Assembly: GCF_001625215.2 (NCBI RefSeq)
Contig: NC_030385.2
Span: forward strand, 36,109,598 to 36,173,597
Direction of reading: 5' to 3'
Length of the DNA: 64,000 bases
From: Daucus carota subsp. sativus
Lineage: Eukaryota; Streptophyta; Magnoliopsida; Apiales; Apiaceae
Shown here: piece after piece, positions 1 to 64,000 of the stretch
Numbering within the stretch: the stretch's first letter is position 1
How the letters are laid out: each line of letters starts with the position of its first letter
Notes under the pieces: generated by a model
Database searches by the model: none
Told to the model about the DNA's origin: nothing
The model's input: only the letters and a program-made list of their open reading frames with translations
Program-made: the position numbers and the translations under genes

Positions 1-560
1 CGAGCATCCAACGTCCAACTTAGAGCAAGTCCAATAGGTTACCTATATGATGTCATAAACTCACATTTAGGTAATGTGTCAAAAAAATGCACTCCAACAC
101 TATCCTAGTGTTATCCTAAATCACTAGCACAACCTTAGTTCTCCTAGCCATTACCTATTTATAAGCAACCCCTAGCCATTATCTATTTAATATTTATGAA
201 TAAAATAATCATCTCTCTCCTTCTTTCTTTGTCTATTCTCTCCTTTTCTTCTTCTCTCTCTCAAATTTATTATTAAAATAATCTTAGGAGAACAAATATA
301 GGGATTACTATTGGAGTTGACACTAAAAATAGATTACCTAAATCACTAAGACATACTAGCACTCATTATTTTATATTATTTATAATTAATAGGATAGGTA
401 ACCTATTGGACTTGCTCTTAAGGTGATAGAAAAGTTTTCGTGCTAAAAATAATTCCTTTGACGCGTCAGTCGTCCTATAACGAGCATTTAAAGTCCAACT
501 TAAGGTGGCAGAAAAATTTTCGTGCTAAAAAGGATTCGTTGATGCATCAGTGGTCCTATA
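1..560. repeat. Two-unit tandem repeat of about 80 bp, first unit interrupted by a MITE
   Basis: Unit 1 is bases 1-22 joined to 421-480. Unit 2 is 481-560. Both start with cgagcat, carry gtccaacttaaggtg, then ttttcgtgctaaaaa, and end with gtcctata. The MITE at 23-417 sits exactly in the ACTTA of unit 1, so unit 2 serves as the unfilled site. The function of the repeat is unknown. Confidence 0.7.
23..417. mobile_element. PIF/Harbinger-like (Tourist-type) MITE, 395 bp
   Basis: The ends are inverted repeats of about 25 bp: GAGCAAGTCCAATAGGTTAC on the left and its complement before CTTGCTC on the right. TTA at 20-22 and 418-420 is the target duplication, which is typical of PIF/Harbinger elements. 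The inside is AT-rich with CT tracts and no coding capacity, so the element is non-autonomous. Confidence 0.8.
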
Positions 561-1139
561 GTGGAGTCCGGCTCATGGTGCACCTCATTTTGTTCATGTC
601 ATGGGTGCCAAGTTCTTGGGTGAGGGGGCCGGGGGTGTCTTGCGTCAACCAACTGCTATTTTCATGGAGTTTCGCGTCATCATGACCATTTTAAACTTGC
701 TCAAAATGGAGACGAATGATGTGTTAATAGAATTAGGATTTCTTTGAATGACCGATTGTGCTATTTTTGATTTGCGTGTTCCAGGACAGATTATCTGTAC
801 CAAAAAATCTATTTTAAATGATGGAATCTGCTGTTCTGACTTCGCAAAATCAGTGCTGAGCTGCTACCAGACTCATCCGGAAGTCGTATTATACGTTTTT
901 GTTTGATCCATTTGTTGCTTAATATGTTTCGGTGAATAAACTTATTAACTTTTGTCTGCAAGTCCTCCATTTCTTAGTTACTTTGAACTATCCGAAATTT
1001 ATTGCATATGTCTATTTCTATTTATTAGTACATACACATAAGTTGAAAGTTGAAACCCTTGTCGGTAATCCAACATCTTTTTCTCTTGAATTGTGTACTT
1101 CTGCTTCATTTCGATCTTACATGCTTGTATGCACAGACC
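561..1139. other. Upstream flank of the F-box gene
   Basis: No convincing coding region is seen. A pyrimidine-containing stretch ending in TGCACAG at 1131-1137 looks like a 3' splice site three bases before the F-box start codon, so the gene may have a 5'-UTR intron whose first exon lies in this stretch. I could not place that exon. Confidence 0.4.
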
Positions 1140-2297
1140 ATGAGGCCGCGGCACAGAACCTTAATGGAACTACCAGAAGAAATTCTAAACGAGATCTTTC
1201 TGAGGATGCCTGCAAGGTCTGTTTTAATCTGTAAATGTGTCTGTAAGCCCTTTTTGCGTATCATCAGACATCCCGATTTTGTAAACACCCATCTCAATCG
1301 TGTTAAGGACGTTGGGCGTGATAAATCAGAAGCACTCATTTTGCATTTTGGAAAGAGCAAGTACAGAGGAAGGAAGTATATCAAGAGAAAGCAACTAGGC
1401 TGCATTCACTATGATCATGTGATGTTATCTATTGATAATGCGATGATTAATGTATATAAGCCTTTTAGTCCTCCAGTTCCGTATGTTGGGGAAGTTAAAA
1501 TTGTTGGTTCTTGTAATGGATTGATTTGTGCTGCTATTCAGTATGATAATGAAGATGGTGATGATTTTGTTCATAAGTTCAGCATTTTATTATGGAACCC
1601 TGTTACTAGACAAACTAGATATCTGCCAAAGCCGCGGTATTATAATGGTGTGCATGATCCTTTTTTTGAATTTGGTTTTGTCTCGGAAACTAACGATCAT
1701 ATGGTTGTAAGAATTTCAGATGCTTTGGACCACAGGATCCGAGCTGATCTATACAAGATGAGTACAGATTCCTGGACAGTTATTGATTGCACTTCATTTG
1801 CTGGAAGGAATACGGTTTTTCTATGTAGTTTATTTGGAGATGAGTCTCCTGTGTTTTTGAATGGATCCTTTCACTGGGGCTCCTGGAAATATATTGTTTC
1901 TTTTAATCTGAAAGACGAGGAGTTGGGGCTGATCAGTCTTCCCCCATATCTTGATGAATATCGACCTGATGCTGATCCTGGAGTAGACAAACTTGCGGTG
2001 GAGGAGGAGGAAAAATCATTAATGTACTGGAGAATGGGTGATGATAAATTGCAAATATGGGTCAGGACTGACTATGATTTTGATGATTCTTGGTGTCTCA
2101 GGCTCCAAGTTAACATGTCACATCATTTAACCTCGTCGAGCTATTGGAAAGATTACTTGATCATAACCGATCCAACAAGCACCCGCTATTTATATGATCT
2201 CTGTACCGGAAATAAGATGAAAATTCCTGCTACAGAGACTTGGGATTTATTAGGTTTCTGTAATTATGTGGAAACCCTATGTCCGGTAGATATGTAG
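1140..2297 (+). CDS. F-box protein with an F-box-associated (FBA/kelch-type) domain
   Basis: A single coding exon gives 385 aa. The F-box lies at about residues 8-50 (LPEEILNEIFLRMPARSVL, then a C-x-CVCK stretch and HPDFVNTHL). It would bind a SKP1/ASK adaptor in an SCF ubiquitin ligase. The rest has the features of plant F-box-associated domains: GSCNGLIC, LLWNPVTRQTRYLP, an FEFGF motif and a FLNGSFHW segment. These are taken to bind the substrate, which cannot be named. The open frame extends upstream only through a TTG codon, so the ATG at 1140 is chosen; it follows a splice-acceptor-like CAG. The family is large and fast-evolving, so no orthologue is claimed. Confidence 0.88.
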   Translation: MRPRHRTLMELPEEILNEIFLRMPARSVLICKCVCKPFLRIIRHPDFVNTHLNRVKDVGRDKSEALILHFGKSKYRGRKYIKRKQLGCIHYDHVMLSIDNAMINVYKPFSPPVPYVGEVKIVGSCNGLICAAIQYDNEDGDDFVHKFSILLWNPVTRQTRYLPKPRYYNGVHDPFFEFGFVSETNDHMVVRISDALDHRIRADLYKMSTDSWTVIDCTSFAGRNTVFLCSLFGDESPVFLNGSFHWGSWKYIVSFNLKDEELGLISLPPYLDEYRPDADPGVDKLAVEEEEKSLMYWRMGDDKLQIWVRTDYDFDDSWCLRLQVNMSHHLTSSSYWKDYLIITDPTSTRYLYDLCTGNKMKIPATETWDLLGFCNYVETLCPVDM

Positions 2298-3256
2298 ATG
2301 AATAACTCTGTTTATAAGGTATATCTTTGTTCAGTTTAATTCTTATAGAGCTAATATTCTGTATTTTGTTTACAATGAAACACTTCTCTTCTGCATAAAC
2401 TAAACATAAAGGCCTCATGCACCAGTTTTACAAAAGATGACAGTAGATCAAAGAAACCAAGAACCTTTTCCAGTGAACCTCCCAACCCAGGGTATTTACC
2501 AGAAACAAGACATCCAGCATTAACAGCCTCCCAAATAAGGCTAAAAATAATACTCCATATTAACAGCCTAGGAAGTATGGCTAAAACCAATAGCATCTGT
2601 GAACCAGGCTGTTGGCTTGAATGAATTTGCAACTTCAATAAACCATGGAAGGACTGTGAGTTTGTGACCAATGTGTTCGGAAAAAAAATGTTAATGTTTT
2701 ATATTATGTGCTATTAATTTCAGTGCGATGTATATTTGTTATATTTGGACTCTCGCCATGTGGCGCAGTATCGCTTTGCAACACGACGCTTGTATTGATT
2801 TTCCACAACCTAGTTTTTGACGGCTTAAACTGCTCTCATTTCGCTCGCCGCTATTGCGGGAAAAATATAAAATATTGTTCTGAACACTAAAAGCTTATAT
2901 AAAATATTTAAAATTTACAGTATTAAAAAATTATAAAACAAATATATCATAAATTATCTATAGAATAAATATATAAATCAGACACAAAATAAAATTACGA
3001 CGTACTCATAAAATTATAAATCATGAAAAGAAGAAAAAAGACACCATACGAAATTACATAACGTCAATATTATCAAATATAAAAAATACAGCACAAAATA
3101 ATGTTAAAAAATTAGGATTATATAACTCAAATTGAAACTGAACTTGTTACTAAACATATAAAACACTAATTCCTTTATGCTTCGAAAACTTTGATATATA
3201 TATTTATGAGTATTTTTCCAGGACTTTTTTTTGAACTGAGGACATCTTTATCTCAA
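2298..3256. other. Intergenic, 3' flank of the F-box gene
   Basis: The F-box 3' UTR comes first. A 106-codon minus-strand open frame at 2351-2671 has protein-like stretches but no family I recognise and no clear gene structure. From 2890 the DNA is very AT-rich. I see nothing else that can be supported. Confidence 0.4.
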
Positions 3257-3448
3257 GGGTCTTTCTAGTGTGTGCCCAAGGGCACACATTAAGCACTAAA
3301 TTTGATGGGTTTAGTGGATTTTGATTGGTGGAGTTTGGTGTAAATGCAGGGGGCATCCATATTTATGATTACATGACCAATAAGAATGCACCAAACTCAT
3401 AAAATTTAGTGCTTAGTGTGTGCCCTTGGGCACACCATAGAAAAACCG
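3257..3448. mobile_element. Mutator-type MITE, 192 bp, copy 1 of 2
   Basis: Terminal inverted repeats start GGGTCTTTCTAG and CGGTTTTTCTAT (complement of the right end), followed by GTGTGCCCAAGGGCACAC and AAGCACTAAATTT on both sides. Flanks are TTATCTCAA (3248-3256) and TTATCTTAA (3449-3457), a 9-bp duplication with one mismatch. A second copy is at 20481-20662. No coding capacity. Confidence 0.75.
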
Positions 3449-3603
3449 TTATCTTAAATATTTAAAAATCAAACTTTCTTTTAAACTCTTATACAAATGA
3501 AAGAAAACAAAATATTCATATAGATAATAAATTAATAAATTTTCTCAAAGAAAATAATAAAATAGAACCAAAGCCAAAGTTGCGACCTTGGGCAGCCAAG
3601 AAG

Positions 3604-8734
<5,131 letters not shown>

Positions 8735-9827
8735 GAGTTTGTGGCACCAGCACATTTGGGTTTAGGAGGCCCGTGAGAAAATACTTAAATTAGAAAACTA
8801 CCGAACATTCTCATCAGCAACAATTATACAAAGGAGAACATTCTTGACTGAGCAAAGAGTACTTAATTAAGAGGCTGGCATTTTTTCGTGCAATAAAATA
8901 CTTTCATCCTTCTAGATATAGGTGCTTATATTTCGTCCATGGGGTTTCCATTTGGCTGAGAATTGTAGCATGTAGCTGGATTTTATCGGTGAATATATAT
9001 TTGGGGTTAAGAGCTTTGTTAAGGACCTTATACGATGGGATCATAAAATAGTAATCAGACAGACAGGTCATTTATATGGAAGGCAACGAGACAATACGGG
9101 CTAATTCTCACCATTATTATCTACACCATCTTGTCATTTGTGTGTATGGCTTTTGAGTTGTCTACTTGTCTTTCCCTTCTTTGGACTCATAATAATGTTT
9201 TGCTTTGTGAATTCACTAGAAAGAAAGAAATTATTCAAATCATAAATCTAAGTCAAATTTTGCTATGCTTTGTGAATTCATTGGAAAGAAAGAAATTACT
9301 CAAATCATAAATATAAGTCAAATTTTGCTATCCCACGAGTTTCACAAGTTTGAGATTTGGTTTACTAGATTCATTAATTTTGAACCAATCGCTTTTACCT
9401 TGAACAATGTATATTTTTTCAAGTGTTAGTTCAAATAAAAGACTAATCCTAAACCTGTCTAGTAAGAAATCTTTTTTTTACCCCAATAATAAATTGACAT
9501 ATTTTTAATAATCAGATATTTATATTTTATAAATTGGTATATAGTCGAAAGTGAGATAAGTGTAAATGGATATATAATTAAAATCGTACGAGATAAATGT
9601 CTCAACAAATCACAAAAAATAAACAACTCAAAAATCAAATAAATATTCAATCAAACCACATTTAGAAAAATAAATGAATATCTAATCGAACTCGAAAGAT
9701 ATAGACTAGTCGGGAAAAAAAAAATGTATTTAATTAAAACCGCACCTAACAAAAAAAATTAGTAACCTAATTGAAACCGAAACAAGAGGAAATAAGCATC
9801 TCCAAAAATTTCCCCTCTACCGAAACC
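8735..9827. other. Intergenic between the TrpRS and PPR genes
   Basis: Holds the 3' UTR of the synthetase gene and an AT-rich spacer. The only structure seen is a two-copy tandem repeat at 9201-9330. No coding region is supported. Confidence 0.5.
9201..9330. repeat. Tandem duplication, 2 x 65 bp
   Basis: Two units begin TGCTTTGTGAATTCA at 9201 and 9266 and both end with AAGTCAAATTTTGCTA. They differ at only a few bases, so the duplication is fairly recent. Confidence 0.8.
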
Positions 9828-9835
9828 TATAAATA
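9828..9835 (+). promoter_or_regulatory. Candidate TATA box of the PPR gene
   Basis: TATAAATA lies 46 nt before the ATG at 9881. A start site about 30 nt downstream would leave a very short 5' leader. Inferred from position and sequence only. Confidence 0.45.
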
Positions 9836-9880
9836 CTTAAAAATCAAAAACATTGCCGCCATTTCTCTCAATTGTTCCCA

Positions 9881-12427
9881 ATGCCACAGCACCACACTCT
9901 ACTCAAAACCCTCGCTAAAACCCCCTTTCGTTCCTTCTCTACCTCATCTCTCACCCCCAAAAAATGCTCCCCCAATTCATTACTCAACGCCAAACAGACC
10001 CACCAACAACACATTGTCAGAGGCCTCATAAGCACAGACCCCATCACCATCATCTCCATGTACACAGCCTCCGAATCACATTGTGACGCGGTTAGAGTTC
10101 TCGAAAGAATCGAGCCGTCTTCGTCTGCTGTGTATTGGTGGAATGAGGTGATTAAAATGCGGCTGCCCTTTTCGCCGAAAGAGTCGGTGGAGATGTTTGT
10201 GAGGATGGTGAGGTGTGGGTGGAGGCCTGATGGGTACACGTTTCCGTTTGTGCTTAAGGCTTGTGGGGAGATTAGGGGGAGTGCTGAGTTGGTGGGGTTT
10301 TGTGTTCATGGGGTTGTGGTTAAGTATGGGCTTGTGGAGTGTAATGTGTTTGTTTGTAATGCACTTGTGAAGATGTATTTTATGAGTGGGGTTTTGAGGG
10401 ATGCGCGTAGGGTGTTTGATGAAATGTGTGAGAGAGGGGTGGAGGATGTGGTATCGTGGAATTCGATTGTGGCTGTGTATGTTCAGAGTGGGGATGTGAG
10501 GAGTGCATTGGGGTTGTTTGGTAGGATGGGGAAAAGGGGGGAGTTTGGGGTAAGGGCTGATGCGGTTAGTCTTGTTAATATTCTTCCGGCTTGTGGGGTT
10601 GGGAAATCGTGGAGGAGAGGGAAGCAGGTTCATGGGTATGCAGTTCGGAGTGGGCTTTTTGAGGATGTGTTTGTGGGGAATGCTGTTGTGGATATGTATG
10701 CCAAGTGTGAGTTGATGGATGAGGCGAGTAAGGTATTTGAAAGGATGAAGATTAAGGATGTTGTTTCTTGGAATATTATGGTTACCGGGTATTCTCAGAT
10801 CGGGAGGTTTGAAGATGCTTTGAGCTTGTTTGAGCGGATGAAAATGGCGAAGATTGAATTGAACGTGGTTACATGGAGTGCTGTAATTGGTGCTTATGCA
10901 CAGAGGGCGCTTGGTTACGAAGCTCTTGATGTGTTCAGGCAAATGCAGCTTGCTGGATCAAAACCAAATGTTATTACCCTTTTCTCTCTTTTGTCAGGTT
11001 GTGCATCAGTGGGAGCTTTACTTCAAGGGAAAGAAATTCATTGCTACGCTGTGAAAGAAGTTTTAAATGTATCTGTGAATGATCCCCGGGATAATATGAT
11101 GGTGATAAGTGGTATTATCGATATGTATGCCAAGTGCAAAAGTGCTGATACTGCTCGTGCAATATTTGATTCCATAGCCCTAGAGGAAAGAGATGTTGTC
11201 ACATGGACTGTCATAATTGGTGGATATGCACAGCATGGGGAAGCGAACGATGCTTTACAACTTTTTGGTGAAATGCTAACAAATTATAAATATGTAATGC
11301 CAAATGAATTTACTATATCTTGTGCCCTGATGGCTTGTGCTCGTTTGGCTGCTCTGAGATTTGGTAGACAAATCCATGCTTATGGAATTCGTAATCATTT
11401 TGGATCATCAACTTTCGTTGCCAACTGTCTTATTGACATGTATGTTAAATCTGGGGATGTTGATACCGCTAGAATTATCTTTGATAATATGGACAACAAA
11501 AACTCTGTCTCTTGGACATCTCTAATGACAGGATACGGCATGCATGGTCGTGGTGAGGAAGCTATTAAGGTTTTTGAAGGCATGAGGAGGGCAGGCATGC
11601 CAATTGATGGTGTAACTTTTGTCGTCGTGCTTTATGCTTGTAGCCACTCAGGGATGGTTGACCAGGGAATGGAATATTTCAATGGGATGAATACGGAATA
11701 TGGTGTTGTACCCGAGGTTGAACATTATGCTTGTATGGTTGACCTGTTGGGTCGCGCTGGTCGCTTGAATGAAGCACTGAAATTCATCAAAGAAATGCCC
11801 ATGGATCCCAGCCCAATTGTGTGGGTGGCTTTGCTTAGCGCATGCAGGCTTCATACAAATGTGGAACTTGGGGAATTTGCTGCTGGTGAATTGTTAAATT
11901 TGGAGGCAGAAAATGATGGATCTTATACTCTTCTGTCAAACATATATGCAAATGCCAGGCGTTGGAAAGATGTCGCTAGGATAAGATCTTTGATGAAATA
12001 TTCAGGGATCAGGAAAAGACCTGGCTGCAGTTGGGTCCAGGGAAAGAAGGGTACAACTACCTTTTATGTGGGTGACAAAACTCATCCAAGGTCTGGTGAG
12101 ATATATGATCTGCTGGCAGATCTAATCCATCGAATTACAGCTCTTGGTTACGTTCCAGATACTAGATTTGCACTTCACGATGTAGATGATGAGGAGAAAG
12201 GTGATCTTCTTTTTGAACACAGCGAGAAGTTGGCTCTTGCGTACGGGATCCTTACATCAGCTCCAGGGATGCCCATTAGGATCACAAAGAATTTGCGGGT
12301 GTGTGGCGATTGCCATACTGCCATCACTTACATTTCTAAGATAATTGATCACGAAGTTATTATTCGGGATTCAAGTCGCTTCCATCATTTTAAGAATGGG
12401 TGTTGCTCCTGCAAAGGTTATTGGTAA
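9881..12427 (+). CDS. DYW-type pentatricopeptide repeat protein (At5g16860-like)
   Basis: Intronless, 848 aa. An organelle RNA-editing or RNA-binding factor by family. The N-terminus (residues 1-50) is Ser/Thr/Lys-rich with RSFSTSS, consistent with mitochondrial or plastid targeting. PLS-type repeats follow, with recurring VSWNS/VSWT and IDMYAKC signatures. From about residue 715 come the E/E+ region (CSWVQGKKGTTTFYVGDKTHP) and the DYW cytidine-deaminase-like domain: HSEKLA (HxE at 780-782), CGDC (808-811) and the RFHHFKNG end. The last three residues are GYW instead of DYW, as in the Arabidopsis protein I recall. The first half of the gene is strongly G-rich on this strand, which creates a long meaningless antisense frame. 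The frame reaches back to a TTG at 9872; the first ATG is used. Confidence 0.92.
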   Translation: MPQHHTLLKTLAKTPFRSFSTSSLTPKKCSPNSLLNAKQTHQQHIVRGLISTDPITIISMYTASESHCDAVRVLERIEPSSSAVYWWNEVIKMRLPFSPKESVEMFVRMVRCGWRPDGYTFPFVLKACGEIRGSAELVGFCVHGVVVKYGLVECNVFVCNALVKMYFMSGVLRDARRVFDEMCERGVEDVVSWNSIVAVYVQSGDVRSALGLFGRMGKRGEFGVRADAVSLVNILPACGVGKSWRRGKQVHGYAVRSGLFEDVFVGNAVVDMYAKCELMDEASKVFERMKIKDVVSWNIMVTGYSQIGRFEDALSLFERMKMAKIELNVVTWSAVIGAYAQRALGYEALDVFRQMQLAGSKPNVITLFSLLSGCASVGALLQGKEIHCYAVKEVLNVSVNDPRDNMMVISGIIDMYAKCKSADTARAIFDSIALEERDVVTWTVIIGGYAQHGEANDALQLFGEMLTNYKYVMPNEFTISCALMACARLAALRFGRQIHAYGIRNHFGSSTFVANCLIDMYVKSGDVDTARIIFDNMDNKNSVSWTSLMTGYGMHGRGEEAIKVFEGMRRAGMPIDGVTFVVVLYACSHSGMVDQGMEYFNGMNTEYGVVPEVEHYACMVDLLGRAGRLNEALKFIKEMPMDPSPIVWVALLSACRLHTNVELGEFAAGELLNLEAENDGSYTLLSNIYANARRWKDVARIRSLMKYSGIRKRPGCSWVQGKKGTTTFYVGDKTHPRSGEIYDLLADLIHRITALGYVPDTRFALHDVDDEEKGDLLFEHSEKLALAYGILTSAPGMPIRITKNLRVCGDCHTAITYISKIIDHEVIIRDSSRFHHFKNGCCSCKGYW

Positions 12428-13545
12428 AGAAGGATTCAAGCATAGAAACAGTGGATGATTACAATTATACACACTCCGAAGAGCTAAAGTTTTTAGTTCA
12501 AGTAGTATTGAAGAACTAGAGGCCTTTACAGTCTCTTCTTCTGCAATACTCAGATGGTCATGAACCTATATGGATGAGACTAAGCTTCGCAGGGAGGATC
12601 TAAGATCGTTCAATAGGGCAAAGCCCTGAGGCCTGAATCCCAAGGAAGCTGGAAATTTTCGAGTTTTGACAAAAGTACATCTAAGTAGGGGTGTTGGTTG
12701 CTATTACTGAGAAGGCTAGGAGTTACTGAATTTTTTGAAGTAATATATGGTTGGGCATTTTTACCTTATATGAGAAGTGTGAACTAATTTCTCTTCAAGA
12801 ATTTGGATTGTCATTGGGAAAATAGGAAATTTGCAGGTATACCAACCAGCCCTCTTCCAAAGTGTCTACCAAGCTTGAGGTGCACATAAGATAATTAGAC
12901 TTCTGTTTCTGAATCCATATAGTCGATTTCTGGAATGCAATAATGTTTGTCTTTCCATGACAGAATAAATTTCTGGTCAACAAGATAAAGTGAAGCTTTG
13001 AGGTGCACAATGTATGGCAGAAGTGCATGATTAATTTTTAGGAGATGGATCATCAGGACTAGTGCTTGCCTCTGCAGAAAAGGCTACTGGAAGCTTGTTA
13101 CTGATTTTATTTGGAGGTAAGTTATGTAATTATGTCATGAAACACGTCTCTGAAAAGTCGGTGTTCTGCAAAAACAAGGCCCGTAAAATTAGCATCTTCT
13201 TAGATAGGTAAAGTCAGCTTGCAATTTTAGAATATAATAAAGGAAAGGTAAGATCAGAAAGTTGTCCTCTTGATTAGCTAATAGAAAGAAAGGTCAAGAC
13301 ATTTGAAAGTTAAGACTACAGTTGAAAATAGAGTGTGGTTCTTGAATTTTTTGATTGAGATTTTAGATTATATAAGAAAATGCACAACATTATTTGCAAG
13401 AAGAATTCTATGGTCCCTAACTCTAGATGAATCAGCTTCAACTTAAAAAAATAATCCCCTAACTGGGAGACAATTGGAAAAAAAAAAAAGATAAAAAATA
13501 TCTACATTGGCGAACAAATGACTAAATGAACATCTGGTAGCTTCG
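12428..13545. other. Convergent intergenic region between the PPR and MIK1-like genes
   Basis: Contains the 3' UTRs of two converging genes. No open frame or repeat here looks meaningful. Confidence 0.4.
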
Positions 13546-16500
13546 TTAAAGAAGGCCATTTACAGGTGAGGTGCTAAAAATTGGTTTATCTTTGTTAGCT
13601 GCATTTCCTGAAGTATTGCTACTACTTTTTCTCCGAGGTTTCGCCTCTCCGAGCATGGTTATAACATCTCTCATGGAAGGCCTGTCTTTAGGAAACTTGG
13701 CTGTACAAAGGATAGCAATTCTGAGCACTAAAAGCATCTCCTCTTGTACATGTTGGCAGTTACCTACATTGGGGTCTAGTGTTTCTTCTAATGCTTTATT
13801 GTCTAGCCTCTTCCTCCGTATCCATTCAACTATATCAACAGATTCACCAAATCCTGGATCCAATGGTCGTTTTCCAGTTAGAAGTTCCATCAGAACCACC
13901 CCGTAGCTGTAGATATCGCTTTTCTCATCCACTTTCAATGTGTACCCATATTCTGCAGGTAATCACGTCAGACGAAAACATTATTGTTTGTTTTGTAATT
14001 AATCTTGAACTAGATACGCCTATAATATCTGTCGCCTATCTGACATCATTGTATTAATTCATTTCATCTATTTGTGATATAAGTAAATATATGATCCTTT
14101 ACATTTTTTTGTAATCATCAGGATACACGGGCGGGGACACACCAAGATATTGTGACTGTCTGACTGTTTTTAACTTGATTCTCAGGGGAGATAGAAAATA
14201 TAAATTATCGAGGTTAATATAGTTGGTAATAGAAAGCTCACCTGGGGCTATATATCCGTAAGATCCTGCAACCATTGACACCGTTTCATTCTTCTTAGGC
14301 ATCATCTTTGCTAATCCGAAATCAGCAATTCTGGCCTCCAAATTTGCATCCAGTAATATGTTATTTGACTTGACATCTCGGTGAATCACCAAGGGGTGAC
14401 AGTCATGGTGCAGGTAAGCGAGTCCTTGAGCAACTCCAACAGCTATATTATAGCGCAAAACCCAGTCTACGAGCAACGTCCCTGCTTCTTTTCCATGCAA
14501 AGCTTCTCCGAGGCTTCCATTCTGCATGTACTCATATATAATCATGGCATTGCCGTTGTTATGAAGAAACCCTAGTAACCTAACAATGTTTCGATGCCTC
14601 AACCTTCCTAGCAAATTCACCTCTCCCACTAGATCATCACTACCTCCCATTTCAATATCTGTTGTAGTTCTCCAAAGCTTCTTTACTGCAACAACAGTGT
14701 TAAGCCTTTGCATTTCGGCCTTGTATACTATTCCTGTTGCCCCCATTCCAACCACATTTGATTCGGTTATGGATGCCAAAATGTCATTGCTTTTGAAATC
14801 AAGCCTCTGGAATGCCATTAGTCTCCAAGGCCATTCTCCTTTGCCCAATTCATATTTCTCTTCAAAGCAACTTCCGTTTGTGTACCATTTGTTGTAAAGA
14901 GTTTTTGCGCCAAAAGCTGCTATTACAAGAGCTAGTAGAGTTGAGATTCCGATGACCCATCCACCAATGATGTGTTTTGCGTGAAATCTTCCCTGCCCGG
15001 ATGTATATGCCATGTCATGTGAGCATGGAGGTAGTATGCTACCGCAGAGACCAGCATTGCCCACAAGATCATTTGGATTGGCTGTTCTGAGCATTCCATT
15101 TTCCGGAACAGGACCCTCTAGCTTATTGTAGGATACATTCAGCACTTCTAGAGCCGGAGAATTCCCAAAAGTTCCAGGTATCCCGCCAGTCAGTGAATTG
15201 TTTGATAGATCAAGAATTGCCAATGTGGGCATCATTGCGATTGCTTTCGGAATTGGTCCTGATAATTGATTGTTTCCAAGATCAAGAGTGACTAGTTTCT
15301 CAGATGAAGCAATACTAGCTGGAATGCTTCCAGTAAAATGATTTGAGGACAGGTCGAGTATTGAAAGTGAAGGAGAGTCCTGAAACTGGTCCGGGATTTC
15401 GCCTACCAATTCATTGTTAGATACCAATAGATTTTGAAGATTGGGTATTGAGAGAATGGAGAAAGGAAGAGAGTTTTGAAGATGGTTATGTGATAAGTCG
15501 ATGAAAGAAATTGATGTTGAAGAGACAATATCATTTGGGATTTGTCCAGTGAGACTATTATTAGCTAATTCTAGTCTTTGAAATTTTGGGAGTTTCCCAA
15601 ATCCCACTGGTATTGTTCCAGAGAGGTTATTATTTTGAATCCGCACACGAATCAAGGACATACAACCTGATAAACCTGCTGGAATTGGACCAGATAAACC
15701 GTTGTTGAAAAGAATAAGCTTAGTAAGATTGCCATTATGGCACAAACTTTCTGGAATTGGACCTGAAAATGAATTAGACGATATGTCTAACCATTGTAAT
15801 GGTGAATTCCTGCCAAGATCACTTGGCAAAGTACCTGAAATGGAGTTGTTCCATAACTCTAGGACCTCTAAAGCAGGCATTCCTCCTAGTCCAGAAGGGA
15901 CTGAGCCAGACAAGTGGTTGCACATCAGGTTCAAGAGCTGCAACTTCTTCAAATCAGCTATCTCTGCTGGAATTTCTCCTGATAACATGTTATCAGAGAG
16001 ATCTAAGAACATTAGCGATGAAATGTTGCCTATTTCTGGTGGAATTTTACCCTCAAGATTATTGTTGTACAGGTAAACTGTATCAAGTAGCTCCAGCCTC
16101 CCCAATTCAGGTGGAATTGCACCTTGAAGATTACCAACGGCCAAGTCAAGGTACTTGAGATTAGTTAGATTTCCAAACTCTGCTGGGATTTCGCCTCTAA
16201 GATCATTGTATCCGATGACAATACTCTCCAATGAAGAAAGTTGGCCTAGCTCTGGAGGTATATTGCCAGAGATATTATTACCTGAAAGACCAAGAAACTT
16301 CAGTTTACCCAAGTTCTTGAAAGACTTTGGGATGGAACCTTCGAAAAAGTTTCCTCTGAGATCAAGGCTTTCAAGGGAGGTTGCATTTCCAAGATCCTCA
16401 GGAAGATAGCCTGAGAAATTATTACTAGAAGCATTCAGCGCAGTCAAGCCAACAACATTCCCTAGCCCGAGTGGAAAGCTTTCTACAAAACTGTTCTGGC

Positions 16501-16909
16501 TGAGATCAATGATCTTGAGTGCATTAAAACTGGATAAAGATTTTGGCAATGGTGATGAGAACCCGTTGCAGCTCAAGTCAAGAAAAGCGAGACTTTGCAG
16601 TTTCTGAATGTCACTCGATACAATGCCACTAAGATTCTTGTTGGAAAGATCAAGCTTTTCAACCACACCAATAGAGTTGCAGCTCACTCCAGTCCACTTA
16701 CAGTGAACTGAACTGTTCTGTATACCTTTGTCTGGTGATATCCAATCTTTCAGCTGATCTAACGGATCAATCAGCTTCTCTTTTATCGATAGTAAAATTG
16801 ACACTTCACTATCAACCTCAACCTTCCCAACCACCTCAGCATGACTAAAACTGTTGCAGAAAATGTAACAGTTGAATAACAAGAAGAGACAGGTAAATTG
16901 CCACTTCAT
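13546..16909 (-). CDS. MIK1: LRR receptor-like kinase, MIK1/PXL type (LRR-XI)
   Basis: Plasma-membrane receptor kinase. Two exons, 14242-16909 and 13546-13952, joined in the glutamate of APE (G|AA), give 1024 aa; Arabidopsis MIK1 is slightly shorter. In order: a signal peptide (1 to about 24), an LRRNT with paired cysteines ([10 protein letters not shown]), about 21 LRRs ([13 protein letters not shown] type), a TM helix (about 646-668), and the kinase. Kinase motifs are intact: GMGATG loop (about 721), VAVKK lysine, HRDVKSNN (about 843), DFGLAK (about 863), APEYGYTL, and the tail [10 protein letters not shown], which Arabidopsis MIK1 shares from memory. HRD and DFG suggest an active kinase. 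Family members sense peptide ligands such as LURE or CLE/TDIF types; the ligand here is unknown. PXL1 is the main alternative name. Confidence 0.93.
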
Positions 16910-17977
16910 ATTGCCAATAAATTCAAATTATCAGCTTATTTCCTTGTATCATTAACTGATCACTGACCATCTCTCAGAAGAAATCCCAGGTGAGTTTTTT
17001 TTGAGGATACAGAAAGTACTGAGTTGAAAAAGAAGTAATGAAGTGAAGATTGGGGAGTGAGTTGTTAATATACTTGTGTGAGTGTTGGTTCTGTTTGATT
17101 TAAGCAGAAATAATTATGGATTAGTTAATTGTGTAAAAGCTGATGAGATCCTGGGTTTTGCAGGAGCTGTTAATGTGCAAGTAATGCTGTAAGGTTTGGA
17201 CTATTCAAATGACTTCCGACATGAAACATGGAGAGAATGTGTTGTTCCATACTGGTACATTGTTTCTTCTCCTTCAATTAGTCAATTTGATAATTTTGAT
17301 TGGATTACAATAATTAAATTGTTGTTTTTATATATCTTGGCCATTTAGCTAGCAAACTGTGATTGTGCTTTTTGACAGAGTAGATTGAATTAGTACATGT
17401 ATTCTTAAAAGGTGGTGCACTGTGCACTTTTAGTGGTACCCAAAAGCTGCATAAGCTAAACTCAGTTGTTAAAACATTCCTAGAATACTAATCCTTGTAG
17501 TAGCCCAATTTAGTGTAGCTTCCAAGAATGACAAAGATGTTTGGTTTATGAGTTAAGACTACTCAATGTTCATCTTTAGGTCCACAATCAAACAAATATT
17601 ATGCTAGTCATAATATATAAGTAAACTAGCATTCAGATTTTAAATGATAAACTTTTGCCTTGTCATTAACTTGGTAATTTGTAATATTAAGGTAGAATGC
17701 ATATAGAAACAGAAAAAGTTTAGTTATATGTAAAATTGCATAATGCAACTATGAAGGGATTCAAGGATAATGTTATTGTTATTCAGTTATTGTTTCATGG
17801 AATTATTGTCATGCAGCAAGAGGATCTCTGTGTAAAAACAGAAAAGAAGATGCAAACTCTTTCACATGTTTCCATGTGGAAAAAGATAAAACTATAAATT
17901 GTATGCGGTTCTGTGCTGTGTTGTGATGGATTGGAGACCATGTGAAGCCGCAGCTTCGTAGGGAAGCTCCCCTCTGC

Positions 17978-18017
<40 letters not shown>

Positions 18018-18815
18018 CTGAAATGGATAATTGAAGGGAGAGCAGAGGGGCATGAATGATGAATGATTACGTGGTGCACATGGGGATTCTGTGGGGAATC
18101 ATACTGAGTGCTGATTGCACATGCACCACTTGTGGGACATTTTTTTTTTCAGTCTACCCCAAAACACATACCCCACAAAAGTTTGGAGTTCACATATATC
18201 ATAATTTGTTAGATTAATGTTCAAAATTTGAGGATGAAAAATGACACGAAATACAATTCACTAATGTTGAACGATCCAATATTTTGATTTTTAAGAAGAT
18301 ATTACATGAAATAGCGTTTAGATGTTAAAAGTTAATACATTAAAAAGTGAAAGAGAGATGAATAATGAATACTATAACGGTCTAGTGTTTTTGATTATAA
18401 AATAATACTTGAGACCTTTATATTCGATTGAAATATTTAGGATATCATTGTTCAAAAGAGTGATAGATTGTATAAACACAGATTATTAACAAATTCTTAT
18501 TCGAAACAATTGGAGTCGAGGCAAAATGTTGCGGTAGCAATGTATTGGTATGCGCTTATTGAAACTAAAAAAATATATTTAAATTTATATTTTTAGGAAA
18601 AATAACTATATTACATTTTAATTCTGACATTACTGCATCGGAAATCTTTTGTGTTTTGGGTGTTATAAATATTAGCTTATAACATGTGCAACGCAAAATA
18701 TAAAAAAGATAATAGTTTTAGTTCAAAAGAATGCTTGATTATATAAATAGGTCCATAACTCCGCCCAGGTACCGGCCGACCAAACTTTTAATGTTTCGGT
18801 TTTGATAGTATAGTA
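16910..18815. other. Upstream flank of the MIK1-like gene
   Basis: Promoter side of a minus-strand gene. It is AT-rich, with a (GA)n tract at 17980-18014. No gene is supported. The minus-strand open frame over the GA tract is a product of the repeat. Confidence 0.4.
17980..18014. repeat. (GA)n microsatellite
   Basis: About 17 GA units. It is bracketed by CCCCTCTGC (left) and GCAGAGGGG (right, near 18040), a short inverted repeat that would put the GA tract in a hairpin loop. Confidence 0.9.
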
Positions 18816-19096
18816 CTCCCTCCGTCCCTCTGATTTCTATACACTTTCTTTTTCTGGATGTCCCATTTAATTCTATACATTTCAAAACTTTCCTAAAATA
18901 GTAAATTTTTATAATATAAAAATCTCACTCATCCACTAACTTCATCTACTTTTCTAAATCTATCACTTAAATATTAATGGGTCCCACCACTTTACCTACT
19001 TTTCTTTCTCTTTCTTATTACTTTACATTACTTTATACACTTTTCTTAGTCTCCGTGCCCGATACAAATGTATACATCTAAATGGGACGGAGGGAG
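18816..19096. mobile_element. Stowaway MITE, 281 bp
   Basis: Ends are CTCCCTCCGTCCC and GGGACGGAGGGAG, flanked by TA at 18814-18815 and 19097-19098. The interior has the CAAAACTTTCCTAAAATAGT and GGGTCCCACCACTT blocks shared with the copies at 41329 and 60447. Non-autonomous; would depend on a mariner-type transposase elsewhere. Confidence 0.9.
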
Positions 19097-19628
19097 TATA
19101 ATATTTGATTTATTGGAGGAAAATTTTGGCTACCCCTTTATATAGTCATTTATATCCAGTCTAAAATACCATTAAGGGACGAAGTTAAAAAAATAATCAA
19201 ATAAATAAAAATTAGCAATTATGTAGATGTCTTTTTTGACTTTTCAATAACCACATTGACCAATTTTTTTATCAAAATCTATAATTTATATTTAATATTT
19301 CGAAAATTGAAAATTACATATTAATATAGACTAAATATATTTTTATTGATACAAATTTTCTTATTCTTTAAATATATAGTACATATAATTTCAATCAAAA
19401 TTTGTTGGGTGATTTATTGAAAAGTCAAAAATGGAGCACGTTGGATGTAGACGTGTGGTCTGGGCCGTCTGGCTCAAGCTCGGATATAGACTGGCTTTCG
19501 AATTGGTAGCCCAAAACCAAGTGTGTTAATGAACTAACTAAAGATATGAACTACTCCTCGAGTGGGCTTGCTTAAAAAGCCCAATTTTGTCTATTCTTGT
19601 TTCATGAAGAACTGGTTTTTGGTTGAAA
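19097..19628. other. AT-rich intergenic DNA
   Basis: No gene or repeat structure can be supported between the Stowaway element and the nested complex that follows. Confidence 0.4.
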
Positions 19629-19903
19629 GAGTAATTCCAATGCAATGTTATACTTGGTTGCTATATTATAACATCAAAAGTAAAGAAAAAAAAAACTCTA
19701 AAGGGTGCTATATTTGGATGCATCTATGCATAGATGCATCCTTGGTTCTATATTTGAAATCAAGGATGGATCCATTCATATTGCCACATCATTAATAACT
19801 AGAAATTGGAGGCAATGTAGTTATATTAATTATTGCACTATATTTATGTTCAACTACTATTTCAGCTGCTATCTTAGTTGTACATTATTTCAACTACTAT
19901 GAC

Positions 19904-20256
19904 CAGCGGCGGAGCTAGCCAAAAATTTAAGTGGGGCCAAAATACTCCCTCACTATCTTATTAGTTGTCACATTTAATTTTGACAAGTCTAATTGATCAA
20001 AAGAATTTTTTTTAAAATAATGTAAGAGCGATTGTAATATTTGGTAAAAAAATCAATCTGTTTGACCAATAAAAATAGAAATGTGACAACTAAAAAAGTA
20101 CGGAGTGAATATTTTTTTTAAGACATTTTTAATTCCAAAGATTAAAATAATACCTATTTAGTCAGCCAGCTATATGTTATATATAAATGTATTAAAAAAT
20201 TCTAAAACCTAGTGGGGTCGAGTGCCCCCACCCGCCTATATCTGCATCCGCGCCTG
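19904..20256. mobile_element. hAT-type MITE, 353 bp, inside the outer MITE
   Basis: Ends CAGCGGCGGAGC and CAGGCGCGGATG (complement of the right end). The 8-bp duplication ACTATGAC is exact at 19896-19903 and 20257-20264, the hallmark of hAT insertion. It carries a smaller Stowaway-like element. Confidence 0.8.
19945..20109. mobile_element. Diverged Stowaway-like MITE inside the hAT element
   Basis: Left end CTCCCTCACTATCTTATTAG and, on the complement of the right end, CACTCCGTACTTTTTTAG, both followed by TTGTCACATTT. TA flanks both ends. About 165 bp with no coding capacity. Confidence 0.6.
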
Positions 20257-20480
20257 ACTATGACCTCCTTGTTGTTGAGTAGAAGTGTTTAGGTGGTGGT
20301 AGTTGATCATCAATGCTTGCAACATGACATACTCCTCTCCATCTGAAGAATCATTGAAATCTCCTCGCTGAACTCTTTTTTTTTTAAGTTGCTCATTGGA
20401 GTAGTCTGGGAAAAAACAGACAAAAGAAAATGGTGACAATTTGTGAAAATGGGGAGAATTTGTTGAGTTATTTAATAAAA

Positions 20481-20662
20481 GGCTTTGTCTAGTGTGTGCC
20501 TATCAGCATATGCTAAGCGTCAAAATCTATAATTTTAGTGGATTTTGATGGGTGTGGTTGGTGAATTTGCAGGGGGTCCATCATTATAAAGAAGTATAAG
20601 CCAATCAAAATCCACCAAACTTATAAAATTTGGTGCTTAGTGGGCACACACTAGAAAAACCG
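20481..20662. mobile_element. Mutator-type MITE, 182 bp, copy 2 of 2
   Basis: Ends GGCTTTGTCTAGTGTGTGCC and CGGTTTTTCTAGTGTGTGCC (complement of the right end). Exact 9-bp duplication TTAATAAAA at 20472-20480 and 20663-20671. Internal blocks (TGCAGGGGG, GGTGCTTAGTG) match the copy at 3257-3448. Confidence 0.8.
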
Positions 20663-21039
20663 TTAATAAAATTTATGGAAGTTAGGTAAAAGTTAATGAG
20701 TTGGTTAAATTTGAAACTAGAACTTAGTATTGGAGTGCAAATTTTATTTTAGAAACAAAAAACACTTTTTGGTGCTATATTATAGCAATAGCAATAGATA
20801 TATAGCATCTAGCATTGGACTTGCTCTAAAGCAGGAAATTCATGGACATGGCTCTGGTTTAATTATCACCCCTGCAACTACAAACTAATATCGAAATGTT
20901 TCTAAGTGTTGCACGTAATAAACGGTTCTATCCAAGTGAATACAACCTCGGATTCCAACTCGAAATTACAGCATTGGCTAGACTAGAACAGTGTGCAGAC
21001 TGCCAGTACATGAAATTTTATCACTACAAGGTTTGATCA

Positions 21040-22401
21040 TCATGAAAAATTGAGAGCATCCAAGAACTCAGCATCTCTTTCCAATGCACTCATGGAATGC
21101 GGAAGCAGGCACAAATCCACATCTATGCTTCCTCCACCTCGATTCCCCGGATACAAAGTCCCCTTGCCATCAAACTTGTTATCATGTCCACTCAAAACCG
21201 CCACAGCCTTTCCCAACCCGAACTCATTTCCATACATATCAAACCGCGGGGAGCTCCCAAACATAACCAGGCCAGGATCAACTAAACGCTGGAATTGGTA
21301 AATAACAGGATTCTGCATCCAGCTCTTAAGGCCCTCTCGTATAGCCTTGTCGTCGTGTTTAGATATAGCTTCCGTTAATAGCATGGCAGCCCAGCCTAAA
21401 TCATTCTCCAGCAGCTCACCAGCTGTAGTCACGGCTCCAGTTGTCTGAATGCCGTTGCCAAAATAATTTTGTGGCAGGGCTGGCTCTAGCCGTGACCTGA
21501 TATTCACCGATGTTTTACAGATACTAATATGATTCTGTGGTAAACCTCGAGCACGTATAACACATCTCCAGAACAAGGCAGACAATGCTTGTAAACTAGA
21601 GACAGTGATGCCTCTGTTTTTACAATCAGCATTGGCTCTTGCTTTGATCCTTGCTAATGAAGCGACTGAGAAATGGAATATTCTTTCTTTGAGCTCGGGA
21701 CGTTCGTATCTGTTAATGAATTGATCATGATGAGTAAAAGGGAGGTTGTAGAAAGGGCCTTGTCCATCAGGGAACCAGCTTTCAAGAACAGGCGGCCGCG
21801 AGATTTTTGCTGCTTCACTGTCAATTTTCTTCTCAAACACTTCTGATAGAGTGTTGATGAAGTGCCAATAAGAGGTGCCATCGGCCACACAGTGGTTCGA
21901 TGAGAACCCGATGAAGATACCATCAGTTAGCTCAGTCACTTGGACTGTTAGCAAGGACAGGGTGTGACCGTCGTGGTTGACAGCCTTGTAATGATCAAAG
22001 AAATGCTGGACAATGGAAGGCACGTAGGCCGGTGATAAGATATCAGACACGGATAAATTCAATTTGGAATGTACAAATTTAGCTCCAGGGCTGTTGCTGC
22101 AATCTATGTACACCTCATACAAATGTGGATTTTCGCGTGTTTGGGTAGCAAGGCGGCCTGCAAGTGGATAGAAATGAGCAAGAGTAACAGAGAGGGAGTG
22201 CTTAAGCCTCTCAAGGAAACCTGGAATTGAGCTTTCTTGATCATCTGAAAGAGGGGTTTTTCGAAAAAGAAGGCCTTTCTGGATGTAATGACCATTTAGC
22301 AAGCAAAGATCCCAGGGTGTTCTATGAAGTACTTGTTCTTTTCCCTCTATATTTGATGGTTTGATGAAGCACTCAGAAATAAGCTCAACTTGAGGATCCA
22401 T
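21040..22401 (-). CDS. BAHD (HXXXD) acyltransferase, At3g50280-like
   Basis: Soluble cytosolic enzyme transferring an acyl group from acyl-CoA to an alcohol or amine; the substrate cannot be read from the sequence. One exon, 453 aa, normal for the family. HCVADG (H170, D174) is the catalytic HXXXD. The C-terminal DFGWG motif appears as NEFGLGK (about 392-398), which fits the At3g50280/EPS1-type clade that I recall as having the same form. Other clade signatures are HYIQKGLLF, HFYPLAGRL, YFGNGIQT and GGGSIDVDL. Start ATG at 22401 is followed by MDPQVELISECFIKP, the usual start. A decayed copy of its 5' end is at 23471-23700. Confidence 0.92.
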   Translation of the reverse strand: MDPQVELISECFIKPSNIEGKEQVLHRTPWDLCLLNGHYIQKGLLFRKTPLSDDQESSIPGFLERLKHSLSVTLAHFYPLAGRLATQTRENPHLYEVYIDCSNSPGAKFVHSKLNLSVSDILSPAYVPSIVQHFFDHYKAVNHDGHTLSLLTVQVTELTDGIFIGFSSNHCVADGTSYWHFINTLSEVFEKKIDSEAAKISRPPVLESWFPDGQGPFYNLPFTHHDQFINRYERPELKERIFHFSVASLARIKARANADCKNRGITVSSLQALSALFWRCVIRARGLPQNHISICKTSVNIRSRLEPALPQNYFGNGIQTTGAVTTAGELLENDLGWAAMLLTEAISKHDDKAIREGLKSWMQNPVIYQFQRLVDPGLVMFGSSPRFDMYGNEFGLGKAVAVLSGHDNKFDGKGTLYPGNRGGGSIDVDLCLLPHSMSALERDAEFLDALNFS

Positions 22402-22944
22402 AATGGATACTATTGTTTAAGAATGAGTTGAGTTTCTTGACTGTTGTTTATGTTGAACTTGGTGGTGCTGTAAGAAAAATTGTAAAAAATGCAGGCCAGT
22501 AGGTGATGGTGATAATGTTAAAAAACGTAGAGAGATTGGTATATCTGGGCACTGTGATTTGTTGGTTTGTAGGGGGTCAGAGTAAGGCCAAAATGATTCA
22601 CCAATGATGCAAAGACATGATGGTGACCTTATTGACTATTGTTACTATATGAAACTGATCTTATCACAAAAACTGAATTGCATTAATAAATTTTGAACAT
22701 ACTAATATACCAGCATACACACCAGCGGAAAAAAAAAGCGTTGGACGTGAAAAATTCTAGAAAGAGTCATTTTTCCGCTAAATGAACAACTCTAGAAAGA
22801 GTCAATTTTTCGCGAAATGATATTGTAGCTGCATATACATCGAAAACTTATGGCTAAACTATCCAACGGTTTCTTTCTATTGAACGTATGCTACTAATAT
22901 CCGGATCCATAAAGTTTTGTAAGAAATACTACTTGCTTTACAGC
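22402..22944. other. Upstream flank of the BAHD gene
   Basis: Promoter side of a minus-strand gene. A short imperfect direct repeat (TCTAGAAAGAGTCA) occurs twice near 22755-22810. No TATA box is convincing. Confidence 0.35.
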
Positions 22945-23345
22945 ATCCGGAAGCTGTAGTTTTCTGTACCTCACCTGGAGTCTACTCTTGATGCTTTTTC
23001 ATTACAGGTCTCATATGTTCAAATCAAAATTCAGGGGTTCTGCGCCATCTTGTCGAATATTGAGAAACTAATTTAAGAAACATGGATTATGTTCATCCTC
23101 TAGTAATCGAACTGGAAAGTCAAGCTCTGCAACTGGAGCTGCAATGTGCATACAATGAAAAAGGTGGTTAGCCAGACCCACATTGGAGAAAATTGTGACA
23201 AGTGAAATTTTTTAATTCTAAAAACACAGCCACCAGACAAAAATTTTGAAAGTTTCGGTAAACAAATGTTGAATACTTATAGCTACCAGAGGGAAGGGAG
23301 ATGATATAAGATAATACATACTGGTACTGAGAACCAGAAGTCACC
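22945..23345 (-). pseudogene. Decayed copy of the ABCC5 gene 3' end
   Basis: About 400 bp match the end of the intact transporter gene at 24170-24580 in the same order and strand: last exon with the TGA (TCAAAATTCAGGG on the + strand), the AATGAAAAAGGTGGTTAGCC block of the last intron, and the CTGAGAACCAGAA start of the exon before it. The last exon has lost its splice acceptor sequence and its frame is broken early. Only this tail is present, so it cannot make a transporter. Confidence 0.8.
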
Positions 23346-23442
23346 GGAAGGCAGCACGCACTTTAATGCTACTACAAAGTATAGTTTACCAGAAGTCACC
23401 GGAAGGCAGCACGCACTCTAATGCTACTACAAAGTATAGTTT
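23333..23442. repeat. Tandem duplication, 2 x 55 bp
   Basis: Two units starting ACCAGAAGTCACCGGAAGG at 23333 and 23388 differ at about one base. Lies at the junction between the ABCC5 and BAHD remnants. Confidence 0.85.
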
Positions 23443-23470
23443 TATAATTTATTTTTAAGAATTTATTTTG

Positions 23471-23700
23471 ATATCAAGACGACCTGCGAGTGGAAAAAAA
23501 GAGCAAGAATAACTAAGGAAATCCTTAAGCCTGTCGAGAAAGCCCTGAATGAAGTTTTCTTGATCATCTGAAAGTAGGAGTTTTTGAAAAAGAAGGCCTT
23601 TCTGGAAATAAGACCAGTGAGCATGAAGAGATCCCATGGTGTTGTATAAAGTACTACTTTTCCCTCTAGGTTTAATAAAGCACTCAGATATAAGCTCAAC
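23471..23700 (-). pseudogene. 5' fragment of a second BAHD acyltransferase gene
   Basis: Reads VELISECFIKP, then (other frame) TPWDLFMLTG, then QKGLLFQK, LSDDQENFIQGFLDRLK and FFPLAGRL, matching residues 5-83 of the intact protein at 21040-22401. At least two frame changes are needed to follow it, and it stops before the HXXXD region. A dead tandem paralogue; high similarity suggests moderate age. Confidence 0.85.
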
Positions 23701-24262
23701 ACACTGAGAAAAAGTTGACAAACTTAACAATTTACATTTCATGAAACTTCAAAGAAAAGTACAAGACTTAAGTGACTAATATGTAAAACTTTAAATTGGG
23801 GTTCGGAACAAAAGTTATATAATCTGTAAGCTGATTCTTTGCTTACAGATAGAGGAAATAAGTTCACTAAAAGAAAGACATGAGATAAACATCTAAAATG
23901 CCTAGGCTCGTTACAAAATTTACCATACTGCATACTATTAGTACAAAGACATGATTTGGAGAGTTACAATACAGATTGTAGTGTCCCTCGTCTACTTTTC
24001 TGTATTTGTTACCAACCCCATATCAACCTCCTACTTATTTATGTTACATATGCAGCAGAAATGCCCGACTGTGTTATATCTCCGTGTCATGTCAGACTGA
24101 TGAAACTACATTCCTCTTGTAAGGTTTTTGACGTTGCAATATGCCTTTTCCTAGATTTTCAGTAAACCAGATGAAGCAGCATGCAGAAGCTGTACTTTCC
24201 TTCCCATACCTCACTTGGAGTCTGCTCTTGATGCTTTGGATTTAGGTTGCACACTGTCTAAA
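23701..24262. other. Spacer and 3' UTR of the ABCC5 gene
   Basis: Between the BAHD fragment and the ABCC5 stop codon. The part nearest 24262 is 3' UTR (a GAGTCTGCTCTTGATGCTTT block is shared with the decayed copy). Nothing else is recognised. Confidence 0.4.
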
Positions 24263-34090
<9,828 letters not shown>

Positions 34091-37018
34091 TACAGATATC
34101 AATCTTGATGTCAATGAAGTGATTGATATTGGTAAGCTGGTTCAGCATATATACAGATATAATATTGTTGAAGCAAGAAAGATCCAATCTCATGAGAGCA
34201 TTTCAACATCTGTGTACTTGATTACATATATTGTGGCAAACACATAAACACCCTAGTGGAAAGATAATCTGCAAAAAACATATGCAAACAAAAACACAAA
34301 TTTCATCACCAATTCAAAAAAGTACAATTGTTCAAATTATATCACTGCAAGCCCATGTCTATTTTTCTCTCCTCTCTCCATGCCATCTTTACACACACTA
34401 CATAAAGTGACAAACACTGATTGCATAAAATCAAAATCTAACAGAAACCCATTACATAAAATCCAAAAACCTGACCTGGGTTTATATTGCTTTTCCCTGG
34501 AAAATCGTTTAGTGAGCCATGTAGAATGCCGAGGCAAATAATGAGACACACACGAGTGTAAATTGTAATAACATGGACACACAAATTTACAAGCGTTCAC
34601 TGAGAACCTGCTACCCTACTACAAATTTCAGTGATGAGAGTAAATAAACCTGCATAATCTAAAGAAACAAACAAAATACGTACTCATTTTATATGGAAAT
34701 ATATAAAATATGGGAAATAAAAAAAGAAAGTAACAGTACCAAATTTAAACTATGTACATTGGTTTGTGAGATGAGTTTGTTGGAAGGTGCCGTGTGAGTG
34801 TTAACTCTAATGGGGTACCTTAATATCACGGACATCTAAACAAATCTTCTTGTAATAAAAAGGTGGCCTTTTTGGAAACTAGTTGATTGCAGCTGTTTAA
34901 ACCACTGATTTCCCATTCGACTGCGGACATGAATACAATTACATGTTTTCCTTCAAGTTTCGAATTTCGGATCGAGTTATTCAGTTTCGGTTTGAGTATT
35001 TTCCGGTTCGGTTTATACGTGCTAGAGGTATGAATATCACAATTACATGTTTTTCTTTTAAATTCGTGTTTATTTCATTTCGGTTTAATACATGTTAGAG
35101 GTTTGAAATGTGTTCGGTTAGATGATAAATTTTTGTGATGAATTGAACACAAAATGTCATAGCGAGATTCGTTGAATTGTGGAGTAATTTTTTGGTTAGT
35201 CTATGGAATGGAATCATGAAATGGTTTTAAAATGAAAAATAGAATGCGAGGGACATGCTTAGGTGGAATAGCATATTTCCAATGTAACGCAGAGATTAAA
35301 GCCAATATTATAACATTATCATGTCATACAGAAAAGGGGATCTTGGACAGGATTAAACAAGTGGTGGTAAACATGGTAAATTCATGGGGTTGTGGGATTT
35401 GCACATTGTACTTGTTCCTTTAGAGAAAAAACAAAAAGCGATGATGATGTTGAATGCATAATTGGTTCTACTTTTAGCTAGTGGAGAATGGAAGATAGTG
35501 AAGGTGGATTGTGATGGCTTGGTGCGTGTGATAGAGTGAGTGCTTGCATATTATTAAATCATTAATTTATTTTATTAAATCTAGTAGTAATAATTCATTT
35601 TAGTCATTAATTCATTTTAGCTAACCTATTAAGACCTCATAAAAAAGTGTGACCAACTTGATAATATTAAATGACTTCAGTGATAAGTTTAATAACTGAC
35701 CATGCAGAAGATCTGTCATGATAAATTAGCTTATAATATGAGTTACCACTTACCAGTAATTGCATGATATCAAATCCCAGCATTTTTTAAATTGGAAGAA
35801 TAAGAGTAATTGTGTGCAAATAATTGGCCTACTACAATTGAACCTACAACTCTTTGTATATTGCACTAATGAATAGAACTTCCAGGAGATAGAACTCCAT
35901 AGATCTCAGTAACCTTGCAAGTTAAGATGCCTATGTTCTAAATATTAGTTGTCTAACCCTTGCTGGCTACAAAAGATTTTTACATGGCATGTGCAAGTGA
36001 AATTTCCACCTCTTAACGAAATTCTACAGAAGGATTAAGAACATCACAAGTATAACTGATGACACGGCTGCTGCAAATATTAATATCTTGTGATTTAAAA
36101 TTTCTTTGCAGGATGCGATTCAGATTTAAAGATTTAGCAATGTGGATGCGCGTTATATAGCATTTCCTCACATGCAGCTGCAACATCCCTAAATCCAAAA
36201 AAGAAAAAACATGAAAATTACAAAAGAACACTGAATATGGACAGAAGTGTTCCACAACATTGTGAATCACATAGACATGTGTCGAAAAGAAAAGTCAATT
36301 TCACGAAAGAGTTGCTTGATTCCATTTCATATAAGTTCGCAAATTGATGTCCAGTTTCCTTTTGCATTGGTAGAAATCAATAATAAATTTACATAGTTTA
36401 TTTGTTAGAATTGCACCAATTGAGGGAATAAATTTAAATACGCTCAATTTTAATATTCTTTTCAGGCATGATGAGTAACAACATCTAAACTGTGAAATTC
36501 TATGAACTCCGTTTATCCACAGCATTATTCTAATTTCCGATTAAGGCCACTAATTGAAATACAGATGTTTTTTTGATAGGCAATCTGCATAGGCAAGTTA
36601 GGTCTTCTATTTCCTTTTTTTAGAAGGTTTATAATATATACTTTTATTATTTATGATTCTAACAAGTAACAAGTTGAACTTATATAACAATACACAAGTC
36701 GAGACTTATTATCATAATTATGTTATTAACACTGGGGTAGAAAATATTAAATTATAATTATACATATTATTATGCAAATTTAATTTAATTTTTAATGTCT
36801 TAATGTATCCCCCATGTCATATGACTAGTCTTCTATTAATAAAGACGCCTAACCAAGGTTGCTATACCACATAGCATTTATAGAACATTAACGCACATAC
36901 AAAATCACCTCACAATATCTGGAGCTTATGCTTGCAACAGGAACAGCTAAAACAATAAACAATATAAAAGTAAACGGCGCACCTCGCGTCAACATATGAC
37001 CTAAACTTGGATCAGCAT
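34091..37018. other. Intergenic between ABCC5 (5' side) and HDA6 (3' side)
   Basis: Upstream region of ABCC5 and the 3' flank of HDA6, both minus-strand genes. Near 34935-35110 an ACAATTACATGTTTT segment followed by GCTAGAGGTATGAA / GTTAGAGGTTTGAA occurs twice, about 100 bp apart. No other structure or gene is supported. Confidence 0.4.
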
Positions 37019-40000
37019 TCAAGCTTCAGCATCAGATTCACAGTCCTCGCTGGCCCCGGTCCATATACGGGGTTTAGGTCTAATATCCATCCCCTGTTCC
37101 GGCTATACAAAGTTAAAAACAAAAAGTTAAGTAGAATTTAAAATATCTAAACCTAAAGACAGTGCAAGTGTTGCTCTAAAATTGAAGTAAAACGTTTAAG
37201 CACAAACATGTGCTACTAACCTGTTCTGGAACTCTGGTGACCGGTGGTGCTGTCTGAAACTGTACACTGGGCGTGTGAGTTAATCTAGAAATCTGTTCAA
37301 GGAGAAGATTCCTGCAGTGGCAATGTAATACAAAATGATTAAACTGACATCATGAAATCCTATCCTTGGTGGACAAGCACGTGGAGAAGGAAGAACTGGA
37401 GAAGAAACTGTATACATATAATAAACACTTGAAGAGGGGGAATACTGCATCAAAATCAAAAGTGAAATAACAGGAAAAACAGTGCTCCAAGAACAATTAT
37501 TCCACGAAGCACTAATTCTAATTTTTAAAGATTCAGTCTATAAACAATACTATTACGCCTGTTGTTTAGCTGTAGAGAGTATTGAATAATAATAATAACA
37601 CATTATACCAAACGACACATTCTAGAAGTACAATTACTAGTACAAACTCAAATTAAATAAACATCAATAAATACGGCATCTATAAATACCTGATTTTCTC
37701 CAGATCAGCGGGTGAGTTGTGGTTCTCAACAGGAGTCGGTCGCACATGAAGTGTGTAATCTGGGCCAAAGTACTCGAAGTATTCATTGAAAGGCAATTTA
37801 TTGTCAGGTTCCACCCCAACTGCAACTGCTGTCTGAAAGAACACATGGGTTCAATGGCTAAGATTCAAAAGCAATTTTGTGGGTGTGTGAGTGTGTGTGT
37901 AAGGGGGAGAGAGACGGAGAGAGAGAGAGAGAACCTCGTAGCACCAGCATCGGGCCACATTCCGCATTGTATACCCACCCCCACCCAGAACCATTAGAGG
38001 AACATTAAAAGATCTGAGGAATCGTAGACAATCAGCATGACCTTTTACGGACAAGTTGAAGCATCCCAACCTGTCACCAGCCAATGAATCAGCTCCACAT
38101 TGCAGAACAACTGCTTCCGGTTGGTAAGCATCCATGACTTTACGAATTACTGGTCGAAATAGTTCCCGAAAACTGTCATCATCAATGCCATCATTCAGTG
38201 GCACATTAAGGGAATAATTCTTGCCCTGACCATGGCCAACGTCTTTAATGTGCCCGGTTCCAGGAAAGAAATCCCCATATTTATGGAAAGACACAGTCAT
38301 TACTCTATCTGTTGTATAAAATGCCTCTTCTACACCATCTCCATGGTGAATGTCAATATCTATATACAACACACGCTGCGCAAAAGAACCAAGTGTGTCA
38401 GACAGTAGTAATCATATATACAGTTACAGAACAAATAGATCAAGCTATTACCAATGGCATGAATATGATTGACAGATTGGAAGGCATGCATGCTAGAATC
38501 TTACAAGATGCTCTTTAGAAAATAAGTTGGAGCAAACTTTCATGGCAATTGAACATCTAAAGATAAATTAGAAGATGCAAACAGGCGTTTTGTAAAAAAA
38601 CTGTTCTTTGTTTTTTGACTAGCAAGGAGCAGAATCTAATCATGATTCCATGATGCATTATCAATAGTAAAGTATATATATTCACAAGAAAAACAATATT
38701 AGCAAACTATTTAATGGTATTCCGCTCATCCTTGTCAGTTCAGAAGGGAAGGAGACAGGGGAGCATGCAGACACACAACTTCCATCTCATTTAGGGGGAA
38801 TTTGGATCATGGCATTTGAAGCCGGCTAATGGAAATGGAAATGAAATATTAATACATCGTTGCGCAGTCTCATTAGTCATTCCCATTTCTACTGATCAGG
38901 TTCAAATCCGATGTTCCAAATGGCTCATACTTCTTCACTATATAATGAAAACTGTATGAACATTAAGCCAAGTTTACAATTTCAAAATCCCTAGAAAGTA
39001 AAACCCTAAGAAAAATCAGAGCAACAAATAAACAGACTAGACCACATCAAATACTCCTACCCCAATTTTTATTTTTATTTTCTTATTTTAATTCACATAT
39101 AATCAGCAATTTAACTTGCCACACACTACCAAGACTTCAAAAGCTCAAACTCAAAACCCTCGTAATAAAACCTTTAACCGACAGATAAGCAGGATTGAAG
39201 CACACAAACACAAGAGCACCATGCACACATACACACAAATTACCCGATACACATTGATAAGCTCAAAATACCAAGATCAATATCATTAAGATATCAAATA
39301 AAACAATATTAACCGTGTTCGAAAAATCCCCAAGTCATCCCTAAAAAGTTAATCGCCAATTTGATCGTTAAAAGTCCAATCAATCCCTATGAATTGTTCT
39401 CAAATGACATGTATTATAATAAATAAGGTTAGCATATTGATTATTACATATTAAAATGTATCCAATTATTGCTCCCGATTACCTGCTGACAGATCCCTAA
39501 TCGATGACCCGTTTTGTCAACCATGAATCTAATATTTAAAAATATATCCAAAACTCCGAACTCAAAAACCCTAAAAATCCCAACTTAAATCAAACCCTGG
39601 AGAGAGAGAGAGATAGAGAGGGGAGAGAGAGAGAGAGAGAGATTACCTTATGTATCTTAAGCAGCTCAAGAATTCCCAGAACAATATCATTAACATAGCA
39701 AAACCCAGAAGCCTCCGACTTTTTCGCATGATGAAGCCCCCCAGCCCAATTAATCGCAATATCCGCATCCCGCAAATTCAACTTGACCGCAGCTCCAATC
39801 GACCCACCAGCACTCGCCTGACAAAAACTAAACATCCCATCAAACACGGGACAATCTTCCCCCACATTAAACTTCTTCAAGTGTCTAGCATGCTCATGAT
39901 CATGTAATGACTCCGGCGTCACTGACTCTAAAAAGTCCACGTAATCGGCCGAATGGAACTTCCCGATGTCAGCGGGGCCCGCCGGAAAAGGATTGATGAT

Positions 40001-40192
40001 CTCCATCCTGTGGTGGAGATTGTAGTGAACGATGAGATTGTGGGTCATGCGAATACGGTGGGGTTTCATTGGGTGGCCTTGGCCGTAGTAGTAGTCGCCG
40101 ATTGTGGGTTCGTAGAAGTATACCACGCGCCGTCTGGATGCGTCTGTGCCTGGGGATGGGAGTGACGCGCCGGAGAAATCGTCGTTAGCCAT
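37019..40192 (-). CDS. HDA6: Class I (RPD3-type) histone deacetylase, HDA6-like
   Basis: Nuclear Zn-dependent lysine deacetylase; HDA6 acts in silencing of transposons, rRNA genes and in stress and jasmonate responses. Five exons: 40192-39647, 38375-37935, 37832-37690, 37311-37221, 37102-37019, giving 434 aa. The N-terminal segment (ASLPSPG then [21 protein letters not shown]) and the RPKPRIWTG tail point to HDA6, not HDA19 or HDA9. The active site is complete: HH (154-155), Zn ligands D190 and H192 (DIDIHHGD) and D278 (GADSLAGD), and the GGGGYT tyrosine (about 317). The tail is about 35 aa shorter than Arabidopsis HDA6 as I recall it, ending in an acidic stretch (ESDAEA). Intron 1 (1.27 kb) and intron 2 both begin with CT microsatellites right after the donor. 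Confidence 0.93.
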
Positions 40193-40370
40193 TTTTAAGT
40201 GTAGTGTGTGTTTGTGTGTGTTCAGAGCTGTGGAACCAAAGAGGGGAAGAGTTAGGAGGAATATGTTTAGGCAGTGCTATTTATAATTGTTCATTTATGT
40301 ATTCGATTGAGAATAGAATAGGACTTTGAGTTTGGAATTTGGATCTGAGGAATGTTTTTCAAGTTATTTA
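40193..40370 (-). other. Promoter region of HDA6
   Basis: Short 5' flank between the start codon and the first transposon. Holds a TG microsatellite in the leader and a TATA-like box at 40278-40285. The MITE that starts at 40371 may define the upstream edge of the promoter. Confidence 0.45.
40278..40285 (-). promoter_or_regulatory. Candidate TATA box of HDA6
   Basis: TATAAATA on the minus strand, 86 nt before the ATG, leaving room for a leader of about 50 nt. Sequence and position only. Confidence 0.45.
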
Positions 40371-40952
40371 GTGCTTGTTTGGTTGAACGGGGGAAGTAAG
40401 TTACCTAAGAAAGTTATACTTCCCCTCCAGTGAAACTATATGGGAAGTCCAGCAAACTTGTTTGGTTGACAGAAAGGGCATTTTGTACTTCCTCCATCAT
40501 ATTTTTTTAACTAAATCATAAATTTATTATTTAACACATTTTAAATAATTATTATATCCTTTTGTTTATTACAAAATTCTCTATATTCCTCCTTTTTATT
40601 ATAATATTGGTCTACGACATATTTTATATAAAAATTTGTATATAAAAATATTAAACAAACTAATTATTTAAACTTATTCCTCACTCTACATTAGATTATA
40701 TTTATAAAATTCTGACAAAAATATTATTAACACATTTTAATTTTCTCAACATTTTTTTGTTAAACTAAAAAAACATATTCTATATTTTTATAGGGCGAAG
40801 AAGTATAATTCAACAATAATATTCTCAGTTAAACATAATAATAATAATAAATTAAATCTAGTTAACTAATTATTATTATTATTATGCATAAACATAATAA
40901 TTTATCAGGATATAATAAATAATAATAATAATAATAATAAATATAATAATAA

Positions 40953-40985
<33 letters not shown>

Positions 40986-41313
40986 GTGTGTAAGCATAAT
41001 AATATATTAGGACATAATAATAAATATAATAATTAAAATTTAACTAATTATAATTATTAAATATATTACTTTATTATTTTAATATAGGATATGTATTTTT
41101 ACTTGTATATTACATATAAATTAAATATAAGTGGATGCAGGAAATGTGACTTACCAGGGGGGAGTGGGTAAGTTACTTCCTGTATAATTTAGGTATTAGA
41201 ACTTCCTGATGAATTGTATTTCACGTGTATTTGGTAAACCAAACAACAAGGTAGGTCATCACTTCCCAGGTATTTTGAATAGCTGCATAAAATCCTGTCA
41301 ACCAAACGACCTC
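40371..41313. mobile_element. Harbinger-like MITE, 943 bp, with AAT/ATT arrays
   Basis: Ends GTGCTTGTTTGGTTGA and GAGGTCGTTTGGTTGA (complement of the right end). TTA flanks both ends (40368-40370, 41314-41316). Further inside, AAGTAAGTTAC...ACTTCC blocks recur inverted. The centre (about 40840-40985) is AAT repeats followed by ATT repeats, which can fold back. No coding capacity. A TTTGGTTG end is also seen in some hAT elements, but the 3-bp duplication favours Harbinger. Confidence 0.65.
40840..40985. repeat. (AAT)n and (ATT)n arrays facing each other
   Basis: A run of AAT units followed by about ten ATT units, self-complementary as a whole. Part of the surrounding MITE. Confidence 0.85.
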
Positions 41314-41328
41314 TTAGTTAATTATATA

Positions 41329-41609
41329 CTCCCTCCGTCCCTCCCATTTCTTATCGTTTGGGTTGGGCACGGAGGTTAAGAAATATGTATAAAGTAGTGG
41401 AAAAGAGAAAGAAAAATAGGTGAAGTGGTGGGACCCATTGATTTTTAATGTATAAAAAGAAGATAGTGGAGTAAAAGTAGTGTGAAAAGAAAAGAAAAGT
41501 GAAGAAGTGGTGGGACCCATTAACTATTTTGGGGAAGTTTTGAAATGTAAATAATTGGATGGGACATCCCAAAAAGGAAAGTGTGAAGAAATGGGAGGGA
41601 CGGAGGGAG
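41329..41609. mobile_element. Stowaway MITE, 281 bp
   Basis: Ends CTCCCTCCGTCC and GGACGGAGGGAG, TA at 41327-41328 and 41610-41611. Opposite orientation inside to the copy at 18816, same length. Lies 15 bp from the MITE to its left and 19 bp from the Helitron to its right. Confidence 0.9.
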
Positions 41610-41628
41610 TATGTGCTTATATAATAAA

Positions 41629-42981
41629 TCATCAATATACTTATATAAAGGAGAAGCGAGGGGCGTGTAGGTGTCGCCTCTCAGATAGCTCCGTTCTATT
41701 TTTCTAATTTTCTGGAATTTTTGTATGAAAAATATCAAAAATAAAAACTATCTTTTTCTGTTGCAGATTAATTGATATGGTATATATCCTGGCATAAATT
41801 AATCTGATTCTATTTCAGATTATTTATGGAATATAGTAACTTGCAATTTTATAATCTGATCTGCTTCAGATTATTTAATTATGTATAAGATTAGCACTCA
41901 AGTCTCTCTGTCAGATTATTTATAGAATATAGTAGTTTGTAAGTTTTTTAATTTGATTCTGTTTCAGATTATTTAATTTTGGAAAAGATTAGCACGCAAG
42001 TCTCTCTGCACTTATAAATACCCCTATAAGTTGTAGGGTTTTGGATCATCTAAACACAACCTTCTCTCTCTATCTCAATGTGGTGTGATTCTTATGCAAC
42101 GACATCGTAACCCGTTTTATCCTGTGAAGCTATCGTTCCACACATATAATGAGGGGGCGAATATGTTTTATAACAATTTTTTTTTGCCTATTTATCTTCT
42201 CCATCTAATACAATAATGAGTTATACGATGTTTTGAATGGCGATAGAGATGATTCATTGACAATAGTAAGAGTTTTTCGGATGTGGGAGTAGACTGTTAT
42301 CTTATTAATTTAAATTGATGTTTTTATGGATAATCAATCCAAAGAATTTGGAGGAAGAAGTCACTAATATACACCTGCATGGATTGGATTTCATACGTCC
42401 CGACATGATTAATGTTCGTATAACTAGAACATAATGTTTATCCCTATTAAAACTAGGGATGGTTTCGGATTTTCATCTCAATATCTTTTTGACTTTTACG
42501 CACTTATGTTTTTACAAGTTTACTGTCTATTTTATTGATCAATCAATGTATATGGCTAGATGTCATCAATCATCAGTTCTGTTAAAAAGCCGTATGCTTT
42601 TTACATGTAGGGCATGGTGTATATGTCTAAAAAGTAGTGTTTGAAAATTAATGACAATGTCAGTGAAAAACATGCTTACTTTAAAAAAAACACACAACTA
42701 AAATTAAGATTCGTCATGCCTCAAATCGTTAATTATATGTAAAAATTTATTTTCATTTTTTCACTCATGAATTATAGTCCGATTTTGTAATTTATATATT
42801 AATAATTGTATTGCATCGAGATGTTTATAGTATAAAATTTATTTTATTCTACACATATCAATTTTAAATCATTAATATAATTTTTATAGACTGCCACACA
42901 ATTATGTTATCTTACAAATACTAATTTTAAATCATTAATATAATTTTTATAGGCCGCCGCAACACGCGGTTTCTGAACTAG
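41629..42981. mobile_element. Non-autonomous Helitron, 1353 bp
   Basis: Starts TCATCAATATAC...ATAAAGGAGAAGCG, close to the usual plant Helitron 5' end, and ends with a short GC hairpin (CCGC-AACAC-GCGG), then TTTCTGAACTAG, the CTRR end. It sits between A (41628) and T (42982) with no duplication, as Helitrons do. There is no Rep/helicase frame. The interior has four CAGATTATTTA-type repeats and a TATAAATACCCC box near 42020. A roughly 60-bp segment near the 3' end (TAATTTTTATAG) is duplicated. Confidence 0.75.
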
Positions 42982-43059
42982 TTTATAGATAGAATGGAAT
43001 ATTAGAAAGCTTATTAGATGCATTTTAATGATTAACTAATGCTAACGATTTTATTTTAC

Positions 43060-43438
43060 GAGTAATTTACACTTTGCACCCTGTTTAAGAGCTTTTCGAT
43101 TTGGTCTTAAAGGAAATTTTTTGTCAATATGCACTCTAATGTTTAAAAACGCTTCAATGTGCACCATTTTGACCATTTTTCCTCAAGTTGACTGCTAAAA
43201 TTAAATGCCGCAGGGGTAAAATTGTAATTTTGTTGACTTCCTTCTACTGCTTTTCCATATAAAATTATTATTTTATCCCTACAGTCGTTATTTTTTTTAG
43301 TCAATTTGACGGAAAATGGTCAAAATGGTGCATATTGAATCGCTTTTTAAACATTAGGGTGCGTATTGACAAGAAATTTTGTTTGGGACTAAATCGTAAA
43401 AGCGCTTAAACTTGTGGGGTGCAAAGTGTCAATTACTC
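43060..43438. mobile_element. Long-TIR MITE, 379 bp (Mutator-type duplication)
   Basis: Inverted repeats of about 150 bp: both ends read GAGTAATT(T/G)ACACTTTGCACC, then a TTTAAG(A/C)GCTTTT block and a GCACCATTTTGACCATTTT block. Flanks TTATTTTAC (43051-43059) and TTATTTTAT (43439-43447), 8 of 9 identical. No coding capacity. Confidence 0.8.
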
Positions 43439-44270
43439 TTATTTTATTTTTAAATCAAACGAACTCGGGATTAGAGCAGGGTAAATGTACGCAAACCATG
43501 TCTCTATCTTTAAGTAGAGAGGCTGTCTCCGTGAGACCCCGGCTTAGTGCACAATATATAAAATGGTGTGTGATATAATATAAATATAATACATTAGCTC
43601 GTGGCTTTCTTATCAGGGACTTATCTAAACATTCCTCGATTATCGGTGATGTTTGACACGGTTGAAAGAAACGAATGAAGAAATCAAGAACCATCACTTA
43701 CACGGACTGCAAGGTTGAAAGCGTTAGAGAAGAAATTGGTGCAAATCAGGTTGGAACCCAAAATCCTATTCAAGTTTGGATTTAGGGAGATTTTTTTTTT
43801 TTTATTGTTTTTTACATGTATGTAAAAACTAAATATTGATAAATATATTATAATTGAAAATAAACTGATGCAAAACGGAGTGTATATGTATTAACTCTAG
43901 CGGTTTGGTTATCTTGTTACTCTTTATAATGAAAACCGTGATGATCGGCTATTTCAAGAGGCTAATCGCATCGGTGTTAAATGATACTCCCTCCTTTCCA
44001 ATCAATATACAAATTTTGTATAAAAGTTAACTATCGTTAAATAATTTAAAATCACATACTACCATTTTTATTAGATACTTATTTGTTATACATATAAAGT
44101 TATTACTTTTCAGTTGAGCCCAACAACTTCAAAATTACTTTTTCCTTAAATTCTAAGATGTTTTACGCCAGCTTTTTGATATTTTACCTAGGTTATAAGA
44201 TCAAAAGTCACACTGCAGTATATTAATTTATAAGTTATTATTGATATAATTAAAATACAAATTAAATCCA
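43439..44270. other. Spacer within the transposon bed
   Basis: AT-rich. An isolated Stowaway-like end (CTCCCTCCTTTCC) at 43987 has no partner. No gene is supported. Confidence 0.4.
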
Positions 44271-45097
44271 TCTGACCTTTATCATCTAACATCAGTGGCC
44301 TCCCTCCTCTCCTCCTCTCATCTAGGGTTTGTGCATTTTCAAGTAAATCAAGGGGCTTCCACTGGTTTTCTCCGGTGGAAAGCCCCAACCCCTTCATTTT
44401 TTCTTTATTCTCGTTAATTTCCTTTCAATAAAACCCAATCTTTTGGGTGTTTGTGTGTCTCTCCTCTTGGAGTGTGTGTCTTGTCTCTCCTTTTGGAGTG
44501 TTTTGTTATGTTTTTGTCTGGTTGTGATTGGGTTCATTTGGTGTTGGATCTATTGAAAACGAGTTTATTGATATTTTTGGTGATCTGCAAAGACTGTATT
44601 GATTCTGAGACGGTGGTGATTATTGCAAGAGCTCACCTTTCACAATCAAAGATTGTTCATTCTTCACGGGGTTACACTTTCGGCATGTCTATAGCTGGTA
44701 TCCGGCATGTAGATAGCTGGGGTGCCTTCGGCATGTCTATAGCTGGTGTCCGGCATGTAGATAGCTGTGGTGCCGTTTCTCCAATCTCAATTCATACGAT
44801 TGTTGTTTTTGAACATTGGGCTAACAATGGGTTTTACGTGATACGGTCAATTGCGATGGTACTATTTCCAGAGATGTTGGTGCAGTTTGGATCATTTGGG
44901 ATGTCTTTGATTTCGTTTTTAGTTTCAAGAATTTTTAAATTCTATGTGTTAAACGATCAGGAAACAAATCATCTAATTGTTTTTAGTATGTTATTTGTTT
45001 TACCACCTGGTTGTATCGGCAGTTGGGGATTTGTCCCGGCTGTATTATATTCAAGTTAATGAAATCTTCTTGCATTTGTCAAAAAAAAAAAAAAAAA
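44271..45097 (+). mobile_element. Poly(A)-tailed retroposon, about 827 bp (non-autonomous LINE-like)
   Basis: Ends in about 17 A and is flanked by an exact duplication, aaaatacaaattaaatcca, at 44252-44270 and 45094-45112 (the first As merge with the tail). This shows target-primed reverse transcription. The 3' end before the tail (TTAATGAAATCTTCTTGC) is of the type seen in plant L1-like elements. There is a strong hairpin near 44345-44380 (GGGGCTTCCAC...GTGGAAAGCCCC) and a 2 x 48-bp repeat at 44679-44774. A 202-codon frame has no known domain. It lacks reverse transcriptase, so it is a trans-mobilised element, a 5'-altered LINE relative, or a copied cellular RNA. Confidence 0.75.
44679..44774 (+). 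repeat. 2 x 48-bp repeat inside the retroposon
   Basis: Two units starting TTCGGCATGTCTATAGCTGG with two differences. Each unit is itself two related 24-bp halves (GGCATGTCTATAGCTGG / GGCATGTAGATAGCTGG). Confidence 0.85.
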
Positions 45098-45112
45098 TAC
45101 AAATTAAATCCA

Positions 45113-45602
45113 CGTGATAGTTCATTTTCGAGTGATCAGAGCCTCATCAATATAAAATATTCATATTACCGCCTTCTGGTACCCGTTAGTCGTTACGAAG
45201 AAACTGTTTCAGTTGGATGTCACAATACACACACGCGTGGATATATAATTTGACTCCTCTATATATTATGGGCTGTTATTAGTTTTGGCATCTCATATCT
45301 CCACTCTCCTCCTCTCGGTCTCTTCTTTCTCTGTTTCTACACCGCTTCATAACACATACTCTGCATAGCGTTGGGTTCTTGGGTTCTTGTAATTTCATAT
45401 CTTCGCGCTCTCCCTCTCTCTCTCTCTCTCTCTCTCCCTCTTCCACTCTCTCCCCGCGCTCTCTCTCTCTCTCCATCTCTCTCTGCTCTCTCTCTCTCCC
45501 ACTCTCCCCGCTCTATATATATCTTTATCTCTCTCTTAGTCTCGTTTTATACGACAAATACACACACATTCTTGAGCATTGATCGATCTTCGGGTACGTA
45601 AA
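45113..45602 (+). promoter_or_regulatory. Promoter and pyrimidine-rich leader of the 45603 gene
   Basis: TATATATT at 45260-45267 is followed within 40 nt by a long CT-rich leader (45299-45540, many TCTCTC runs), the usual look of a plant 5' UTR initiator and leader. A second TATATATAT at 45514 may be part of the leader. Confidence 0.45.
45260..45267 (+). promoter_or_regulatory. Candidate TATA box
   Basis: TATATATT about 340 nt before the ATG at 45603, just upstream of the CT-rich leader. Position-based inference. Confidence 0.35.
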
Positions 45603-46031
45603 ATGGAAGATTTTAACTTGGAAGATTTCAGGAGGGACGTGATCTCGTATGTCAATCGCCTCGTGGAAGAAAGACTCTTCAACGACCCAAGAAGGCTCGA
45701 CGCAGTTCGCGAAATGGCACTCCACTTCAACAACCACCCCAATCTCCCTCGTCTTCAACGAAGGCAGATGATCCGCGAAACCTTCGATGACCGCCACCAC
45801 GACTTATTCCAAGTCTACAACCGTCTCGTGCTAGACCAATACGAACCTCACAACTCCCCCGTAGAACGACTCTCTGCCCTCATCAAAATCGCCAAGGCGT
45901 GCGTGTGCATTCAACTCCTGGAACTTCATCGCCAACGCTTCCCCTTTCAGTCGTACTCGTATATGGTATTGTCCAATGAGGTGAACCGATTCGTGGCCGA
46001 TCAAATCACCGTGGGTCAGTTACTCAGTTGA
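45603..46031 (+). CDS. Small protein of unknown function, 142 aa
   Basis: I do not recognise this gene. The ATG follows a CT-rich leader and the frame shows a strong preference for G or C at third positions, unlike the surrounding AT-rich DNA, so it is probably coding. The product is mostly helical by composition, with no signal peptide or membrane segment. It starts MEDFNLEDFRRDVISYVNRL and has conserved-looking amphipathic stretches (RLVEERLFNDPRRLDAVREM, LSALIKIAKACVCIQLLEL). The layout faintly recalls HPt-type four-helix proteins, but there is no phospho-acceptor HQxKGSS motif. GC-rich protein-like sequence continues past the stop in the -1 frame to 46183, which suggests that the gene once ran on. 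No intron is needed. Confidence 0.65.
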   Translation: MEDFNLEDFRRDVISYVNRLVEERLFNDPRRLDAVREMALHFNNHPNLPRLQRRQMIRETFDDRHHDLFQVYNRLVLDQYEPHNSPVERLSALIKIAKACVCIQLLELHRQRFPFQSYSYMVLSNEVNRFVADQITVGQLLS

Positions 46032-46988
46032 GTATCCACCTTAGGCTCCACACCCATGAGCTCCGTCAGGTCCCTCATTTCGCCAACCTGCTTGAAGCAA
46101 GAGTTAGCCGGCTCACTTCGCTGTTCAGATCGCCCCGGGCTGCTAACAATGCAGGCGCTGGGAACCCTGCTCCACAAGTTTGATTTTCGAGATTCAAGAT
46201 TCAAGATTCTTGGCCTACATTTAGATAAACCATATATTCTGCACATATCCATTCTTGAAACGACAAAATGAAAGCAGCTTATAAACTTTGTTTGCGGTTG
46301 AGAAGATTCTACACACAAGAACATGCACGGGGGGATTTAAGATCGATGTTTGTTTTCGAAAATTTGTGGAGTTCCAAGATCAAGATTCAAGGACCAGGTG
46401 GTAGGACATTATGCACTAGGATGAGTTTGTGAATGTAGTTGATTTGTTACTTAGTTCTTTTGGTACTGTTATTAATGCTGTGTTTCTTTTGATACTGTTA
46501 TTAATGCTGTGTTCTGATGTAACTAGGCTTCTATTGTTACCTCATGTGTTTGCTTAATTACCAATTACCATACTGCGGTGGATGAATGATTCTGAATATT
46601 AATTCTATAGCTTCCAGTTCTTGCTGTTTGTTTATATTTGATTCAGTAAATTTAGTTACCAAAAAGTCGGTTTGGAATTTGGAAATATATATTCGATCAA
46701 CTAAAATGATTTTAAATATTTAGTTAAACAATTGTAAGAATCCTGTTCTACTACTTTAACCCTGTTTGGCAATCAGAGTAGGGTGGGATTGTGTGCATGA
46801 GAATTCAGTACACTGGCTACTATGTGCTCAGTCTACAGAACATATGATCATGTATGATACCGAAAAAATAGCTTATTTCTGAAAAATTTAATAAATTATT
46901 TTTGAAAGATAAAATATTGGGTGAGCTTGTGTAAACTATTTTATATTTTACAACATACAAAAGAGATGTTTGGCTAAATTTATAAATC
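46032..46988. other. Downstream flank of the 45603 gene
   Basis: 46032-46183 is protein-like in another frame (see finding). After that come 3'-UTR-like and AT-rich DNA, including a short tandem repeat of GTTATTAATGCTGTGTT near 46470-46515. No further gene. Confidence 0.45.
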
Positions 46989-48309
46989 GGGTTTTGGCCC
47001 CAAATAACCAAATTTGAGGTGGTAATGCCCCAAATAACAAAATACCCGATAAATGGCCCTCACTAACATTTAGCGACGCTACTGGTGTAGCGTTTTGGTT
47101 TTTTTAACCAAAACGCTACATCGTGTAGCGTCTTAGCAATTTAAATTTTTCCAAACCCTTAAAACGCTACACCTAATAGCGTTTAAGGTTCTTATCTTTT
47201 TTAAAAAAATAAACAAACGCGACTTACATTGGCGTTTGAATTTGGTGGGCCTGTTGGGCCTTTTATTTTGCTTATACAAACGCTAGTTAGTCAAGCGTTT
47301 TAACTTATAACCTAGTGCCCTCCCCCCCTTTTTCTTGATAGACTTAGTTTTTGTGGTCTCTTTAAAATATTTTCTAAGTATAAATAAATCATTCTAAAAT
47401 TGAAATATATACCCTAAAATATTAACGACGGCTAATTTACCTTCTAATTATTATTTTATTAAATTAAATCCTAAATGTTAACGATTGTAAATTAATTTAT
47501 TCCGTCGGTTTCTCGGCTTTAGGGCCTTCGGCCCTGAAGCCTCGCATTAATTAGGGTTTAGGCTCGAGGAGTAGGGCCTACCGGCCCTACACCCTCAATC
47601 CTAAACCCTAACCGTCGGCCAATTTAATATACATTACGAATTAATCATTCTGCAACCCAAACCTAAACCCTAAATGTTAACGATTGTAAATTAATTTATT
47701 CCGCCGGTTTCTCGGCTTTAGGGTCTTCGGCCCTGCAGCCTCGCATTAATTAGGGTTTAGGCTCGAGGGAGTAGGGCCTATCGGCCCTACACCCTCAATC
47801 CTAAACCCTAACCGTCGGCCAATTTAATATACAGTACGAATTAATCATTCTACAACCCAAACCTAAACCCTAAATGTTAACTTTTGTAAACTAATTTATT
47901 CCGCCGGTTTCTCGGTTTTAGGACCTTCGGCCCTTCAGCCTCGCATTAATTAGGGTTTAGGCTCGAGGGAGTAGGGCCCACCGGCCCTACACCCTCAATC
48001 CTAAACCCTAACCGTCGGCTAATTTAATATACAGTACGTATTAATCAAACATAAACCCTAAATATTAACGATTGTAAATTAATTAATTAGATTTAGTCTT
48101 GGGCTTGGGCCTTAAAGTGATAAACGCTAAATACATTAGCGTTCAACCTTATATATAAAAGTTCTGAACGCTTAACGCATTAGCGTTCCCCCATATATAT
48201 ATAAAACGCTACTGGTAAAACGTCTTTATTGGTTATTGAGGGCCATTTTCACAAAATCTGTTATTCAGGGCATTAAACTCCAAAATTATGTTATTTGGGC
48301 CCTTTTTTC
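46989..48309. mobile_element. Mutator-like element (MULE), non-autonomous, 1321 bp, with internal tandem array
   Basis: Exact 9-bp duplication TTATAAATC at 46980-46988 and 48310-48318, the Mutator hallmark. Long imperfect inverted ends of about 75 bp: the left reads GCCCCAAATAAC...TAATGCCCCAAATAAC...ATGGCCCTCA, the right complement GGCCCAAATAAC...TAATGCCCTGAATAAC...ATGGCCCTCA. Inside the ends are several AACGCTA / TAGCGTTT motifs in both orientations. The middle is a 199-bp tandem array (listed separately). No transposase or captured gene frame. Confidence 0.85.
47471..48110. repeat. Tandem array of about 199 bp, three full units and a partial fourth
   Basis: Units start CTAAATGTTAAC at 47471, 47670 and 47870, with a fourth start (CTAAATATTAAC) at 48058 that breaks off. 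Each unit carries CCTAAACCC and AATTAGGGTTTAGG (telomere-like words), plus two hairpins, AGGGCC-TTC-GGCCCT and GTAGGGCC-TACC-GGCCCTAC. Units are highly similar. Confidence 0.9.
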
Positions 48310-48838
48310 TTATAAATCACTTGAGATAAATTATTTTTTTTAAATAAGGTAAATGGATGAGTTTAGTAGACTATTTACTTATAAAAAAGATGTCTGGCTG
48401 GATTTATAAATCACTTATTCATATCGTTTATGTAAGCAACTTATAAGTCAATTTTCAATAATTATTTTAAAAAATAATTATTATATTATATTATTTTGAT
48501 AATTTTTATATCAGAAAAATTGATAAATATCAAATAATTTATCTATATATATAAATTAAAATTCTTTCACTTATAAGTTTTATATATAATCAAGTAAAAA
48601 TCACTCTTTAACTTGAGTCAAACCGGCCCAGATTTCAGTGACAATGCAAAAAAAAACAAATATACCACTTACCAGGCCCAAAGAAAATACCCGAACTCTC
48701 CAGAGCCCAAAGAGCCCACCCCCAAATCCTCATCATCTTCATCTTCGCCAATCTCTCCTCATCAAAACCTATAAATTCAAATCAAACCCCTCAATTTTCC
48801 CTCCAACTAAATCAATTACTCGAATCCCAAAGGCGAAT
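48310..48838. other. Spacer and 5' leader of the WDR70-like gene
   Basis: AT-rich to about 48600. From 48644 the DNA is open in frame with the WDR70-like start at 48839, giving a possible N-terminal extension (see finding). Confidence 0.4.
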
Positions 48839-51800
48839 ATGTCGCAAAACGAACCAGACGACGAAGAAATATACTCCGGGATGCGAGCTAGCTTTCCTGT
48901 TTCATTCGGCAAACAATCCAAATCACAAACCCCTCTGGAAACCATCCACAAATCCACTCTCCGCTCCGTCGACGTATCGAAAAATGTTTCGAAAGAGGCT
49001 AATCCGTTCCCCTCTCTGTCCTCTTCCTCCAAGTCATGGCTTGATTCGCTCAAAAAGAAACCTAACCCTAACCCTAGGGGGAGTGTGAGTGGTGGTGATG
49101 ATGTGGTTGTTGGCCCAGGGAGGCGTAGTTTAGGGACTGTGGTGGAGGAGGATGAGGATGGGGATGAGGAGGATGGTGAGATGATTGGGCCGCCGAGGCC
49201 TCCGGTGATTAGTCAGGTGGAGGAGGAGGTGGAGATTGGGCCTCCGAGGCCTCCGGTAGGTGTGATGGAATCGGATAGTGATAAAGATGATGATTTAGAT
49301 GGGGATCAAGGTGGAGTGAATCGGTATCGGATTCCGTTGAACAATGAGATTGTCTTGAAAGGTCACACTAAAGTGAGTATTTCTCGTTATGTGTACATGT
49401 GTGTTTGTGTGTGTATATTAGTTGATAAAAGTAATTAACAGTATAATTTAATGTAATGCGAATTTTACGAACCGCAATTTAGGAATGCAAGGGTTTTTAA
49501 AGGTGTTTGTGTTTGCGCTTAAATTAAGAGGCAATGACTTCGTGGATTTTGTGTTAATAGGTCACGCTAGGATTGGTATTCAGTTCTGTACTTTCTTAGC
49601 ATTATGTATATATTGTATGAGTTGATGTGAAAAAAGTAAATGTAGTAGTTTACGTGATACGAATAAAAGATCAACTTTAGAAATTTTTGGTGGGTAAAAA
49701 GATTAAGAATTCAATTTAAGGTGCCATTGTTAGCGGATAGATTGAGCTTATGTTGGTCATCCATGATTGTGCATAATTGTGGTGTTGCTAGTTATGATTC
49801 AGGATCTAGAGTTCTTTTAGGATAAAAAAAATTATAAATAGGTGTAAAGAAGCTAGGCTAGATTAATAGACGTACTCCCTCTGGTCCGCAATGTAAGTCT
49901 CTTGAATTTTTGCACACATTTAGCATGCTCTGACTAAATAGAAAAAACTAATATTATATCGTCTTTCCCTTTTTTGAATTAAAATTTTGTGCACTTATAT
50001 TAAAAAAAAAAAAGAAGAAGAAGAAAACTTTCAATAAAAATTTTAGCTGTGTAGTTAAAAGCATATTGAGATGTGTGAAAAAAGTCTAACGACTTATATT
50101 GTGGACCAGAGGGAGTAATTTAGAAATATAAGTTGTTAAAAGTTAGGGATACAGTTGAGGTGTTTATGTTGATTTTTTTTAAGGGATTCTGATATTGTTG
50201 TGTGTACAATACACACGTCATGAGTATATTGTGTGTAATCTTGGATTTATGTTTTTGCCAGGTTGTTTCTGCACTTGCTATTGATCATTCAGGTTCCAGA
50301 GTTCTATCAGGTAGTTACGATTACACAGTTAGAATGTATGACTTTCAAGGGATGAATGCTCGTTTGGAATCATTTAGACAGCTTGAGCCATTTGAAGGCC
50401 ACCAAGTACGTAGTCTAAGTTGGAGTCCTACTGCTGATCGGTTTTTGTGTGTTAGTGGTTCAGCGGTGGCAAAGGTAAATTTACTTCTCTGTGTGATAAT
50501 TTTTATATTGATATTCATTATTATAAACAGATTATTTTGGGTATGGCGTATGGGGGAGATATGAATTGTTTGATTTCAGTTTCAGATTGCTGGAGATTAA
50601 ATTATATTTTATTATATTATTTCAGATTTATGACCGGGATGGATTAACATTGGGCGAGTTTGTGAAAGGGGACATGTATATTCGTGACCTGAAAAACACA
50701 AAGGGCCACATATCTGGACTGACTTGTGGGGAATGGCATCCCAAAGAAAGAGAGACTATCTTGACATCATCGGAGGATGGTTCATTGCGTATATGGGATG
50801 TAAATGAGTTTAAGACCCAAAAGCAGGTATCCGTTTGTCTTTTCCGATTTGTGTGTACTTTTAGTTTCCTGCAAGCTAGCTCAGAATTAGTGGATCGGCC
50901 ACAATAAATTTTATTTGTCTGTTATGTTTGGATTGCTTACGTTTTAGACACATTAATGACCAGTTCTCCAAAAACCTCAAGTGGATCACGGACGCTCGTC
51001 TTTTAGGAATAAATTTGCTTTTTCATATCCATATAAATTATGAGAACATCGGGGGTGGCAGGGAGTCGAACTCGTCTCGCGCCCGCCAACCTAAGCTCTA
51101 ATACCATGTTGAGTGACCAGTTCTCCTAAAATCTCAAGGTTTTAGGAGGCGGTTTACCAGGATTATATTGTATGATGTGATGTCTCACATACAATATGAT
51201 GGAGAAGTGATTGAGGTGGAGAGCATGTGATGATCACATGCTCTCCACCTCAATCACTTCTCCATCACTCACATGTAAAGGCTTATGCTAATTACATCAA
51301 AGTCCAATGAAATTTATAACGTTTGTTCATAACAACTGTTGTAAACAAGCGTGGAGTTTAGAGAGGGGAGTAGCACAATGGATATCTTCTGTGGATTATA
51401 ATTGGAAGGAGGGAAAAAAGAGAGCATTGAAATCGATTTTTATTGACCAATCAGAAGTTTTTGTTGGCTTCCTTACCTTCAATCACTATCAGTAAGCAGT
51501 ATATGCTAATTAGGGAGGTTTTGGGTGGAGAGTTCATAGAAATCATGCTGAAAAATGCATCGATAACATGCCATAATGTCAAGGTTAATAATATGGATTT
51601 CCAATTTAAAAAAATTGTCTCCTGTAATGTATAGTGTCTTATTTGCTCTTGGTCCTATTCGAGCTCAGTTTCAGTAGCAAATTATGCACTTCTTATTATG
51701 TTGAGTAGTATTTTTTGTGGATCTTCTCACAAATATTTTGTAAGTGGGTTATATATGAAAATTTAAATATATATTTTTAAAGTGGTAGTATTTTGGAAGT

Positions 51801-53352
51801 GGAACTGATACCATTACTCTTGTGTATTTGCAAATTACAAAAGGCCTTATAGCATCGGTGAAGTGTGCAGAAAATTTAACTTCAAAATGACGAACTATGT
51901 TTTAGGTTATTAAACCAAGACTTTCAAAACCTGGTAGAACTCCTGTTACAACCTGTGCTTGGAATCGTGACGGAAAGTGTATTGCTGGTGGTATTGGAGA
52001 TGGATCAATACAGGTACTACTCAATGCATTTCTATTTGACTTGACTATATATGCTATTAAGTTTTCTAAAATTTGTATTTTACATTCTTCAGATATGGAA
52101 TCTTAAGCCTGGGTGGGGAAGCAGGCCGGATATCTATGTCGCTGCAGCTCACTCAGATGATATTACTTGTCTTAAGTTTTCTAGTGATGGTAAAACTCTG
52201 CTGTCAAGAAGCTTCGATTGTACACTAAAGGTATGTTTAATGTAATATAGTTGCGAAGCAGGTTTTACTTCTTTACAATCTTCATTTAGTTGAGGGGGAT
52301 CTCAATTCTTTTTCTTTTGGCATTATCTGTTGACCATTGTAGGTCTGGGATCTGCGCCAAATGAAGGAGCATGTCCGTGTAATAGAGGATCTTCCCAATA
52401 ATTATCCACAATGTAATGTTGCTTTTAGTCCTGATGAACAACTTTTCTTGACTGGAACATCTATTGAAAGGGATAGCACTACAGGAGGCTTGCTATGCTT
52501 TTATGATCGTGCAAAACTTGAACTCGTATCTAAGGTCGGAATATCTCCAACATATAGTGTTGTGCAATGTGCTTGGCACCCGAAGTTAAACCAGGTGAGA
52601 TGCACAAAACCCTGAACATCACTTACATTTTCACTGTGAAATTAAATATAAATTATAATGCATCTTATCAAATTTAGAGAAGTCATTTAAGTTATTTTGC
52701 TTCCCTTTTATCACCGAAGATCTTCTAAGAAACATACTCGGATGAATATATTTTAACTTAGGGTCTCTTCATTCGTTTTACAGGTATTTGCCACTGTAGG
52801 TGACAAACACAATGGGGCAACTCATGTATTATATGATCCATCCCTCAGCGAGAGAGGAGCTCTTGTTAGTGTAGCACGTGCACCTAGGAAAAAATCTATC
52901 GATGATTTTCAGCCTGAGCCTCAGATCCACAACCCGCATGCACTACCTTTATTTAGAGACCAGCCAAGCCGGAAACGTCAGCGTGAGAAGATATTGAAGG
53001 ACCCACTTAAGTCTCATAAACCTGAAGTTCCCATGAACGGGCCTGGGCATGGTGGCAGGGTTGGTACAACCAAGGGAAGCTTGTTAACTCAGTATCTTCT
53101 CAAGGTAATATCCATAGTTTCCTTGCTGTAATAGATACTATTTTTGAATCTGGTAAATGGACTTACATAAAGTTGCTATTGCAGCAAGGTGGCCTTATTA
53201 AAGAGACATGGATGGACGAAGATCCAAGAGAAGCTATCCTGAAATATGCTGATGCAGCCGAGAAAGATCCTAAATTTATAGCTCCAGCATATTCTCAAAC
53301 GCAGCCTGAGCCAGTTTTCGCAAAGTCGGACTCTGAAGAAGATGAGAAATAA
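48839..53352 (+). CDS. WDR70: WD40-repeat protein, WDR70-like
   Basis: Eight exons: 48839-49372, 50262-50474, 50626-50826, 51906-52013, 52093-52230, 52343-52594, 52784-53104, 53185-53352. All are GT-AG, phase 0, giving 644 aa (human WDR70 is about 654). The N-terminal 170 residues are disordered, acidic and Pro-rich (two IGPPRPPV repeats). WD repeats follow: GHTKVVSALAIDHSG, GSYDYTVRMYD, LSWSPTADRF, TSSEDGSLRIWD, CAWNRDGKCI, RSFDCTLKVWD and AWHPKLNQVFATVG. The C-terminal tail has KKSIDDFQPEPQIHNPHALPLF-type sequence and a basic SRKRQREK stretch, likely a nuclear signal. WDR70 works with RNF20/CUL4 in H2B ubiquitination and the DNA damage response in animals and yeast; the plant role is inferred. 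An in-frame upstream ATG at 48644 is an alternative start. Confidence 0.9.
49875..50115. mobile_element. Stowaway-type MITE, 241 bp, in WDR70 intron 1
   Basis: Ends CTCCCTCTGGTCCGCAATGT and the complement of the right end CTCCCTCTGGTCCACAATAT. TA at 49873-49874 and 50116-50117. A family separate from the CTCCCTCCGTCCC copies. Confidence 0.85.
50956..51273 (-). mobile_element. TRIM-like LTR fossil in WDR70 intron 3
   Basis: A small LTR-type relic on the minus strand. An LTR-like unit of 167 bp (51107-51273) begins TG and ends CA. It is followed directly by TGGTATTAGAGC (51106-51095), which fits the initiator-Met tRNA primer site. A short internal stretch of about 100 bp and a partial second LTR (from 50984 down to about 50956, AGGTTTTTGGAGAACTGGTC) complete it. 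There are no genes, as expected for TRIMs. It is broken and incomplete on one side; the LTR remnants differ clearly, so it is old. The LTR contains a perfect inverted repeat. Confidence 0.6.
51198..51266. repeat. Perfect inverted repeat, 2 x 33 bp with 3-nt spacer
   Basis: The left arm (51198-51230) starts GATGGAGAAGTGATTGAGG. The right arm (51234-51266) is its exact complement. Lies within the LTR-like unit and in the transcribed intron 3. Confidence 0.95.
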
Positions 53353-54968
53353 TCTTGGTATAATATCCTCGTTCTTTAGCGTACATGGCTTGGTACTGTT
53401 GAGTTTTCTCAGGAGAGTTATTACCTATTCATATCCAGATAATTCAAGATTTGTTGTAACGTGTCGAGTTTAGTTCTGCCTTGCACTGAATTGCTCTATA
53501 GACAAACAGTTTACTTATAGCAAGTTAGTCAGAAGTTATATTTATGGAATTTTGTAATCTATTTGTAACAAGCAATTTATGTGTCTGAATTCTGTACACT
53601 CGGATCATGTTTGTGTCTCTGAAGTCTGAATTTTGTAAGTAAATTCACCAGGATAAACACAAGTGCACGAGAGTAAACTTATAATTTCTGTTCCTTTCAC
53701 TTTTGTAAAAATATATTAGTTTAAAAAGAAGTAATGCATACAAGAGTTCTTGCTGGCGTCGGTATATCATTGATATTTTATGTATCATATTTGAATTGTT
53801 TTGATTACAGCGCAGGTATGTCACTTGGAATGCATGGAGAAACACAAGGTTAGGAGCTGCAAACTCTCGAAGATGTTTAAAAGGAGACTCGTAAAATTCA
53901 GCCTAAAATCTCAGGGTAATGTTGCAGAGTCTATTGTTGTGCATCTTCAGAACAGAATATCTAAACATAATACCGCTACTGAGAGGGATATTAAAGGAGC
54001 AAACGTCCGGTTCCAGACTTCCAGTGCTGGAAACTGGAAGCCTGTTTTTGTGTAGTCTGCGAATATAACATTTGATCGCTGAAACACAACCTACACTTTT
54101 CTTTATTTCAAACCCAACTACCTTTACTCAGCCTTATACTACCTCCAAAGGATATCCAAAGGGTAAATTTCTTTTTATAACTTAACGACGAATAATTAGG
54201 TTAACATTTTGCCATCCAACTCATTCACGATGCTTGTGTAAACTGTAAAGTGTAAACTTTCAAGATACCCGGTTTATCTTATTGTTTTTTATAAATTTTT
54301 TTTGTTAGGGTTTCTTATACATTCGATCAGAGATGCACAAAAAGTCATTGGATCAGGTTTTATCGGATGATTTATTCACTCGGACAATCTAATTGATTTT
54401 TTATGCCAAGTTTTGGTGTAACAGCTATATTTTAATTCATCTTCTTTTTTCAAGAATTTCATAATTGGAAATGCATGTGATGGGAATCGGAGGAGTATTA
54501 GGTATTGTTTTGTTATGCGCTATTTATCTAGCTATTGTATAAAATACTTTATTTGAAAATGTGTAGTGCAAATACATTTTCGAACCGAGAGATCCAGAGA
54601 TTTGGATCCGGTTGCATATAGATACGAATAATCTAATGAGAACAATAATTTCCAGAATCGTTTGAACCATTTCATTTCAAACCGGAAAAGCCTTTTTCAA
54701 GATACTACGTAATGAATATTCGATTGATTCATATGAGAAGGTTATCGAATTTTTTTTTTATCTAAAACATCTCGTTTCTTTTTGTTCAAATAACTTTATT
54801 TTTTTTTTTGTCTAAATCAGTTTTTTCCCGCTACCGGGTGGAGCCTAGCTCTAGCAAAGTATAGGATCTCAACATATTTATCCATATAATTAATGTTTTT
54901 TTGACAGAATCCATTTGATTAATGTTTATTTCCGAAAAACTAGTAGAATACTAACATGTATATACAAG
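53353..54968. other. Downstream flank of the WDR70-like gene
   Basis: 3' UTR, then AT-rich spacer. A plus-strand open frame (53801-54055) follows an acceptor-like GATTACAGCGCAG and could be an unplaced exon or chance; no domain is recognised. Confidence 0.35.
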
Positions 54969-55735
54969 TAGGGCTGAGCAAAAAACCGATTTGAAACCGA
55001 AACCGAACCGAAACCGGGGAAAACCGGAGAAAACCGATCCGAATATAACCGATCCGAAACCGAAACCGAAAAATTAAAAACCGAACCGATTTACATGGTT
55101 GGGTTCCGGTTATACCTTCCAACCGAACCGATAAAAACCGAACCGAACCGATTATGAAAATAATAATTAAATAATAAATATTATATATATATATATATAT
55201 AATATTACTTAAAATATCAAATTTAAAAATTCTGTTGGACCTTGATGATTGAATTCTGAAATTAACAAGCTAGATGGTTGGTCTACTCTTTTTTTCCCCT
55301 GCATTTCTTAAAAGTGATTAGCACAGGGAGGTTCTTCCTTGTTTTAGGTCCAATTTACAAGCATTATATGATTCTGCCTTAAGAGAACATTTATGTTTCT
55401 GTAGTCCAGTGCTCAGAGCAGAAAGAATTGTAATTTCTTTCTGTCGCCATGATCTGTTATAAAACACTTCATCTTAAAATTGCTCTGAGTTTAAATAATT
55501 ATTAATAAAAGTTATAAATTGAGTTGCCTAGCTATATCAAAAGCAAACTTGAGAGATTTTATAATTGTCGGTTTTGTAACCGAAACCGAGCCGATTAAAA
55601 CCGAACCGGGACTTTTAGAACCGAAACCGAATCCGAACCGGCGGTTGCGGTTTTGGATTTTAAAAACCGAAGACATATGGTTGCGGTTCCGGTTTTATCC
55701 AAAAACCGAGCCGAACCGGCCCATGCTCTCCCCTA
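54969..55735. mobile_element. Non-autonomous hAT element, 767 bp, with AACCGA-rich subterminal arrays
   Basis: Exact 8-bp duplication TATACAAG at 54961-54968 and 55736-55743. Ends TAGGGCTGAGCA and TAGGGGAGAGCA (complement of the right end). Beneath each end are dense AAACCGAAACCGAACCG repeats (54985-55155 and 55578-55725), the kind of subterminal repeats that hAT transposases bind. The interior (55190-55570) is unrelated AT-rich sequence without a transposase frame. Confidence 0.85.
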
Positions 55736-56234
55736 TATACAAGGCCTTTTATTATTTCTCAGCGTATTTACGAGTCTTCTGACCACAAAAAAGTCAGACG
55801 TAAGCAAACAGTGGGGTCCCCACCATTAGCAGGAATAAGTAGAATAATAAAATAGTACAACCTCAACAGCTTATACAAAGAAAAAAAACACATACGTAGG
55901 TTATTAGATACATACATACATGTATTGTATGTATGAACACCGACTCAAACACCCCATTGTTCTTTTGGGGCTTCTCATCTGTTTTTAACAAACTCATTTT
56001 TAGTGTTCAACCGTTACATTCCTCAGACACCTCTCTCTCTCTCTCTCTATCATATGAAATTGTTTGCTTGATATTCTTATGGGATTGATATTAAAATGAT
56101 CTATTATCCAATTTAGAGATGCCCATTTGGAGATTTTGGGGTTTAATCTAATTGGGGTGGTTTTTGTTCGTTTATTTTTGTTTCAGTGTAGACAGAGTGA
56201 TAAAGGGCTAACGGTCACAACTTTATGATTCTTG
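55736..56234 (+). promoter_or_regulatory. Promoter and leader of the RIN13-like gene
   Basis: A CT repeat (56032-56048) marks a likely 5' UTR. A TTTTTGTTTCAG acceptor-like site ends near 56186, about 50 nt before the ATG, so a 5'-UTR intron is probable. No clear TATA box. Confidence 0.4.
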
Positions 56235-58909
56235 ATGGACCCAAACGCTGTGGTTTTTGATTTGAGTTCTGATGATGATGTGGGGTGGGGAAAGAACATA
56301 GGGGCTGATGATGATGATTGTGATAGAGTTGAGGATTGTAAATGGATTCAGGACTTTTTCAATGATGATTCCGATGATGTGGTTTTTGTTAGTGAGGTTG
56401 TGGTGAAGCCAAAGGACAGGAAGTTGAAAATTGTTACTAATAATTATGTCAAAGATTTCAATCATGGGGATGATGATGATGATTGTGTGATTTTGGATGG
56501 TGATCCTGATAAGGAAGTTGAGGCTGTTGAAGGCTTGAAGACTCAGGATGATGCAACCCAAAGTGATTCTGATGAGCTGATTGTTGTTGGGGAGACGGGG
56601 CAGGTATACTATGGTCTTTTTTTTGTCGAAATCATGTGTAGTTTATATGGTCTTACTATGAATGTTTATGTTGTTGATTTTGTTTTTGCTTCATGTGTTA
56701 ATTTATGTATGAATGTTTTGTGAGTGTTTAGCAATTCAGAGTGAAGGGCAGGGGGTATCGAAACAGTGCCTTGTTAGTTCTCATCTAGGTTTTCGATTAG
56801 AGTTTCGAAAACATTGATGGTCATAGAATAATGCTGGCCTTAGAAAGTGGAATGTTTTAGGATATGGGGGATTCGGGAGTGATAAAATGGGAAACGGAAC
56901 TTGAAGAAAGTATAGTTTGTTCTCAAATGCCAAGGGCTGTAGTGTAAACAACTAGTATTACTTTTATTTTGTTGTTTTTTGTTCTACTTCATCATCTTAT
57001 ATACATGTTAATGCTGGTGTCAACAACTTAGTACTCCAGCTTGTATATCGATGCATATCGAATTTTTACTGTTCTTACATGTCTAGAATTATGATCGATT
57101 ATTCTCTTGATTGAATAGCATATTGGAGACTTGCACGTTGGAAAGGAATGATACCTTGTCCACAACCATTGATGTATTTTTGTTTTCTGATATTAGTCCT
57201 TAGTTTGTTGTTTGATTGTTACAAGTCAATGACTTTGTTTAGTTCTAGTTCTGGCATTGCATATCTGTCAGAAATTGTATATTCTTTTTTTTTCTTGGCA
57301 GCTTTTTGATGTTCATATTGTTGTTTAGCTCGTAGAATTGTCCATTCTTGAGGATTATTCAATATTTATAATCTATGATGTGTCCAGATAATGGTTTCGT
57401 GCCTTAACAATGAACTGATCACAGGTTGCATGTAGAGACTATCCTCATCCACGACATCTCTGTGCTAAATTTTCTTTCACGGCAACGCCTCATGAACAGT
57501 ACTGCAACCAGGTAATTATATCTTTCTCAATATAGTCTTGAGTTATTACACTTATATCATTTTCAGTTTGCATATGAAATCTGACATTCTTATAATTACA
57601 GTGTCATTGTTATGTTTGTGATTCACTGGCTCCATGTCTCCAATGGGGCACTGGCAATTCCTTTAGTGACCATTGTCATGCCACCGCGAAGGAGGATTTC
57701 TGGAACCAACAGAGAGATAGCTTAAAGAAAAGTCACCAAACTAACTTGCCTGTTCCTAAAGTTCCTTGTACCCCAATGCCAACAAACCAGTCTCCAGCAT
57801 CAACTCCCCAGATAGAATACCACATACCCCAGGCTCAGGTCCCCGTGTCAGCACCAGTTTCAACTATACAATATAGTACATACCAGAATCAGGTCCCCAA
57901 GCCAGCACCAATATCACAGTTACAATGCCGCACATCCCAAGCTCAGGCCCCAAGGCTGGCACCAATCCAGCCATGCTCAACAACTAATAAGATGCCAAGT
58001 ATCAGAGGCCAAAGATCTGGGAGTGTTATGCCTATAGATAATTTCCAACCGAATTTGACATCGCTGCAGTTACACAACATTGCCAACAACGTTCTTGTAA
58101 GCGATAGAAGACAGACTGTTGGTAGTTTAGGTCCTCGAGTTAATGTTCCTGCTGCTGTTTTCAAGAGGAGAGGATCATCTGGGGTTGCTTTGGCAGCCGC
58201 TCAACAAAGTGGTTATTTAAACAACGCCCATGGATATAAATACAGAAGAAATCCTGCTCTGGTGGCAGCACCTTGTAAGAGCATTACAATGAGATCTGCT
58301 GAAAAGTATACAGAGTCAAGCAATTGCCAGCATTCCTCTCAACAATATGTGCAGAAAATACCTTCAAAGTTCATAGCTTCTCAGCCTCCACTACAACCCC
58401 ATTTATCCTCCCAGCCAGATGTGGGCACCCCTTATATGAATCCAGTGCCTAAGCAACCTCTGTTGCCTTGCCAGTTAAAAACAAGCAATGTCTTAGTGAA
58501 TTCAACTTCACAACCTCAAAAACCATATCATCAGGCATATGCTGGAGGAATGGTTTCGAGGCAAAATTCAGTCCAATCCAGAGTTTCCTCACAGCTCATC
58601 AGAACTAACAGCTTTGGAAATAGAGCATCTTCAGAATCTCCGGTCTATAGTCCTACTAACCATGCTGCAGATGGTTTCCAGGATGTTTCTCAGCAACAAT
58701 ATCAAACTAGCAATTTTGTGGATACTGGTATTTCAGGTGTAGACTTAAATTGGGTTCCAAACAAAAGTCACGACATCAGCCAACAGCCCGAAGCAGAAAA
58801 CTTCCAACCTGAAGGCACGGGCTATTTAGATGAGTCTGAGCCTTTTGGTGAATTTGACTCCTACTTTGACGGAAGCTCGAATGATGGTTCATTTGATTTT
58901 CTGCTATAG
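56235..58909 (+). CDS. RPM1-interacting protein 13 (RIN13)-like protein
   Basis: Three exons, 56235-56603, 57425-57511 and 57602-58909, phase 0, giving 587 aa. The N-terminal 120 residues are very acidic (DDDD runs, SDDD, DSDELIVVGETGQ), resembling SUMO-interaction-like contexts. The conserved core is ACRDYPHPRHLCAKFSF, then HEQYCNQCHCYVCDSLAPC and W-GTG...SDHCHAT, a Cys/His-rich module split by intron 2, as I recall for Arabidopsis RIN13 (At2g20310) and relatives. The last 390 residues are low-complexity Gln/Pro/Ser (IPQAQVPVSAP-type repeats), probably disordered, ending in an acidic FDSYFDGSSNDGSFDFLL-like tail. RIN13 is a nuclear positive regulator of RPM1-linked resistance; this copy's role is inferred. 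The ATG at 56235 is the first after a TTG in frame. Confidence 0.8.
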
Positions 58910-60187
58910 AATGCAGGTCTTTCTTCAGAACCAGTAAACCAGCTCTAGCTACTTCAATTATTGTAATTCCCTGGTAATCTTCTTATTGCTAGATAGTATT
59001 GTTTAGATAGCTCTTGAGTTTTAATTGCACAAAGCAAGGTATACCACTGAGGTTTTTTCTTGTCTTTTTATGGTGAAGTTTCTATATCTTGACCATTATC
59101 TACAGTTCATTGTTTATATCAAATTATTTCAATCAGCAGTTTTTAATGATCTGTTAGTCTGTTACATTAGAACTTATGAATGGACCATCAGTTTGGCACA
59201 ATTGGACTGTGCAATTTCTTCTAAATTGCATTTAAAAGATTAAAGTCATGGCATTTTTATTTTTTACTCCCTACATAATACATTTTACATTTTATATTTC
59301 ATTTTGTCCGTGGCTTGTTTTTTTCTCAGAGGGCCGTCCACATTGTTGGAATGTCATATATAACATTTTCTTTTGTCAATAATATTAATATTAAAAATTG
59401 TTGTACAAACGAGAGGCTTAAATTGATACTAGTTGTTGAAGTACTCGTTAAAAAGTTGAACAGCGGTTAGAAGTGAATAATTTTTGATAGTCAAAGGAAC
59501 CTGTCAACTTCGCCAGCTCCCCTCATTGAGGTTGCCTATAACGCAAAATTTTGACCAAAGTCTTTACTCCTGGTAGTAGTTTTTTAAGGAGTAGAAATTG
59601 ATCCCAGAGACCTAGTCATGAACTTCAATTGTGATTTATTCAAACTAGACATTAAGCCGTCTGCTATTGTTGGATTTTAAATGCATATAATGACATTTTA
59701 TAAATAAAAAGTTTTAAATTATGTTCTAGCTTGCTTCTCACAGGTTTAAAGTTATGACTATTAAATATATATTATTAAAAAATTGGTTAGTCGATGTTAT
59801 TATTAAAAATTTGGTTAGTGGATATTTGCGCACGCGTCATTCTTGACTTAAAACATGTTTTAATGTATGATCTAAACAAATTTAAGTATTCAGTTAAACT
59901 ATTAAAAACCTTACTCAACATGTTGATTGAAACTTATTTATAACATCTAAAGAAATATATTAGCACAGACATGTTTATAAATTATTTAAAAGTTATTTTA
60001 ATTAAAAACATGTATTATTATAACATAAATTTATATTAATGATAAAAATAATTAAAACTAAAATACATATGATAAAATAATAAATATTATAAATTACTCA
60101 TGCATGGCACGAGTTAAAAAATAGTATACGTTTAAATCCGTACATACTATGCACTGTTAAATTATACAATAATAATTTTTATTTTAT

Positions 60188-60218
<31 letters not shown>

Positions 60219-60446
60219 TAATATTTATTTTTATTGTGATGATAAAATTATGTAAAAATGATATGTACTTTTTAATCAAAATTTTTGATATTTTAATATT
60301 AATAATATAGTATAGACTTTAAATAAATGGTGTTTGGATTGTATATTTTTTGTAGATTTGTTAAATATAGTTTTTGTTAAATATATTAATTAAATTTTTA
60401 AAATTAAAAAAATTAAATTGAACAGAAAAATTAACCTAAATACATA
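58910..60446. other. Intergenic after the RIN13-like gene
   Basis: 3' UTR followed by very AT-rich DNA with a TA microsatellite near 60195-60220. A lone ACTCCCTACATAATACA at 59266 resembles a Stowaway end but has no partner. No gene. Confidence 0.4.
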
Positions 60447-60756
60447 CTCCCTCCGTCCCACCAGATTCTTTACCGTTTCCTTATTTGGCCGTCCCACCCA
60501 TTTCTTTACATCACAAAACTTTCCTAAAATAGTTAATGGGTCCCATCACTTTCTAACTTTTTCTTCCTTTTCACACTACTTTTACTCCACCAACTCCCTT
60601 TACACTACTTTTACTCCACCAACTCCCTTTTATATATTAAAAATCAATAGGTCCCACCACTTCACCCACTTTTCCTTCTCTTTTCCACTACTTTATACAT
60701 ATTTCTTAACCTCCGTGCCCACACCCAATGTAAAGAATTGGGTGGGACGGAGGGAG
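60447..60756. mobile_element. Stowaway MITE, 310 bp
   Basis: Ends CTCCCTCCGTCCCACC and GGTGGGACGGAGGGAG, TA at 60445-60446 and 60757-60758. Same family as 18816 and 41329. It carries a 29-bp tandem duplication (unit ACACTACTTTTACTCCACC...) near 60572-60630, which equals the length excess over the 281-bp copies. Confidence 0.9.
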
Positions 60757-60850
60757 TATGTTTTAGTAACAATACTATTTAAGAAAAATCAAAAAACATG
60801 TTATAGCATATCACATTCGGGCCTGGACAGTAAAGTGCACACTGCGTTAA

Positions 60851-61244
60851 GAGCATCTCCAACCATACAAACCCCTTAGCTAAAAAATGAGTTGGCATTC
60901 CAAATATAAAAAATTTAGCCAATCTACTGAAAAAATCATACTCCAACCACGTGGACCTGTTGTCTATAATTTTAGCCAACCTCCTATGGATGGCTATATT
61001 TGTCGAACCTCTACAGATCTGTAAGAAATCTGTAGGATGATTGCACATCATTTATTACCATATTAAACTGATATATTTTATTTTAACAAACTAAAATATT
61101 AATAACATTCTATTTTTACATTATAGCCAACCAATATAGACAATACCATTGAGGTACAATGTCTTACAGATTCAGCAAATTTTACATAATGTCTTACAGG
61201 TTCAATTTAGCCAACGATTATAACCAACGCCGTTGGAGATGCTC
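60851..61244. mobile_element. MITE, 394 bp, GAGCATCTCCAAC ends
   Basis: Left GAGCATCTCCAACC and right GTTGGAGATGCTC are perfect inverted ends, with TTAA on both sides (60847-60850, 61245-61248). Interior TTAGCCAA / TTGGCTA words recur in both orientations. TTA duplication suggests Harbinger type, but the exact element edge is ambiguous. Confidence 0.7.
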
Positions 61245-62087
61245 TTAATACGCCAAATCAATTTTTTAACATATCAAGTATTCGAAAGTCTAAATTTTTG
61301 CATTATTTAGTAAGCTATATTAAAATATTAAATTCAATACTATATCTGAAAGGCAAGAACCAGCTTAATCAATAGATTGATGCACCGTCATGTTATGTTG
61401 TGTTTGGCTCGGAAATGAAAATGAAGCGAATGCAATGAGATTTGAACTAGTATATACGCAAAAATATATACGCAAAAATATGAACTTTAATCATCAAGAT
61501 TCGGCCATGAAAGAAGACCATAATGAACTGACAACTTTGAAATTAGAGCAGGCTCCAAGTGTTCACGCCGTAAAATTTGGGCGGACCAAGATATTGAAGA
61601 CATTTTTAACCATGAACAAAATCAATGATTGAAGGGTGAAGGAGACATATTATGCCTGGGGACGCCCTTAGATGTATATGGGCTCTACTGTTAACTTGTC
61701 GAGTACTCTACCTTATAGTCTGAGGAGTTGCTCTTCTTGAGAGATAGAGAATGAAGATTGGAGGAGGTTTTGCTCTGTAGTCTGGCGAGTTGTCCTTGTC
61801 GGGGAGCTTGTGAAACCTTCTCGAAGATACGCCCTACAAGACGCTATTTTTGTAGTCTGGCGGGTTGTCCCTGTTGGGGTAAGAGAAGCGTCCTTGCATT
61901 TGGGGTAAGTCTTGGGTGCTCGAGAGTCTACAAGGCTCAAGTCTAAGCCTCATCGTATTGGGCCGTTTTCAGGAGGAAGACAACAGAAAGGGAGTCCTAA
62001 TCCTATTAGATTTTTTAGGAGAAAAGAACTATGTACATGTTTGATCCCTTATAATTCTATAAATATAGGGGTACGTAGGCAAATCAG
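61245..62087. other. Intergenic with an imperfect 75-bp repeat
   Basis: TGTAGTCTGGCG(A/G)GTTGTCC occurs at 61776 and 61851. Segment 61930-62087, with TATAAATATAGGGG and GTACGTAGGC, looks like the end of an LTR, but no partner or primer site is seen. The 80-codon frame at 61390-61632 has no recognisable domain. Confidence 0.35.
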
Positions 62088-62138
62088 GAGGACACGAGTT
62101 GATCTGTAAAAAAAAAAAAAAAAGAGGACACGAGTTGA
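62088..62138. mobile_element. Minimal retroposition scar (15-bp duplication around TCTGT + A16)
   Basis: gaggacacgagttga is repeated exactly at 62088-62102 and 62124-62138. The 21 bp between are TCTGT followed by 16 A. This is what a LINE-mediated insertion truncated almost to nothing would leave. Confidence 0.65.
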
Positions 62139-63200
62139 GAGCACGTGGAGGCAACTCGAAACTCTAATCTCAGCCACCCCAAATTTCATCACCACCACTT
62201 AGCCACCGTCATAGATCTTGTTTCCGGTCACAAACCTCGAATTTTGTTAACTACCAAATTCCTCCGTTAACACTGCATTTCACCATTCCATTCCCATCAT
62301 TTTTTATCAGAGCTCAAACTTTTCATTTTGTAAGAAAATGTATTATTCTTTATCATACTTATTTTCTATCCAAATCTTATCATATAAATTTTGCACTAAC
62401 TCATTTTTCCAAAATCCTCCCTTCTGCACTCTATTATTTTCCTTTATTTATACTCATTATATTTCATTTAATTCCATTTACCCCAACCGAACACAACATT
62501 AATATTAAGCAAATAATCAAAATAACCAATTAAGATATTGATTAAATATATTAAAAAATATAAAATATGAATTTTTATTCGAAAACAATATTAATATATA
62601 ATTAAACAATTTTAGAAATTAAACCACCAACAATTAATCAGATAAATCAACTAATTCACCATGTTTTAAAATCACAAGTAAATCTGATCATTGTTCGCAA
62701 CTGCTATATTAAATAATTTCGAAAAGAGCATGATCTCACCAAATTTGAAAAATTGGCAACAAAGATTTGGATTATGTGGGTCTAAGATAGTCCATAGAAT
62801 ATAAAAAAGTATCCAAATATACTAAATTAAAATAAAGAATATAATATTATATTTCATTTCCTGTCTCTACTTCCCGCTTTCCAACAGCTGTAAAATCTCA
62901 CTCCCTAGCTCTACTTCAAGATCTCACTCTACGTTTTCTCTCTCTAAACCCCCCCTGAGATCTTACAGTTTATAGTATTTTTTGCGTATCAGATCTTACC
63001 CACATTAGATGGATCCGTAAAACCCTTCTGGCATTCTTGTTTTTTCACCTGGGTTTTCACTTTTTTCCAGTTGTTGATAGGAAAGGTTTGATTTTTATGA
63101 GCTAATTGTCGGAAAAATCGAGTCTTGCCGGAACCCTAGAAAATTCCGGCGAAAGGGTTTTGAGTTTGGAATGTTTTGAGAAGAATGGTGTGTGTGAATT
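62139..63200 (+). promoter_or_regulatory. Upstream region and leader of the gene starting at 63201
   Basis: AT-rich to about 62870, then a CT-rich leader (62865-62955, TCTCTCTCTAAACCCCCCC). Four upstream ATGs open short frames: 63009-63020, 63097-63105, 63171-63179 and 63185-63283. The last overlaps the main start out of frame. This suggests translational control or that the main start is chosen by leaky scanning. Confidence 0.45.
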
Positions 63201-63288
63201 ATGGTGTGGAGGAAAGAAATGTTGATTACTCCAATGCTGCTGCTGTTGTTCATTGTTTTTGTGCTTTCTCTGCCTTGTACTAGTTTTG
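63201..63288 (+). CDS. First coding exon of a secreted or membrane protein (partial)
   Basis: MVWRKEMLITPMLLLLFIVF then VLSLPCTSF is a good signal peptide: a short basic start, a Leu-rich core and a small-residue end. The exon stops at G|GTAATT (donor at 63289) in phase 1, and the rest lies beyond the window. The family cannot be told from 29 residues. It follows a CT-rich leader of the plant type. Confidence 0.5.
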
Positions 63289-64000
63289 GTAATTGATGTG
63301 TTTTCGTTTTGTGTTAATATGTTTTTTTGGTTTGTTTTAATTTTGGAATTGGAGTTTTGATATGAAAAAATGACCTAATTAACGTAATTTGAACCCATGG
63401 TGAGCAAAAGATTACAATCTGGGAGGGAGGGTGTCAGATGATATATTAATTACGCGTGATAGGATTGTAAATTTGATACAAAGGTAAAAAAACATTGTGC
63501 ATTGCGCATAGCTATGCATTTCCCACTTGCCTATATGAGAGATGCACATAACGTGGTAGATGCAGATTTGGGAAATGTACATATATGATATGTGTATCTT
63601 TCCGATAGAAAATAATAATTATCAATTGTATCACTTTACGTGATATGCAAGTCTCTTGAGTCTCAACTGTCTATCCGATATTACAATGTGCCAAGTGTTA
63701 ATTTAGGCTTAAGTTTTGACTTATGGTATTTTTGTGAGGCAATTGTCATTTTGAGGTAAAGAGACCCTTAAACCCATTAATTTGAGATACGATTATTGAA
63801 AGCTTGACTGTTAAGTGAGGGAAAGAAAATTTTCATTGATTGGAGTGAAATAGGGCATGCCTAGTGATGTCTTAAAAATGAGGCACTTGGTGGATGTCCT
63901 AGTGTTTTAAGGCACCACTAGGACATTGTTGGAGGACTCATTTATATAAAATGCCTTAAATTCTAGTTTATGACACTAGTTTAGGACACTCTTGGACTTG
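63289..64000 (+). other. Probable first intron of the 63201 gene
   Basis: AT/T-rich, non-coding. The last 150 bp hold CCTAGTGATGTC / GACACTAGTTTAGGAC inverted words, and the window ends in CTTGGACTTG, resembling the right end of the 23-417 MITE. A MITE may be cut by the window edge. Confidence 0.35.

Follow-up and report, generated by a model that had tools for sequence, protein, structure and literature searches.

Structure of the element and its surroundings

The window analysed here is a 64,000-nt stretch of the carrot genome (Daucus carota subsp. sativus), C5:36109598-36173597 in the coordinates used below. Within it lies an element of 1321 bp (46989-48309), flanked by a perfect 9-bp target-site duplication (Table 1). 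The same GGG opens the related copies, most of which finish with ...TTTTTTC or something close to it. The inverted ends of the element are identical in 71 of 108 aligned columns, compared with a mean of 30% and a maximum of 46% when 200 shuffles of the right end were aligned to the left end. A diverged local direct repeat (46953-46988 and 48377-48412, 83% over 36 nt) encloses the element and contains the duplication word for a third time, at 48404. The hallmarks of the Mutator superfamily were found, namely a 9-bp duplication (range 8-11 bp), terminal inverted repeats and, in the coding relatives described below, a MuDR-type transposase. The window element is almost certainly a non-autonomous Mutator-like element (MULE).

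Table 1. Features of the element and its insertion site, in window positions.
Feature	Position	Strand	Remarks
Left target-site duplication	46980..46988		TTATAAATC; element boundaries fixed by related copies
Left terminal inverted repeat	46989..47096	+	66% identity to reverse complement of right end
Left subterminal zone	47086..47310		Rich in AACGC/GCGTT in both orientations; candidate transposase-binding motifs
Spacer, left subterminal zone to array	47301..47464	+	Part unit-like (degenerate unit), by sequence match
Tandem array, ~199/200-bp units	47465..48088	+	Pieces 47465-47568, 47568-47767, 47768-47967, 47968-48088
Nine telo-boxes	47551..48061		Six AAACCCTAA, three TTAGGGTTT
TTAGGGTTT telo-boxes, start positions	47551, 47750, 47950
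AAACCCTAA telo-boxes, start positions	47603, 47665, 47803, 47865, 48003, 48053
Long palindrome of one unit	47750..47811		29-nt arms with telomere-like words
Long palindrome of next unit	47950-48011		Counterpart of palindrome 47750..47811
Right subterminal zone	48120..48215		AACGC/GCGTT motifs
Right terminal inverted repeat	48203..48309	-	Aligned against left end
Right target-site duplication	48310..48318		TTATAAATC
Related empty site, no element	48377..48416		Diverged local repeat of insertion site, uninterrupted ATTTATAAATCACTT

The centre of the element is occupied by a tandem array. TRF placed 2.9 copies of period 200 at 47465-48047 (95% matches), an array which the last partial unit, delimited by the blast pieces, extends to 48088, giving ~3.1 units of a ~200-bp repeat in total. 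In two units there is a palindrome whose arms are 90% complementary and separated by 4 nt. The word AAACCCTAA, which we take to be a telo-box, was counted 9 times in the element and 4 times elsewhere in the window; the unit that was tested against shuffles contains it three times (shuffle mean 0.0085). On either side of the array are zones dense in short AACGC words. Counting both strands, AACGCTA is present 9 times in the element and twice in the other 62.7 kb of the window, whilst the subterminal zones contain 14 AACGC words, where dinucleotide shuffles average 2.1 and never exceed 8 (n = 1000). Moreover, the density of AACGC is 14.1 per kb in the subterminal zones of 35 short elements, whereas 41 kb of flanking sequence has 0.66 per kb. 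All 35 short copies contain at least five such words in these zones; the array average is 0.06. The ends and the AACGC-rich zones together look like transposase recognition sites.

Most of what the original prediction had described from the window alone is upheld here. It had proposed an element of Mutator type that holds an array, clear boundaries marked by an exact 9-bp duplication, long matching ends, and AACGCTA motifs in both orientations close to those ends, and each of these was recovered. The units do carry telomere-like words, which it had noticed as well. It had counted three and a bit units of 199 bp; the number stands, but the length needs correction, the spacing being 199 and 200. 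The hairpins it had emphasised are real, but controls lend little to the idea that they are under selection (see below).

The surroundings of the element are gene-rich and include ORFs for a PPR-DYW protein (9872-12427), an LRR receptor kinase (14099-16909), a transferase-family protein (21040-22401) and a histone deacetylase (39590-40192). Another ORF, at 48638-49438, begins ~0.3 kb past the end of the element, and its 48839-49438 part had no match in Pfam. The element may therefore have inserted in the upstream region of a gene.

Copies elsewhere in the carrot genome

Searches of the genome returned 388 candidates for the whole element, 134 for its left 142 bp, 60 for its right 110 bp and 286 for the unit, and the copy counts given here rest on the best 40 of each. 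A total of 90 loci were read and merged into 63 stretches. Both ends are present in at least 36 stretches, and in 35 of these 36 the array is present as well, in copies of 0.9-2.2 kb. Target-site duplications were assessed in 35 both-end copies, a set that omits C4:35228115, whose left flank is too short, and includes C2:11516095, which has no array. The 9-bp flanks are identical in 15 copies, differ by at most one mismatch in 23 and by at most two in 25, and show three or more mismatches in 10; 12 of the 35 have at least two mismatches. Swapping flanks between copies (n = 1000) gave at most 0 identical pairs, 0 with up to one mismatch and 3 with up to two, which rules out chance as the source of the duplications. 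Each of the 23 duplications with no more than one mismatch is different from all others. Array size ranges from 225 to 1280 bp across 42 copies (the 35 array-bearing both-end copies and 7 with only a left end), with some arrays clipped at the edge of a stretch. Further copies with different duplications and varying arrays, which had been foreseen for an element of this kind, do exist.

The association between ends and array is close. An array lies within reach of 27 of the 30 left ends read (from the best 40 of 134 candidates) and 28 of the 30 right ends read (from the best 40 of 60), one of the latter being a 61-bp match. At two of the exceptions on the left, C7:6846024 and C6:6821883, array matches are found farther downstream, whilst at the third, C8:11180022, no array was confirmed. 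The two right ends with no array in reach are C3:46958822 and that of C2:11516095. The latter is a copy of 355/356 bp which lacks the array and is flanked by an 8-of-9 duplication, and therefore the array is not needed for movement.

At the threshold used, the left segments of the 42 copies, which run from the end to the array, form 13 clusters, and the right segments of 24 of the 42 make up one loose cluster. Several left segments of short copies have no match to long copies among the matches listed. The left-segment clusters suggest that short copies arose from independent founders, although the matching to long copies is too patchy for proof. Two stretches, C1:16416024 and C1:17912602, are 97-98% identical beyond the left end too, and are perhaps a segmental duplication or part of a larger host repeat and not two insertions.

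Coding relatives and a second element carrying the array

Nine of the 63 stretches contain an array without recognised ends. Five of these arrays (C2:11827371, C6:7646049, C3:31231344, C9:13151393 and C9:26763289) lie inside long multi-copy elements, whose ORFs are on the strand opposite to the unit orientation used. Two others, C4:27218828 and C1:2913343, have AACGC words on both sides and no family end was found. In the long elements the array has an N-terminal mudrA-like part on its left and a PMD-type C-terminus on its right, and at two other loci the transposase C-terminus adjoins the left end of the family. Pfam matches to DBD_Tnp_Mut (4.6e-7), SWIM (1.4e-8) and PMD (4e-10) were obtained for representative ORFs that adjoin either the array or the left end. 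By coordinate searches, there are 23 places where the left-end/C-terminal, N-terminal and right-arm pieces lie colinearly, with order and strand unchanged. An array match fills the gap between N-terminus and right arm at 7 of these, and at an eighth (C1:42289047) there is an overlap of 7 bases; for the other 15 there is no array match in the gap among the matches listed. In five copies the array starts 470-715 bp upstream of the transposase ATG.

The PMD (PF10536) is encoded in the ORF beside the array, so that PMD and transposase occur within one element, as in PMD-carrying MULEs. It was found nearly whole and in uninterrupted frames next to right arms at C5:39895484, C1:7225784 and C9:26762264. 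One long copy, C7:6832645-6846024, spans 13,380 bp with a matching target duplication. The last bases of the family are joined, on the correct strand, to the copy's own left duplication GAAATTTTA at C7:6832636-6832650; with only 12 reverse-strand matches in 441 Mb, a chance junction is unlikely. The right end of this copy is absent from the best 40 of the 60 right-end candidates. An exact pattern of end plus duplication for a second long copy, C8:11180022, gave 5 matches, none of them on C8. Among the best 150 of 813 candidates, no match to PF10551, the catalytic MULE domain, was seen at the long copies, in which the gene was read on either side of a ~667-bp middle stretch. Taken together, these data indicate that the array of the short copies was very probably inherited from coding relatives.

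Two side observations concern the PMD genes. In the ~13.4-kb copy, PMD regions occur at both C7:6834883 and C7:6838847, ~4 kb from each other, which looks like an internal tandem duplication. Moreover, a second PMD-MULE layout exists at no fewer than four places (C1:5598729/C1:5603480, C4:22213387/C4:22209278, C6:29414961/C6:29418182 and C2:39883464/C2:39877617), in which 3-6 kb separate a MULE transposase domain from a PMD on the other strand; in the family of the window element the two share a strand.

The array is also found outside the family. At C3:43670231 and C9:39286188 it adjoins an ORF whose match to SWIM is weak, falling below the Pfam cut-off, and which we assume to be FAR1-like from its appearance. 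The stretch to the right of the array in this SWIM-protein element has five copies, query included, at 93-100% identity (three at 99-100%), and arrays adjoin three of the five (C3:43672610, C9:16249007 and C9:39286309). Here the array is on the 3′ side of the ORF and not at the promoter. Going by the listed order of a unit tree, support values aside, units from two of the SWIM-element arrays grouped together. Given that the array occurs in both the MULE family and the SWIM-protein element, it is common to two different kinds of element. Three copies of the latter on three chromosomes (C3:43672610, C9:16249007 and C1:18670661) are 99-100% identical over 1258 bp, which suggests recent movement.

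The original prediction had further proposed that a MULE could spread and seed satellites, such that arrays carried by the element expand once deposited. Arrays that travel with the element and differ in length accord with this, and origins of this type are listed for other elements in a review (PMC9659126). Yet the largest array seen is ~1.8 kb (C9:39287470-39289317) and lies inside another multi-copy element, and no long satellite of the unit was found among the best 40 of 286 unit candidates. By hand count, 27 of these 40 places are in copies with a family end, 3 are in the SWIM-protein element and 10 were unread in context. The proposal is not supported, as the position of the array is fixed in the coding relatives, and we consider satellite seeding very unlikely. 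For the same reason the array seems not to be a captured satellite, a reading that we set aside as a first choice. The carrot satellite CentDc, described as having 39-40-bp monomers in ~159-bp units (PMC8259371), is unlike the ~200-bp unit of the array.

Conservation of the array and its possible role

Units are better conserved than the ends of the elements that carry them. For 27 end-ascertained elements with near-full units (351 pairs, units not best-chosen), mean identity was 0.903 for the unit, 0.807 for the left end and 0.768 for the right end. Unit identity exceeded left-end identity in 321 of the 351 pairs and right-end identity in 309. Since these elements were chosen for similar ends, the selection bias works against this result. 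Where left ends are less than 75% alike (n = 70), units average 0.863. The flanks of the array were compared in a set of 30 elements with near-full units. Five pairs of long copies, with transposase N-termini 93-97% identical, show 60-72% identity, gaps excluded, in the 350 bp to the left of the array and 91-96% in the units. In 9 of 10 long-copy pairs the same 350 bp are 58-72% identical, again excluding gaps, and the best-matching units 88-96%. The 100 bp to the right are 88-98% identical between long copies, and the array is thus not the sole conserved part.

Within the unit, conservation is 98.2% in telo-box columns and 94.1% in the other non-CpG columns (p = 1.5e-4, an optimistic value because the units are related and not independent). 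Ranked among all 191 nine-base windows of the unit, one telo-box is first and the others are 26th and 32nd. Three telo-boxes are present in 77 of 116 units, two in 35 and one in 4. We take the conservation as a possible sign that a protein-binding sequence is constrained; uniform units could also come about by exchange between elements.

The palindromes raise the possibility that what is kept is a structure, with folding of RNA or single-stranded DNA feeding or blocking silencing. The window unit does fold better than its shuffles (RNA z = -6.9, DNA z = -5.0), and over 115 distinct units 95.4% of hairpin cells hold standard pairs, which none of 200 column shuffles reached (mean 95.2, maximum 95.3). 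Cells changed on both sides of the hairpin number 15, a value attained by 2 of the 200 shuffles (mean 7.1). Related sequences can, however, exceed shuffles without structure, and most pairs scarcely vary. When the structure was slid along the unit, the controls gave 4-18 double-change cells in 3-11 pairs, compared with 15 and 8 for the true structure. Outside the telo-boxes, being part of the hairpin brings a column no extra conservation (94.1%, with 94.0% for the remaining columns; p = 0.87). With the two shuffle controls for it, and the slid controls and column conservation against it, the evidence for hairpin selection is weak. We therefore regard such a device as quite unlikely and treat it as a rival explanation.

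A stronger rival is that the array is a passenger, which one founder kept when its genes were lost and which, being without function, stays uniform through exchange between elements. A single founder would suffice for retention, and copy groups do have left segments in common, with 24 of the 42 right segments in one loose cluster. Identity within arrays is slightly greater than between arrays (0.917 against 0.896), and therefore some homogenisation occurs. The array-less copy with its near-perfect duplication fits this explanation too. Against it are the number of left-segment clusters, although fast divergence from one founder is possible, the left segments that lack a listed match to long copies, and the telo-box columns, which are the most conserved. 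Overall, we hold this to be a possible but somewhat doubtful account.

On balance we favour a non-autonomous MULE in which the array, derived from coding relatives, serves as a cis-control region, either as a promoter or against silencing. The coding relatives are ordered as one end, PMD gene, array, mudrA-like transposase gene and other end, with both genes in the same direction, and the short copy consists of the ends, AACGC-rich subterminal zones and array, with no genes. Such a copy would move by cut-and-paste, using in trans the transposase of a long copy. Lying upstream of the transposase gene, with telo-box units that begin ~0.5-0.7 kb before its start, the array is most simply read as a control region. 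These units might attract telo-box proteins of the host or a protein that the element itself encodes, such that the element stays expressed or unsilenced. Whether the array has been kept as a control region is a separate matter, on which we place the chances a shade below even. The array-less copy, the 3′ position of the array in the SWIM-protein element and the conservation of the right flank all count against it, and the conservation pattern expected from control function would also arise if arrays were homogenised between elements. A narrower version, by analogy with the VANC proteins discussed below, has the array as a docking site for anti-silencing made by the element, with PMD in the role of VANC; non-autonomous copies would keep the array to share the protection, and the unrelated SWIM-protein element, having acquired the array, would exploit it too. 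We think this rather unlikely.

The control-region reading comes near to the target repeats of VANDAL elements in Arabidopsis, which the array may resemble. These repeats are described as changing fast in number, and VANC6 motifs as occurring also in AT9TSD1, an element reported to be unrelated (PMC5735166, PMC10398659); likewise, the carrot array is found in a MULE and a second element. The differences are considerable. VANDALs are described as encoding VANC anti-silencing proteins, whereas the second gene seen in the carrot family encodes a PMD. The ~200-bp unit with its telo-boxes is unlike the VANDAL motifs as reported, and the VANC21 and VANC6 target motifs YAGTATTAY and AGTTGTMC were each found 0 times in the window element. 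Moreover, VANDAL ends are described as degenerate (PMC5735166, PMC10398659), and the carrot element keeps a recognisable inverted repeat. Telo-boxes are reported to be bound by TRB proteins, partners of both activating and repressing complexes (PMC13132431).

Internal satellite-like arrays are described for MITEs and Helitron-type elements such as miDNA4-MITE, DINEs and CgHINE (PMC9659126). Like the carrot element, these are non-autonomous DNA elements that hold a tandem array at their centre. As they are described, they differ from it in that the carrot element is of Mutator type, with a 9-bp duplication and an array traceable to coding relatives; nor did the best 40 of 286 unit places include a long carrot satellite to set beside those of that review. 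The Mutator-like MITEs described from carrot (PMC8227079) have species, superfamily and non-autonomy in common with the window element. Their mean length is 429 bp, compared with 0.9-2.2 kb for the array-bearing both-end copies (n = 35), and the words tandem, PMD and satellite are absent from the main text of that report.

PMD domains are described in plant silencing factors and transposons, and MULEs of rice, grasses and Amborella are reported to combine transposase and PMD in one element, as the carrot family does (PMC5418596). In several grasses and Amborella the PMD is described as fused with the transposase; in carrot the two are separate ORFs with the array between them. It has been speculated that a captured PMD serves anti-silencing in MULEs (PMC5418596), and no report of a cis-target for such a PMD was seen in the literature searched. 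MULEs with PMD being already known, what appears to be new is a PMD-carrying family with a telo-box array that gene-less copies retain. An array that lies between the PMD and transposase genes, is kept by gene-less copies and is better conserved than the ends is a candidate for the cis-target of the PMD. Its presence in a second kind of element adds to the case, which is directly testable in carrot.
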